From contig JAGXSE010000028.1 of NCBI GenBank assembly GCA_018333865.1, positions 1-58,770 of the forward strand: a DNA stretch of 58,770 bases. Direction: 5' to 3'. Shown here piece by piece: positions 1 through 58,770 of this stretch; the first letter of the stretch is position 1; each line of letters starts with the position of its first letter. Source of the DNA: Syntrophomonadaceae bacterium. Its GTDB lineage: Bacteria; Bacillota; PH28-bin88. A program made the translations under genes and the position numbers. Under the pieces are notes generated by a model, which saw only the letters and a program-made list of their open reading frames with translations, did no database searches and had not been told where the DNA came from.

Positions 1-81
1 CTTCGCCAGTTGACAGCCTCTCCCGGCCAATTGCGATTGGTGTATGAAGAAAACTGGAAAATAAACCGGTCGGTTGCATAA
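1..81 (+). other. Possible 3' end of an upstream gene (26 codons)
   Basis: Frame 1 is open from the first base to a TAA at 79-81 and could be the C-terminus of a gene starting outside the window. The fragment is too short to recognise. The AT-rich stretch that follows, up to the tuf promoter at 318, shows no gene. Chance openness over 26 codons cannot be excluded. Confidence 0.25.
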
Positions 82-317
82 AAAAAATAAACCTATACAG
101 GCAAACGGCAACATTGTGCAATACTACTCGTTTGCTCATTTGAAGATGCCCAGTTGATAAAAACGAGCAAAAGCTTCATAACTTAAGGGGTAACGATCCG
201 TGTAGACTGCTTGTTTTCAAAGGAACATTTGGCAAGAGTTACAAAAAAGTCAATTTCAAGAGTGCACAAGATTTTTGGATAATTTCATGCGTCAGCTCTG
301 TGTGTTGCTGTATATAA

Positions 318-346
318 TTGACAGGATGGGCAAAATAATATAGAAT
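318..346 (+). promoter_or_regulatory. Sigma-A type promoter for tuf copy 1
   Basis: TTGACA at 318-323 and TAGAAT at 341-346 are separated by exactly 17 bases, close to the sigma-A consensus. It lies 45 bases ahead of the first tuf start and is the only clear promoter in the 300-base leader. Confidence 0.8.
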
Positions 347-390
347 AAATACCGATTATTGGCTTGTCCGAAGGAGGAGAATGGGGAAAT

Positions 391-1590
391 ATGGGAAAAG
401 CAAAATTTGAGCGGAAGAAGCCCCACGTTAATGTAGGGACGATAGGGCATGTGGACCATGGGAAGACAACCCTGACGGCAGCAATCACCTTAGTATTGTC
501 CAAGGTAGGCGGGGCAGTGGCAACAGCCTACGATCAGATTGACAATGCACCCGAGGAGAGAGAAAGAGGCATTACCATCAACACCGCCCATGTGGAATAC
601 GAGACAGCCTCCCGGCACTATGCCCATGTGGATTGTCCCGGGCACGCCGACTATGTTAAGAACATGATCACCGGGGCGGCCCAGATGGACGGAGCTATAT
701 TGGTGGTTAGCGCGGCCGATGGTCCGATGCCCCAGACCAGAGAGCATATTTTGCTGGCCCGCCAGGTAGGAGTGCCATATATTGTCGTATTTTTGAACAA
801 GGCCGACATGGTAGACGACCAGGAGCTGATGGAGCTCGTAGAGATGGAAGTGCGCGAGTTATTAAGCGACTATGAATTTCCCGGCGACGAGATTCCAATG
901 ATCGCCGGTTCAGCATTAAAGGCCATGGAATGCGGCTGCGGCAAGCGGGAGTGCGAGTGGTGCAACAAGATCTGGGCCTTGATGGATGCAGTAGACAGCT
1001 ATATCCCCACCCCCAAGCGCGACATTGACAAGCCCTTTTTGTTGCCCGTGGAAGACGTATTTACCATTACCGGCCGGGGCACAGTGACGACCGGGAGAGT
1101 AGAGCGCGGTACCATCAAAGTGGGAGAAGAAGTAGAGATTGTAGGGTTTACCACCAGCCCGCGGAAGACCGTGGTTACCGGAGTTGAGATGTTTCGCAAG
1201 CTATTAGATCAAGCCCAGGCCGGAGACAACGTGGGGACCTTGTTAAGAGGAGTAGACCGCAAGGACGTAGAGCGGGGCCAGGTATTGGCCAAGCCCGGCT
1301 CCATCAAGCCCCACACCAAGTTTTTTGCAGAAGTATACGTCTTGACCAAGGAAGAGGGCGGGCGCCACACCCCCTTCTTTAACGGGTACCGTCCCCAGTT
1401 TTACTTTAGGACCACCGATGTGACCGGAGTGGCCCACCTGCCCGAAGGAGTAGAGATGGTGATGCCCGGAGACAACATCAAGATGACAATTGAGCTGATT
1501 ACCCCGATTGCTATTGAAGAAGGTTTGCGGTTCGCTATTCGTGAAGGCGGCCGGACAGTAGGAGCAGGAGTAGTAAGTAAAATAGGCTAA
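391..1590 (+). CDS. tuf: Elongation factor Tu, copy 1
   Basis: EF-Tu delivers aminoacyl-tRNA to the ribosomal A site as a GTP complex. The 399-residue protein has the G1 loop GHVDHGKT (residues 19-26), the switch-I RGITIN, the G3 motif DCPGH (81-85) and the G4 motif NKAD (136-139), followed by the two beta-barrel domains. I chose ATG 391, which gives [10 protein letters not shown] and follows AAGGAGGAGA at 371-380; an upstream in-frame TTG at 364 would add nine unlikely residues. Residues 181-191 hold a cysteine-rich insertion, [11 protein letters not shown], absent from ordinary EF-Tu. The protein is identical to the copy at 16512, and differences in the DNA are silent. It sits as a single gene between its own promoter and a terminator, ahead of rpmG-secE-nusG. 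Confidence 0.98.
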
Positions 1591-1615
1591 TTCGGCGATA
1601 AGGCCGGCGAAAAGA

Positions 1616-1659
1616 CAGGGACCGGGGGCAACAAACCCCTGTTCCCTGCTTGCTTTTTT
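1616..1659 (+). terminator. Rho-independent terminator after tuf copy 1
   Basis: An imperfect GC-rich hairpin (CAGGGACCGGGG paired with CCCCTGTTCCCTG) is followed by a T-rich tail with six T at 1654-1659. About the first 50 bases after the stop codon are shared almost exactly with the sequence downstream of tuf copy 2. Confidence 0.7.
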
Positions 1660-1773
1660 AAAGGCTTTTCCCTTGCGGGGGACTTTGTTAAAGACCAGGG
1701 TTGTTTAAAAACAATGAGATGGTGAAAGACTAGATGGGTGTCATGCCAGAAAATTTGTTGGAACCATCAAGTA

Positions 1774-1802
1774 TTGACACGCTTTTTATTGTATGATAAA
1801 TT
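1774..1802 (+). promoter_or_regulatory. Sigma-A type promoter for rpmG-secE-nusG
   Basis: TTGACA at 1774-1779 is followed after 17 bases by TAAATT at 1797-1802. It lies 47 bases before the L33 start, which suggests that the rpmG-secE-nusG-rplKA unit starts here, separately from tuf. Confidence 0.7.
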
Positions 1803-1849
1803 GATTGGGTGACGACCTGAGGGCTGGAAGGAAACTGGAGGTGCTTGTA

Positions 1850-1999
1850 ATGCGGCTGGGTATTACCTTGGCTTGCACCGAGTGCAAGAGAAGAAATTAT
1901 GTGACTACAAAAAATAAAAAAAACGACCCTGACCGGGTAGAGGTTAAAAAATATTGTAGCCACTGCAAGACCCATACTCCCCATAAAGAAACAAAATAG
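1850..1999 (+). CDS. rpmG: 50S ribosomal protein L33 (zinc-binding form)
   Basis: L33 is a small protein of the large subunit near the E site. This 49-residue protein carries two CxxC pairs (C9/C12 and C36/C39), so it is the zinc-containing C+ form rather than the zinc-free paralogue many Firmicutes keep for zinc shortage. ATG 1850 follows CTGGAGGTG at 1835-1843; an in-frame GTG at 1841 overlaps that site and is less likely. The order rpmG-secE-nusG is standard for bacteria. Confidence 0.95.
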
Positions 2000-2050
2000 C
2001 TAGGCGGTTCTTCCAAGGGACAAGGGTCGAGTACATCCGTTAATAGGAAC

Positions 2051-2096
2051 GGGGACACACCGCTGAAGTAAGGAAAGGGGACACACCTGCTGAAGT
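2051..2096 (+). repeat. Tandem GGGGACACACC repeats
   Basis: Two near-identical units, GGGGACACACC followed by GCTGAAGT or TGCTGAAGT, lie at 2051-2069 and 2077-2096. The same core recurs at 19987-19997, and a variant at 20096-20113. They belong to the window-wide intergenic repeat family sharing the hexamer GGGGAC. Confidence 0.75.
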
Positions 2097-2113
2097 CTGG
2101 GCCATTTTTTGAG

Positions 2114-2218
2114 GACAGGAATATCCCCAATCAATGCTCTTTGCAGGCAGAATGTATTTAAACTAAGGCAACGGGAATATACACGCTTAAGTGCAACGGA
2201 ACGCGGAATGTCCCCAAT
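2114..2218 (+). repeat. GTCCCC-type repeats upstream of secE
   Basis: GACAGGAATATCCCC at 2114-2128 is a degenerate unit. From 2173 to 2218 runs a 46-base unit, starting GGGAATATAC and ending CGGAACGCGGAATGTCCCC plus AAT, that recurs almost exactly at 20155-20200 upstream of rplB. The last part alone recurs at 3643-3663. The unit reaches into the artefactual extended secE frame, which helps to place the true secE start further downstream. Confidence 0.75.
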
Positions 2219-2241
2219 TAGTGAGAGGATGTGAAATCTCT

Positions 2242-2460
2242 TTGGTCACAGCCAATCGTGTAGCAAATGCTGCTAAGTTTAGCGAAAGAGTCAGCAAGTA
2301 TTTTCGTGGTGTCTGGTCGGAACTGAAGAAGGTCCATTGGCCTGATCGGAGCCAGCTGATAACCTATACCTCGGTAGTAATCGGGGCGGTTATTCTGGTG
2401 GCCATAATGATCTGGATAGTGGATTCCATTTTAAGCTTCTTACTGGGTGCTATTTTATAA
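2242..2460 (+). CDS. secE: Preprotein translocase subunit SecE
   Basis: SecE clamps SecY in the membrane translocon. The 72-residue protein has the amphipathic conserved segment VWSELKKVHWPDRSQL followed by one hydrophobic transmembrane helix (TSVVIGAVILVAIMIWIVDS), the usual one-helix layout outside enterobacteria. The start is uncertain: TTG 2242 follows GAGAGGATGTG, while GTG 2221 would add seven residues. The frame stays open further upstream, but that part is intergenic repeat sequence and not coding. It lies directly ahead of nusG, as in most bacteria. Confidence 0.9.
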   Translation: MVTANRVANAAKFSERVSKYFRGVWSELKKVHWPDRSQLITYTSVVIGAVILVAIMIWIVDSILSFLLGAIL

Positions 2461-2635
2461 CATAGCTGGCATCGGCCTGTCTTGGTTCTTAAGTCCCGGC
2501 TGCTAAAGGGGAATCGTGACCTCGTATAAAGATGCGGGGGTATTAGAGTGGGTAGCCACCTTTGATCTAGTATGGGAGCGGCGTATTGACTGGAAATGCA
2601 GGATTGGGTGGACTGCCTCCTCCGGAGGTTTCGAA

Positions 2636-3160
2636 ATGGATAAACAATGGTTTGTTATTCATACCTATTCTGGGTACGAAAACAAGGTCAAGGCTAACCT
2701 GGAAAAGCGTGTTGAGTCAATGAATATAGGCGATAAGATTTTCCGGGTGCTGGTGCCTGTGGAAGACGAAATCCAGCTTAAAGACGGCAAGAAAAAAATC
2801 ACCAAGCGCAAGGTTTATCCTGGCTATGTGATGGTGGAAATGATTATGACCGACACCTCCTGGTATGTTGTGCGCAACACCCCGGGGGTTACCGGTTTTG
2901 TTGGAACCGGCGCCAAACCTATTCCTCTGCACCCTGCCGAGTCTAAACAGATTTTGAAGCAAATGGGAGTAACCGAACCTAAGGCGAGGATAGATCTGGT
3001 TATCGGGCAAAATGTCAGGGTCGCCAGCGGGCCTTTCGAAAATTTTATCGGCACTGTTGAAGAAATTAATCCTGAAAAAGGCAAGTTAAGAGTGCTTGTT
3101 TCCATGTTTGGCCGGGAAACCCCTGTCGAACTGGAGTTTGGTCAAATAGAGAAGCTGTAA
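2636..3160 (+). CDS. nusG: Transcription termination/antitermination factor NusG
   Basis: NusG binds the clamp of RNA polymerase through its NGN domain and links transcription to translation or Rho through its KOW domain. The 174-residue protein starts MDKQWFVIHTYSGYE, the typical NGN beginning, has the central YPGYVMVEM motif, and ends with a KOW segment (VRVASGPFENFIGTV...). ATG 2636 is preceded by CCGGAGGTT at 2622-2630 with good spacing. The reading frame runs open for 120 bases upstream, but that part lacks similarity to the family and a ribosome binding site. Confidence 0.97.
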   Translation: MDKQWFVIHTYSGYENKVKANLEKRVESMNIGDKIFRVLVPVEDEIQLKDGKKKITKRKVYPGYVMVEMIMTDTSWYVVRNTPGVTGFVGTGAKPIPLHPAESKQILKQMGVTEPKARIDLVIGQNVRVASGPFENFIGTVEEINPEKGKLRVLVSMFGRETPVELEFGQIEKL

Positions 3161-3212
3161 GTATGGCACAGAATAATCGCAATTAATTATTGTTAAGGGG
3201 GTGGATTGCAAA

Positions 3213-3644
3213 GTGGCCAAAAAAGCAAAAAAGGTAGTTGGCTTGGTTAAGCTCCAGTGCCCTGCCGGCAAAGCGAATCCGGCGCCTCCTGTGGGACCGG
3301 CCCTTGGTCAGCACGGTGTAAATATCATGGCTTTTTGTAAGGAATTTAACGAGCGGACAGCTAAGGATGCAGGTTTAATCATCCCTGTGGAAATTACGGT
3401 TTATGAGGACAGGTCCTTTACCTTCATTACTAAAACCCCGCCGGCAGCTATTCTTTTGAAAAAGGCAGCCGGTATCGAAACTGCCTCTGGTGAACCAAAC
3501 CTCAAAAAAGTTGCCAAGGTTCCTAGAGAAAAAGTCAGGGAGATCGCTGAGATGAAGATGAAAGACCTAAACGCTGCCAGTGTTGAGGCAGCCATGCGGA
3601 TGATCGAAGGCACCGCGCGAAGCATGGGTATCGACATCGTTTAA
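3213..3644 (+). CDS. rplK: 50S ribosomal protein L11
   Basis: L11 forms the stalk base and the GTPase-associated centre with 23S rRNA. The 143-residue length is normal. The N-terminal domain has the proline-rich [20 protein letters not shown] segment, and the C-terminal domain binds rRNA. GTG 3213 is chosen because it follows AAGGGGGTGG at 3196-3205 and gives [10 protein letters not shown]. Its TAA stop merges directly into a copy of the CGGAACGCGGAATGTCCCC repeat. It is cotranscribed with rplA. Confidence 0.97.
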
Positions 3645-3663
3645 CGGAACGCGGAATGTCCCC
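3643..3663 (+). repeat. GTCCCC-type repeat abutting the rplK stop
   Basis: This is a third copy of the 21-base unit seen at 2195-2215 and 20177-20197. Its leading AA forms part of the TAA stop codon of rplK. It lies in the 137-base gap between rplK and rplA, which is normally very short. Confidence 0.75.
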
Positions 3664-3781
3664 AAATTGAATGCTGAGTGCTTGAATTTCAAGGTAGATT
3701 AAGGAAAAGTTGCTGTCAACCTGGCAGCGGGTATTGTGGGAGGAACCAAGTTCCGCTTAACCACGAAAGGAGAAATGTCAA

Positions 3782-4480
3782 ATGCCATTCAGAGGCAAAA
3801 AGTATCAAGAAGGTTTAAAACAGTACCAACGGGATAACTTGCATGATCCCCCTGAGGCCATGGAGCTGGTTAAAAAAATTGCTCCGGCTAAATTTGATGA
3901 AACTGTGGAAGTAGCTGTGAAGCTGGGCGTTGACCCCCGTCATGCGGACCAACAGGTAAGGGGTACTGTTGTTTTGCCCCATGGTACCGGCAAGACCAGG
4001 TCTGTTCTGGTTTTTGCCAAAGGCGATAAGGCCAAAGAGGCTCAGGTTGCCGGGGCTGATTTTATCGGGGCAGAGGATATGATTGCCAAGATTGAGGGCG
4101 GTTGGTTGGGCTTCGATGTGGCTATTGCCACTCCAGATATGATGGGAGCAGTAGGTAAACTGGGCCGGGTGCTGGGTCCCCGCGGGCTGATGCCAAACCC
4201 GAAATCTGGCACCGTGACCTTCGAAGTTGAGAGAGCAATTAAAGAAGTAAAGGCCGGAAAAATTTCCTTCCGTGTTGATAAAGGCGGAATCGTCCATGCA
4301 CCTATTGGCCGGGTATCCTTCGCTACGGAAAAACTTTTGGAAAACTTTCAGACTTTGCTGGAAGCCTTGATGAAAGCCAAGCCTGCTGCGGCTAAGGGGC
4401 AGTATGTACGCACTGTGAATGTTACATCTACTATGGGGCCGGGCGTCAGGGTTAATCCTTTGAAAGCCGTCCCCCGGTAA
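3782..4480 (+). CDS. rplA: 50S ribosomal protein L1
   Basis: L1 is the mobile stalk protein that assists release of deacylated tRNA and often represses its own operon. The 232 residues include the family motif [19 protein letters not shown] and the ending [11 protein letters not shown] 3782 follows AAAGGAGAAATG. It sits after rplK in the common rplKA pair. The following gap holds the L10 leader rather than a terminator. Confidence 0.97.
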
Positions 4481-4528
4481 TAGCTTGACCGGGCTCCATT
4501 AAAGCATGATCGGCTCCGCAACTGAATA

Positions 4529-4610
4529 CTGGACTGTAGACAGCAGGCGCATTGAAAAATGCTTAATGCCGCAAGGCGCCCGCCGAGGTTTTCGCAAAAA
4601 TTTGCTATTA
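4529..4610 (+). promoter_or_regulatory. L10 leader RNA (autoregulatory), core
   Basis: The 216-base gap ahead of rplJ contains the landmarks of the L10 leader: GTAGACAGCAGGCGC (4536-4550) pairing across a short loop with GGCGCCCGCC, followed by GAGGTTTTCGC. In other Firmicutes this RNA is bound by the L10(L12)4 complex to repress rplJ-rplL. The assignment rests on motif recognition, and the exact boundaries are uncertain. Confidence 0.75.
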
Positions 4611-4696
4611 ACCTGTGGCTTTGGTGTGTCTACGCATCAAGGCCATTGTTTTTAGAGTGTTGAACCAGTTATTGCAGAGGAGGTGTGTATTAGCAA

Positions 4697-5233
4697 GTGA
4701 ACAAACAGCGCCAGAAAAAAGAATTGGCTGTTGCTGAGCTGAGGCAACAGCTGCGGGAGAGTACCGCGGCGGTTTTGACTGATTACCGGGGACTGAACGT
4801 CAAAGCGATCACCAATTTGAGAGTAGAGTTGCGGCAGGTTGGGATTGAGTATAAAGTGGTAAAGAACACTTTGACCCAGCTGGCTGCGGAAGAACTCGGG
4901 CTAAAAGGGCTGGATCCTTACCTGGAAGGCCCGACTGCGATAGCCTTTGGCAAAAAAGACCCGGTAGCTCCGGCAAAAATACTTTTAAATTTTGCCAAGA
5001 CAAATAAACAGCTGCAGATTAAGGCAGGACTTTTGCAAGGCAGGGTTATCGATTCTGACGGCGTGAAAGCCCTGGCGGATTTGCCCTCCCGGGAGGAACT
5101 GCTTGCCAAGGTTGTAGGTGGGATGAAAGCTCCCATGTACGGCCTGGTCAATGTCCTCAGTGCGCCCATGCGGAACCTGGTTTGTGTCTTAGAGGCAGTC
5201 CGCAAACAAAAGGAAGAACAGGCAGCCAGCTAA
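4697..5233 (+). CDS. rplJ: 50S ribosomal protein L10
   Basis: L10 anchors L7/L12 dimers to the ribosomal stalk. The 178-residue protein has the N-terminal rRNA-binding domain ([24 protein letters not shown]) and a helical C-terminus for L12 dimers. GTG 4697 follows GAGGAGGTGTG. It is preceded by the L10 leader and paired with rplL, so autogenous control by L10-L12 is expected. Confidence 0.96.
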
Positions 5234-5304
5234 TTACTGATGCCTGGCAGGTCAGGTTGCTTAACTAAAAAATAATTGTTTTGATTAATAAGGAGGAAAT
5301 AAAA

Positions 5305-5685
5305 ATGTCCAAGGTTGCAGAGATTTTAGAAGCTGTAAAAGGTTTGACCGTACTTGAATTATCCGAACTGGTTAAGGCCTTCGAAGTGGAATTTGGTGTA
5401 AGCGCTGCCGCGCCGGTAGCCTTTGCTGCTGCTCCTGGTGCTGCTGCACCTGCTGCTGAGCCGGAAGAAGAACAGACTGAATTCGATGTTATCCTGGCAG
5501 CTGCCGGAGACAAGAAGATCAACGTGATCAAGGTTGTGCGCGAACTCACCAACCTGGGTCTGAAAGAAGCCAAGGACCTGGTTGATGGAGCTCCAAAGCC
5601 TGTTAAAGAAAAAGTCAGCAAAGAGGAAGCTGCATCCATTAAGGCGAAACTTGTGGAAGTCGGCGCCACTGTACAAGTTAAATAG
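5305..5685 (+). CDS. rplL: 50S ribosomal protein L7/L12
   Basis: L7/L12 is the multicopy stalk protein that recruits translational GTPases. It has 126 residues: an N-terminal dimerisation helix, an Ala/Pro/Glu-rich hinge (about residues 37-55), and the C-terminal domain with [26 protein letters not shown] 5305 follows AAGGAGGAAATAA. The gene ends the rplJL unit at a strong terminator. Confidence 0.97.
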
Positions 5686-5713
5686 TCCTTTATTGAGTAC
5701 ATTCCCTTATTTT

Positions 5714-5740
5714 GACACTCAACAAATGAGTGTCTTTTTT
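5714..5740 (+). terminator. Rho-independent terminator after rplL
   Basis: A perfect 8-bp stem (GACACTCA / TGAGTGTC) with a 5-base loop is followed by six T. It separates rplJL from the rpoBC promoter that starts three bases later. Confidence 0.9.
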
Positions 5741-5742
5741 GC

Positions 5743-5771
5743 TTGACACTTCGCTTTATCTGTGCTAAGAT
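5743..5771 (+). promoter_or_regulatory. Sigma-A type promoter for rpoBC
   Basis: TTGACA at 5743-5748 and TAAGAT at 5766-5771 have 17-base spacing, immediately after the rplL terminator. The roughly 200-base transcribed leader up to rpoB shows no gene. Confidence 0.85.
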
Positions 5772-5969
5772 TATAAAACGGCATTTATGCTATTTTATGG
5801 GAGTCTAAGTAGGTTGCTGGAAATAGCGAAAACTAGAATGTATAAAAGTTTAAGCACCGGTAAGAATAGGTAGATAGGAGATTAATTGCCGGAATACGAA
5901 GCGAGGTTTTTTTAAGTAAGGCCTTGCTTTGAATTTTTGTTGTTAAATCAATGTTGGGGGTGACCGTCA

Positions 5970-8900
5970 ATGCCCTATCCTGTCCGGGTAGGCACCCGGG
6001 AGAGATGGACCTATGCCAAAATCCAAGAAGTGCTGGAAATGCCCAACCTGATTGAAATTCAGAAGAACTCCTACCAATGGTTTGTTGATGAGGGCCTCCG
6101 GGAAATCTTCAGGGATATTTCGCCGATACAGGATTTTACTGGGAATTTGATCTTGGAGTTTGTGGATTATACCCTGGGGGAGCCAAAGTATTCTGTTGAT
6201 GAATGCAAGGAAAGGGATATGACTTATGCTGCACCTCTCAGGGTAAAAGTCCGCTTGATTAATAAGGAAACCGGGGAGGTTAAGGAACAAGAGGTATTTA
6301 TGGGCGATTTCCCTCTGATGACCGAGAAAGGCACTTTTGTCATCAACGGGGCGGAAAGGGTCATCGTCAGCCAATTGGTGCGGTCGCCTGGGGTATACTA
6401 CAGCGAGCAAATTGACCCAAGCGGTGTCAAGGTATTCACTGCTACGATTATTCCTAACCGGGGTGCCTGGTTGGAGTTTGAAACCGATATTAACGAAAAT
6501 ATTTATGTCCGGGTTGACCGGACCCGGAAAATCCCGGCAACTGTCCTGATGAGAGCCTTGGGACAGGGAAACAACATCCAGATATTGGAGATGTTTGACA
6601 GCGATCCCCGGATCCAGTTAACGATGGAAAAGGACAATACAGATTCTGAAGAAGAGGCTTTGGTAGAAATATACAAGCGCCTGCGTCCGGGCGAACCTCC
6701 CACGGTAGAGAGCGCCCGCACCCTGCTGGAGACTCTTTTCTTCGACCCCAAGCGCTATGACTTGGGCAATGTCGGCCGCTATAAGCTGGAGAAAAAGCTG
6801 AAGCACGGCATCCTTTTTTCTGAAGAAGGTCGGCGCGATTACATCCGCCATTTAACCAGAGGCGATATTGTAGCTTCCCTCAGGTATTTGCTCCGGCTAA
6901 TGCGGGGGGAAGTAAAGCCCGATGATATTGACCACCTGGGCAATCGTCGCCTGAGATCTGTAGGGGAACTCCTGCAGAACCAATTTAGGGTTGGCCTCTC
7001 CAGGATGGAACGGGTGGTCAGAGAAAGAATGACGATCCAGGATGTAGAGGTTATTACCCCGCAAGTCCTGATTAACATCCGGCCGGTAGTTGCAGCAATT
7101 AAGGAATTTTTTGGTTCCTCCCAGTTGTCCCAGTTTATGGATCAGACGAACCCCCTGGCAGAACTGACCCATAAGCGGCGTTTGAGCGCCTTGGGGCCTG
7201 GCGGTTTAAGCCGTGAGAGGGCGGGCTTTGAAGTTCGGGACGTGCATCACTCCCATTACGGGCGGATGTGTCCGATTGAAACTCCGGAAGGTCCTAACAT
7301 CGGCCTGATCAGCTCTTTGAGCACCTATGCCAGGATTAACGAGTTTGGCTTTATTGAGACCCCTTACCGTAAGGTTGACAAGGATCGGGGTCGGGTTACC
7401 GATGAGATCGTTTACTTGGCTGCGGATGAGGAGGACCAATTTATTATTGCCCAGGCGAACGCCCCGCTGGACGAAGTTGGAAGGTTCCTTCAGCCGAAGG
7501 TCAACGCCCGCCACGGGAAAGAAATTATTGTCTCACCTGTTGAACGGGCCGACTTTATGGATGTTACACCAAAACAGGTTTGGAGTATTGCCACAGCTTT
7601 AATTCCCTTTTTAGAGCACGATGACGCTAACCGGGCTTTAATGGGTGCCAACATGCAGCGCCAGGCCGTGCCCTTACTGCGCACCGAGGCTCCCTTGGTG
7701 GGTACCGGGATGGAATGGAAGACGGCCAGGGATTCCGGTGTTGTGCTCCTGGCAAAAAATGCCGGTGTGGTGGAAAGAGCGACAGCTACCGATATCGTGA
7801 TCAGGACTGACAAGGGTCTTTTGGACATCTACCGCCTGTTGAAGTACACCAGATCAAACCAGGGAACATCTATTAACCAAAAACCTATTGTCAAAAAAAG
7901 ACAGCGGGTGGAAGCCGGTGATGTGATTGCGGACGGCCCATCCACTGACTGCGGTGAGCTGGCTTTAGGCAGAAATATCCTGGTGGCTTTTATGACCTGG
8001 GAAGGCTATAACTACGAGGATGCGATCCTGATCAGCGAAAAACTGGTCAAGGAAGATTATTTCACTTCTATACATATCGAAGAGTATGAGTGTGATGCGC
8101 GGGACACCAAACTGGGACCGGAAGAAATCACCAGAGATATCCCTAATGTGGGCGAGGATGTGTTAAAAGACCTGGACAGCAGGGGTATCATCCGGGTAGG
8201 CGCGGAGGTCCGCCCGGGGGACATCCTGGTGGGCAAAGTGACGCCTAAAGGGGAAACGGAATTGACTGCCGAAGAGCGCCTGTTGAGAGCCATCTTTGGC
8301 GAGAAGGCCAGGGAAGTGCGGGATACCTCCTTGAGGGTACCGCATGGGGAATCCGGCATGGTGGTAGATGTAAAGGTTTTCTCCCGGGAAAAGGGCGACG
8401 AACTCGCGCCGGGTGTGAACCAACTGGTCAGGGTGTATGTAGCGCAAAAACGGAAAATATCCGAGGGCGATAAAATGGCGGGCCGCCATGGAAACAAGGG
8501 TGTTATATCCAGAATCCTACCTGAGGAAGACATGCCTTTCCTGCCGGACGGCACCCCCGTAGAGATTGTACTGAATCCCCTGGGTGTTCCTTCCCGGATG
8601 AATATTGGGCAGATATTGGAATGTCATTTGGGATGGGCGGCCAAAACTTTGGGCTTAAATATTGCCACCCCTGTATTTGATGGGGCTGATGAGGAAGATA
8701 TTGTTAAGATTTTGAGGGAAGCCGGCCTGCCGGAAACAGGCAAGTCCAGGCTCTATGACGGCAGGACAGGTAGGCCTTTTGATAATCCTGTTACCGTTGG
8801 TTATGTTTATATGCTTAAACTGGCGCATCTTGTCGACGATAAGATCCATGCCAGGTCTACCGGCCCGTATTCCTTGGTTACACAGCAGCCGCTGGGCGGC

Positions 8901-9392
8901 AAGGCCCAGTTTGGCGGGCAGCGTTTTGGGGAAATGGAAGTATGGGCCTTGGAGGCCTATGGAGCTGCCTATACTCTCCAGGAAATCCTTACAGTCAAGT
9001 CCGATGATGTGGTTGGGCGGGTAAAAACCTACGAGGCTATCGTGAAGGGAGAAAACGTGCCGGAGCCAGGTGTGCCGGAATCCTTCAAGGTACTGATTAA
9101 AGAGCTGCAGAGCCTTGCTCTGGATGTCAAGGTTCTTTCCGGGCAAGACGAAGAAATTGAAATCAGTGAAGAAGAGGATGACGTCGCTGAAACTGCCAAG
9201 GAACTGGGCATAGACCTGGGAGACCGGCCTGCCGGAGCTCCGGCAGCAGGGGCGGGCCTTGATGAAGGCGAAGCCTACGATCCTGGCGAGGATGACTACG
9301 AGGACCTGGATCTTGACCTGGAACCCAACTCAGCATTTGATAGAAATCTGGATGAATTTGAGGACGATGAGTTCGATGACGATGACCGGTAG
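5970..9392 (+). CDS. rpoB: DNA-directed RNA polymerase subunit beta
   Basis: Beta forms one pincer and part of the catalytic centre of RNA polymerase. The 1140-residue protein shows the rifampicin pocket (about residues 384-412, [16 protein letters not shown] and [13 protein letters not shown]), the [14 protein letters not shown] motif, the active-centre lysines in [11 protein letters not shown], and the C-terminal [20 protein letters not shown]. The rifampicin region has the usual drug-sensitive residues. After about residue 1050 the protein carries an unusually long, strongly acidic, partly Ala/Gly-rich tail ending in a run of Asp. ATG 5970 follows GGGGGTGACC. rpoC follows 64 bases later. 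Confidence 0.98.
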
Positions 9393-9456
9393 GTCCTTTT
9401 CTTAGATATAAGTAAGGCGTCATGCTTAGTTAAGCCTGAAGAAGGGAGATAGTCCC

Positions 9457-12400
9457 GTGCTTGATGTCAATAACTTTGAACGGATGCGAATCGGATTGGC
9501 TTCTCCGGAACAGATCAGGGCCTGGTCCAGCGGGGAGGTCAAAAAACCTGAAACTATTAACTACCGTACCCTGAAGCCTGAAAGAGAAGGTTTGTTCTGC
9601 GAGAAAATCTTCGGCCCTACCCGGGATTGGGAGTGCCACTGCGGCAAGTACAAGCGAGTCAGGTATAAAGGTATTGTTTGTGACAGGTGCGGTGTGGAAG
9701 TTACCCGGTCCAAGGTCAGGCGCGAACGCCTGGGGCATATCGAACTGGCGGCACCGGTATCCCATATCTGGTATTTTAAAGGGATTCCCAGCAGGATGGG
9801 CCTGGCCCTGGATATGTCTCCCCGTTCCCTGGAAAAAGTTCTCTATTTTGTTTCTTATTTAGTGTTAAACCCCGGGGACACTCCTTTGATGAAAAAGCAG
9901 CTCTTAACAGAGACGGAATATAGAGAGTATAGGGAAAAATACGGCTACCGATTTCAGGCAGGCATGGGTGCGGAAGCTGTTAAAGACCTCCTGCAGGAAA
10001 TGGACCTGGATGAGCTGGCCAGAGAATTGCGCCAGGAATTAAAAGAAACCAGCGGGCAGAGAAAAATCAGGGCCATCCGCCGCTTGGAGGTTGTAGAGGC
10101 CTTTAAGATTTCAGGGAACCGGCCCGATTGGATGGTCCTGGACGTTGTCCCGGTGATTCCGCCAGAACTCAGACCAATGGTACAGCTGGATGGCGGCCGT
10201 TTTGCCACCTCCGACCTTAACGATCTGTACCGCCGGGTTATTAACCGGAATAACCGCTTGAAACGGCTATTGGACCTGGGTGCACCGGATATTATTGTCC
10301 GGAATGAAAAGCGCATGCTGCAGGAAGCCGTTGATGCCTTGATCGACAATGGCCGGCGGGGCCGTCCTGTTACCGGACCCGGAAACCGCCCGCTCAAATC
10401 CTTGAGTGATATGCTGAAAGGGAAGCAGGGGCGCTTCCGGCAGAACCTGTTAGGCAAACGGGTGGACTACTCGGGCCGTTCAGTGATTGTAGTAGGACCT
10501 AAGCTTAAAATGCACCAGTGCGGCTTGCCCAAAGAAATGGCCTTGGAACTGTTTAAGCCCTTTGTAATGAAACGGCTGGTGGATGAGGGTTTTGCCCATA
10601 ATATTAAAAGCGCTAAGCGAATGGTGGAAAGAGTCCGTCCCGAGGTGTGGGATGTGCTTGAAGAGGTAATCAGAGAGCATCCGGTACTTTTAAACCGGGC
10701 ACCTACATTGCACAGGCTGGGCATCCAGTCCTTTGAACCGGTTCTGGTTGAAGGCAGGGCACTGCAAATTCATCCCCTGGTTTGTACCGCATATAATGCC
10801 GACTTTGACGGTGATCAGATGGCAGTCCATGTGCCGTTAGCTGCTGAATCCCAGGCGGAAGCCCGGATTTTAATGCTGTCTGCCCATAACATTCTGAATC
10901 CCAAGGACGGCCGTCCGGTAGCCACCCCGACCCAGGATATGGTGTTGGGATGCTATTACCTGACGGTGTTGAAGGAGGGCGCAAAAGGGGAAGGGAAGGT
11001 TTTTTCCAGCTATGACGAAGCCAAGATGGCTTATGAAACAGGGGTTGTCTCCCTGCAGGCAAAGGTAAAGATCCGCTTGGACGGCCAAATGGTGGAAACA
11101 ACTGTCGGCAGGATGATTTTTAATTTTGAGACTCCTATTCCTAAAGAGCTAGGTTATATTAACTGCGAATTAGGCAAAAAACAGTTGGGGGATATAGTCG
11201 CCAAGTCTTACTATCAGCTGGGCAACGCGGCTACAGCAAAGCTTCTGGATGGGATTAAGGAGCTTGGTTTTACTTATTCGACCAGGGCTGGCATCACCAT
11301 CGGTATTACCGACATCGATGTGCCCACAGGTAAAAGTCAGGTCATCGACGAGACCGAAAGTCTGGTAGACAAGGTTGAACAGCAGTACCGGCGGGGTTTA
11401 ATCACCGAGGAAGAACGCTACCAGAAAATAATCACGCACTGGAACTCTGCTACCGACAGGATCACCAAAGGTTTGATGGAGACTTTAGACAGGTTTAACC
11501 CCGTTTATATGATGGCTAACTCTGGCGCCCGGGGTAATATCCAGCAAATCCGCCAGTTAGCCGGGATGCGGGGCTTAATGGCCGACCCTTCCGGCCGGAT
11601 CATTGACCTGCCCATTAAAGCCAACTTCCGGGAAGGCCTTACCGTTTTGGAATATTTTATATCTACCCACGGCGCCAGGAAAGGTTTGGCCGATACGGCT
11701 CTCCGGACTGCGGACTCCGGCTACCTGACCCGCCGGTTGGTGGATGTGGCACAGGATGTAATTGTGCGGGAAGATGACTGCGGCACGACAGAAGGTATTA
11801 CAGTAGATAAAATTCAGGAAGGCCACGAGATTATCGAGAAATTGGATGAGCGGCTACTGGGCCGTTTTGCCCTTGACCCGATCCTTGATCTGGCAACCGG
11901 CGAGGTAATTGTACCCGCCCACCAGGAGATTCAGGAGGCAGCAGCCAAAAGAATTGAAGCTTCTGGCCTGCAAAGCGTTAAAATCCGCTCTGTCTTAACA
12001 TGCAAGACCCGCTATGGGGTTTGTGCCAGATGTTATGGCCGAAACCTTGCTGCAGGCAAGTCGGTAGAAATAGGTGAAGCTGTAGGGATCATTGCCGCCC
12101 AGTCCATTGGAGAGCCGGGAACTCAGCTGACGATGCGTACCTTCCACACCGGCGGTGTGGCGGGGGATGACATTACTCAGGGTCTGCCGCGGGTAGAAGA
12201 GCTGTTCGAAGCCAGAAAACCCAAGGGCCAAGCGATTGTTGCCGAAGCAGACGGCACTGTGCGCGTAATGGAAATTAAAAACCGCAGAGAAATAGAGATC
12301 ACCGCAGTTAACGGGGAGCGCTTCAGCTATCCGGTACCTTATGGTTCCCGCTTAAAAGTCCATGATGGGAAAGAGGTAGAAGCCGGTGATGAGCTGACGG

Positions 12401-12942
12401 AAGGATCTGTCAATCCCCATGACTTGTTGAAGATAAAGGGTATCCGCGGGGTTCAGCTGTATCTTTTGCGGGAAGTGCAGCGGGTGTACCGCCTGCAGGG
12501 GGTTGATATCAATGATAAACACATCGAAGTGATTATCCGGCAGATGCTGCGCAAAGTTAAGGTGGAAGAGGCGGGGGATACATCCCTCCTGCCGGGAGGA
12601 CTCATTGATGTGTTCGAGTTTGAGGATGAAAACCGGCGGGTGCTGTTGGCAGCCGGAGAGCCGGCAACGGCCAAATCAGTCCTGTTAGGTATTACCAAGG
12701 CCTCCCTGGCAACTGATTCCTTTCTGTCAGCTGCTTCTTTCCAAGAAACCACCAGGGTATTGACAGAAGCGGCGATTAAAGGAAGGGTCGATCCTCTGCT
12801 GGGCCTCAAAGAGAATGTGATTATCGGCAAGCTGATTCCGGCTGGAACTGGCATGGCACGTTACCGCAATATCCGGGTGCTCACTGCAGAAGAAACCTTA
12901 AAACCTTGTAAGGATTGTGTTGACACTGATTCTGCAAAATGA
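9457..12942 (+). CDS. rpoC: DNA-directed RNA polymerase subunit beta'
   Basis: Beta' holds the catalytic magnesium. In 1161 residues I see the N-terminal zinc site (C60, C62, C75, C78), the rudder/switch region with [15 protein letters not shown], the catalytic NADFDGDQ (aspartates 449, 451, 453), the second zinc cluster in [13 protein letters not shown], the trigger-loop region and the [21 protein letters not shown] bridge-helix neighbourhood. GTG 9457 follows GAAGGGAGAT. Length is that of a Gram-positive beta' without the large enterobacterial insertion. Confidence 0.98.
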
Positions 12943-12986
12943 TACGATATATGAGTGTGTAAACGGCGAGGGAGGTCGCAGGCCAA

Positions 12987-13238
12987 ATGCTGGCGGAAGA
13001 ATGGCTGAAAAAGGCCCGAAAGAAAACCATAGGGACTAAACAAACATTAAAATCCGTGCAAAAGGGTTTAGCCAAAGCTGTATTCGTTGCCAAAGACGCC
13101 GATCATCATGTGACAGATCCCTTGCGGAGGCTATGTGCTGAGAAGGGAATTGAAGTAATAACTGTTGAAACCATGGCGGAACTCGGCCGAGCCTGTGGGA
13201 TTGAGGTGGGTTCCGCCTCTGCTGCGATACTTGAATAG
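12987..13238 (+). CDS. L7Ae/L30e-family RNA-binding protein (YbxF-like)
   Basis: An 83-residue protein of the L7Ae/L30e/S12e fold, which binds kink-turn RNA. It fits the family in the pattern TKQTLKSVQKGLAKAVFVAKDAD, then LCAEKGIEVITVETMAELGRACGI. It lies between rpoC and rpsL, exactly where Bacillus keeps ybxF (rplGB). The related bacterial proteins bind K-turns in vitro, but their cellular role is not settled. ATG 12987 follows a GAGGGAGGTC site. Confidence 0.88.
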   Translation: MLAEEWLKKARKKTIGTKQTLKSVQKGLAKAVFVAKDADHHVTDPLRRLCAEKGIEVITVETMAELGRACGIEVGSASAAILE

Positions 13239-13334
13239 CTTTCCGAAACAATTTGGCCTGATTTTGATGGTAAAAAAACTGCTTATTTAAGGAATCTAAT
13301 TTGGAGCAAAGTTTATCCGGAAGGAGGTGGAGAA

Positions 13335-13712
13335 ATGCCAACCATTAGTCAACTGGTTAGAGAAGGAAGGGAAAGAGTTGAGAAGAAATCAACTGCCCCG
13401 GCACTGAAGGAATCTCCGCAAAAGCGCGGAGTTTGCACTAGAGTTTATACCACGACTCCGAAAAAACCTAATTCTGCCCTCCGCAAGGTAGCGCGGGTTA
13501 GGCTGACTACCGGCGTAGAGGTTACGACCTATATTCCAGGTATCGGCCATAATTTACAGGAGCACTCGGCTGTATTGGTACGGGGCGGCAGAGTAAAAGA
13601 CTTGCCGGGCGTACGCTACCACATAGTCAGAGGTACTCTGGATGCTTCCGGTGTTGCCAACAGGCATCAAGGGCGTTCCAAATACGGTTCCAAGCGGCCA
13701 AAAGGCAAATAA
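13335..13712 (+). CDS. rpsL: 30S ribosomal protein S12
   Basis: S12 sits at the decoding centre and monitors codon-anticodon pairing. The 125-residue protein has [16 protein letters not shown] and the later loop [16 protein letters not shown], with the usual Lys residues where streptomycin resistance mutations arise. ATG 13335 follows AAGGAGGTGG. It opens the str cluster rpsL-rpsG-fusA-tuf. Confidence 0.98.
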
Positions 13713-13801
13713 TATTCAATAAATCAACAAAGACCTTTTTTGGGGAATGCAGAACTGTTTATCGGAAAATATTATTGTGTACAGGCTAAGGGGGGAAATA
13801 G

Positions 13802-14272
<471 letters not shown>

Positions 14273-14347
14273 CAAACTGATTTTTACTGCAAAAAGAGGC
14301 AAAGGCCCGGAATACAGTGGTATTTATTTGCAGAAGGAGGGATTAGA

Positions 14348-16432
14348 ATGCCGAGACAGTTTCCGCTTGAAAAGACGCGCAACATCGGAATCATGGCTCA
14401 TATTGATGCCGGGAAAACGACTACCACTGAGCGCATCTTGTTTTATACCGGAAAAGTGCATAAGATTGGCGAAGTGCATGACGGGGCCGCTACCATGGAT
14501 TGGATGATCCAAGAGCAGGAAAGAGGTATTACAATCACCTCCGCTGCAACAACCTGTTTGTGGAAAGACCACAAAATTAATATTATTGATACACCAGGAC
14601 ACGTGGACTTTACTGTTGAAGTAGAGCGCTCTCTGCGGGTCCTAGATGGGGCTGTTGCTGTTTTTTGCTCTGTCGGCGGGGTAGAGCCCCAGTCGGAGAC
14701 TGTATGGCGTCAAGCTGACAAATACGGGGTGCCGCGGATCGCTTATATTAATAAAATGGACCGGGTAGGGGCCGATTTCTTCCGCGGGGTTCAGATGATT
14801 GAAAACCGGTTGGGGGCCAATCCGGTACCTGTTCAGCTTCCGATCGGTGTTGAGGACAGCTTCCGGGGAATTGTAGACTTGGTCCGCAACACAGCAAGGA
14901 TTTATGTGGATGACCTGGGCAACAGTATCGAGGAAACCACTATTCCTGAAGAAATGTTGGAATTGGTCGGCAGCTACAGGGAGAGACTGCTGGAAACAGT
15001 AGCCGACAGTGATGAAACGTTAATGGTCAAATACCTGGAAGGGGAAGAATTGACTGTCGGGGAGATTGTGGCAGCCATCAGAAAGGCCACAATAGAAGTA
15101 AAAATAATTCCTGTCCTTTGCGGTTCATCTTTTAAGAATAAAGGAGTGCAGCCGCTTCTGGACGCGGTAGTGGATTACCTTCCTTCTCCCCTTGATATTC
15201 CAAGTGTCAGTGGTGTTGTTCCGGAAACAGGCCTTGAGGACCAGCGAGAAGCAGTTGATGATGCTCCTTTTGCGGCTCTGGCCTTCAAGATCATGGCAGA
15301 CCCCTATGTGGGCAAGCTAACCTTTTTCCGGGTCTATTCCGGCAGCCTGAAGACCGGCTCTTATATCTATAATTCTACCAAGAATAAGCGAGAGCGCATC
15401 GGCCGGATCTTGCAGATGCATGCCAATCACCGGGAAGAGGTGCCGGGGGTTTTAACAGGCGATATCGCCGCCGCTGTTGGGTTAAAGGATACTACTACCG
15501 GCGATACCTTGTGCGACGAAGCGCACCCGATAATGCTGGAATCAATGCAGTTTCCTCAGCCGGTTATTTCGGTGGCCATTGAGCCTAAGACCAAGCAGGA
15601 TCAGGATAAAATGAGCATCGCTTTAGGGAAATTGATGGATGAAGACCCTACCTTCAGGGTGCATACAGATTCTGAGACCGGGCAGACTCTGATCTCCGGC
15701 ATGGGGGAACTGCACCTGGAGATTATCGTCGACCGGCTGCTGCGGGAATTCAAGGTCGATGCCAATGTGGGAAGACCTCAGGTGGCTTATAAGGAAGGCA
15801 TTAAAGGCCGGACCAAAGCTGAAGGAAAATATGTCCGCCAAAGCGGCGGCCGGGGTCAATACGGTCATGTCTGGCTCGAACTGGAGCCGCTGGACCGGGG
15901 AACCGGGTACGAGTTTGTTGACAAAATTGTTGGCGGAGCCATTCCAAGGGAATATATTCCAGCGGTTGATGCGGGTATCAGAGAAGCCCTGGCTAATGGT
16001 GTTATCGCCGGTTATCCCATGACAGATGTCAAGGTAACCTTGTACGACGGCTCCTTCCATGAAGTCGATTCTTCGGAAATGGCTTTTAAAATCGCCGGAT
16101 CCCTTGGCTTTAAATCCGGTGCCAGAAGCGCTATTCCCATCTTGCTGGAGCCGGTGATGAAAGTGGAAGTGGTTGTTCCGGACGAGTACATGGGAGATGT
16201 AATCGGCGACCTGAGTGCTCGCCGTGGCCGGGTGGAAGGAATGGAACCAAGGGCCGGGGCTCAGGTTATCCGGGCCAATGTGCCCCTGGCGGAAATGTTT
16301 GGTTATGCTACCGACCTGCGCTCCAAAACTCAGGGCCGCGGGACTTACATCATGCAATTTGACCATTATGAAGAGGTGCCAAAGAATATTGCCGATGCAA
16401 TTGTTGTTAACCGGCAGGGCGGAATAGGTTAG
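14348..16432 (+). CDS. fusA: Elongation factor G
   Basis: EF-G is the GTPase that drives tRNA-mRNA translocation. The 694-residue, five-domain protein has G1 [10 protein letters not shown] (about 17-26), the switch region [12 protein letters not shown]3 DTPGHVDF and G4 NKMDR. Domain IV shows [15 protein letters not shown] and [13 protein letters not shown] 14348 follows AAGGAGGGATTAG. tuf follows after 79 bases, the standard str order. Confidence 0.98.
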
Positions 16433-16511
16433 GAATTCTTTGGGACGAGTATGCAAATAAGGTCTTGGATGTAAAATAAATTGCTAGAATTGCAAAGGAG
16501 GATCACAATCA

Positions 16512-17711
16512 ATGGGAAAAGCAAAATTTGAGCGGAAGAAGCCCCACGTTAATGTAGGGACGATAGGGCATGTGGACCATGGGAAGACAACCCTGACGGC
16601 AGCAATCACCTTAGTATTGTCCAAGGTAGGCGGGGCAGTGGCAACAGCCTACGATCAGATTGACAATGCACCCGAGGAGAGAGAAAGAGGCATTACCATC
16701 AACACCGCCCATGTGGAATACGAGACAGCCTCCCGGCACTATGCCCATGTGGATTGTCCCGGGCACGCCGACTATGTGAAGAACATGATCACCGGGGCGG
16801 CCCAGATGGACGGAGCTATATTGGTGGTTAGCGCAGCCGATGGTCCGATGCCCCAGACCAGAGAGCATATTTTGCTGGCCCGCCAGGTAGGAGTGCCATA
16901 TATTGTCGTATTTTTGAACAAGGCCGACATGGTAGACGACCAGGAGCTGATGGAGCTCGTAGAGATGGAAGTGCGCGAGTTATTAAGCGACTATGAATTT
17001 CCCGGCGACGAGATTCCAATGATCGCCGGTTCAGCCTTAAAGGCCATGGAATGCGGCTGCGGCAAGCGGGAGTGCGAGTGGTGCAACAAGATCTGGGCCT
17101 TGATGGATGCAGTAGACAGCTATATCCCCACCCCCAAGCGCGACATTGACAAGCCCTTTTTGTTGCCCGTGGAAGACGTATTTACCATTACCGGCCGGGG
17201 CACAGTGACGACCGGGAGAGTAGAGCGCGGTACCATCAAAGTGGGAGAAGAAGTAGAGATTGTAGGGTTTACCACCAGCCCGCGGAAGACCGTGGTTACC
17301 GGTGTGGAGATGTTTCGCAAGCTATTAGATCAAGCCCAGGCCGGAGACAACGTGGGGACCTTGTTAAGAGGAGTAGACCGCAAGGATGTAGAGCGGGGCC
17401 AGGTATTGGCCAAGCCCGGTTCCATCAAGCCCCACACCAAGTTTTTTGCAGAAGTATACGTCCTGACCAAAGAAGAGGGCGGGCGCCACACCCCCTTCTT
17501 TAACGGGTACCGTCCCCAGTTTTACTTTAGGACCACCGATGTGACCGGAGTGGCCCACCTGCCCGAAGGAGTAGAGATGGTGATGCCCGGAGACAACATC
17601 AAGATGACAATTGAGCTGATTACCCCGATTGCGATTGAAGAAGGTTTGCGGTTCGCTATTCGTGAAGGCGGCCGGACAGTAGGAGCAGGAGTAGTGAGCA
17701 AAATAGGCTAA
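16512..17711 (+). CDS. tuf: Elongation factor Tu, copy 2
   Basis: This is the str-operon copy of EF-Tu, 399 residues and identical in protein sequence to the gene at 391. Roughly ten silent substitutions separate the DNA, which points to continuing gene conversion. It carries the same cysteine insertion at residues 181-191 (17052-17084). ATG 16512 follows AAAGGAGGATCACAATCA. It is positioned after rpsL-rpsG-fusA as in most bacteria, so this is probably the ancestral location. Confidence 0.98.
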
Positions 17712-17738
17712 TTTGGCGATAAGGCCGGCGAAAAGACA

Positions 17739-17767
17739 GGGACCGGGGGCAAAAAACCCCCGATCCC
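17739..17767 (+). terminator. Terminator-like hairpin after tuf copy 2
   Basis: GGGACCGGGGG (17739-17749) and CCCCCGATCCC (17757-17767) form an 11-bp stem with one mismatch around an A-rich loop. The tail has only short T runs, so termination may be partial and allow read-through into the S10 cluster. Confidence 0.5.
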
Positions 17768-17774
17768 TTCCTCT

Positions 17775-17869
17775 CAGGACGCAGGACGCAAGAGCCAGAT
17801 GCTTGGGGACTAAAAGCTGCTTATCCATCCTGCCTCCTGCCTCTTGCCTCTTGCTTCTTGCTTCTTGAA
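17775..17869 (+). repeat. ~95-bp palindromic repeat, copy A
   Basis: The element begins CAGGACGCAGGACGCAAGAG and ends with the imperfect complement CTCTTGCTTCTTGCTTCTTG, so it can fold into a long hairpin. The middle (CCAGATGCTTGG...CTTATCCATC) is conserved in copies B (19998-20095) and C (42123-42215). Together with the following GTCCCC repeats it fills most of the 316-base gap before rpsJ, in which no gene is visible. Confidence 0.7.
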
Positions 17870-17872
17870 CGT

Positions 17873-17905
17873 GACAGGAATGTCCCCGAATAAGGGAATG
17901 TCCCC
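17873..17905 (+). repeat. Paired GGAATGTCCCC repeats
   Basis: GACAGGAATGTCCCC (17873-17887) and GGGAATGTCCCC (17894-17905) follow copy A of the palindromic element directly. The same junction, TGAACGGGACAGGAATGTCCCC-like, follows copy C at 42211-42232, which suggests that the two repeat types are linked. Confidence 0.7.
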
Positions 17906-18027
17906 GATGGTTTATCAGTCAGGAGATCTGGAAGTGCCCTGCGATGAGGTGAGAGGTTGCTGCAAGAATGCGGGAAATTTTCACTGAGAAGGTCGATATT
18001 AATCAGACCGATGAGGAGGAACAGACA

Positions 18028-18336
18028 ATGGCAAAACAAAAAATAAGAATCAGGCTTAAGGCCTATGATCACCAAGTGCTGGATCAATCAGCCAAAAAAA
18101 TTGTCGAAACAGCTAAGCGCACAGGCTCAAGGGTTTCTGGCCCTATTCCGTTGCCAACGGAAAAAAACATTTATACAATCCTGCGGTCACCCCATGTGAA
18201 TAAAGACTCCCGCGAGCAGTTCGAGATGAGAACCCATAAGCGCCTGATTGACATTGCCGATCCCAACCCAAAAACCGTGGATGCATTAATGCGTCTTGAC
18301 CTGCCCGCAGGTGTGGATATAGAAATTAAATTGTAA
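18028..18336 (+). CDS. rpsJ: 30S ribosomal protein S10
   Basis: S10 binds the 30S head and also pairs with NusB in antitermination. The 102-residue protein reads [20 protein letters not shown] and contains the NusB/ribosome loop with [22 protein letters not shown] 18028 follows GAGGAGGAACAG. It opens the S10 cluster. Confidence 0.98.
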
Positions 18337-18423
18337 TAACAGGGTAACTGCTCCTTAAGTAGTTACACAATCGATTGATAGATTTTTGCTGGATTGAAGT
18401 TAAAGCTGTTGGAGGTGCAACCG

Positions 18424-19050
18424 ATGAGCAAAAAGCTTCTTGGCTACAAAGCCGGGATGACCCAAATATTTACTCCGGAAGGAAAGTGTATTCCGGTGAC
18501 TGCTATCAAAGCCGGACCCTGTGTGGTTGTGCAAAAAAAGGTCGATGCCACAGATGGGTATAATGCCATTCAGGTTGGTTTCGGGGAGATAAAAGACAAT
18601 AAAGTAACCAAACCAATCAAAGGCCACTTTAACAAGGCAAATTTAAAACCATTTAAGCACCTGCGCGAATTTCGCTGGGACAATGTAGACGCCTACCAGG
18701 TAGGCCAGGAGATTAAGGCTGATATTTTCAACGCGGGCGATATGGTAGATGTGACTGCTGTATCTAAAGGAAAAGGTTTTGCCGGCGGGATTAAACGCCA
18801 TGGTTTTCACCGCGGTCCAATGAAGCACGGTTCAAAATACCACCGCCGTCCGGGTACTGCCGGAGCCAAAGGGCCGGCCAGAGTTTTCAAAGGACATAAA
18901 ATGCCGGGCCGTCTGGGCGGAGTGCCGGTGACAGTCCAGAACCTGCAGGTTGTACAGGCGGATGCAGATCGGAACCTGCTCCTCATCAGGGGGGCTGTCC
19001 CAGGTCCTGTCAACGGTCTGGTGACGATCAAAACCACGGTGAAGTCTTAG
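18424..19050 (+). CDS. rplC: 50S ribosomal protein L3
   Basis: L3 is an early assembly protein reaching towards the peptidyl transferase centre. The 208-residue protein starts [16 protein letters not shown] and includes the glycine-rich loop [19 protein letters not shown] followed by [23 protein letters not shown] 18424 follows TTGGAGGTGCAACCG. rplD follows 17 bases later. Confidence 0.98.
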
Positions 19051-19067
19051 GAAAGGAGGACCAGTTG

Positions 19068-19697
19068 ATGCCAAAAATAACATTATATAATATGAAGGGC
19101 CAGGCGGTCGGTGAAGTTGACCTGAACGACATGGTTTTTGGAGTAGAAGTTAATAAAGCCGTACTCCATGATGCAGTAGTAATGCAGCTGGCCAGCAGAA
19201 GGCAGGGTACCGCTGCCACCAAGACCAGGGCTATGGTCAGCGGCGGCGGCAGGAAGCCATGGCGGCAAAAGGGCACTGGCCGGGCCAGAGCAGGGAGCAC
19301 CAGGTCTCCCATCTGGCGTCATGGCGGGGTTACTTTTGGACCTCAGCCGAGAAGCTACAAATATTCTTTACCAAGAAAGGTCCGCAGACTGGCGATGAAG
19401 TCGGCTTTATCCGATAAAGTTAACGGCGGGAACTTGATTGTGGTTGATGAGCTTAGCTTCGCAAAACCCAGGACAAAAGAAATGATAAACGTGCTCAAGG
19501 CCCTGTTGGTGGATACCAGAGCACTGGTCGTGACAGCTGAAAACAATGAAAATGTGTACCTGTCTGCCCGCAATATTGCTGGCGTTACCCCTATTACCGC
19601 TAGCGGTCTCAATGTATATGACCTGTTATATCATGATAAACTTGTCATCACAAAGGATGCCGTGGCAAAAGTAGAGGAGGTGCTGGCAAATGGCTAA
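19068..19697 (+). CDS. rplD: 50S ribosomal protein L4
   Basis: L4 lines the exit tunnel and, in E. coli, represses the S10 operon. The 209-residue protein has the tunnel loop region with [20 protein letters not shown] and the [14 protein letters not shown] motif. ATG 19068 follows GGAAAGGAGGACCAGTTG; the in-frame TTG just before it is an alternative. Its last eight bases overlap rplW. Confidence 0.97.
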
Positions 19698-19980
19698 GGC
19701 CCATGAAGTCATTGTGCGGCCAGTGGTATCAGAAAAGTCCATCGGCCAGATGCAAGACGCCAATAAATACACCTTTATCGTGAACAACAAAGCCAATAAA
19801 GTGGAAATTAAAAAGGCTGTTGAAGAGCTTTTCAAGGTTACAGTGCTTAATGTAAATACCTTGAAAGTTCCCAGCAAGAAGCGCCGCCAGGGTCGTTTTC
19901 AGGGTTTAACCCCTGAGCGGAAGAAAGCTATTGTAACACTGAAAGACGGCGATAAGATCCAGGTGATGGAAGGACTTTAA
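19690..19980 (+). CDS. rplW: 50S ribosomal protein L23
   Basis: L23 lies at the tunnel exit and is the docking point for trigger factor and SRP. The 96-residue protein has [10 protein letters not shown] at the N-terminus and the tail [14 protein letters not shown] 19690 overlaps the rplD stop, with an AGAGGAGGTG site inside rplD, implying translational coupling. The gap to rplB that follows is 237 bases, far longer than usual, because repeats occupy it. Confidence 0.97.
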
Positions 19981-19986
19981 AGGAAT

Positions 19987-20113
19987 GGGGACACACCATT
20001 CAGGACGCAGGAAGCAGGAGACAGGAACCAGATACTTGGGACCAAAAGCCGCTTATCCATCTTGCCTCCTGCCTCCTGCCTCTTGCTTCTTGAATGGGCC
20101 ACACCGCTTAAGT
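19987..20113 (+). repeat. Palindromic repeat copy B flanked by GGGGACACACC-type units
   Basis: GGGGACACACC (19987-19997) is followed immediately by a ~98-base palindromic element (19998-20095) with complementary ends ATTCAGGA... and ...CTTGAAT, then by GGGCCACACCGCTTAAGT (20096-20113). The two outer units resemble each other, so the palindrome looks as if it was inserted into or beside a GGGGACACACC repeat. A short GGTCAGA-type direct repeat follows at 20115-20145. Confidence 0.7.
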
Positions 20114-20154
20114 TAGAGGTCAGAGGTCAGAAGTCGGAAGTCAGAATAGGTAAT

Positions 20155-20200
20155 GGGAATATACCTGCTCAAGTACAACGGAACGCGGAATGTCCCCGAT
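20155..20200 (+). repeat. 46-bp GTCCCC repeat upstream of rplB
   Basis: This is almost the same sequence as 2173-2218 upstream of secE, ending CGGAACGCGGAATGTCCCC. It ends 18 bases before the rplB start, directly ahead of the AAAGGAGG ribosome binding site. Confidence 0.75.
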
Positions 20201-20217
20201 ATAAAGGAGGTAACCCG

Positions 20218-21048
20218 ATGGGCATCAAGAAGTTCAAGCCGACATCGCCGGGACGGCGGCAGATGACGGTATCCACTTTTGCAGAAATTACGACGGACCA
20301 GCCAGAGAAGTCCCTGTTAGAGCCCCTAAGTAAAAAAGCCGGCCGAAATGCCGCAGGACGTTTGACTGTCAGGCATCAAGGCGGGGGGCACAAGCGCAAG
20401 TACAGGGTGCTCGACTTTAAACGCAATAAAGACAACATTCCAGCGAAGGTATCTTCTATTGAATATGACCCCAACCGGTCTGCCAACATTGCTCTTTTAA
20501 ATTATGCTGACGGCGAGAAGCGGTATATCTTGGCCCCACTGGGCTTGAAAGTAGGAGACACGGTATACTCCGGTCCGGAAGCTGACATTAAGGTCGGAAA
20601 CTCTTTGCCAATCCAGCAGATACCTGTTGGTACCATTATTCACAGCATTGAGCTGAAGCCGGGAGCAGGCGGCCAATTGGTTCGTTCAGCCGGAGGGGCT
20701 GCCCAGTTGATGGCTAAAGAGGGCAAATACGCTCATGTGCGATTGCCGTCAGGTGAGGTCAGACTGGTGCTTCTGACCTGCCGGGCGACCATCGGCCAGG
20801 TTGGCAACCTGGAACACGAAAATATTTCTATCGGCAAGGCAGGACGCAGCCGCTGGATGGGTGTTAGACCAGCGGTCCGCGGCGTGGTGATGAACCCTGT
20901 GGACCATCCCCATGGCGGCGGCGAAGGCCGTTCACCGATCGGTCGCAAGAACCCGGTTACGCCTTGGGGCAAACCGGCAATTGGGGGCAAGACCAGGAAG
21001 AAGAAAAAGCCTTCTAGTAAGATGATTGTTAAAGCCAGGAAGAAATAA
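20218..21048 (+). CDS. rplB: 50S ribosomal protein L2
   Basis: L2 is needed for subunit association and peptidyl transfer. The 276-residue protein has [19 protein letters not shown] and the conserved C-terminal [20 protein letters not shown], with the histidine-containing GG motif intact. ATG 20218 follows AAAGGAGGTAACCCG and gives [19 protein letters not shown]. The frame is open 52 codons further upstream, but that stretch is repeat DNA. Confidence 0.98.
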
Positions 21049-21106
21049 GGGTGACAGTTGAAAGACAGGATATAGCACTGCAGTTGAGGAAAGGAGGCAT
21101 TGACCA

Positions 21107-21391
21107 ATGGGCAGATCATTGAAAAAGGGGCCTTACTGTGAAAGAGGACTGCTGGAAAAAGTCGAAATAATGAACGAGAAGGGCGATAAAAGAGTAATCA
21201 AGACCTGGTCACGCCGTTCGACCATCTTCCCCCAAATGGTAGGTCATACCTTTGCGGTTCACGATGGCAAAAAGCATGTGCCAATTTATATTACTGAAGA
21301 AATGGTAGGGCATAAACTGGGTGAATTTGCGCCTACCAGGACATTTCGAGGACATGGTGCTCACACAGAGCGTTCCACTACCTTGAAATAG
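21107..21391 (+). CDS. rpsS: 30S ribosomal protein S19
   Basis: S19 sits in the 30S head near the A site. The 94-residue protein begins [19 protein letters not shown] and ends with [19 protein letters not shown], the family's most conserved part. ATG 21107 follows AAAGGAGGCATTGACC. It is cotranscribed with rplB and rplV. Confidence 0.97.
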
Positions 21392-21415
21392 GATTTTGGA
21401 AAGGGGGACAAAAAG

Positions 21416-21754
21416 TTGGAGGCTAAAGCAGTAGCTAAGTATGTCAGGATTTCTCCCGGCAAGATCCGGCAGGTAGTGGATCTGATCAGGGGAAAGAATA
21501 TTAAAGAGGCCTTGGCAATTTTAAGATTTGCTCCCAAAAGGGCTTCGGAAGTAGTTGAAAAAGCAGTGAAATCTGCTGTCGCCAATGCTGAGCATAACTA
21601 CGAGATGAGCGGCGAGAAGCTCTATGTTACCAAGGTATATGTTGACCAGGGTCCGACATGGAAGAGGTTTAAGCCCCGGGCTAGGGGAAGAGCTGATCTG
21701 GCACGCAGAAGAACTAGCCATGTAACAGTAGTTGTCAGCGAGAAGGAGGTCTGA
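21416..21754 (+). CDS. rplV: 50S ribosomal protein L22
   Basis: L22 lines the exit tunnel; its hairpin loop forms part of the macrolide-sensitive constriction. The 112-residue protein has [20 protein letters not shown] and the loop [21 protein letters not shown] 21416 follows GAAAGGGGGACAAAAAG and is the only sensible start. The gene ends two bases before rpsC. Confidence 0.96.
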
Positions 21755-21756
21755 TT

Positions 21757-22419
21757 GTGGGTCAAAAAGTCCATCCAAAAGGTTTGCGCCTGGGAATTAT
21801 CAAGGATTGGGATGCCAAGTGGTATGCAGGTAAGAAGGAGTTTGCCACTTTGCTCCACGAGGATCTGAAGATTCGTAAACACTTAAAAAAGCGGCTTTTC
21901 ACTGCAGGTATTGCGGGCATTGAGATCGAGCGCACCGCAAACAGGGTTAAGGTGACCATCCGCACTGCCAAGCCTGGGGTAGTTATTGGCCGGGGTGGTG
22001 CAGAGGTAGAAAGTCTGCGCAAGGACTTGGAGAAAATGACTGGCCGCCAGGTTAATTTAAATATTATTGAAATCAAAAAGCCGGAAATTGACGCCCAGCT
22101 CGTTGCGGAGAATATCGCTGCCCAGCTGGAGAAGAGAATTTCGTTCCGGCGCGCAATGAAGCAAGCTGTAACCAGGGCAATGCGCTTAGGAGCCGAGGGT
22201 ATCCGGATTGCCTGTGCCGGTCGCCTGGCCGGGGCGGAGATTGCCAGGACTGAATGGTATGCGGAAGGCAAAGTTCCGCTGCACACCCTGCGGGCCGACA
22301 TTGATTACGGCTTCGCAGAGTCCAATACAACCTATGGAAAAATCGGTGTCAAGTGTTGGATTTATAAAGGCGAGGTTTTACCCGAAGCTAAAGGAGTTGT
22401 CCAGGAAGGGGGAAAATAG
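21757..22419 (+). CDS. rpsC: 30S ribosomal protein S3
   Basis: S3 forms part of the mRNA entry channel and has helicase-like activity. The 220 residues include the N-terminal [14 protein letters not shown], a type-II KH domain with [10 protein letters not shown], and C-terminal [29 protein letters not shown] split over two strands. GTG 21757 follows GAAGGAGGTCTGATT. It starts two bases after rplV. Confidence 0.97.
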
Positions 22420-22422
22420 CCC

Positions 22423-22860
22423 ATGCTAATGCCGAAAAGAGTTAAATACCGGAGGCAGCATCTCATCTGGCCGGAAGGAAAGGCCCAAAGTGGAAACGAG
22501 ATTGCCTTCGGCGAATATGGATTACAGGCGGTTGAAGCCGGTTGGATTACCAGCCGCCAGATCGAGGCTGCCAGGGTTGCCATGACCCGGTTTATCAAGC
22601 GGGGAGGCAAGGTCTGGATTAAGATCTTTCCGGATTTGTCTGTTACTGCCAAACCGGCTGAAACCAGGATGGGCAGTGGAAAAGGTGCACCGGAGTTTTG
22701 GGTAGCCCCGGTTAAGGTTGGCCGGATTTTGTTTGAACTGGCAGGGGTTACCGAAGATATAGCCAAAGAGGCCATGCGCCTGGCGGCCCACAAGCTGCCA
22801 ATCAAGGCCAAGTTTGTTAAACGTGCAGGAGTGGGTGGTGACGCTAATGAAACTGAATGA
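22423..22860 (+). CDS. rplP: 50S ribosomal protein L16
   Basis: L16 helps to position tRNA at the A and P sites. The 145-residue protein starts [14 protein letters not shown] and contains [22 protein letters not shown] and [24 protein letters not shown] 22423 follows GGAAGGGGGAAAATAGCCC. The last 14 bases overlap rpmC. Confidence 0.97.
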
Positions 22861-23056
22861 AATCAAGGACCTTTCCACAACTGAACTAGAACGCAAGGTA
22901 GACGATCTGAAACAGGAGTTATTTAATTTGCGGTTTCAGCTGGCCACCGGGCAATTGGATAATCCGATGCGAATTCGCATGGTGCGCCACAATATTGCCC
23001 AAACCAAAACTGTGCTGCGGGAAAGACAATTAAAAGAAACCAAACGCGCCCAGTAA
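22847..23056 (+). CDS. rpmC: 50S ribosomal protein L29
   Basis: L29 sits next to L23 at the tunnel exit. The 69-residue coiled-coil protein reads [20 protein letters not shown] with the typical [21 protein letters not shown] 22847 lies inside the end of rplP in another frame, so translation is probably coupled. The frame extends 11 codons upstream into rplP without family similarity. Confidence 0.95.
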
Positions 23057-23090
23057 GGGCCGTTCCCAGGAAGAAGCAAAGGAGGGAACA

Positions 23091-23357
23091 ATGCAGGTGG
23101 AACGAGCAATGCGAAAGACCAGGACTGGTCAAGTAGTCAGCAATAAAATGGATAAGACGGTGATTGTTTCGGTTGAAACCTTGATCAGGCACAAGGAATA
23201 CGGCCGTACTATGAAGGTAAGCAAAAAATTCAAGGCCCATGATGAAAATAATCAATGCCAGATTGGTGATCTGGTTGAGATCATGGAGACCCGTCCGTTA
23301 AGCAAAGAAAAAAGATGGCGGGTAGTCGAAATCCTTAAAAAGACCCAGAATGTTTAA
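23091..23357 (+). CDS. rpsQ: 30S ribosomal protein S17
   Basis: S17 is a primary 16S rRNA binder of the 30S body. The 88-residue OB-fold protein includes [20 protein letters not shown] and the closing [22 protein letters not shown] 23091 follows AAAGGAGGGAACA. It is in the usual place after rpmC. Confidence 0.97.
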
Positions 23358-23443
23358 GATGCTGCGGCAGCTCTGAAAGAGGCACTGTATTAGCTATGCC
23401 GGAGTTGCCATGCCGAAATTGATTGTCAAAGGGGGTATTTGCT

Positions 23444-23812
23444 GTGATTCAAGCTGAGACCAGGCTGAAGGTAGGAGACAATACCGGCGCCAAAGAGCTT
23501 CTTTGTATTAGAGTTATGGGCGGTGCCCATAGGCGTTATGCGTCTGTTGGCGATGTGATTATTGCCTCAGTCAAAGAAGCAACACCGGGCGGCGTGGTTA
23601 AAAAAGGCGAAGTCGTCAGGGCGGTTGTAGTAAGGACGGCCAAAGAGGTAAGGCGGCCCGACGGGTCTTATATAAAGTTTGATGAAAATGCAGCAGTAAT
23701 AATTAACGACCAGGGCAATCCCAGGGGGACCAGGATATTTGGCCCGGTAGCCAGGGAATTGCGGGAGAAGGATTTTATGAAAATCGTTTCATTAGCGCCG
23801 GAAGTTATTTAG
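23444..23812 (+). CDS. rplN: 50S ribosomal protein L14
   Basis: L14 forms intersubunit bridges and is the binding site of silencing factor RsfS. The 122-residue length is exactly typical. It begins [20 protein letters not shown] and has the loop [21 protein letters not shown] 23444 follows AAAGGGGGTATTTGCT; the frame's extension upstream is not coding. Confidence 0.97.
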
Positions 23813-23870
23813 CTGGATTGACAGACCGGTTAATAGTTTAGCATTACCCACCAGATAGTGAGGTGAAACA

Positions 23871-24200
23871 ATGTCAACACCAAAGGTCCATGTAAAAAAA
23901 GGCGATACCGTTATTGTTATTACTGGAAAGAGCATAGGCAAAAAGGGCAAGATTCTGGAGGTTGAGCCAGAAAAGCAAAGGGTTCTTGTCGAGGGCGTAA
24001 ACATGGTTAAGCGCCATACCAAGCCGTCTAAAAATATGCAGCGGGGCGGTATTATTGAAAAGGAAAGTCCTGTTGCCAGTTCTAATGTGATGATCTTTTG
24101 TGGCAGATGCAGCAAGCCGACCCGCATAGGAAAAAAACTGCTTGATAATGGGACTAAGGCCAGAGTTTGTAAGAAATGCGGCGAAGTGCTGGATAAGTAG
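23871..24200 (+). CDS. rplX: 50S ribosomal protein L24 with zinc ribbon
   Basis: L24 is an assembly initiator near the tunnel exit. The 109-residue protein has the N-terminal KOW segment KKGDTVIVITGKSIGKKGKI and a C-terminal four-cysteine ribbon (C77, C80, C100, C103) that probably binds zinc. ATG 23871 follows GTGAGGTGAAACA. The ribbon is found in many clostridial L24 proteins. Confidence 0.96.
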   Translation: MSTPKVHVKKGDTVIVITGKSIGKKGKILEVEPEKQRVLVEGVNMVKRHTKPSKNMQRGGIIEKESPVASSNVMIFCGRCSKPTRIGKKLLDNGTKARVCKKCGEVLDK

Positions 24201-24224
24201 CTCTTTGTGAAAGGGGGTTAAGAG

Positions 24225-24767
24225 ATGGCAAGGTTAAAGGAGAAGTACCTCCAAGAGGTAAAACCGGCCATGCAGTCCAAATTCGGTTACCAGAACGTGA
24301 TGGAGATACCGCGGCTTTTAAAAGTCGTAGTTAACATGGGCGTAGGGGAGGCAACCCAAAACCCCAAGTCGCTAGACGCTGCGGTTCAAGATATGACGGC
24401 GATCACCGGGCAAAAACCTGTGATTACCCGGGCTAAAAAGTCAATCGCCGCTTTTAAACTGCGGCAGGGCGTAGCTATTGGAGCGAAGGTGACTATGCGG
24501 GGTAGCCGGATGTACGAGTTTGTGGATAGATTAGTTAATACAGCTTTGCCCCGGGTGAGGGATTTTAGGGGGATTTCGCCAAAGGGTTTTGACGGAAGAG
24601 GTAACTTCACCATGGGTCTTAAGGAACAGCTTATTTTCCCGGAGATCGACTACGATAAAGTTGACAAGGTGCGGGGTATGGATATTGTATTTGTGACCTC
24701 AGCGAAGACCGACGAGGAAGCAAGAGCATTATTAAAGTTAATGGGAATGCCTTTTAGAGAGAGTTGA
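24225..24767 (+). CDS. rplE: 50S ribosomal protein L5
   Basis: L5 binds 5S rRNA in the central protuberance. The 180-residue protein has the motifs [35 protein letters not shown] and [20 protein letters not shown] 24225 follows GAAAGGGGGTTAAGAG. It belongs to the spc cluster. Confidence 0.98.
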
Positions 24768-24807
24768 TTGAATCCAACAAATAAGGGTAAGGAGGGATGC
24801 TTAAAGA

Positions 24808-24993
24808 ATGGCCAAAACATCCATGATCATGAAGCAACAGAGGCCGCCTAAATTCCAGGTTCGTGGATACAACAGGTGTAAACTTTGTGGCAGGCCTCAT
24901 GGCTATATGCGAAAATTCGGCATGTGCCGGATCTGCTTCCGTGGACTGTCATACCGGGGCGAGATACCTGGCGTAACAAAGGCAAGTTGGTAG
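24808..24993 (+). CDS. rpsZ: 30S ribosomal protein S14 type Z
   Basis: S14 is a late-assembling head protein. This 61-residue short form has the zinc ligands C24, C27, C40 and C43 (CKLCGRP ... CRICFR), so it is the type Z (C+) version. ATG 24808 follows AAGGAGGGATGCTTAAAG. It lies between rplE and rpsH as usual. Confidence 0.97.
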
Positions 24994-25104
24994 GGTAATA
25001 TCTTCGGCGAAGATCAAATTCGCTTTAAGGCCACAGTTGAATTAATTGGATAGTTTATCATTTTGCGGCCTTGCTCATTAAAGAAACGGAAGGAGGTTAT
25101 GCGC

Positions 25105-25503
25105 ATGGTCATGACAGATCCGGTTGCTGATTTTCTAACTCGGATCCGTAATGCCAATACGGTTTACCAGGAGCGGGTAGAAATCCCGTCCTCAAAAATG
25201 AAGCTGGCAATGGCTGAAATCCTTAAGACTGAAGGATTTATCAAGGAAGTGGAAGTAATTGAGGACGGAAAACAAGGCGTCCTGAGGTTATTCTTGAAAT
25301 ACGGGCCTAACCGGGAAAAGGTGATTTCCGGCCTGAAGCGAATTAGCAAACCAGGCTTGAGGGTATATGCCCAAAAGGACGAAATCCCCAAAGTCTTAGG
25401 TGGCCTTGGCATAGCGGTTATTTCCACCTCAAAGGGAATTATGACCGATAAGCAAGCCCGGAAAGAGGGCGTAGGCGGGGAAGTACTTTGCTATGTTTGG
25501 TAG
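25105..25503 (+). CDS. rpsH: 30S ribosomal protein S8
   Basis: S8 is a primary binder of the 16S central domain and the spc-operon repressor in E. coli. The 132-residue length is standard, with [16 protein letters not shown] and the C-terminal [20 protein letters not shown]. Three ATG codons follow each other at 25099, 25105 and 25111; 25105 has the best distance from AGGAGG at 25091-25096. Confidence 0.97.
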
Positions 25504-25554
25504 CCGGTCAACTTCTTAATCAGTATTCAGGTTAGAAACGGAGGTGTTGCAAAA

Positions 25555-26133
25555 ATGTCACGAATCGGTAGAATGCCCATTGCAATTCCGGCAGGAGTTT
25601 CGGTTAATATAGAAGGCAATCTGGTCACCGTTATTGGACCCAAAGGCAAATTGGAGAAAAAATTTCACCCGGATATCAAGATCCAGGTTCAGGAAAACCA
25701 ACTTACTGCTATCCGCCCCTCAGACCAGAAGGAACATCGTTCTCTCCACGGCCTCAGCCGGGCCCTGTTAAACAACATGGTTGAGGGGGTAACGAAAGGT
25801 TTTCAGCGAAATCTGGAACTGGTAGGAGTCGGCTATAAGGCGGCAAAACAGGCGAACAAGCTGGTGCTGACAGTAGGCTACTCTCATCCAGTGGAGATAA
25901 TTCCGGAAGCAGGAATTGATATCGAAGTCCCAGTCCCAACCAAGATTACCCTGAAAGGTATCGATAAGGAAAAAGTAGGCGCACTTGCCGCCAATATCAG
26001 GGCTGTAAGAGAGCCTGAGCCATATAAAGGAAAAGGGATCAAGTATGAAGGCGAAGTTATTCGCCGGAAGGTAGGAAAGACAGGCGGCGGTAAGGGCGGA
26101 GCCAAAGGCGGCGGCGCCGCCAAGAAGAAGTAG
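25555..26133 (+). CDS. rplF: 50S ribosomal protein L6
   Basis: L6 lies near the factor-binding site of the large subunit. Two similar domains are visible, ending in the conserved [21 protein letters not shown]. At 192 residues it exceeds the usual ~178-180 because of a glycine- and lysine-rich tail of about 18 residues. ATG 25555 follows GAAACGGAGGTGTTGCAAAA. Confidence 0.97.
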
Positions 26134-26181
26134 ATTTGCCGCACCTTGCTTAAAACCAATTTTGAGGGGAGTGACAAGGCG

Positions 26182-26550
26182 TTGTTGACCAAGATAGATC
26201 GTAAAAAGCTGCGATCTAAAAAACACCAGCGGATCCGCAACAGGATCAAGGGTAGCCCTGAACGGCCGCGGCTTTGTGTTTACCGCAGCTTAAACCATAT
26301 CTATGCTCAGGTGATTGACGATCAAAAAGGCATTACTTTAGTGGCTGCTTCTACAATGGAGAAAGGACTGCGGGAAAATCTATCAGCTGGCGGCGACCTG
26401 AAGGCAGCTAAAGAAGTTGGCAAGCTGATCGCAGAAAAGGCTCTATCTAGAGGGATTTCGAAAGTGGTTTTCGATCGGGGAGGCCTTATCTATCATGGGC
26501 GAATTGCAGCGGTGGCTGAAAGCGCCAGGGAAAGCGGGCTTGACTTTTAA
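26182..26550 (+). CDS. rplR: 50S ribosomal protein L18
   Basis: L18 brings 5S rRNA to the large subunit. The 122-residue product fits the family, with [39 protein letters not shown] and [20 protein letters not shown]. The start is one of two adjacent TTG codons; TTG 26182 is preceded by GAGGGGAGTG at 26164-26173, while the longer frame from 26146 lacks a site. Confidence 0.95.
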
Positions 26551-26569
26551 ATAGTAAGGAGGGAAGTAG

Positions 26570-27070
26570 ATGGCCAGAATTGATCCTAAAAAGCTCGAAC
26601 TACAAGAAAAAGTAGTATATATAAACCGGGTCGCAAAAGTTGTTAAAGGCGGTCGCCGGTTCAGCTTCAGCGCTTTAGTAGTGGTAGGAGACGGACACGG
26701 CTATGTAGGGGCGGGTTTGGGTAAGGCGGCGGAAGTACCTGAGGCGATCCGGAAGGGAGTAGAAGACGCCAAGAAAAACCTGATTAAAGTTCCGCTGGTG
26801 GGGACGACCATTCCCCATGGCACTACCGGCAGATTTGGAGCAGGCAGTGTCTTGATGAAACCAGCTTCGGAGGGAACGGGTGTTATTGCCGGGGGTCCTG
26901 TACGCGCCGTAATGGAGCTGGCCGGCGTGAGGGATATTCTTACAAAGTCCTTGGGCTCTGCAAATGCTAACAACATGGTCTATGCAACCCTGAAAGGTCT
27001 GAAGAGCCTGAAGACAGCTGAAGAGGTTGCCAGGTTAAGGGGCCGCTCAGTGGAAGAGATGCTCGGGTAG
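26570..27070 (+). CDS. rpsE: 30S ribosomal protein S5
   Basis: S5 contributes to decoding fidelity and the mRNA entry pore. The 166 residues include [19 protein letters not shown], the [15 protein letters not shown] loop and [20 protein letters not shown] 26570 follows TAAGGAGGGAAGTAG. The neighbours are rplR and rpmD as expected. Confidence 0.98.
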
Positions 27071-27078
27071 GAGGGATA

Positions 27079-27270
27079 ATGGTGGCTAAGATGCTGAAAA
27101 TAACCTTGGTTAAAAGTACCATCGGCAGGCCGGAAGACCAGAAGAAAACTGCCAGGGCTTTGGGATTGAGTAAGTTGAACTCAGTCGTAACTAAATGCGA
27201 TACGCCTGATATCCGGGGTCAAGTTAATAAATTAAGGCATCTCGTCGAGGTTCTAGAATACGAAACCTAG
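27079..27270 (+). CDS. rpmD: 50S ribosomal protein L30
   Basis: L30 is a small, non-universal protein of the large subunit. The 63-residue product reads [20 protein letters not shown] and ends with VRGQ-like [18 protein letters not shown] 27079 lies only three bases after AGGAGGG, so the adjacent in-frame GTG at 27082 is an equally good start. Confidence 0.95.
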
Positions 27271-27283
27271 GAGGAGGCAATCC

Positions 27284-27724
27284 ATGAAACTGAACGAATT
27301 AAAACCATCGCCTGGTGCGCGCGGAAAACCCACCAGAGTTGGCCGTGGACTCGGATCTGGATTGGGTAAAACCTCCGGGCGCGGCCACAAGGGGCAAAAA
27401 GCCCGGTCAGGCGGGGGAGTGCGCCGCGGGTTTGAGGGCGGTCAAATGCCCTTAACCCGGCGAATACCCAAGCGAGGCTTTACAAATATCTTCAAGACAG
27501 AATATGCTATTGTCAATATTGAGGCTTTGAATGGTTTTGCCGGCGGTACGGTCATTACCCCTGAACTGATGCTGGAGACCGGTATTGTCAGAAACTTTAA
27601 CAGGCCGATTAAAGTGTTGGGGCGGGGAGAACTTCAGCAGGCTTTGACAGTGCAAGCGGACGCTTTCAGCAAATCGGCCTTGGAAAAAATTGAGGCCGCC
27701 GGCGGCAAAGCAGAGGTGATCTAA
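27284..27724 (+). CDS. rplO: 50S ribosomal protein L15
   Basis: L15 is a late assembly protein. The 146-residue sequence has the basic glycine-rich N-terminus ([20 protein letters not shown]) and the [18 protein letters not shown] motif. ATG 27284 follows CTAGGAGGAGGCAATCC. The stop directly adjoins the ATG of secY, so the two are probably translationally coupled. Confidence 0.97.
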
Positions 27725-28993
27725 ATGTTGGCGACAATTGCAAGTGCGTGGAAAATACCTGATCTGAAAAAGAAAATTCTTTTTACGCTGGCAATGTTCC
27801 TGGTGTTTCGCCTTGGAGCCCATGTGCCTGTCCCCGGGATTGATATAGCTCGCATGGAAGAATTAATCCGGGGTGGCGCCCTGTTGGGGTTTTTTGATGT
27901 GATTACCGGTGGCAGTCTGAAGCGGTTCAGTGTTTTTGCGATGGGGATTATGCCCTACATTAACGCATCCATTATCATGAACCTTTTGACAGTGGTTATC
28001 CCGGCATTGGAAAAACTGGCCAAGGAAGGGGAAGAGGGCCGCAAGAAGATTGTCCAGTTTACACGTTATGGGACAATAATTCTGGGTTTTGTCCAGGCCA
28101 CCGGGATGGCTCTATTCCTGGGCCGGACATCGCCTCCTATTTTGCTGGACACCAGCCTGATGTCTTATGTGGTCACAATAATCACCTTAACTGCTGGAAC
28201 AGCGTTCTTGATGTGGCTGGGTGAATTGATCACGGAAAGAGGCATCGGCAATGGTATTTCCCTGATAATTTTCGCCGGGATTGTCGCCGGGTTGCCGACA
28301 GCGGTAGTTAACATTTACCAGTACCTTTTGGCTGGCACAATCAATATCTTTGCTGCCCTTGTTTTTGGAGCACTAGGTTTGCTTTTAATTGCGGCTGTAG
28401 TCGCAATTCATGAGGGCCAGCGCAGAATTCCGGTTCAGTATGCTAAGCGGGTGGTTGGCCGGAAGGTATACGGCGGACAGAGCACCCATATTCCTTTGAA
28501 GGTGAATCAGGCAGGGGTGATCCCGGTAATTTTCGCCATGTCGATTTTGCTCTTCCCTTCCACAATTGCGGCATGGTTCCCGGCAAACTGGTTTGCCCAG
28601 TGGATTACGAGAATATTTGACGGGATCTCTTTTCCGTACATGTTTATGTATGGCCTGTTGATTATTTTCTTTACCTATTTCTACACGGCTATTACCTTTA
28701 ACCCTCAGGATGTTGCTGATAACATGAAGAAGCATGGCGGCTTTATTCCTGGCTACCGGCCGGGCCGGCCAACAGCAGAATTTGTGGAAAGGGTTCTCAG
28801 CCGGATTACCATGGCTGGAGCGGTGTTCCTTGCTATTATAGCCCTGATGCCCTTGTTATTCAGCCGTTTAACCGGCCTCCCCATCGGTTTTGGCGGCACC
28901 GGGCTTCTGATTGTAGTCGGTGTTGCACTGGAGACAATGAAGCAAATGGAAGCTCAAATGCTTATGCGCCATTATCAGGGCTTTATGAAATAG
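27725..28993 (+). CDS. secY: Preprotein translocase subunit SecY
   Basis: SecY is the protein-conducting channel of the membrane. The 422-residue protein contains about ten hydrophobic segments, the plug-region start GGSLKRFSVFAMGIMPYINA and the cytosolic loop PVQYAKRVVGRKVYGG. ATG 27725 begins directly after the rplO stop. Its partner SecE is encoded at 2242. The position between rplO and adk is typical of Gram-positive spc clusters. Confidence 0.98.
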   Translation: MLATIASAWKIPDLKKKILFTLAMFLVFRLGAHVPVPGIDIARMEELIRGGALLGFFDVITGGSLKRFSVFAMGIMPYINASIIMNLLTVVIPALEKLAKEGEEGRKKIVQFTRYGTIILGFVQATGMALFLGRTSPPILLDTSLMSYVVTIITLTAGTAFLMWLGELITERGIGNGISLIIFAGIVAGLPTAVVNIYQYLLAGTINIFAALVFGALGLLLIAAVVAIHEGQRRIPVQYAKRVVGRKVYGGQSTHIPLKVNQAGVIPVIFAMSILLFPSTIAAWFPANWFAQWITRIFDGISFPYMFMYGLLIIFFTYFYTAITFNPQDVADNMKKHGGFIPGYRPGRPTAEFVERVLSRITMAGAVFLAIIALMPLLFSRLTGLPIGFGGTGLLIVVGVALETMKQMEAQMLMRHYQGFMK

Positions 28994-29029
28994 CCGCCGG
29001 CGGCAAAAGATAGGGCAGAGGAGGAAGCT

Positions 29030-29686
29030 ATGATGAGACTCCTGTTAATGGGCCCGCCGGGAGCCGGAAAGGGAACTCAGGCAGAAGTTTTAGCAAAGAA
29101 ATTGGGAATCCCCCATATTTCAACCGGGGATATATTCAGAAAAGCGCTCAAGGAAGGTACCCCTTTGGGCCGGAAGGCAAAGGAGTATATGGATGCAGGT
29201 CAATTGGTGCCGGATCAGGTTACTGTCGGGATTGTAGAGGAAAGATTAAAGGAAGATGACTGCCAAAAAGGATGGCTCCTGGACGGTTTTCCCCGTACAG
29301 TTCCTCAGGCGGAAGCACTGAAGGAAATCCTGCTTCGGGAGGGTAGCTCTTTGGATGCTGTCCTGAACATTGAAGTTCCGGCAGAAAAACTGATAAAGAG
29401 GATAACTGGACGCAGGGTTTGCCGTAACTGCGGCGCCCTCTATCATGTTCTTTATAACCCCCCCCCTGATCATGGTTTCTGCGGTCAATGCAATGGGGAG
29501 CTATACCAGCGGGGAGATGACAGGGAGGATACTGCGAGCAGCCGTTTAGCGGTATATGAAGCCCAGACGGCTCCGCTGATATCCTATTACAACGCTCTGG
29601 GGCTTTTGCTGCCTGTGAACGGTGACCAGCCGATTGAGGATGTGCTGGCAGAAATTAGCCTTATTCTTGGGAGAGACCTGAAATGA
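29030..29686 (+). CDS. adk: Adenylate kinase (zinc-LID type)
   Basis: Converts ATP and AMP to two ADP. The 218-residue long-form enzyme has the P-loop GPPGAGKGT (8-16), the AMP-binding STGDIFR, the DGFPRT motif and a LID domain with four cysteines (C131, C134, C151, C154) that bind a structural zinc, as in Bacillus and many clostridia. ATG 29030 follows AGAGGAGGAAGCT. Its last four bases overlap the ATG of map. Confidence 0.98.
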
Positions 29687-30426
29687 TTGTGCTTAAGTCT
29701 GCCCGGGAATTGGCCTATATACGGGAGTCCTGCAGAGTAGTTGCCCGGGTGCGGGAGGAACTGGTTAAGGCTGTGAAACCTGGGGTCTCTACAGGAGAAT
29801 TAGACAGCCAGGCCGAGGACCTGATTATTAAACAGGGAGCCAGATCTTCTTTTAAAGGTTATAACGGCTTCCCAGCCTCGATCTGCACCTCAATCAATGA
29901 GGAGGTAGTTCATGGTATCCCAGGTTTAAGAAGGCTGGAAACTGGTGATATTATCAGTATTGACATTGGAGCGGAAATAAATGGATATCACGGGGATGCT
30001 GCCATCACCTTGCCGGTCGGAGAAATTGACCAGGAAGTACAGCGCCTATTGACAGTAACAGAGGAATCTCTGATGGCAGGCATCAAGCAAGCCATCAGCG
30101 GGAACCGGCTTAGTGATATCTCCCATGCTGTGCAAAGCACAGCCGAAAAACACGGTTTTGGAGTTGTGCGGGACTATGTGGGGCACGGAATCGGGAGGAA
30201 GATGCATGAGGAGCCGCAGGTGCCAAATTTTGGCTTGCCGGGACGGGGACCCAGGCTCAGAGAAGGTATGACCCTGGCGATTGAACCAATGATAAATATG
30301 GGCACCCATGAAGTGTACACACTGGCAGATAATTGGACTGTTGTAACGAAAGATAACCTGCCCTCAGCCCACTTTGAGCACACCATAGCCATCACTGACC
30401 GGGGTGCCGAGATCTTGACTGTATGA
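29683..30426 (+). CDS. map: Methionine aminopeptidase, type I
   Basis: Removes the N-terminal methionine from nascent proteins. The 247-residue pita-bread enzyme shows the metal ligands D94 and D105 ([18 protein letters not shown]), the histidine in [14 protein letters not shown], and the glutamates in AIEPM and FEHT. The start overlaps the adk stop (ATGA), implying coupling. Map commonly lies between adk and infA in Firmicutes. Confidence 0.97.
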
Positions 30427-30454
30427 CTGAGGCTGTTTTTGCGGGAGGTGTGCC

Positions 30455-30730
30455 ATGTCATCAGCCGGAGAGATTAAGCCAGGACAGCTGGTATGCTCAA
30501 AAAGCGGCCGTGACAAAGACCGGTGTTACCTGGTGTTAGAGGTAATTGATCAGTATTTTGTGCGCTTGACTGATGGAGATGTGCGCAGGATTGATCGCCC
30601 AAAACGAAAGAATATTAAACACTTACAGGTATTGCCTGCTACAGCCGGCGAACTGGCTGAAAAGCTGAGGGCCGGGGAAAGCATTACTAACTCAGAGGTG
30701 CGGCAGGCTATTAGCCAGACGATTAGGTAA
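30455..30730 (+). CDS. KOW-domain RNA-binding protein (L14e/L27e-like)
   Basis: A 91-residue protein with an N-terminal KOW-like segment (IKPGQLVCSKSGRDKDRCYLVLEV) resembling the archaeal/eukaryotic ribosomal proteins L14e and L27e, followed by a polar helical tail. Such genes often sit between map and infA in Gram-positive bacteria. A role in ribosome assembly or RNA binding is likely from context but not shown. ATG 30455 follows GGGAGGTGTGCC. The stop lies inside a perfect inverted repeat (30725-30750). Confidence 0.85.
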   Translation: MSSAGEIKPGQLVCSKSGRDKDRCYLVLEVIDQYFVRLTDGDVRRIDRPKRKNIKHLQVLPATAGELAEKLRAGESITNSEVRQAISQTIR

Positions 30731-30750
30731 GGGAAGCTAATCCCTTACCT
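30725..30750 (+). other. Perfect hairpin between the KOW gene and infA
   Basis: AGGTAAGGG (30725-30733) and CCCTTACCT (30742-30750) form a 9-bp stem with an 8-base loop. It includes the stop codon of the KOW gene and ends five bases before the infA ribosome binding site. There is no T tail, so it may affect infA translation or mRNA stability rather than termination. Confidence 0.65.
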
Positions 30751-30772
30751 GGGCAAGGAGGTTTGTTGCTTC

Positions 30773-30991
30773 ATGGCCAAAGAAGATGTCATAGAAGTGG
30801 AAGGCACCGTTTTGGAACCTTTGCCTAATGCGATGTTTCGCGTTAAGCTAGAAAATGGTCACAAGGTTCTGGCCCACGTTTCAGGCAAGATCAGGATGAA
30901 CTTTATTAAGATCCTGCCAGGGGACCGGGTTACGGTAGAATTATCGCCTTATGATTTAAACCGGGGCAGAATCATTTACAGATTTAAGTAA
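30773..30991 (+). CDS. infA: Translation initiation factor IF-1
   Basis: IF-1 blocks the A site during initiation. The 72-residue OB-fold protein has the typical [20 protein letters not shown] and the closing [17 protein letters not shown] 30773 follows AAGGAGGTTTGTTGCTTC. It precedes rpmJ and rpsM in the standard order. Confidence 0.98.
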
Positions 30992-31022
30992 AGACCATGT
31001 CCTCAATTAAGGAGGGTTTTCA

Positions 31023-31136
31023 TTGAAGGTTAAACCATCAGTTAAAACAGTATGTGAAAAGTGTAAGATTATTCGTCGTAAGGGGAAGGTCATGGTGATC
31101 TGTGAAAACCCCAAGCATAAACAAAAACAAGGGTAA
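31023..31136 (+). CDS. rpmJ: 50S ribosomal protein L36 (zinc-binding form)
   Basis: The 37-residue protein begins [20 protein letters not shown] and carries the zinc ligands C11, C14, C27 and H32, so it is the C+ form. The start is TTG 31023, after AAGGAGGGTTTTCA. It is too short for standard ORF cut-offs. Its stop overlaps a strong hairpin at 31135-31163. Confidence 0.95.
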
Positions 31137-31163
31137 GCTTTATGTCTTCAGACATGGAAGCTT
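31135..31163 (+). other. Hairpin between rpmJ and rpsM
   Basis: AAGCTT-ATGTCT (31135-31147, with one bulged T) pairs with AGACAT-AAGCTT (31150-31163, with two bulged G) around a two-base loop. It begins in the rpmJ stop codon and has no T run, so it looks like an mRNA structure rather than a terminator. Confidence 0.6.
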
Positions 31164-31192
31164 GAGTATTGCATTATGGAGGTGTTTAATTA

Positions 31193-31564
31193 ATGGCGCG
31201 TATCGCCGGAGTAGACCTGCCTAGAGATAAGAGGGTGGAAATAGCCATTACCTACATTTATGGTATTGGGCGTTCCACTTCTGCCAAGGTTCTCGCCAGG
31301 GCGGGGGTTAGTCCTGATACCCGTGTGCGAAACTTGACCGAAGAAGAAGTAAACCGCTTGAGGGAAGCTATCGACAAGAATTGCATTGTGGAAGGGGATT
31401 TGCGGCGCGAGATTTCACTTAACATCAAGCGGCTAATGGAAATTGGCTCTTACCGGGGTTTACGGCATCGCCGGGGGCTCCCTGTAAGAGGACAGCGCAC
31501 CAAGACCAATTCCCGCACCCGTAAGGGTCCACGCAGAACAGTTGGCGTAAGGCGTAAGAAGTAA
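31193..31564 (+). CDS. rpsM: 30S ribosomal protein S13
   Basis: S13 bridges the 30S head to the 50S subunit. The 123-residue protein starts [20 protein letters not shown] and ends in the basic tail [12 protein letters not shown] after [23 protein letters not shown] 31193 follows ATGGAGGTGTTTAATTA. It opens the alpha cluster. Confidence 0.98.
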
Positions 31565-31585
31565 TCAGGAGAGGAGGAATAATTT

Positions 31586-31975
31586 TTGGCAAAAAGAGCA
31601 GTTAGAACCAGAAGAAGGGATCGGAAAAGTGTTGAAAACGGTGTAGCCCACATTAAATCAACCTTTAATAATACAATCGTGACTATTACCGATAAAACAG
31701 GCAATGCCATCTCCTGGGCCAGCGCAGGGGGAATGGGGTTTAAAGGTTCCCGGAAAAGCACTCCCTTTGCAGCCCAAATGGCGGCAGAAGCAGCTGCTAA
31801 AGAAGCAATGGAGCACGGTATGCGGGAAGTCGAATGCTTTGTCAAGGGGCCGGGAGCCGGCCGGGAGGCAGCTATCCGCTCCCTGCAGGCTGCCGGCCTG
31901 GAAGTGAACATGATTAAGGACGTTACTCCCATTCCCCATAATGGGTGCCGGCCGCCTAAACGTAGAAGGGTCTAA
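31586..31975 (+). CDS. rpsK: 30S ribosomal protein S11
   Basis: S11 forms part of the platform near the E site. The 129-residue sequence has [17 protein letters not shown] and the C-terminal [18 protein letters not shown]. The start is TTG 31586 after GAGGAGGAATAATT; no ATG lies at a suitable point. Confidence 0.97.
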
Positions 31976-31990
31976 GGAGGTACAGGATTA

Positions 31991-32617
31991 ATGGCAAGAT
32001 ACAGAGATTCAGTCTGCCGCCAGTGCCGCCGTGAAGGGGCTAAGCTATACTTGAAAGGTGACCGCTGCTATTCAGATAAGTGTGCTGTCACCCGCCGCGC
32101 TTTCGCCCCGGGGCAACACGGCCAGGGCAGGAAAAAGCTTTCCGAGTACGGAGTTCAGCTGCGGGAAAAGCAAAAAGCCCGCAGGATTTATGGTGTTCTG
32201 GAGCGCCAGTTCAGTAATTATTTTGCCAAGGCAGACCGCCAAAAAGGGGTTACAGGAGAAAATCTGCTCAAGCTTTTGGAACGGCGCCTGGATAATGTGG
32301 CCTACCGCTTAGGCTTTGGCCTTTCCAGGAGTGAGGCCCGCCAATTGGTGCGCCATGGTCACTTTACGGTTAATGGCAAGAAAGTCAATATCCCTTCCTA
32401 TTTGGTGAGGCCGGGAGACGAGATCGCCGTTAAGGAAGCAAGTAAAGAATCGCCAAAGATCAAGGAGCTTGGAGAAACATTGCGCCATAGGAAACCACCG
32501 GCCTGGCTGGAGCTGCAAGCGGACCAGCTCAGGGGCCGGATGATAACCTTGCCTTCCCGGGAAGATATTGATATTCCAGTGCAGGAACACCTGATCGTGG
32601 AGTTATATTCGCGTTAA
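31991..32617 (+). CDS. rpsD: 30S ribosomal protein S4 (zinc-binding form)
   Basis: S4 is a primary 16S binder and fidelity protein. The 208-residue protein has four N-terminal cysteines (C9, C12, C26, C31) expected to hold zinc and an S4 RNA-binding domain (about 98-160, [14 protein letters not shown]). ATG 31991 follows TAAGGAGGTACAGGATTA. Here rpsD lies within the alpha cluster between rpsK and rpoA. Confidence 0.97.
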
Positions 32618-32691
32618 ACGGAAGGGTTTGCGTATTGGCTTAGAGGGCAAGCCATTTCTGGAAGGTACAGGTCCGAGAAGGAGGGTTTTTT

Positions 32692-33639
32692 ATGCTTGAG
32701 ATTGAAAGACCCCGGATTGAATTTGTTGAGTTAAGCGAAGACAACCGTTATGGCAAGTTCGTTGTGGAACCCCTGGAGAGAGGATACGGTATCACCCTGG
32801 GCAATTCCTTGCGGAGGATACTCCTGTCTTCTCTGCCGGGCGCAGCGGTAACTTCCATCAGGATTGAAGGCGTGCTGCATGAGTTCTCTACTGTCGCTGG
32901 TGTACTGGAAGATGTCACCGATATTATTCTCAATCTGAAGGCCCTGGCCGTAAAGCTGTATACCGATGAGCCAAAGACGGTCCGGCTAGAGGCGGAGGGA
33001 GAAGGCGAAGTCACAGCCTTGGATATTATCCATGACGCCGATGTGGAAATCTTAAATCCGGAGTTGCATATTGCGACACTAGAAAAAAATGCCAGGCTGT
33101 TTATGGAGATCACTATTGAAAAAGGGCGGGGGTATGTCTCGGCAGATAAAAACAAACGGGATGACCATCCAATTGGGGTGATCCCTGTTGATGCCTTGTT
33201 TACCCCTGTCCCAAGAGTGAATTATGTGGTGGAGAACACCAGGGTGGGCCAAATCACCGACTACGACAAGCTGACCATAGAAGTATGGACAAATGGAAGT
33301 ATTGATCCGGATGAGGCCATCAGCTCCTCTGCCCGCATCCTTAATGACCACCTTAAGCTCTTCATGGGGCTGACCGAAAAGATCACCGATGAAGTTACTA
33401 TGGTGGAAAAAGAGGAGAACAAAAAAGACAAGGTACTGGAGATGACTATCGAGGAACTGGACCTGTCGGTGAGGTCTTATAACTGCCTTAAACGGGCAGG
33501 GATTAATTCTGTGGAAGAGCTGGTCAACCGGACAGAAGAAGATATGATGAAAGTAAGAAACCTGGGCAAAAAGTCCATGGAAGAGGTCAGTGTCAAACTT
33601 AGAGAATTGGGCTTGTCGTTGCGCAAATCAGAGGACTAG
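32692..33639 (+). CDS. rpoA: DNA-directed RNA polymerase subunit alpha
   Basis: Alpha dimerises to start RNA polymerase assembly and binds UP elements and activators. The 315-residue protein has the N-terminal domain ([20 protein letters not shown]) and the C-terminal domain from about residue 250 ([22 protein letters not shown], then [11 protein letters not shown]). ATG 32692 follows AAGGAGGGTTTTTT. Its stop codon falls inside the left arm of an inverted repeat that separates it from rplQ. Confidence 0.98.
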
Positions 33640-33828
33640 TGCCTTGTCATATTAGTCCGTACCGCGTTAGCGGAATTTTGAGTGGTATATTTTCCATCGA
33701 TCAAAATAGACATTTAGTCGGCACTAGTAATGATTTAAACGTGCAGCTTTGACACAAAAGTCCTGGCTATTGAACAATTTTAGTAATGAATATTTTAGTG
33801 CACGGACTTTTTGTGTCGCTGCACTAGG
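33635..33828 (+). repeat. Nested inverted repeats between rpoA and rplQ
   Basis: ACTAGTGCC at 33635-33643, overlapping the rpoA stop, is matched by GGCACTAGT at 33720-33728 and by GCACTAG at 33821-33827. Inside the right half, GACACAAAAGTCC (33751-33763) pairs with GGACTTTTTGTGTC (33804-33817), extended outwards by GTGCAGC and GCTGCAC. The arrangement resembles one or two small palindromic insertions or a large RNA hairpin in a gap that is normally much shorter. No gene is seen in it. Confidence 0.6.
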
Positions 33829-33843
33829 AGAGGGGGGTAATTC

Positions 33844-34185
33844 ATGGGTTATCGCAGGTTTGGCTTGCGGATGGATCATCGCCGGGCCATGCTTAGAAAT
33901 ATTGTTACATCACTGCTCAAAGAAGAACGAATTGAAACTACTGAGCAAAGAGCCAAGGATTTGAGAAGTATTGCTGAAAAAATGGTAACTCTCGGGAAGC
34001 AGGGCGACCTTCATGCTCGCAGGCAGGCGTTGGCCTACCTATTGGATGAGGACGTAGTCACCAAACTTTTTAAAGAAATCGCTCCTCGTTACCAAAACAG
34101 GCAGGGCGGTTACACTCGGATAATGAAAACCAATTTTCGCCGCGGGGATGCCGCTTCCTTGGTCTTAATCGAATTGGTTAAATAG
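33844..34185 (+). CDS. rplQ: 50S ribosomal protein L17
   Basis: L17 binds near the tunnel exit of the large subunit. The 113-residue protein has [19 protein letters not shown], the [15 protein letters not shown] helix and a short C-terminus ([24 protein letters not shown]). ATG 33844 follows GAGAGGGGGGTAATTC. It closes the ribosomal cluster; the ECF transporter genes start after 177 bases. Confidence 0.97.
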
Positions 34186-34362
34186 TTTCAAGAGCTATCA
34201 GTGACGAGATAAAAGTTGAGATAAAACTGGTTTCTCTCTATTACGCTGCAAAGGTCAGGAGGATTCTGGTAATGCCTATGGCAGATGCCCATTTTTCCTG
34301 ACTTCTTGTTTTGCAGGCTTTGGTCCAAAACAGGAAGAGCAGCGCGGGAAGTGGTGTGACGG

Positions 34363-36177
34363 TTGATTAAGGTAGAAGATGTTTCCTTCCAATACCCTGG
34401 ACAGGGAGAGGCCCCCGCTTTGGATAGAGTAAGCCTCCGGATAGATGAAGGGGAATTCATTGCTGTTATTGGCCATAACGGTTCCGGCAAATCTACCCTG
34501 GCTAAGCATCTAAATGCTCTGTTAACTCCCAATTCCGGCCGGGTACTGGTGCGGGGATTAGACACCAGGGATCCCAAATTGCTGTGGCAGATCCGCCAGA
34601 CAGTGGGCATGGTTTTCCAAAACCCGGATAACCAGCTGGTAGCAACCGTGGTTGAAGAGGATGTTGCCTTTGGCCCTGAAAATCTGGCTATTCCGCCCCC
34701 GGAAATAAGGCTGCGGGTGAATGAAGCCCTGGAGGCGGTCCGGATGGCGGAGTTTAAGCACCGACCGCCCCACCTCTTGTCCGGGGGTCAGAAACAGAGG
34801 GTAGCGATTGCTGGAATTCTGGCCATGCGTCCAGCCTGTTTGATCATGGACGAGTCCACTGCCATGCTGGACCCAGCCGGCCGCAAAGAAGTCTTGGAGA
34901 CTATTATCAGGCTAAACCGGGAACAAGGTCTGACCGTTATTCATGTTACTCATTTCATGGATGAAGCAGCGGCCGCCCATAGAGTTCTGGTAATGGAAAG
35001 AGGCCAAATTGTACTTGAAGGTTCTCCCAGGCGCGTATTTACCCAGGTTGATACTTTGCGCAAGCTTGGTCTGGATGTTCCGCAGATGACTGACCTGGCT
35101 GCCAGCCTGGCCAGATCCGGATTAACCATCAACAGAGATATTTTGACAGTAGATGAAATGGTAGCGGCCTTGTCCCAGCCGGCCCCCAGCCCGGATACCC
35201 CTCTTTCTCCAAGCGGCGGGGCCAGACCCGGTGCAAGCCGCAGGCAGGTAAAGAGCGGTTGCGTCACTGAAGAGCCGGGGACAAAACCCCCCGCTGAAGC
35301 CAGGAACCACTTGAAGTCAATTAAGCTTGAACAGGTGAGCTATACTTATAAAAAGGGTACTCCCTACCAGGCGGAGGCCCTTATCGATGTCAGCGTGGAA
35401 ATCAGGCAAGGGGAGTTTGTGGCCATTATCGGCGCTACGGGCTCCGGCAAGTCTACCCTTGTTCAGCACTTCAACGGGCTTTTGAAACCGACTACGGGCA
35501 GAGTATACCTTCATGGCATCGATACTTCAGCAAAAGGGGTTTCCTTGCAAGAGCTGCGGAAAAGGGTAGGCCTCCTCTTTCAGTACCCGGAGCACCAGCT
35601 CTTTGAAGAGACTGTTTGGCGGGATATTTCCTTTGGTCCCAGGAATATGGGAATCTCCGAACCCGAGCTGACTAAGAGAGTACAGCGGTCGATGGAACTG
35701 GTGGGATTAGATCCTAAGACACTGGGTAACCGATCACCTTTTAGCCTCAGCGGGGGGCAGATGCGGCGGGTAGCTCTTGCCGGGGTGATGGCGATGGAGC
35801 CCGAAGCCCTGATCCTGGATGAACCAACGGCAGGACTTGACCCAAAAGGCCGGGCGGACGTCCTGGCTTTGATCCTTTCCTTGCACAAAAAACTTGGAAT
35901 TACGGTAGTCCTTGTTTCGCACAGTATGGAAGACGTAGCGCGGCTGGCAGACAGGATTCTGGTGTTGGACAATGGCAGGCTGGTCATGGATGGGGCACCC
36001 AAAGGAATATTTGCCCGGGGGGAAGAGCTGCAGGAATTCGGTCTGGATGTGCCGCTGGTCACCACCTTGATGTGCAAATTAAGGCAGGGGGGGATCCCAG
36101 TTTCCACCGGGGTATTTACCGTGGAAGAGGCCCGGGCATCAATCCTGCAGGCTATAAGGGGAAATGCCAATGATTGA
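34363..36177 (+). CDS. Fused ECF transporter ATPases EcfA1-EcfA2
   Basis: These are the ATP-hydrolysing subunits that, with EcfT, energise vitamin-binding S components. One 604-residue frame holds both halves. The EcfA1-like domain (about 1-270) has Walker A GHNGSGKST (37-45), LSGGQ (139-143) and Walker B CLIMDE (159-164). A Pro/Ser-rich linker (about 271-318) follows. The EcfA2-like domain (about 319-604) has GATGSGKST (357-365), LSGGQMRR and LILDEPTAGLDP. In the rplQ-truA locus of most Firmicutes these are two genes; here no stop or frameshift separates them. The start is TTG 34363 after a weak GGGAAGTGG site. ecfT overlaps the end. Confidence 0.93.
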   Translation: MIKVEDVSFQYPGQGEAPALDRVSLRIDEGEFIAVIGHNGSGKSTLAKHLNALLTPNSGRVLVRGLDTRDPKLLWQIRQTVGMVFQNPDNQLVATVVEEDVAFGPENLAIPPPEIRLRVNEALEAVRMAEFKHRPPHLLSGGQKQRVAIAGILAMRPACLIMDESTAMLDPAGRKEVLETIIRLNREQGLTVIHVTHFMDEAAAAHRVLVMERGQIVLEGSPRRVFTQVDTLRKLGLDVPQMTDLAASLARSGLTINRDILTVDEMVAALSQPAPSPDTPLSPSGGARPGASRRQVKSGCVTEEPGTKPPAEARNHLKSIKLEQVSYTYKKGTPYQAEALIDVSVEIRQGEFVAIIGATGSGKSTLVQHFNGLLKPTTGRVYLHGIDTSAKGVSLQELRKRVGLLFQYPEHQLFEETVWRDISFGPRNMGISEPELTKRVQRSMELVGLDPKTLGNRSPFSLSGGQMRRVALAGVMAMEPEALILDEPTAGLDPKGRADVLALILSLHKKLGITVVLVSHSMEDVARLADRILVLDNGRLVMDGAPKGIFARGEELQEFGLDVPLVTTLMCKLRQGGIPVSTGVFTVEEARASILQAIRGNAND

Positions 36178-36979
36178 GAATATTACTATTGGACAATACG
36201 TTCCTGGTAACTCTCTTATTCATCGGATGGAAGCCAGGACAAAAATATTGGCAATACTTTTTTTTATGATCACCCTGTTTTTGATAAATAATCTGATCGG
36301 CCTAGCCCTGGCGTTTCTTTTTACCGCTTTTATTATCCTCTTGTCTAAGCTGCCGGTGCAATACCTATTGCGGGGTCTCAGGCCTCTTCTAATCATTTTG
36401 ATTTTTACCCTGGTCCTAAATCTCCTGTTCACCCCCGGGGAAGTCCTGGCCCAGGCAGGTCCTTTGAAGATTACCGCAGAAGGTATCTGGCGGGCTTTTT
36501 TAATGACCTCACGCATTGTGCTGCTTGTGCTGGGGACATCGATTCTAACCTTAACCACCTCCCCCATCAGCCTGACCGATGGGATTGAACGCCTGTTAAG
36601 CCCGGGCAAGAAACTGGGGATCCCGTCTCATGAACTGGCCATGATGATGAGTATTGCCCTCAGGTTCATCCCGACCCTGATTGAGGAGACCATGAAGATC
36701 ATGAAAGCGCAAATGGCCAGGGGCGCAAATTTTGAAAGCGGCAATGTTTTTCAGCGGGCAAAGAACATGGTTCCTATTTTAGTTCCCTTGTTTGTGGGGG
36801 CGTTTCGCCGGGCGGATGACCTTGCAATGGCCATGGAGGCGCGTTGTTACCGGGGAGGAGACAATCGCACCAAAATGAAGGAAGTCCGGGTTGGGTTAAT
36901 CGACTACCTGGCCCTTTTAGGGACTGCCCTGTATTGCGGGGCAACTGTCGCTACTCGTTATATTAACATCATGGTCTGA
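36170..36979 (+). CDS. ecfT: ECF transporter transmembrane subunit EcfT
   Basis: EcfT is the membrane scaffold linking the ATPases to exchangeable substrate-binding S subunits. The 269-residue protein has hydrophobic segments near the N-terminus and C-terminus, and the two coupling-helix signatures AQMARGANFE and MAMEARCYRGG. ATG 36170 is preferred over ATG 36164 because AAGGGGA at 36156-36162 is spaced correctly for it. The start overlaps the end of the fused ATPase gene. Confidence 0.95.
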   Translation: MIENITIGQYVPGNSLIHRMEARTKILAILFFMITLFLINNLIGLALAFLFTAFIILLSKLPVQYLLRGLRPLLIILIFTLVLNLLFTPGEVLAQAGPLKITAEGIWRAFLMTSRIVLLVLGTSILTLTTSPISLTDGIERLLSPGKKLGIPSHELAMMMSIALRFIPTLIEETMKIMKAQMARGANFESGNVFQRAKNMVPILVPLFVGAFRRADDLAMAMEARCYRGGDNRTKMKEVRVGLIDYLALLGTALYCGATVATRYINIMV

Positions 36980-36997
36980 TGCGGGGGGAAAAGGATC

Positions 36998-37756
36998 TTG
37001 GGAGAGGGTCAGACCCTTAGGAACATTAAACTGATCCTGGCCTATGACGGGACGGCATATCATGGCTGGCAGGTTCAAGCAGAAAACCAGAAACCGACTG
37101 TGCAGGATAGGGTCGAAAAAGCTCTGGCAGTGCTCACCAGGGAAAATATCCGCGTAGCTGGCGCCGGCAGGACGGATGCCGGAGTACATGCTTTGGGGCA
37201 GGTTGCCACCTTTTTAACCGGTTCGCCAATTCCCATCGAGCGTTTCCCCGCAGCCATCAACAGTATTCTTCCTGATGATATTGTGACGACTAAAGCCCAG
37301 GAAATGCCCCCGGATTTCCATGCCCGGTTCAGCGCCAGAGGCAAGACTTATCGCTATTTGATTGACAACCGTCAATATCCGGACCCTTTTTGGCGGAATT
37401 ATGCCCTCCATCACCCCTATCCTTTGGATGTCCAGGCGATGGCGAAGGCTGCCGGACAATTTACTGGTAAATTTGATTGGCGGGGATTCTGTGCCAGCGG
37501 CAGCGGGCGAAAAAATTTTGTCCGAACCATAGTTGAAAGCCATATCAGCCAGGAGGGCTCCAGGATCGTATTTGAAACTACCGGTGACGGGTTCTTATAC
37601 AACATGGTTCGCATTATGGCAGGCACCTTGCTTTTAGTAGGCAGAGGCAAAATAGAGCCTGACGGCATCAGAGATATTATTCTGTCTCAGGAGCGGAACA
37701 AAGCCGGTCCTACAGTACCGTCCCACGGCTTGTATCTGATAAAAGTGATCTACTGA
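36998..37756 (+). CDS. truA: tRNA pseudouridine(38-40) synthase TruA
   Basis: TruA converts uridines 38-40 of the tRNA anticodon arm to pseudouridine. The 252-residue protein has the catalytic motif AGAGRTDAGVHALGQV with nucleophile D60, and the later FLYNMVRIMAGTLLLVG. The start is TTG 36998 after GGGGGGAAAAGGATC; no better codon precedes the conserved IKLILAYDGTAYHGWQ. It follows ecfT as in many Firmicutes. Confidence 0.96.
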   Translation: MGEGQTLRNIKLILAYDGTAYHGWQVQAENQKPTVQDRVEKALAVLTRENIRVAGAGRTDAGVHALGQVATFLTGSPIPIERFPAAINSILPDDIVTTKAQEMPPDFHARFSARGKTYRYLIDNRQYPDPFWRNYALHHPYPLDVQAMAKAAGQFTGKFDWRGFCASGSGRKNFVRTIVESHISQEGSRIVFETTGDGFLYNMVRIMAGTLLLVGRGKIEPDGIRDIILSQERNKAGPTVPSHGLYLIKVIY

Positions 37757-37776
37757 TCCCTGACAAGGCATTTTTC

Positions 37777-37805
37777 TTGACACGCAAGACCTATTGGGAT
37801 ACAAT
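37777..37805 (+). promoter_or_regulatory. Sigma-A type promoter for rplM-rpsI
   Basis: TTGACA at 37777-37782 and TACAAT at 37800-37805 have a 17-base spacer. It lies 85 bases before rplM, so L13 and S9 can be transcribed independently of truA. Confidence 0.85.
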
Positions 37806-37824
37806 TATGAGTGCGAGTTTTTGG

Positions 37825-37851
37825 CCTGTCTGTGCCAGCCCCGGCAGCAGG
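37825..37851 (+). promoter_or_regulatory. Stem-loop in the rplM leader (L13 leader candidate)
   Basis: In the leader transcribed from the promoter above, CCTG and TGCC (37825-37836) pair with GGCA and CAGG (37843-37851) around AGCCCC. Firmicutes rplM genes often carry an autoregulatory L13 leader. I did not match the full consensus, so this is only a candidate. Confidence 0.4.
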
Positions 37852-37890
37852 ATCATAACAACCGATTACCTTCTATGAGGAGGAAAGAAA

Positions 37891-38325
37891 ATGACCACCT
37901 ATATGGCAAAACCGCAAGAGGTGGTGCGGAAGTGGTATGTCATAGATGCTACCGATAAAACTCTCGGCAGGCTAGCAACCGAGGTGGCCCGTCTATTGAG
38001 AGGGAAGCATAAACCTATCTTCACGCCCCATGTCGACACCGGCGATCATGTAATCGTTGTAAATGCCGAGAAAATTAAACTTACCGGCAACAAGCTGCAA
38101 AACAAACAATACATCCGCCATTCCGGCTATCCGGGCGGGCTGAAAGTGATGCCTTATGCAGAGCTGATGCAAAAGAAGCCGGAAAAAGCCATCGAACTGG
38201 CTGTAAAGGGCATGATCCCGCACAACTCTTTAGGCAGAAAGACCTTTAAAAAGCTCAAAGTTTACCGCGGCCCCGATCACCCGCATCAGGCCCAAATGCC
38301 TGAGGCATGGGCCGCGCAAGAGTGA
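37891..38325 (+). CDS. rplM: 50S ribosomal protein L13
   Basis: L13 is an early assembly protein of the large subunit. The 144-residue protein includes [36 protein letters not shown] and [22 protein letters not shown] 37891 follows ATGAGGAGGAAAGAAA. It forms a two-gene unit with rpsI. Confidence 0.97.
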
Positions 38326-38377
38326 TGCTTTTAGAAGTGAGCAGTTAATCCAATTAACTAGTGAAGGGAGGCGTGAG

Positions 38378-38770
38378 ATGGCACAGGTGCAGTTTTACGG
38401 AACCGGACGAAGAAAAAATGCCGTCGCCAGGGTCAGGCTGGTACCCGGGCAAGGCAAAGTACTGGTAAATGACCGGCTGCTGGACGAATACTTTGGGCTG
38501 AAAACTTTGGAGATGATCGTCCGTCAGCCGCTAGAGATAACAGAGACCTTCAGCCGCTTTGATGTACTGGCTAAAGTGGAAGGCGGCGGGGTAAGCGGAC
38601 AGGCAGGAGCAATTCGCATGGGCATTGCCCGGGCATTGCTGGAAGCAGATGAAAACCTTCGTCCGTTACTTAAGCGGGCCGGATTTTTAACCAGAGATCC
38701 CAGAATGAAGGAGCGGCGCAAATACGGCTTAAAGAAAGCCCGGAAAGCTCCCCAATTCTCCAAGCGTTAA
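38378..38770 (+). CDS. rpsI: 30S ribosomal protein S9
   Basis: S9 reaches the P-site tRNA with its basic C-terminal tail. The 130-residue protein has [18 protein letters not shown] and ends in the conserved [15 protein letters not shown] 38378 follows GAAGGGAGGCGTGAG. A strong terminator closes the unit. Confidence 0.98.
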
Positions 38771-38795
38771 TATTGTAGTTAATTTTGTAGAAACT

Positions 38796-38835
38796 AAAGA
38801 AGGATGGCCTAAAAGCCCATCCTTCTTTCTTCTTG
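38796..38835 (+). terminator. Rho-independent terminator after rpsI
   Basis: AAAGAAGGATGGGC-type arms (38796-38808 and 38815-38828) enclose a short A-rich loop, followed by the T-rich TCTTCTT. The stem also ends in A/T pairs on the other strand, so it could serve the minus-strand gene that converges on it. Confidence 0.85.
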
Positions 38836-38890
38836 CGAGAACAGAACATAACCTTGCGTCAGTCCGTTAATGGAGGTACCCTGAGGCCAT

Positions 38891-39409
38891 TTATTTAAGG
38901 GTATATGAAGCCAGGTAGAGCAGGGCGCGGTCCCGGTAAGTCTGATGGGAGCGCCTATTTTGGATCAGCTCTGCTTCCGTCAATTCCCGCACTACTTTGA
39001 TGGGGGAGCCCATGGCCAGGGTCCTGGGGGGGATTATCTTTTTGGGCGGAACCAGGGATCCGGCCGCGATCATAGATTCCTCTCCGATGACAGCATCATC
39101 AAGGATTACAGAACCCATCCCAATAATGGCCCCGTCATGGATGTGACAGCTGTGGAGCACAGAATTATGGCCGACAGTTACCCGGTTCCCGACAACCATC
39201 AAGATCCCTGGATCCCCATGGAGGGTGGCATTGTCCTGGATATTGCTGTCCTGGCCAACAATAACCTCGGTAGAATCACCGCGGAGTACCGCATTATACC
39301 AGATACTGCTGCCGGCGCCAATAGTTACCCGGCCAATTATATGGGCGCCAGGGGCGATAAAAATGTTTGGCGCAACCTTTGGGAAATACTCCTTAAAAGA
39401 ATGAAGCAT
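38891..39409 (-). CDS. Gamma-class carbonic anhydrase family protein
   Basis: A 172-residue left-handed beta-helix (hexapeptide repeat) protein of the gamma-carbonic anhydrase/YrdA/PaaY group. The putative metal ligands are H64 (NATLH), H81 and H86 (VGHNSVLH), matching the three-histidine site. Members can hydrate CO2, though activity is not proven for many. The start is ATG 39409 (MLHSFKEYFPK), after GGAAGGGGGAACG on the minus strand. A much longer frame upstream is spurious because it crosses a promoter and a repeat. It converges on rpsI. Confidence 0.93.
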   Translation of the reverse strand: MLHSFKEYFPKVAPNIFIAPGAHIIGRVTIGAGSSIWYNAVLRGDSTEVIVGQDSNIQDNATLHGDPGILMVVGNRVTVGHNSVLHSCHIHDGAIIGMGSVILDDAVIGEESMIAAGSLVPPKKIIPPRTLAMGSPIKVVRELTEAELIQNRRSHQTYRDRALLYLASYTLK

Positions 39410-39432
39410 TAACGTTCCCCCTTCCCAGTATA

Positions 39433-39461
39433 ATAATACCTCTACCAAACCAGCTATGCAA
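39433..39461 (-). promoter_or_regulatory. Promoter for the gamma-carbonic anhydrase gene
   Basis: On the minus strand TTGCAT (39456-39461) and TATTAT (39433-39438) have 17-base spacing, 23 bases upstream of the start codon. This supports the short start for the gene. Confidence 0.65.
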
Positions 39462-39472
39462 GAGGGCAAGTC

Positions 39473-39490
39473 GGGGACGGTTCTTGACTT
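39473..39490 (+). repeat. GGGGACGGTTCTTG repeat
   Basis: GGGGACGGTTCTTGACTT matches the first 14 bases of the repeat that flanks the Y1 transposase at 53094 and recurs at 51510. It sits between two divergent genes, just upstream of the gamma-carbonic anhydrase promoter. Confidence 0.7.
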
Positions 39491-39513
39491 GCTAGGTGGC
39501 GGAGCAGGTGGGA

Positions 39514-39541
39514 GCAGGTGGCAGAACCTGCGTGTTTTTTT
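39514..39541 (+). terminator. Terminator-like hairpin in the gap before the AMMECR1 gene
   Basis: GCAGGT (39514-39519) and ACCTGC (39526-39531) form a short stem followed by seven T at 39535-39541. No plus-strand gene precedes it directly, so it may be a relic or part of the neighbouring repeat. Confidence 0.3.
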
Positions 39542-39676
39542 ACAGGATAGAAGATGCAGAAGGAGATAACCGGCCGCTTTTGATTGAGTGTATACGATTG
39601 TTAATGAATGCGTTAAAATATGGGTAAAACATTGCATTGGAATTAAACTATGGAGTGTTCTCAAAGGAGGGTTGAC

Positions 39677-41083
39677 ATGGGAGAAATAGTATGGGCCGGA
39701 TTTTTGCCCCATCCCCCAATCATTGTGCCAGAAGTTGGAGGCTCCGAGGGCCATCAGGCCGGGGCGACAGTCCGGGCGGTTGAGGAGGCGGTAAGACAGG
39801 CGCTGGCTGCAGACCCGGATGTTTTGTTGTGTATAAGTCCGCATGGTCCGGTTTTTAGCGACGCTGTGGCAATAAATACAATGCCGCAGGTGAGCGGTAG
39901 CCTGGCAGCTTTTGGGGCGCCTCAAGTCCGGCAGGAATACAAAAATTGCTTGGAACTGGTTGACCTGATTTCAGAAGAAAGCTGGCAGCGGGGAATCCAG
40001 ATCGCCCGAGTTAACAAAGAATTATGCCGGATTTATGGTGTGGCCGAAAAGCTGGATCACGGCTGTCTTGTGCCCCTGTACTTTATGCAAAAAGCCGGCT
40101 GGCAGGGTCCGGTAATACCCGTGACCGCCGGCATGTTGCCGGGAGAAGACCTGTATTCCTTCGGTGTAGCCGTAAAAGAGGCTATCGCCAGATCTTCCCT
40201 AAAAGCAGCTGTCCTGGCCAGCGGCGACCTTTCCCACTGCCTGCAACCCGGGGCACCATCCGGGTATAGCCCGGAAGGTGAAAGGTTTGACCAGGAGGTC
40301 GTGGCCTTGGTCCGGTCCATGGATGCGGAGGGGCTGGTGAGCATGGAACCTGAATTGGTGGAGAAAGCTGCCCAGTGTGGATTATCTTCTTTGATGATCA
40401 TGATGGGAACCTTAGATGGGAGGGCGGCAAGAGCTCAAGTCCTGGCTTACGAAGGGCCTTTTGGTGTGGGGTACCTGACGGCCGCAATCGCGCCAGGACA
40501 GGCAGATGCTGGGCGCTGCCTGGAGAATCGCCTGTTCAGCCAACGCCGGACAAGACTGGCTGAAGTCAGGAAAAAGGAATCCTTCCTGGTCCGGCTGGCC
40601 CGGGAAGCCCTGGAAACTTATCTTAAAGACGGCCGCATCATTCCCGTGCCGCCTGAACTTCCGCCTGAGTTCAGGACGGCTAAGGGTGTATTCGTTTCCC
40701 TGAAAAAGAACGGGCAGTTAAGGGGATGTATCGGCACGGTGGAGCCGGCCAGTGATTCTGTGGCGGAAGAGACAATAAGCAATGCCCTGGAAGCCGGGCT
40801 CAAGGATCCAAGGTTTAACCCGGTGGAGAAAAATGAATTGGCTGAGATAACTTATTCGGTGGATGTCCTTGAACCGCCCGAGCCGGCAGCTAGTTTGGCT
40901 CAATTGGATCCCAGGACTTATGGGGTAATTGTAAAAAGTGGCCGCAGGAAAGGGCTCTTGCTGCCCGATCTCGAAGGAGTGGACACCCCCGAAAAACAGG
41001 TAGAGATCGCTAAAGAAAAGGCGGGCATCCGGCCCCACGAAAAATATGACTTGGAAAGATTTAAGGTAGTCCGTTACCGGTAA
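39677..41083 (+). CDS. amrA: AmmeMemoRadiSam system protein: LigB/MEMO-like domain fused to AMMECR1
   Basis: A 468-residue two-domain protein. Residues 1 to about 275 resemble class III extradiol dioxygenase subunit B/MEMO, with candidate metal-site histidines H12 (FLPHPP), H56 (SPHGP), H128 and H187 (SGDLSH). Residues about 300-468 are an AMMECR1 domain with the signature LRGCIGT (349-355) and the later SGRRKGLLLPDLEGVDT. A radical SAM enzyme follows 27 bases later, as in the AmmeMemoRadiSam set (TIGR04335-04337). The reaction of the system is not known to me; MEMO proteins are reported to bind metal. ATG 39677 follows AAAGGAGGGTTGAC. Confidence 0.9.
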   Translation: MGEIVWAGFLPHPPIIVPEVGGSEGHQAGATVRAVEEAVRQALAADPDVLLCISPHGPVFSDAVAINTMPQVSGSLAAFGAPQVRQEYKNCLELVDLISEESWQRGIQIARVNKELCRIYGVAEKLDHGCLVPLYFMQKAGWQGPVIPVTAGMLPGEDLYSFGVAVKEAIARSSLKAAVLASGDLSHCLQPGAPSGYSPEGERFDQEVVALVRSMDAEGLVSMEPELVEKAAQCGLSSLMIMMGTLDGRAARAQVLAYEGPFGVGYLTAAIAPGQADAGRCLENRLFSQRRTRLAEVRKKESFLVRLAREALETYLKDGRIIPVPPELPPEFRTAKGVFVSLKKNGQLRGCIGTVEPASDSVAEETISNALEAGLKDPRFNPVEKNELAEITYSVDVLEPPEPAASLAQLDPRTYGVIVKSGRRKGLLLPDLEGVDTPEKQVEIAKEKAGIRPHEKYDLERFKVVRYR

Positions 41084-41110
41084 GGGGAGAAGGCAACAGG
41101 AGGGAACCAG

Positions 41111-42124
41111 GTGCAGGCAGCAATGTTTTTTGAAAAAATCGAAGATAGCCATGTCAGGTGCCTTTTATGCCCCCATGCCTGCCGGCTTGGAAGAGGAGAA
41201 ACCGGCAAGTGCCGAGTGCGGGTCAATCTTAACGGCAGCCTGGCAACTGCCAACTATGGTCTGGTAACGGCAATGGCCATGGACCCGATCGAAAAAAAGC
41301 CTCTTTATCACTTCTTTCCCGGCAAGGAGATCCTTTCAGTGGGGACTTTTGGGTGTAACCTGCGCTGTCCTTTCTGCCAGAACTGGTCAATAACCCATGG
41401 TGATTCGCCGAAGAAAAAAATTACTCCTGATTACCTGGTGTCCTTGGCAGAAGCCGCTAAACCGGATGGCACCTGTGTAGGGATTGCCTATACCTATTCA
41501 GAGCCATTGGTCTGGTATGAATTTGTAAGGGACACAGCGGCCTTGGCAGCGGCGAGGAATTTAAAAAATGTGCTGGTAACCAATGGAATGGTGCAAGAGG
41601 CTCCCTTAATAGAGCTGCTTAAATACATTGATGCCATGAACATTGATATTAAGGGATTTTCAGGCCGGTCTTATCAAAAACGGCTGGGAGGTTCTTTGCA
41701 AACAGTTTTAAATACTGCCAAAACAGCTTCCCGGAGAGGCTGCCATGTGGAAATAACCACCCTGATCGTCCCTGGGCTGAATGACCGGGAAGAAGAAATC
41801 GGGGAATTGACAACCTGGATCGCCGACAATCTGGGGGCCGACGTTCCCCTGCATTTGTCCCGCTACTTCCCCAACTACCAGATGACAGCCGACCCTACTC
41901 CGCTTGAGGTGATGGAAATGGCGAGAGATCTGGCCAGGGAAAAGCTAAACTATGTTTATTTAGGTAATACAAACCTGCCGGGGGCTGCTGACACCTATTG
42001 TCCCGAGTGCCAGGCCAAGCTGATCGAACGCCAGGGCTACAGGGTGATCCTGGCCGGGTTGGACGGGAGGACCTGCCGCCGCTGCGGGTATAAGGTATGG
42101 GGACACACCTGCCAGAAATCATGA
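41111..42124 (+). CDS. amrS: AmmeMemoRadiSam system radical SAM enzyme
   Basis: A 337-residue radical SAM protein related to pyruvate formate-lyase activases. The 4Fe-4S cluster motif is CNLRCPFC (C82, C86, C89). The N-terminus has four more cysteines (C17, C20, C24, C34; CLLCPHACR ... GKC), and the C-terminus carries CPEC and CRRCG pairs, suggesting extra metal sites. GTG 41111 follows AGGAGGGAACCAG. It forms a pair with the LigB/AMMECR1 fusion, and the substrate is unknown. Its stop codon coincides with the left end of palindromic repeat copy C. Confidence 0.92.
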   Translation: MQAAMFFEKIEDSHVRCLLCPHACRLGRGETGKCRVRVNLNGSLATANYGLVTAMAMDPIEKKPLYHFFPGKEILSVGTFGCNLRCPFCQNWSITHGDSPKKKITPDYLVSLAEAAKPDGTCVGIAYTYSEPLVWYEFVRDTAALAAARNLKNVLVTNGMVQEAPLIELLKYIDAMNIDIKGFSGRSYQKRLGGSLQTVLNTAKTASRRGCHVEITTLIVPGLNDREEEIGELTTWIADNLGADVPLHLSRYFPNYQMTADPTPLEVMEMARDLAREKLNYVYLGNTNLPGAADTYCPECQAKLIERQGYRVILAGLDGRTCRRCGYKVWGHTCQKS

Positions 42125-42273
42125 CGCAGGATGCAGGAAGCAGGAGGCAAGAGCCAGATGCTTAGAGACTAAAAGCCGCTTTTCCATCCTGTTTCCTGCC
42201 TCTTGCTTCCTGAACGGGACAGGAATGTCCCCAATTTTTACTCTTGCCTCTTGTTTCCTGCCTCCTGAAAGTG
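42123..42273 (+). repeat. Palindromic repeat copy C plus GTCCCC repeat and extra arm
   Basis: The ~93-base palindromic element (42123-42215) matches copies A and B, including CCAGATGCTTAG and the CTTTTCCATC segment. It is followed by GACAGGAATGTCCCC (42218-42232) and another partial arm (CTCTTGCCTCTTGTTTCCTG, from about 42242). The left end starts in the TGA stop of amrS. No plus-strand gene is seen between amrS and argC. Confidence 0.7.
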
Positions 42274-42329
42274 ACAAACCCCTTTTCCCATGGCTCTGCT
42301 TGCGCTTAAATTGCGCGGTAGTGATAACT

Positions 42330-42491
42330 TCAGGGCAGGATAGAGTCTTGCGACCAGTGATTTCTCCTGGCAGGGTATTTGGCATTTTCAGTCAAAGGAC
42401 AGGCCTGAAATCCAAGGATACCGTCCTGTTCAAGCTGGCACCTGCCTTCCCGCTGGTGAACGCAAGTTCCGTCACAGATTCGTTCTGGCAC
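42330..42491 (-). CDS. Small cysteine-rich protein, unknown function
   Basis: A 53-residue product starting MPERICDGTCVHQREGRC, with cysteines spaced C-x3-C-x7-C and a later ACPL. This pattern looks like the small Cys-rich proteins found singly in many clostridia, probably metal-binding. GTG 42491 has an ideal AGGAGG (42500-42505 on the complementary strand, eight bases away). The frame is open 12 codons further upstream without a site. It is transcribed divergently from argC, whose ArgR-like palindrome lies about 60 bases away. I do not recognise a function. Short length limits confidence. Confidence 0.55.
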   Translation of the reverse strand: MPERICDGTCVHQREGRCQLEQDGILGFQACPLTENAKYPARRNHWSQDSILP

Positions 42492-42547
42492 AGTATTCGC
42501 CTCCTGTTTTTTTATTATTATGTCCAAGCAGAAACAGACTAACCCTA

Positions 42548-42614
42548 TTGCATTTTTATGCAGCCATATGTATACTTATTGCATTGAAAGGGAAGACTAT
42601 TATGTTTAACATAA
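42548..42614 (+). promoter_or_regulatory. argC promoter with ArgR-type operator
   Basis: TTGCAT (42548-42553) and TATACT (42571-42576) with a 17-base spacer form the promoter. The perfect palindrome TGCATTTTTATGCA (42549-42562) overlaps the -35 box and fits the ARG-box pattern of a TGNAT half-site, four A/T bases and ATNCA. A second half-like site (TTGCATTGAA) and a near-palindrome TTATGTTTAACATAA (42600-42614) follow. Repression by ArgR/AhrC with arginine is the likely control, inferred from motif and position. Confidence 0.75.
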
Positions 42615-42642
42615 CTAAACATATGGCCTAGGAGGAATTCGC

Positions 42643-43683
42643 ATGTATAAAGTGGGTATAATTGGCGCTACCGGCTATACGGGCTTTGAGCTCACCAGAA
42701 TACTGAGCCGGCATCCTGATATAAAGCTGGAGGCCTTGACCTCCCAGAGTTATGAGGGAAAGTCAGCGGCAGACGTTTATCCGAGCCTGACTGGTTATGT
42801 GGATGCTGCCTGTGAAGCGCCGGAAATAGCAGGTGTGGTCTTCAGGTGTGATGTTGTTTTTGTAGCACTGCCCCACGGTCATGCTGTGCCGGTTGCATTG
42901 GAGGTTTATAGACAGGGCAAAAAAATGGTGGATTTAGGCGCCGACTTCCGTTTCAGCCAGGCGGCAATTTACCAGCAGTGGTACGGCCTCGAACACCAGG
43001 CGCCGGAACTTTTAAGACAGACGGTTTACGGCTTGCCCGAAATAAACCGCCAAAAAATTCGTGAGGCTCACATGGTTGCCAACCCGGGGTGTTATCCCAC
43101 CAGCGCTATCCTGGCCTTAGCGCCGGCTCTTGCTGCCGGCATGATCAGGCTTGACTCGATTGTAATCGATGCCAAGTCCGGTATCTCCGGCGCCGGCCGC
43201 AACGCAACCATTGGCAGCCTCTTTTCGGAGGTGAATGAGAGTGTCCAGCCCTATAATGTAGCCTGCCACCGGCATACGCCGGAAATTGAGCAGGCGCTCA
43301 GCCAACTGGCGGTGCAAGAGGTTACAGTTTCCTTCACTCCTCATTTAATCCCGATGACCAGGGGCATTTTAAGCACTGTATATGCCAGCTTGGATAAAAA
43401 AGTGACCACCGAAGAAGTCAGGGGAATTTACCAGTCCTATTACAGTGGGGAACCTTTTGTACAGATCCTGCCAGACGGTCAGTGGCCCAGAACCAAATCT
43501 GTATCTGGCTCCAACCACTGCCACTTGAACCTTACCGTAGACAGGCGCACCGGCCGGCTGGTGGTCGCTGCCGTAATCGATAACCTGGTTAAAGGCGCCG
43601 CTGGCCAAGGGGTGCAAAACATGAACCTGATGTTAGGTTTACCGGAAACCACCGGCCTGGATTTTTGCGGCATGTACCTGTAA
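42643..43683 (+). CDS. argC: N-acetyl-gamma-glutamyl-phosphate reductase
   Basis: Third step of arginine biosynthesis: NADPH-dependent reduction of N-acetylglutamyl phosphate to the semialdehyde. The 346-residue protein has the nucleotide-binding GATGYTGFEL (8-17) and catalytic C150 in NPGCYPTS, then SGISGAGRNAT and HRHTPEIEQ. ATG 42643 follows CTAGGAGGAATTCGC. It heads argC-J-B-D-F behind the ArgR-type promoter. Confidence 0.98.
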   Translation: MYKVGIIGATGYTGFELTRILSRHPDIKLEALTSQSYEGKSAADVYPSLTGYVDAACEAPEIAGVVFRCDVVFVALPHGHAVPVALEVYRQGKKMVDLGADFRFSQAAIYQQWYGLEHQAPELLRQTVYGLPEINRQKIREAHMVANPGCYPTSAILALAPALAAGMIRLDSIVIDAKSGISGAGRNATIGSLFSEVNESVQPYNVACHRHTPEIEQALSQLAVQEVTVSFTPHLIPMTRGILSTVYASLDKKVTTEEVRGIYQSYYSGEPFVQILPDGQWPRTKSVSGSNHCHLNLTVDRRTGRLVVAAVIDNLVKGAAGQGVQNMNLMLGLPETTGLDFCGMYL

Positions 43684-43734
43684 GAACGGGCCGGTTGTCA
43701 AAAAAATACTTGAACAGGAGGTTGTTGTCTGCCG

Positions 43735-44979
43735 ATGGGGACACTTAAGGCACAGATCAATGAAATAGCAGGCAAGGGAGTGACAGCCCCCCAAGGCTTT
43801 CTGGCTGCGGGTGTGGAAGCTGCGGTTAAAAAACCCGGCAAACGGGATGTTGCGGTGATTTTTTCAACTAAACCAGCGGTAGGGGCTGCCGTCTATACCC
43901 TAAATAAGGTTCAGGCCGCCCCGATTGGGGTGACTAAAGCGAACCTGCCGCATGGGTATGGGCCCCTCAGGGCAGCAGTTGTGAATAGCGGAAATGCCAA
44001 CGCCTGCACAGGGCAGCAGGGTGATGCAGATGCCCGCCGGATGGCTGACTTAACTGCCGAACTCCTGGGTGTTGAGAAGACCGAAGTGGCAGTTGCTTCT
44101 ACCGGGGTCATTGGGGTAACTTTACCCTTAGCCAGGGTGGAGGCCGGCATCCGGCAGGCTGTGCAAGAACTGGCTCCGGATGGGGGCGAACAGGTAGCCA
44201 GGGCAATTATGACAACAGACACCTTCAAAAAGGAACTGGCGGTCTTTATTGAACTGGGGGGGCGGCAAGTCACTATCGGCGCTGCGACAAAGGGCTCCGG
44301 AATGATCCATCCCAACATGGCTACCATGCTGGGGTTTATTACCACCGACGCTGCCATCACCGGCCAGGCACTGCATCAGGCCTTAGTTGAAGTAACCGGG
44401 AAAACTTTTAATATGCTGACAGTAGACGGAGACACATCCACAAATGACATGGTAGTCATGATCGCGAATGGGGCAGCCAATAATCCGGTGATTGAGGAAA
44501 AAGGGCCGGACTATGACCTGTTCAAATCAGCCCTGTACCATATCTGCGCTGGCCTAACCAGAATGATTGCCCAGGACGGGGAAGGGGCCACTAAACTGGT
44601 GGAGGTGCGGGTGCAGGGAGCCGAAACCGAAAGAGACGCCAGGCTGGCGGCAAAGGCAGTAGCCTGTTCCAATCTGGTAAAAACTGCTCTTTTTGGCTGT
44701 GATGCCAACTGGGGCCGGATTTTGGCGGCAGTTGGCTATTCGGGAGCGGATTTTGACCCGCTGACAGTGGATATATCAATCCATAGCCCTGCCGGCAGCG
44801 AACAGATGGCTAAAAACGGGGCCGGGATTCCCTTCGATGAGAAAAAAGCAAGGCAGATCCTGGAACAAAAAGAGATTGTGATCACAATCGATCTGCACCA
44901 GGGCCAGGGAAATGCTTTGGTATGGACCTGTGATTTCTCCTATGATTATGTCAAAATAAATGCTGACTACCGCACATAA
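43735..44979 (+). CDS. argJ: Glutamate N-acetyltransferase/amino-acid acetyltransferase
   Basis: ArgJ transfers the acetyl group from N-acetylornithine to glutamate, making the pathway cyclic; bifunctional forms also use acetyl-CoA. The 414-residue precursor contains the self-cleavage site KGSGMIHPNMATMLGF, with T197 as the expected N-terminal nucleophile of the beta chain. The presence of ArgJ and absence of argE or argA fit the acetyl-cycling route. ATG 43735 follows ACAGGAGG with somewhat long spacing. Confidence 0.97.
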   Translation: MGTLKAQINEIAGKGVTAPQGFLAAGVEAAVKKPGKRDVAVIFSTKPAVGAAVYTLNKVQAAPIGVTKANLPHGYGPLRAAVVNSGNANACTGQQGDADARRMADLTAELLGVEKTEVAVASTGVIGVTLPLARVEAGIRQAVQELAPDGGEQVARAIMTTDTFKKELAVFIELGGRQVTIGAATKGSGMIHPNMATMLGFITTDAAITGQALHQALVEVTGKTFNMLTVDGDTSTNDMVVMIANGAANNPVIEEKGPDYDLFKSALYHICAGLTRMIAQDGEGATKLVEVRVQGAETERDARLAAKAVACSNLVKTALFGCDANWGRILAAVGYSGADFDPLTVDISIHSPAGSEQMAKNGAGIPFDEKKARQILEQKEIVITIDLHQGQGNALVWTCDFSYDYVKINADYRT

Positions 44980-45008
44980 AGAACTGGCAAAAGGGGAGAA
45001 GGAGACCT

Positions 45009-45899
45009 ATGGATATTTCAGCCCGGGATAAGGCGGCCATTCTGGTTGAGGCCCTGCCCTATATCAAGAAATTTTACGGAAAAACAATCGTGATCAAGTA
45101 CGGCGGTCATGCCATGTTAAACCAGGAATTGAAACAGGCAGTGATGAATGATGTCATTCTAATGAAACTGGTCGGGATGCACCCGGTGCTGGTTCATGGC
45201 GGAGGGCCGGAAATCACCGACCTGCTCGAAAGATTGGCGATAAAATCCTCTTTCGTCAACGGCCTCCGGGTAACCGATGCAGCCACCATGGAAGTGGTGG
45301 AAATGGTCCTGGTTGGAAAAGTCAATCAGGAGATTGTGGGGTTAATTCAGCAGTTAGGTGGCAAGGCCATCGGCCTTTCCGGGAAAGACGGCGGTCTCTT
45401 GCAGGCTGTCAGGCAAAAAGCTCTGACAAAAAACCATGCGGGCCAGCCGGTGGAAGTCGATTTGGGTTTTGTGGGAGAAGTCAGCCAGGTTAACCCGGGT
45501 ATCCTGACGACAGTGATTGAAAAAGGATATATCCCGGTAATCGCTCCGGTGGCCATGGGATCAGATGGCATCAGCCTCAACATAAACGCAGACTACGTAG
45601 CGGGAGCTGTCGCGGCTTCCCTGCAGGCCGATAAGCTGGTGCTCCTGACTGATGTCGAAGGGATCTTTGCCGATTTCCGGGATCCCGCCACGCTGATTTC
45701 TTCTCTTCAGACAGCGCTGGTGCCGGAGTTGATCAGCCAGGGAGTTTTAAGCGGCGGCATGATCCCCAAAGTGGAATGCTGTGTTAAGGCCCTGGCGGCA
45801 GGAGTGAAAACTACCCATATTATTGACGGCCGCCAGCCTCATTCTATTCTATTGGAGGTATTCACCGACAAAGGAATTGGCACAATGGTGGTCAATTAA
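45009..45899 (+). CDS. argB: Acetylglutamate kinase
   Basis: Phosphorylates N-acetylglutamate with ATP, the second step of the pathway. The 296-residue protein has KYGGHAM, LVHGGGPEI and the C-terminal GGMIPKVECC and IIDGRQPHSILLE motifs. It has an N-terminal helix of about 25 residues before the first strand, the mark of arginine-inhibited hexameric enzymes, so feedback control here is likely. ATG 45009 follows AAGGGGAGAAGGAGACCT. Confidence 0.97.
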   Translation: MDISARDKAAILVEALPYIKKFYGKTIVIKYGGHAMLNQELKQAVMNDVILMKLVGMHPVLVHGGGPEITDLLERLAIKSSFVNGLRVTDAATMEVVEMVLVGKVNQEIVGLIQQLGGKAIGLSGKDGGLLQAVRQKALTKNHAGQPVEVDLGFVGEVSQVNPGILTTVIEKGYIPVIAPVAMGSDGISLNINADYVAGAVAASLQADKLVLLTDVEGIFADFRDPATLISSLQTALVPELISQGVLSGGMIPKVECCVKALAAGVKTTHIIDGRQPHSILLEVFTDKGIGTMVVN

Positions 45900-45962
45900 C
45901 CTGTTTAAACAAAATTTCGGCTGCACTGTTCAAACTTGCGCCGGACAAGGAGGCAGCAAAAA

Positions 45963-47156
45963 ATGGCGACTACCCAAGAGATTATGGAAAAAGGTAAAAA
46001 ATATGTCATGAACACCTATGGCAGGTTCCCTCTGGCCCTGGTAAAAGGCAACGGGGCCAAGGTCTGGGATGCTGACGGCAAAGAATACCTGGATTTTGTC
46101 GGAGGGTTGGCTGTCAACTCCTTGGGACACTGCCACCCCAAAGTGGCGACAGCGATCAAGAGTCAGGCGGAAACCATGCTTCATTGCTCCAACCTGTACT
46201 GGATTGAACCCCAGGTAGAACTTGCAGAAATGCTGGTAGAAAACTCCGACATGGATAAAGTGTTTTTCGCCAACAGCGGCGCCGAGGCTAACGAAGGAGC
46301 GATCAAACTAGCCAGGAAGTATGCCAAGAAACACTTGGGAGAAGATAAGTACGAGCTGATTACCATGCAGAAGTCCTTCCATGGCCGTACCCTGGCCACC
46401 CTCACCGCTACCGGCCAGGATAAATTCCATAAAGGTTATGCCCCCTTGCCGGTAGGGTTTCGTTATGTGCCTTTTAATGACCTGGATGCCCTGGCGGAAG
46501 CCGTCGGTCCCCATACCTGCGGGGTAATGCTGGAACCGGTCCAGGGAGAAGGCGGTGTTTTTGCTGCAACGCAGGAATACCTGGCTGGGGTAGCCGATAT
46601 TTGCCGGAGCAAAGGCCTCTTGCTGATCTTTGATGAGGTCCAGTGCGGGTTGGGACGGACAGGCAAACTGTTTGCTTACCAGCATTACGGTATCGTGCCT
46701 GACATTCTTACCCTGGCCAAGGCCCTCGGTGGCGGCGTCCCGATTGGGGCCCTCCTGGCGACAGAATCAGTTGCTGCCGCCTTCCAGCCGGGTGACCATG
46801 CTTCTACTTTTGGCGGAAACCCGCTGGCTGCTGCTGCCGGGGTGGCAGCCTTGTCAACCATCCTGGAAGAAGGTTTAGCCAAAAGGGCAGGGGAGGCAGG
46901 CCAGTACCTGAAGGAAAAACTGGCGGAAATCCAGTCAGCTGTTCAAGGAATAAAAGAAGTCCGCGGAATGGGGCTCCTATTGGGAATAGAACTGGATAGG
47001 GAGGTGGCTCCGATTATCGCCAGGTGCCACGAGAAAGGGCTCCTCCTGAGCAGTGCGGGTCCCCAGGTGCTCAGGCTGCTCCCGCCCCTTAATGTGACCG
47101 GAGCGGAAATTGACCAGGCCATGAATCTGCTGACAGATGCCCTGCATACAGTTTAG
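45963..47156 (+). CDS. argD: Acetylornithine aminotransferase
   Basis: PLP-dependent transfer of an amino group from glutamate to N-acetylglutamate semialdehyde. The 397-residue class III aminotransferase has the cofactor aspartate D224 (IFDEVQCGLGRTG) and Schiff-base lysine K253 (TLAKALGGG). The NSGAEANEGAIKLARKY and SFHGRTLATLTATG signatures are intact. ATG 45963 follows AAGGAGGCAGCAAAA; an upstream in-frame start at 45936 is unlikely. Confidence 0.97.
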   Translation: MATTQEIMEKGKKYVMNTYGRFPLALVKGNGAKVWDADGKEYLDFVGGLAVNSLGHCHPKVATAIKSQAETMLHCSNLYWIEPQVELAEMLVENSDMDKVFFANSGAEANEGAIKLARKYAKKHLGEDKYELITMQKSFHGRTLATLTATGQDKFHKGYAPLPVGFRYVPFNDLDALAEAVGPHTCGVMLEPVQGEGGVFAATQEYLAGVADICRSKGLLLIFDEVQCGLGRTGKLFAYQHYGIVPDILTLAKALGGGVPIGALLATESVAAAFQPGDHASTFGGNPLAAAAGVAALSTILEEGLAKRAGEAGQYLKEKLAEIQSAVQGIKEVRGMGLLLGIELDREVAPIIARCHEKGLLLSSAGPQVLRLLPPLNVTGAEIDQAMNLLTDALHTV

Positions 47157-47237
47157 CCTTGCCCTTAGGGGCAATTACAAGAGATTACCCCTTATTACTA
47201 CTCCGCCGCTGAGGCGGAAACTTAAGGAGGATATTAG

Positions 47238-48182
47238 TTGGACGCTTTAGCAAGAAAAAAAGACTTTCAAGGCCGGGACTTTATCAGTTTAAAGGACTAT
47301 GCCCCAGAGGAAATTAGCCATCTGCTCGACCTGGCGCAGGAGCTAAAGGCCCGGCAAAAACAGGGCCGGCCCCATCACCTCCTGGCCGGGAAAACCCTGG
47401 GCATGATTTTTCACAAGTCCTCCACCAGGACCAGGGTTTCCTTCGAGGTGGGCATGTTTCAGCTTGGTGGTCATGCCCTTTATCTGGGAGCCGACTTGCA
47501 GCTAAACCGGGGCGAAACCATTGCCGACACTGCCAGGACCCTGTCCCGTTACCTTGATGGCATCATGATCAGGACCTTTGCCCACAAAGATGTTTTGGAC
47601 CTGGCCGAACATGCCTCCATCCCGGTAATAAATGGGCTGACTGACCTCCTGCATCCCTGCCAGGTTTTGGCCGACCTTCTGACGATCAGGGAACATAAAG
47701 GCGGCCTCAGGGGGCTCAAGCTGACCTATGTGGGCGACGGCAATAACATGGCCCATTCCCTCATGTACGGCGGCGCCAAAATGGGCATGCATGTTGCCAT
47801 CGGCTCGCCCCAGGGATACCAGCCAAAGGCGGATATAGTCGCGGCTGCCTGGGAAATCGCCAGGGAAACCGGCGGATCGGTTGAGGTTACTGAAAGCCCC
47901 GAACATGCGGTATCCGGGGCGGATGTGGTGTATACCGATGTCTGGGCCAGTATGGGCCAGGAAGCGGAAAAAGCCGAACGGGCCCGCATCTTTGCTCCCT
48001 ACCAGGTAAATGCCGGCTTGCTTAAAGCCGCCAAGGACGACGGTATTTTCCTGCACTGCCTGCCGGCCTACCGGGGCCTGGAAGTCACTGACGAAGTCCT
48101 GGATGGCCATCATTCCGTTGTCTTCGATCAGGCCGAAAACCGGCTGCATGCCCAGAAGGCCATCATGGCCCTGACTATCTAG
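47238..48182 (+). CDS. argF: Ornithine carbamoyltransferase (anabolic)
   Basis: Makes citrulline from ornithine and carbamoyl phosphate. The 314-residue enzyme has the carbamoyl-phosphate loop SSTRTRVSFE (61-70), HPCQ (139-142) and the ornithine-site HCLPAYRG. The start is TTG 47238 after TTAAGGAGGATATTAG. The TAG stop is the first part of a TAGACAAGGGGACGG repeat, also seen next to the chemoreceptor stop at 58053. Confidence 0.96.
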   Translation: MDALARKKDFQGRDFISLKDYAPEEISHLLDLAQELKARQKQGRPHHLLAGKTLGMIFHKSSTRTRVSFEVGMFQLGGHALYLGADLQLNRGETIADTARTLSRYLDGIMIRTFAHKDVLDLAEHASIPVINGLTDLLHPCQVLADLLTIREHKGGLRGLKLTYVGDGNNMAHSLMYGGAKMGMHVAIGSPQGYQPKADIVAAAWEIARETGGSVEVTESPEHAVSGADVVYTDVWASMGQEAEKAERARIFAPYQVNAGLLKAAKDDGIFLHCLPAYRGLEVTDEVLDGHHSVVFDQAENRLHAQKAIMALTI

Positions 48183-48230
48183 ACAAGGGGACGGTTCTTT
48201 TGTCTTGTTCCTGTCTTGGGCGCTGAATTT
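48181..48230 (+). repeat. ACAAGGGGACGGTTCT repeat abutting the argF stop
   Basis: AGACAAGGGGACGGTTCT, then TTGTCTTG, CCTGTCTTGGGCG and CTGAATT, matches the minus strand of 58001-58054 in order. AGACAA and TTGTCT can pair, forming a small REP-like hairpin. The copy starts inside the argF stop codon. Confidence 0.75.
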
Positions 48231-48323
48231 CGACTGCCTTCGCGGTATATATTTTGGTATAGAATGGTGGTTTATCGCCTCGAAGAATTCTGATTACCTG
48301 TATAACTCTGGGAGGGATGGCTG

Positions 48324-48761
48324 GTGCAGCAATTGGAAAAAATACTGGCCGAGACCGGAATCAAGGTCTACGAGCATACTGTGGCGGTGGTGGGTCTTTT
48401 GGAAGAACCACTGCCTTCAGTCATGCAAAAATTGGGAAATGCTGAGGGATTAATTGGACTGGTATTTGACGATGTGGAAACCACTTTAATCATTACCGAA
48501 AAAGGTTGGGAAAGGGTGATGGCTAAATTTGCCAGTTACCGGGTTCAGCACGGGTTCAGGCTGATCACCTTAGATATAGCCTTAGATTGGTCAGTCGTCG
48601 GATTTTTGGCGGCTATTTCGGGGGAACTGGCCAGAAAGGGCATCCCCGTAGGCTCAATTTCCGCCTATTCCCGGGACCACTTGCTGGTTAAGCAGGAATA
48701 CCTGGAAAGAGCACTAGACTCCTTGAAAGGTTTTCTTGCCACTTTTAGAACTCGCGTTTAG
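48324..48761 (+). CDS. ACT-domain protein (COG3603-like)
   Basis: A 145-residue protein made of two ACT-like halves. The second half reads WSVVGFLAAISGELARKGIP, then SISAYSRDHLLVKQEYLERAL, close to the COG3603/CASTOR-type ACT proteins. ACT domains bind amino acids, and human CASTOR1 of this superfamily senses arginine. Its place between argF and argG makes an arginine- or precursor-sensing role attractive but unproven. GTG 48324 follows GGGAGGGATGGCT. It has no catalytic domain. Confidence 0.8.
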   Translation: MQQLEKILAETGIKVYEHTVAVVGLLEEPLPSVMQKLGNAEGLIGLVFDDVETTLIITEKGWERVMAKFASYRVQHGFRLITLDIALDWSVVGFLAAISGELARKGIPVGSISAYSRDHLLVKQEYLERALDSLKGFLATFRTRV

Positions 48762-48800
48762 TTAACATAACATTTCCTCTATATGAAAGGATCAAAGACA

Positions 48801-50003
48801 ATGGCAAAAGTAGTATTGGCATACTCCGGTGGACTGGATACCTCAGTAATTATTCCCTGGCTGAAAGAGAATTACGGTTATGATGTAATCGCTGTCACAG
48901 CCGATATCGGCCAAGGTGAGGAGCTGGCCCCCCTGAAGGAAAAGGCGATTAAAACCGGTGCCAGCAAGATCTATATTGAGGACCTGAAAGACGAGTTTGT
49001 GCGGGATTTTGTTTTTCCTGTGTTAAAGGCCGGGGCTGTATATGAGGAAAAATACCTTCTGGGGACCTCTTTTGCTCGGCCCCTGATTGCCAAAAAACTG
49101 GTGGAAATTGCCCTTAAGGAAGGGGCTGTGGCGGTGTCCCATGGCGCAACTGGCAAGGGGAATGACCAGGTCAGGTTTGAATTGACGGTGAAAGCCCTGG
49201 CCCCGCACTTAAAAATCATCGCCCCCTGGCGGGAATGGCAGATCCGCTCCCGGGAAGACGCCATCGACTATGCCAACGAGCGTGGCATCCCTATATCAGT
49301 GACTAAGGCCCGTCCCTACAGCATGGACCGGAACATCTGGCATTTAAGCCATGAAGGGGGAGAATTGGAAGACCCGGCCAATGAAGCTCCGGAGGATGTG
49401 TATATGATTATCACCCCGCCGGAAAAAGCTCCCGAGAACCCGACTTATGTAAACATTGCCTTTGAACAGGGAGTACCTGTAGCTGTGGATGGAGTACAAT
49501 TGGCCCCGGTAGCCCTTTTGGAAAAGCTGAATATGATAGGCGCGGCTAATGGTATCGGGATTGTGGATATGGTGGAAAACCGTTTGGTTGGTATGAAGTC
49601 CCGCGGGGTTTATGAGTGCCCTGGTGGTACCCTGTTAATGAACGCCCACCGGGAGCTGGAAGCACTGACCCTGGACCGCCAGACCAAGCACTTTAAGCAA
49701 GAGGTGGCCATCAAGTACGCCCAACTGGTCTATGACGGCCTGTGGTTCACACCTTTAAAGGAAGCCCTGGATGCATTTGTGAACAGCACCCAAAAGACGG
49801 TGACCGGCAATGTGCGGCTGAAGCTCTATAAAGGAAACTGTACCCCGGCTGGCGTTACTTCCCCCTATTCGCTGCACAACATCGACTTAGCCACCTTTAG
49901 TGCCGAGAAAGTCTACAACCAGAAAGACGCTGAGGGATTTATCAATTTATTCGGCCTGCCCTTGAAGGCGCGGGCCTTGATGCAAAAAAAAATCGGGATG
50001 TAG
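48801..50003 (+). CDS. argG: Argininosuccinate synthase
   Basis: ATP-dependent condensation of citrulline with aspartate. The 400-residue protein has the pyrophosphatase-type loop [10 protein letters not shown] (8-17), [25 protein letters not shown] and [22 protein letters not shown] 48801 is preceded by AAAGGA at a good distance; the ATG at 48783 lacks a site. A symmetric terminator follows. Confidence 0.97.
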
Positions 50004-50024
50004 GATAATTTAATTAACCTGATC

Positions 50025-50059
50025 GGGATAGGTGGCGGTTAATCACCGCCACCTATCCC
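50025..50059. terminator. Perfect 15-bp hairpin between converging argG and GTPase genes
   Basis: GGGATAGGTGGCGGT and its exact complement ACCGCCACCTATCCC enclose a five-base loop. It lies between convergent genes and probably ends both transcripts. There are only short T-rich tails on either side. Confidence 0.75.
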
Positions 50060-50083
50060 GTTTGAAGATGACATGTATTGATG

Positions 50084-51430
50084 CTATTGCTTCGAATTTA
50101 GATGTTTGTTAACAAAACTGCTTAATATTTCTTTTAAATTAGGGCTCCCTAGTTCAGCCAATTCATAATAAACACGGGTGTTGGGTTTTTTTATGCGGAT
50201 AATTCTGGTCAGATCAATAGGTGTAGCGATTATGACAGCATCACAATCAGTCCTATTAATTGTTTCCTCAAGGTCGCTAAGCTGTTGTTCGCCGTAACCC
50301 ATGGCAGGTAAGAGTGTTCCGATACCCTTATAAGTATCAAAGGTCTCAATTAATTTGCCAACAATGTATGGGCGGGGATCTACCAGTTCCTTTGCCCCAA
50401 ACCGCTCAGCAGCAACAGTGCCTGCGCCTATTGTCATTTCTCCGTGGGTAAGGGTAGGTCCGTCCTCGATTACTAACACTCGTTTCCCATTAATGATTTC
50501 AGGATTGTCGACTGTAATCTTGGATTCAGCCTTAACAACAACTGCCCCAGGGTTTGCGTTCTTAATATTTGTCTCAACTTGAAGTATCGCTTCTTTAGCA
50601 GCGCTGTCAATTTTATTAATTATTGCTACATCTGCAATGCGCAAATTTACTTCTCCGGGAAAGTAGCCTAGTTCGTGGCCAGGGCGTAGGGGATCTAGCA
50701 CAGTAATCGCTAAATCCGGGCGATAAAATGGGAAATCGTTGTTGCCGCCGTCCCATACAATTACATCGCAGCCATTCGGGTCTTGTTCAGCTGCCCGCAG
50801 GATAGCCTCATAATCGACACCAGCATAAATGATATTTCCCCGGGTAATGTGGGGTTCATATTCTTCCATTTCCTCAATGGTGCAGTTATGCAGTTTTAAA
50901 TCTTCTAAAGAAGCAAATCTTTGCACTTTTTGGGCCACAAGGTCGCCGTATGGCATAGGATGCCTAACTGCAACAACCTTTAGCCCTTCAGCCATTAATA
51001 TCTCGATTATCCTGCGAGAGGTCTGACTTTTACCGCAGCCTGTTCGGACAGCGCAAACCGAGATCACGGGTTTGGTGCTTTTTAGCATTGTCTTGCTTGG
51101 TCCAAGAAGCTTAAAGTCAGCACCTGAAGCATGAACGATTGCGCCAATACTCATCACCGCGTCATACCTGACATCGCTGTAGGCAAAAACGCATTCATCA
51201 ACCTTTAATTCGCTAATTAATTCGGATAATCTCCCTTCGGGATAAATAGGGATGCCGTCGGGATATAAGCGGCCGGCCAGTTCAGGGGGATATCTTCTGT
51301 TATCAATATCCGGAATCTGGGCGGCAGTAAAAGCCACCACCCGATAGTTCTCGCTATCCCGATAATAGGTGTTAAAGTTATGAAAGTCTCTTCCAGCTGC
51401 GCCTATGATGATAACATTTTTTTGATCCAT
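50084..51430 (-). CDS. COG2403-type GTPase (cyclic 2,3-diphosphoglycerate synthetase family)
   Basis: A 448-residue protein of the family often named cyclic 2,3-diphosphoglycerate synthetase after an archaeal member. It has an N-terminal nucleotide-binding region with IIIGAAGRDFHNFN, a central P-loop AVRTGCGKSQTSRR (near residue 125), then VWDGGNNDFPFY and NKIDSA, resembling a GTPase G4 motif. Bacterial members are poorly characterised, and synthesis of cyclic diphosphoglycerate here is only a family-based guess. ATG 51430 follows AAGGAGATGATGTGA on the minus strand. Confidence 0.85.
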   Translation of the reverse strand: MDQKNVIIIGAAGRDFHNFNTYYRDSENYRVVAFTAAQIPDIDNRRYPPELAGRLYPDGIPIYPEGRLSELISELKVDECVFAYSDVRYDAVMSIGAIVHASGADFKLLGPSKTMLKSTKPVISVCAVRTGCGKSQTSRRIIEILMAEGLKVVAVRHPMPYGDLVAQKVQRFASLEDLKLHNCTIEEMEEYEPHITRGNIIYAGVDYEAILRAAEQDPNGCDVIVWDGGNNDFPFYRPDLAITVLDPLRPGHELGYFPGEVNLRIADVAIINKIDSAAKEAILQVETNIKNANPGAVVVKAESKITVDNPEIINGKRVLVIEDGPTLTHGEMTIGAGTVAAERFGAKELVDPRPYIVGKLIETFDTYKGIGTLLPAMGYGEQQLSDLEETINRTDCDAVIIATPIDLTRIIRIKKPNTRVYYELAELGSPNLKEILSSFVNKHLNSKQ

Positions 51431-51470
51431 TCACATCATCTCCTTGTATTTCTGTAATTTAGCCAGTCTT

Positions 51471-51499
51471 ATTCTACACCAAAAATAAAAACCTATAAA
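51471..51499 (-). promoter_or_regulatory. Candidate promoter for the COG2403 gene
   Basis: Minus-strand TTTATA (51494-51499) and TAGAAT (51471-51476) have 17-base spacing, about 40 bases upstream of the start. A GGGGACGGTTCTTG repeat begins five bases further upstream. Confidence 0.5.
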
Positions 51500-51503
51500 G
51501 AGT

Positions 51504-51532
51504 AAATTCGGGGACGGTTCTTGAATTGAATG
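51504..51532 (+). repeat. 29-bp repeat, exact copy of 53088-53116
   Basis: AAATTCGGGGACGGTTCTTG continuing to TTGAATG is identical over 29 bases to the sequence beside the Y1 transposase end. The rest of the gap to 51844 holds no convincing gene; it includes a short GCCGCC/GGCGGC hairpin (51563-51577) and an A6-G5-T7 run (about 51594-51611). Confidence 0.85.
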
Positions 51533-51844
51533 GGTCGATAAAGTCCGAAGACAGACCCACACGCCGCCTTTGGCGGCACAAATAGAGTTACGAAAAAAGG
51601 GGGTTTTTTTCATGGCAGATAAGAATCATTAAAAAACGATGCCTTATATATGGTAAGCAAGCTAGATTGTAGACGCAGAATAGCTACCGAATTACTTTAA
51701 GCAAAAATTTAAGCAAAAAATGTTAACCTAACATCGGTTCAACGCCATAATTATGGAGTGCATCTACCTTATACTTCAGCCTTATCCGCCTGTTTAATAG
51801 ACATCGGCAACTCCGTCAACAACTGAACTGCTCGTACCCATGCA

Positions 51845-53056
51845 TTAAAAATAATCAGAGAAATAAGGTGTCTGTTGCTCTATCGCATCCTCAAGCATAG
51901 CTAATACTTCGGGGCTACACGAAATGCGTCCTATTTTATGAAGATAACCTGGCCGCTTGTAACCTAACAGCATTGTTGTTATGGTTTGGATATCAATTTT
52001 GCCACTACTGCGCTCTGAAGTGCGGACAACTTCTCCTTTCCCTTCAGGGGTGATACGTAGCAAAAAATTTCCCTGATTCCATGTAAGAAGTGGATCTTCC
52101 AATGTAAAAACCCACTCCCTGCTTTCTGCCTCCTGTTTAAAAGGGTATTGGGCAATAAATTGCTCCAAATCAACGATACGTGCCATGAAATAAGGAGAGA
52201 TACTTTCTTTAATGTCTGCGTCCTCCAGTAAAAACGCTAAAGGCTCATCTGTGTAAATATTACCTATGACCTTTGAAATCATTGAAAAATGTGCGCTGAT
52301 AAAATTCCAAAGTCCACTACGTGCTTCTTCATTTACAAAGATCATATCCTTAATGCGGAAACATTCATTCTCTATCCAGTAAAGCACATATCCGTCGGGC
52401 TGGCCCTCTTCATTGTAGTAAATAGCGGCTATGAGGTCATCCAAATCCCAACGCCAATATTCCTTCCAAGCTAAATCATCACGCAGCATTGCACCATGGG
52501 TTTGCATGGCAAAGCGTTCATATGCCTTTTTTACCTGTTCGCTCTCCACTTCCACACGCTCAACTTCACCGGAAACAGGTTTCTTCTTTGGTAGTTGATA
52601 ATCGTTTACCACAAATGTTATTTTATCAGAGATGATTTCCCATCCCTTTCTGCGAAAGTAGGGGATGGAGTAAGGATACAGGTAAGAAATTGATTGCTTC
52701 TTTGCTCTCATTTTTTCTAATGCCTGGCAAAGCAGCTTATGCATTAAGCCCTGGCTTGAATATTCTGGAAAAGTGCCGACACCGGTAAGTCCTCCCATAT
52801 CATATGTTCTATTAGATATGCGTACACGAAAGGGATAGACTGCTACCTGTGATACTAGTCTATCACCGTCAAACCATCCTAATACATCCGCTTGCTCCAG
52901 AATTGGAGATTTATCACGAAGGATGTCTTCTTCCTCCAAGCCAATTTTATGCAGCTGCCTATTGGTCACTTGAAATACATATTTTAACAGTTGATTATAT
53001 TGCTCAAGTTGCTCTACTCCGACATTTTTCATTCTTAAATGTCTTTTCTTGCGCAT
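51845..53056 (-). CDS. Eis-like GNAT N-acetyltransferase
   Basis: A 403-residue protein with an N-terminal acetyltransferase fold (about 30-150; the coenzyme A region is GGLTGVGTFPEYSSQGLMHKLL), a second GNAT-like part and a C-terminal sterol-carrier-like domain (about 290-403), the layout of the Eis family. Eis enzymes acetylate aminoglycosides or protein lysines; the substrate here is unknown. ATG 53056 follows TGGAGGCTTAGC on the minus strand. The gene is bracketed by identical 29-bp direct repeats at 51504 and 53088 and may have arrived with them. Confidence 0.85.
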   Translation of the reverse strand: MRKKRHLRMKNVGVEQLEQYNQLLKYVFQVTNRQLHKIGLEEEDILRDKSPILEQADVLGWFDGDRLVSQVAVYPFRVRISNRTYDMGGLTGVGTFPEYSSQGLMHKLLCQALEKMRAKKQSISYLYPYSIPYFRRKGWEIISDKITFVVNDYQLPKKKPVSGEVERVEVESEQVKKAYERFAMQTHGAMLRDDLAWKEYWRWDLDDLIAAIYYNEEGQPDGYVLYWIENECFRIKDMIFVNEEARSGLWNFISAHFSMISKVIGNIYTDEPLAFLLEDADIKESISPYFMARIVDLEQFIAQYPFKQEAESREWVFTLEDPLLTWNQGNFLLRITPEGKGEVVRTSERSSGKIDIQTITTMLLGYKRPGYLHKIGRISCSPEVLAMLEDAIEQQTPYFSDYF

Positions 53057-53074
53057 ACTGCTAAGCCTCCACAT

Positions 53075-53116
53075 AAATTCGGGGACTAAATTCGGGGACG
53101 GTTCTTGAATTGAATG
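53075..53116 (+). repeat. Tandem AAATTCGGGGAC repeats at the transposase end
   Basis: AAATTCGGGGAC (53075-53086) is followed after one base by the 29-bp unit 53088-53116. The second unit supplies the left end of the transposase element, and the first lies only 18 bases from the Eis-like gene's start. Confidence 0.8.
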
Positions 53117-54014
53117 TTATGTTTTCAGGATCTTACATACCATTGACTGGGACAAACCTCCACACAGTTCTCCTATTTCCTTAAGGGTTAGCGAAGAATT
53201 CCTTCTTAACCTGCTTATTAGCTCATTTCGGAGGATATTATTGGTTTTTAAGGCGTCGACACTTGCTTGATTTTCTCTGAGTACTTGGGTTATCATTTGT
53301 CGGGCAGTAATTAAAGAATCAATATAACCAGTATTTTCCTTTAAGAAAAGTATTTTATCTTTATCTACGTCCATAATATCTTCTTTTGTTTCGTAATTTA
53401 ATACGTATTTATAGTACTCGTCTACTGCTTTTTTTCTGCTTGTAGACAGAATTCCTAGTACTCGTTCAGCATTCACCATGCCTTCCCTGATCTCGTCCCT
53501 TCCTAAATAGCTATTAAAACTGCTCCACCTGTATTCTTCCGGCAATCTTACAATCTTGGCTATTACCGGGTTATTATGAATATAGGCGCTTAATGCTAAC
53601 AGGTATTTATCGTTGTCAACGCCTTCGCTTTTAAATCTGTCTTGAAACAAGTGGCCAACCCGTTGATAGGTATGATTAAAGTAATAGGCATAGCTGATAT
53701 TAATGCGTTTAATTATTTTTGAGATATCATTTCCATTGTCATTTACTAAAAGATGGACATGATTATCCATAAGACAGTATGCTTCTAAGATAAAGTTATA
53801 CTTTTTTTTCATCCGGCCAATGATATCAAGAAATCTAATTCTGTCTTCATCTTTTAAGAAGATGTTTTTTTGCTCATTTCCTCGTTGGATGATGTGATAT
53901 GTGGAGAATTCTCCTTTTCTTCTAGCTGTTCTAGGCATTTTATTTCATCCCCATCAAAAAAATCGAATGTGTAAATATTACCACATTTGTCAATTCAATT
54001 CAAGAACCGTCCCC
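53094..54014. mobile_element. Y1/RAYT transposase element bounded by 22-bp inverted repeats
   Basis: The sequence from GGGGACGGTTCTTGAATTG (53094) to its complement ending AACCGTCCCC (54014) is 921 bp and contains only the Y1 transposase gene. The two ends match over 22 bases in inverted orientation. IS200-type elements lack terminal inverted repeats, but RAYT genes in other bacteria are flanked by inverted REP sequences, which this resembles. Related single copies lie at 39473, 48187, 51510 and 58030. Confidence 0.8.
53117..53938 (-). CDS. REP-associated tyrosine transposase (Y1_Tnp, HUH)
   Basis: A 273-residue single-strand DNA transposase of the Y1_Tnp/RAYT type. The HUH motif is H60-x-H62 in MDNHVHLLV, followed by YQRVGHLFQDRFKSEG and YLLALSAYIHNNPV; Y112 is the likely catalytic tyrosine by comparison with TnpA-REP. 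The C-terminal 60 residues end in a helix-turn-helix-like TLKEIGELCGGLSQSMVCKI. The frame is intact. ATG 53938 starts MPRTARRKGEFSTYHIIQRG, the usual family opening. Unlike neighbouring genes it is AT-rich, which suggests recent acquisition. Confidence 0.92.
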   Translation of the reverse strand: MPRTARRKGEFSTYHIIQRGNEQKNIFLKDEDRIRFLDIIGRMKKKYNFILEAYCLMDNHVHLLVNDNGNDISKIIKRINISYAYYFNHTYQRVGHLFQDRFKSEGVDNDKYLLALSAYIHNNPVIAKIVRLPEEYRWSSFNSYLGRDEIREGMVNAERVLGILSTSRKKAVDEYYKYVLNYETKEDIMDVDKDKILFLKENTGYIDSLITARQMITQVLRENQASVDALKTNNILRNELISRLRRNSSLTLKEIGELCGGLSQSMVCKILKT

Positions 54015-54141
54015 ATTTTTACCTATTTTCATTCTATCATTCTATCTTAAGTAAGCAGGAAAATTTGGTTGTAAGGATAAATATACATATTGTTTTTTGC
54101 TTCCAGCAATAGAGAATCAAGGCCGGAAAGGAAGTTTCGCC

Positions 54142-54759
54142 ATGGCTGTTATTGTCCGCCAGTATACTATGGATGATTTTGAGGGATTAATTGAACTGCA
54201 GCGGGAATCCTTCCCTCCTCCTTTCCCGCCTGAATTATGGTGGAAAAAAGAGCAGATTGCCGCACACCTGGAAACCTTCCCGCTAGGGGCAATGGTGGCC
54301 GAGTCGGACGGCTCTATGGCAGGGTCGGCTACTGCTCTGATTATTAAGTACGACGGCAAACCCCACACCTGGGAAGAGGCATCTGACAACGGCTATATCC
54401 GGGGCAGTCACCAGCCGAAGGGAGACAGCCTTTACGGCATCGATATTTGCGTCAGTCCCCGGTTTCGCGGCAAAGGGGTAGCCAAGGCCCTGTATGATGC
54501 CCGCAAAGAACTGGTAATTCGTCTGGGCTTGAAACGATTTCTGGCAGGCGCAAGAATTCCCGGCTATTGCAATTATGCCAGCCGCATGAAAGCGGAGTAT
54601 TATGTAAACATGGTTGTAAGAGGCGAAGTCCGGGATCCGGTGCTTACCTTCATGTTAAAGCAGGGACTGTACCCAGTGCAGATAATTGAGGGATATTTAG
54701 AGGATGCAGAGTCTTGTAACACCGGGGTTTTGGCAGAATGGCCAAACCCGCAGCTTTAA
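54142..54759 (+). CDS. GNAT family N-acetyltransferase
   Basis: A 205-residue GNAT protein with the acetyl-CoA motif DICVSPRFRGKGVAKALYDA. Its sequence and the adjacent nitrilase gene resemble the two halves of B. subtilis YhcX-type fusions (GNAT plus carbon-nitrogen hydrolase); here they are separate genes 18 bases apart. Substrate unknown. ATG 54142 follows AAAGGAAG; an upstream frame to 54097 lacks a ribosome binding site. Confidence 0.88.
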   Translation: MAVIVRQYTMDDFEGLIELQRESFPPPFPPELWWKKEQIAAHLETFPLGAMVAESDGSMAGSATALIIKYDGKPHTWEEASDNGYIRGSHQPKGDSLYGIDICVSPRFRGKGVAKALYDARKELVIRLGLKRFLAGARIPGYCNYASRMKAEYYVNMVVRGEVRDPVLTFMLKQGLYPVQIIEGYLEDAESCNTGVLAEWPNPQL

Positions 54760-54777
54760 GGTTTCAGGAGGAATTAT

Positions 54778-55638
54778 ATGGCAGTAGTAGCCGCCGTCCA
54801 ATACGGGATCAGTCCCATAAAATCCCCAGACGAGTTTTGGCACAAAGTAGGCCGGATTGTAAAAAGAGCCCAGAAAAGGGGTGTAGAACTCCTGGTCTTT
54901 CCCGAGTACCTGACAGCTCACCTGTTGGCTCTTGCTCCTCCAATGGGGCATCCTGAAGCTAACCGTTATCTGCATGAATTTACCGGAGAATACCATCAAA
55001 GGTTTACCCTTTTAAGCCGGGAGACGGGTTTGACTATTCTCGGAGGAACCCATATCATGAAAGAAGATGCGTGTTATGTAAACGCTGCTTTTCTGTTCTT
55101 TCCCGACGGGAATGTTGAAATGCAAAAAAAGGTCCACCTGACACCGGAGGAACGCCATATCTGGGGACTTACCCCGGGGGATTCCTTTGCAGTCTATGAT
55201 ACGGCAGCAGGCAAAGCCGCTGTCCTGGTCTGTTATGACATTGAGTTTCCGGAGGCAGGCCGGATCGTGGCAGATCTGGGGGCCGAGATCATCCTTTGCC
55301 CCTCTTATACCGATGGAGCAGCCGGTTACTACCGGGTGCGCAACTGCTGCCAGGCCAGGGCCATTGAGAACCAGCTTTTTGTGGTATTAAGCGGCATTGT
55401 TGGCGCTCTGCCTGTTGTGCCGCAGATAGATTTTGGCTACAGCCAGGCTGGGCTGTTTGCCCCGTGTGATTTCCCCTTTCCGGCTAACGGGGTCCTCTCT
55501 GAGGGCAGGGCAAATTTGCCCATGCTGGTGTCGGCTGACTTAGATCAAGGGCTGTTGAAAGAAAACCGGGCAAAAGGCCAGGTGTCTCCCTACCGCGACC
55601 GCCGTCGCGACATTTATAAATTGAGCTTCAGGAGGTAG
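54778..55638 (+). CDS. Carbon-nitrogen hydrolase (nitrilase superfamily), partner of the GNAT gene
   Basis: A 286-residue nitrilase-fold amidase with the catalytic triad E43 (VFPEY), K118 (KKVHL) and C152 (VCYDIEFPEA). It matches the hydrolase half of GNAT-nitrilase fusions. The natural amide is unknown. ATG 54778 follows TCAGGAGGAATTAT. The stop is part of the next gene's AGGAGGTAG ribosome binding site, so the pair is translationally linked. Confidence 0.9.
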   Translation: MAVVAAVQYGISPIKSPDEFWHKVGRIVKRAQKRGVELLVFPEYLTAHLLALAPPMGHPEANRYLHEFTGEYHQRFTLLSRETGLTILGGTHIMKEDACYVNAAFLFFPDGNVEMQKKVHLTPEERHIWGLTPGDSFAVYDTAAGKAAVLVCYDIEFPEAGRIVADLGAEIILCPSYTDGAAGYYRVRNCCQARAIENQLFVVLSGIVGALPVVPQIDFGYSQAGLFAPCDFPFPANGVLSEGRANLPMLVSADLDQGLLKENRAKGQVSPYRDRRRDIYKLSFRR

Positions 55639-55643
55639 TTAAA

Positions 55644-56474
55644 TTGGATAGAATAAAAATTGCCCTTTGCCAGCTTCATGTCACCCCGGACAAGGAGGCG
55701 AACCTGGAGCGGGCCGCCAAAATGGTGCGGGAGGCTGCCGCAAAAGGGGCGCATTTGGCGGTTTTGCCGGAGATGTTTAATACCCCCATCAGCCGCCGTT
55801 ATATGGCCAGCAATGCGGAGCCGGTTCCCGGACCTGTTGCTGCCGCCCTTTCTCAACTGGCCAAAGAGTGTGGTATCGTTCTTGTCGGGGGATCTTTTCC
55901 GGAGGCAGATGGCAGCAAAGTATATAACACCAGTTTGACTTTCGATAAAACAGGGCAACAGATCTGCCACTACCGCAAGATGCACCTTTTTGATGTGAAC
56001 CTGCCGGGGGGTGTGGTTTTAAGAGAATCGGACACCGTTTCAGCTGGCAGCCGCCTGGGACTTGTTGATACGGAATTGGGCCGTCTGGGGATCGGCATCT
56101 GTTATGACCTGCGTTTTCCCGAGCTTTGGCTGACCATGGCCCTGCGGGGCGCCCAAATTATGGCGGTACCGGCAGCTTTTAATGTCATAACCGGTACTGA
56201 TCACTGGCATACGGTGCTAAAATCCAGGGCGATGGACTGCCAGACCTTTTTTGCAGTGGCCTCCCCGGCCAGAGACGAACAGGCACCCTTTATTCCCTAC
56301 GGCCATTCTCTGGTTGCAGATCCTTGGGGAAATATCCTGGCAGAGGCCGGGGAAGGCGAGGAGCTGGTGGTGGCAGAAATTGAATTGAAAAGAATAGAGG
56401 AAGTGCGGGCCCGCCTGCCACTGTTGCAGCACCGCCGGAATGAGTTGTACCGGTTGGAGTGGCTTGCTGATTAG
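55644..56474 (+). CDS. Omega-amidase/Nit2-like carbon-nitrogen hydrolase
   Basis: A 276-residue nitrilase-superfamily protein with the triad E43 (VLPEMFN), K112 (YRKMHLFD) and C153 (GICYDLRFPE). These motifs fit the Nit2/omega-amidase group, which hydrolyses 2-oxoglutaramate or 2-oxosuccinamate. The TTG start at 55644 follows CAGGAGGTAGTTAAA. The gene belongs to the GNAT-nitrilase unit; argH begins 39 bases later, so read-through into argH is possible. Confidence 0.92.
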   Translation: MDRIKIALCQLHVTPDKEANLERAAKMVREAAAKGAHLAVLPEMFNTPISRRYMASNAEPVPGPVAAALSQLAKECGIVLVGGSFPEADGSKVYNTSLTFDKTGQQICHYRKMHLFDVNLPGGVVLRESDTVSAGSRLGLVDTELGRLGIGICYDLRFPELWLTMALRGAQIMAVPAAFNVITGTDHWHTVLKSRAMDCQTFFAVASPARDEQAPFIPYGHSLVADPWGNILAEAGEGEELVVAEIELKRIEEVRARLPLLQHRRNELYRLEWLAD

Positions 56475-56513
56475 TTCGCATCAAAAACCATTACTTCCAT
56501 GGAGGTGGACTAA

Positions 56514-57902
56514 ATGAAGCTCTGGGGCGGAAGATTTGCTAAAACTACCGACAGCCTGATGGACGATTTTCATTCATCCATATCTTTTGATTGCCGCCTA
56601 TACCGGCAGGATATCCGCGGCAGCCAGGCCCATGCCCGGATGCTGGGGGCTTCCGGCATCATTTCAGCCGATGAGGCAGAACAAATCGTTGCCGGGCTGG
56701 AAAGTATCCTGACAGATATTGAGAAGGGGGAAATTAAGTTTTCCCAGGATGCGGAAGATATTCATATGAATATTGAGACCTTGCTGACCCGGCGGATCGG
56801 GGAGGTAGGGAAAAAGCTGCACACTGCCAGGAGTCGCAACGACCAGGTGGCCCTGGATGTCCGCATGTACTTGAAAGAAGAGATCAAGAACACTGCCCGG
56901 CTTTTGCGGGACCTTTTGCAGACCTTATTGGACCAAGCCGGGGAACATTTGGAAACCATTATGCCAGGCTATACCCACCTGCAAAAAGCGCAGCCGGTCA
57001 CCCTGGCCCATCACCTGATGGCGTACTTCCAAATGTTTAAGCGGGATCTGGAACGCCTGCAGGACTGCTACAGGAGAACCGATGTGATGCCTCTTGGCTC
57101 CGGTGCCCTGGCCGGGACAACCTTTCCCCTGAACCGGGAAATGGTGGCCAAAGAGCTGGGTTTTGCGGCTATCAGCGAAAACAGCCTGGACGCCGTGAGC
57201 GACCGGGATTTTGCCATTGAGTTTGCTGCTGCCGCCTCGATTATCATGATGCACCTCTCCCGTTTCTGCGAGGAACTGATTCTTTGGTCCAGCGATGAAT
57301 TCCGCTTTGTGGAGATGGATGACGCCTACAGCACCGGCAGCTCGATCATGCCCCAGAAGAAAAACCCGGATGTGGCGGAGCTGGTGCGGGGGAAGACCGG
57401 CCGGGTGTACGGAGACCTGTTGGCACTCCTGACAGTGATGAAGTCACTGCCCTTGGCCTATAACAAGGATATGCAGGAAGACAAGGAAGCCCTGTTTGAT
57501 GCAGTGGATACGGTGAAAAAGTGTCTTCTGATCTTTATTCCCATGCTGAAGACCCTGAAAGTAAAGCCTGCGGCCATGTACCAGGGGGCCAAAAGAGGTT
57601 TCACCAATGCCACCGAGGTAGCGGATTACCTGGCTAAAAAGGGTGTGCCCTTCCGGGAGGCCCATCATCTTGCGGGGCAGATGGTGCTTTATTGCATCAA
57701 GGAAGGCAAGGATTTGGCCCAGCTTTCCCTGGAGGAATACCACCAGTTTTCTCCTGCTATCGCCGGGGATATCTATCAAGCCATTGCGATGGAAACCTGT
57801 ATTGCCCGCCGTTCCCTTCCCGGCGGCCCGGCCCCTGCAGCTGTCAACGTAGCCATTGCTAATGGAAAGCGGTGGCTGGAACAGGCCGGAAAAGGTGAGT
57901 AG
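56514..57902 (+). CDS. argH: Argininosuccinate lyase
   Basis: Cleaves argininosuccinate to arginine and fumarate, the last step of the pathway. The 462-residue protein begins [20 protein letters not shown] and shows [15 protein letters not shown], the TVLTHLQ-like [16 protein letters not shown] and the catalytic serine loop [15 protein letters not shown] 56514 follows CATGGAGGTGGACTAA. It is separated from argG by about 6.5 kb of unrelated genes. Confidence 0.98.
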
Positions 57903-57946
57903 TTGTAACCGCTTTATTGGCCAGAAGGTTGTTAGCACAAGTGAAT

Positions 57947-57982
57947 AAAAGCCCAGCAGTAACGTGATAGTGCTGGGCTTTT
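57947..57982 (+). terminator. Rho-independent terminator after argH
   Basis: AAAAGCCCAGCA (57947-57958) and TGCTGGGCTTTT (57971-57982) form a perfect 12-bp stem with a 12-base loop and a T-rich tail. A/T ends on both sides mean it may also terminate the converging chemoreceptor gene. Confidence 0.85.
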
Positions 57983-58000
57983 GTATTTATTTAGTTGGCG

Positions 58001-58054
58001 GAATTCAGCGCTCACGCCCAAGACAGGAGAACCGTCCCCTTGTCTCCCTTGTCT
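58001..58054 (-). repeat. ACAAGGGGACGGTTCT repeat abutting the chemoreceptor stop
   Basis: Read on the minus strand it starts in the TAG stop of the chemoreceptor, then AGACAAGGGAGACAAGGGG, ACGGTTCTCCTGTCTTGGGCG and, six bases later, CTGAATT. It matches the copy at the argF stop (48181-48230) in order and position relative to the stop codon. Confidence 0.75.
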
Positions 58055-58770
58055 AGAGTTTGAAGCGGGCAATGGTCCCTTGCAGTTCTTGCCCCAGCCT
58101 GGCCAAGGCATCAGCCGATGTTGCCACCTCTTCTAAAGAAGCCGACTGCTCCTCTGTGCTTGAGGCCATCTCCTGGCTGATTGCGGCAATTTGCTGGGTG
58201 ACGTCACTGATTATCTTAACCGCAGTTACCATTTCCTCACTGCCCTTGGCCAGCTCTTCTGTCGAGCGGGAGACTTCCTGGACCTGACCCGCTACACTTG
58301 CGACATCCTGTTCAATCTGCTGGAAGGCTTTTGCTCCTTCGCCGATTACCTTGCCGCTTTTTTCCACCAGGCGGGAATTGTTTTCCATCGACTGGACAGC
58401 CTTGCCGGTTTCCCCCTGGATCTGGTGAATCAAGGAGGCGATTTCCTTGGCTGCCTGGCTGGACTGTTCGGCCAGTTTGCGCACTTCTTCAGCCACTACC
58501 GCAAACCCCCGGCCCTGGTCTCCGGCCCGGGCCGCTTCGATGGCAGCGTTTAAGGCCAATAGATTTGTCTGATCGGCAATGCTTGAGATCACGTCCACAA
58601 TCTGGCCGATAGCCTGGGAGCGGCGGCCCAATTCCCTGACCGTGCCGGCTACCTCGTTAGTGGAGGCGTTGATGCGGTCCATCTCCTCCATTGCCTTGGC
58701 CATAGCCTGATTGCCATCTTTGGCTCGCTGGCTGGTGTGCTGGGCGGAGGTGGCCACTTCCTGGGCGGTG
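58053..58770 (-). CDS. Methyl-accepting chemotaxis protein, C-terminal part (cut by window end)
   Basis: The visible ~238 residues are the cytoplasmic signalling domain of a chemoreceptor: heptad-repeat coiled coil with the conserved hairpin tip ([20 protein letters not shown], then [16 protein letters not shown]), ending [10 protein letters not shown]. It would signal through CheA/CheW to the flagellar motor. The N-terminal sensor and membrane part lie beyond 58770. An internal GTG at 58757 is not the true start, because the frame continues to the window edge. Confidence 0.95.

Follow-up and report, generated by a model that had tools for sequence, protein, structure and literature searches.

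The window, the stretch of 58,770 nt analysed here, contains a gene for a Y1/HUH transposase of 273 amino acids, bounded by two inverted hairpins (Table 1). The protein matches the Y1_Tnp family of Pfam (E=4.2e-18). Its HUH motif had been read as intact from the DNA letters, and this is borne out by the residues H60, H62, and Y119, which are invariant in 33 of 33 aligned sequences. The AlphaFold (AF2) model of the protein has a mean pLDDT of 88.7, and its best match among solved structures is 4er8, TnpA_REP bound to its hairpin (E=1.3e-7), followed by IS608/ISDra2. A sequence profile of the transposase also retrieves 4er8. The Y1 core of the model is followed by C-terminal helices beyond residue 190, and the relatives of the transposase give weak matches to HTH_23, Sigma70_r4, and Bac_DnaA_C, every one of them below the Pfam cut-off. 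The protein scores 65 bits against the NCBIfam REP transposase model (cut-off of 80 bits) and 21 bits against the IS200 family model (cut-off of 55 bits), and reaches neither threshold.

The exact 22-bp inverted repeat that the sequence-only reading had placed around the gene is present as GGGGACGGTTCTTGAATTGAAT at 53094 (+) and 54014 (-). Four further exact copies are located at 39473, 48187, and 51510 (+) and at 58028-58039 (-), at most 2 nt from where they had been claimed. Base composition by itself predicts about 0.01 exact matches to the 12-mer in the window. The hairpin at the upstream end of the element is degenerate, and its outer arm, AAAAAT, pairs poorly. The hairpin at 58028 and the end of the adjoining chemotaxis-receptor-like gene are near-identical to a stretch of another contig (L078:329), indicating that this stretch has been duplicated.

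The more distant GTCCCC-ended units, which had been taken for relatives of the repeat, belong to a separate family with unlike ends, GGGGACATTCC and GGGGACACACC, and without the ...GGTTCT block. The grouping of all units starting with GGGGAC into one family was rejected. The members of this second dispersed family are about 50-160 bp long, have the ends GGGGACACACC and GGGGACATTCC, and are often nested or arranged in tandem. A pattern covering both ends has 36 matches in the genome. The window also contains a ribosomal protein L10 leader (RF00557) at 4516-4658. At about 1233 and 17354, a GGGGACCTTGTTAAGAGG site is embedded in nearly the same sequence, and these two stretches are probably duplicated elongation-factor genes.

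Table 1. Positions of the transposase gene, hairpins, and dispersed elements (window coordinates unless a contig is given).
Feature	Position	Strand	Description
Y1/HUH transposase gene, TIRYT-type	53117..53938	(-)	273 aa; NHVH motif H60/H62, catalytic Y119, C-terminal helical HTH domain
Gene-downstream element end	53087..53116	(+)	Hairpin TAAATTC-[GGGGACGGTTCTT]-GAATTGAATG
Exact 13-nt tandem duplication	53074..53086	(+)	TAAATTCGGGGAC, the 5' half of the downstream-end hairpin; begins at its foot
Gene-upstream element end	53993..54021	(-)	GGGGACGGTTCTTGAATTGAAT block shared with the other end
Solo hairpin	39466..39492	(+)	Stem family GCAAGTC/GACTTGC
Solo hairpin	48182..48204	(+)	Stem family GACAA/TTGTC
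Solo hairpin	51503..51531	(+)	Stem family AAATTC/GAATT, that of the window transposase
Solo hairpin	58021..58045	(-)	Stem family GACA/TGTC; 9-nt left-foot tandem duplication adjoining
Second-family elements	2051-2215, 3643-3663, 17868-17905, 19987-20197, 42099-42232		
GGGGACGGGGTT-tip subfamily, six copies	C23:40959-41726, C27:71309-71824, C27:74638, C52:18414, C3:3924, C71:77623		

Hairpins with an invariant tip and variable stems

The repeat is spread over the whole genome (3.21 Mb in 71 contigs), in which GGGGACGGTTCT occurs 130 times (61 on the plus and 69 on the minus strand), compared with a single occurrence (0 plus, 1 minus) of the reversed control. Flanking sequence was examined for about 100 of the 130 sites, and 103 sites enter the site statistics. 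Only 15 of the 103 are positioned in predicted genes, mostly near gene ends, whereas 79.6% of the bases are coding, with both the coding fraction and the gene placement taken from a simple home-made hexamer gene caller. The copies are thus enriched between genes, in keeping with the intergenic placement noted from the sequence alone. Six contigs (C1, C14, C27, C36, C46, and C61) have a hairpin copy in roughly their first 350 bp, and the assembly may break at the repeats or at elements carrying them. A literature search for the repeat sequence itself, in mostly non-subscription literature, returned unrelated matches only; an earlier publication of these hairpins is possible.

Comparison of the sites side by side confirms the suspected secondary structure, in which the 12-mer is the tip of a hairpin of about 30 nt rather than a linear terminal repeat. 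The sequence GGGGACGGTTCTN forms the invariant tip of the hairpin, and the lower stem of about 6-8 bp varies between families yet stays complementary. The stem families include AAATTC/GAATT, GACAA/TTGTC, GCAAGTC/GACTTGC, GGAAGCA/TGCTTCC, and AACACAA/TTGTGTT. When position -k is paired with position +(12+k), the first G being 0, 68% of the cells for k=1-8 in this genome are Watson-Crick pairs, versus 17-27% when the register is slid by 1-3. The covariation was evaluated in 35 sequences from about 30 genomes, a set made up of one sequence per genome where possible and of five local subfamilies. Paired cells make up 77.1% of this set versus 47.3+-2.4 after shuffling, the covariation score is 0.736 versus 0.211+-0.029 shuffled and at most 0.20 slid, and all eight stem pairs (8/8) show changes on both sides. 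Conservation within a single family extends from about -8 to about +20, indicating that the hairpin itself is the repeated unit.

The tip is predicted to prolong the helix in the same register, with GGGGA facing TTCTN through pairs that include G.T, and to close with a CGG triloop. The tip is near-invariant and offers few sequence variants, and the fold of this upper part is a folding prediction rather than a covariation result. At +12, the position predicted to pair with the first G, 103 of 103 sites of this genome have a pyrimidine, and the tips of relatives include GGGGACAGTCCCC, GGGGACGGTCCT, and GGGGACGGTTCC; both observations agree with the predicted fold. Identical 12-mers that occur once in transposase-free genomes often have no stem (L110-L112). 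The stem strength of multi-copy and single-copy genomes, compared at one site each, does not differ significantly (p=0.29), since some of the single copies are genuine hairpins.

The hairpins occur singly or as facing pairs, similar to REPINs or MITEs, scattered between genes and belonging to at least five stem families. In this genome, 14 pairs face each other and 0 stand back to back, and in other genomes the counts are 24 and 2 (38 versus 2 in total); the spacing within many pairs is 34-65 bp.

Association of the hairpins with the transposase and its mobility

The repeat is not equally common in genomes that lack the transposase family. A relative of the transposase (E <=1e-10) is encoded in 96 of the 299 genomes surveyed in the phylum, and five or more copies of the repeat are present in 55 of these 96 but in only 9 of the 203 others, in which no TIRYT was detected (odds ratio 29, p=2e-24, with the kinship of the genomes ignored and matches in 110 genera). 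Conversely, 24 of the 96 TIRYT genomes contain 0-1 exact copies; some of these have variant tips and some lack recognisable inverted ends. In many other genomes the TIRYT genes are positioned between facing hairpins, the stems of which differ from genome to genome; these loci were not turned to the gene strand, which leaves the facing arrangement unaffected. No GGGGAC repeat was found near the genes of two delta-proteobacterial relatives.

Within this genome, the ends of the paralogues differ in stem type. The window gene has ends of the AAATTC type and the paralogue on C50 ends of the GACA type, the gene fragments on C20 and C27 have AACACAA-type ends, and the transposase group on C23, C27, C52, and C3 has ends of the GTGTCAA/GGGGACGGGGTT type with the tip GGGGACGGGGTT. 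For the stem families GCAAGTC and GGAAGCA, no matching transposase was found in this assembly. The sister subfamily with the GGGGACGGGGTT tip (subfamily C) comprises six copies with 90-94% DNA identity, some of them internally deleted, and their own hairpins flank them wherever the contig extends far enough. This subfamily resembles an insertion element with recent activity. The six hairpin-bounded copies indicate that whole units have moved in this lineage, and at the level of the genome they contradict the description of the transposase as domesticated, although they belong to the sister subfamily and not to the window copy.

Duplications at the hairpin foot and a proposed mechanism

Exact tandem duplications with a unit of 8-60 nt cluster at the hairpins. 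The scan that identified them was not tied to the hairpin; it covered the sequence within 120 bp of the sites in this genome and, for other genomes, stretches from the phylum. For the 39 duplications in this genome, the 5' foot of a hairpin is the starting point of 27, the 3' foot is the end point of 5, and 7 are located elsewhere; the corresponding numbers in other genomes are 25, 2, and 14. In the pooled set, 52 of 80 start at the 5' foot and 7 of 80 are at the 3' foot. The background rate away from the sites of this genome is 0.048 per kb. The usual duplicated unit consists of the left arm and 1-4 G, and a few units extend through the hairpin into the local flank. The starts of the duplications are fixed (about -5 to -12), whereas their ends are variable (about 0 to +35). 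The ambiguity of the ends is mostly 0-2 nt, indicating little microhomology.

The window probably contains a TIRYT-type transposable element, in which the Y1/HUH gene is bounded by two inverted hairpins of about 30 nt and would be mobilised through a nick at the hairpin foot. Each transposase subfamily would recognise the common tip together with its own stem on the GGGGAC strand. This strand would be nicked at the hairpin's 5' foot, a site read from the sequence pattern, with the formation of a 5'-phosphotyrosine, the intermediate established for Y1 enzymes. Such nicking would mobilise short copies as well as the full element. Less certainly, the 3' end freed by the nick may sometimes grow by 8-13 nt before the covalently held enzyme rejoins it to the 5' end; this would produce a tandem duplication of the left arm and 1-4 G anchored at the foot. 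The cuts made by TnpA_REP proteins, that of E. coli among them, fall at CT or CA close to the hairpin and are confined to one strand (PMC8266576), and a single-strand cut close to the foot would be analogous to this cleavage. It is conceivable, but considerably more tentative, that TIRYTs in general recognise a near-universal tip and a swappable, co-evolving stem and nick the 5' foot, and that duplications formed by extension and resealing record their activity across Firmicutes.

Two other accounts of the gene and its repeats can be weighed against a TIRYT element. The sequence-only reading had assigned the locus to the REP/RAYT systems, and part of this holds: a Y1/HUH gene is flanked by a repeat that forms hairpins, lies between genes, and is spread over the genome, and gene and repeat are strongly linked across the phylum. 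A canonical REPtron, with a domesticated single-copy transposase and GTAG-footed palindromes, would fit the homologous Y1 core and fold, the dispersed intergenic hairpins, and their facing pairs, but it is very improbable. It is largely refuted by the absence of the foot, as a GT[AG]G tetranucleotide lies 5' of the hairpin at 3 of 103 sites in this genome and 3 of 136 sites in others, and the C-terminal HTH domain, the sister subfamily of multi-copy whole elements, and the missed NCBIfam cut-off also speak against it. Even less credible is a regulatory role of the repeats at the RNA level, for instance as hairpins with a GGA-containing tip to which a protein binds, combined with an incidental link to the transposase. 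Such hairpins could have a conserved tip and an intergenic placement; however, the orientation of the repeats relative to flanking co-directional genes is random (30 co-directional, 32 opposed), transposase genes are flanked by inverted copies in many genera, the presence of the repeat follows that of the transposase, and no Rfam match was found at the repeats of the window.

The duplications allow further explanations of their own. Hairpins stall polymerases, and ordinary replication slippage at the hairpin would make the left-foot duplications uninformative about the cut site. Most duplications end within the 5' half of the hairpin, in agreement with slippage, which is the strongest competing account, though of the duplications alone. 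We nevertheless consider it somewhat unlikely, given the fixed starts and variable ends, the 52 left-foot against 7 right-foot cases, the scarcity of microhomology, the rate of 0.05-0.07 per kb elsewhere, and the coincidence of the duplication start with the conservation boundary. Another copying error provoked by the hairpin could also give rise to the duplications. The partial copies at the left foot might instead be truncated elements inserted beside existing ones, with an existing end as the preferred target, just as clusters and tandem arrays are known from REP families (PMC3733652). This is a rather poor candidate, as the units exactly duplicate the adjacent arm, including arm variants specific to the locus, and some enter locus-specific flanks that an incoming element does not carry (a 43-nt unit, L086).

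If nicking at the foot by a TIRYT transposase is correct, the foot-anchored duplications are a sequence footprint that predicts the cut site and strand, and a common intergenic repeat in Firmicutes genomes is accounted for. The hairpins would then also provide a ready substrate for biochemistry and a natural experiment in the co-evolution of a nuclease and its DNA hairpin.

Comparison with known systems

To our knowledge, TIRYTs are a large, little-studied class of uncharacterised function. The class and the term TIRtron were named by Di Nocera 2013 for RAYT-like proteins with terminal inverted repeats containing GGGGWSAS (PMC3733652). Quentin 2018 ties TIRYTs to TnpA-Y1 subclass 2.1, the second largest TnpA-Y1 subclass, with a C-terminal HTH, for which neither automatic nor manual search found REP-like sequences (PMC6006769). 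The gene of the window fits TIRYT or subclass 2.1 by its core, length, HTH, and GGGG-type ends, an assignment by features rather than by placement in a tree. The motif of its inverted ends, GGGGACGG, agrees with GGGGWSAS except at position 7 (G, not A), and GGGGACAG variants flank some relatives of the transposase.

The IS200/IS605 elements IS608 and ISDra2 share the HUH/Y1 core, hairpin ends, and movement as a unit with the element described here. However, their subterminal hairpins are positioned on one strand and are not inverted, whereas the ends here are inverted repeats, no tetranucleotide guide is recognised in the present element, and the protein falls short of the IS200 family model. 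The similarity to REP/RAYT systems (REPtrons) and REPINs lies in the Y1 nuclease fold represented by 4er8, the dispersed intergenic hairpins with facing pairs, and a single hairpin family for each known transposase. In contrast to these systems, the hairpins here lack the GTAG foot and have a conserved tip with a stem that is free to vary, the protein carries an additional HTH domain, and whole units have moved, unlike published REPtrons.

The features shared with TIRYTs and subclass 2.1 are the RAYT-like Y1 protein with a C-terminal HTH, the GGGG-type flanking inverted repeats, and the moderately abundant dispersed copies, dimers, and clusters. The published repeats were described without a REP-like structure. 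The GGGG block of the present repeats, in contrast, forms the tip of a hairpin whose stems co-vary, and the system is further distinguished by the motif GGGGACGG, more than 100 copies, subfamily-specific stems, and foot-anchored duplications. If the proposed reading is true, subclass 2.1 does have the REP-like partner sequences reported as absent (PMC6006769), and these hairpins are REPs the other way round, their tip being constant and their stem variable.
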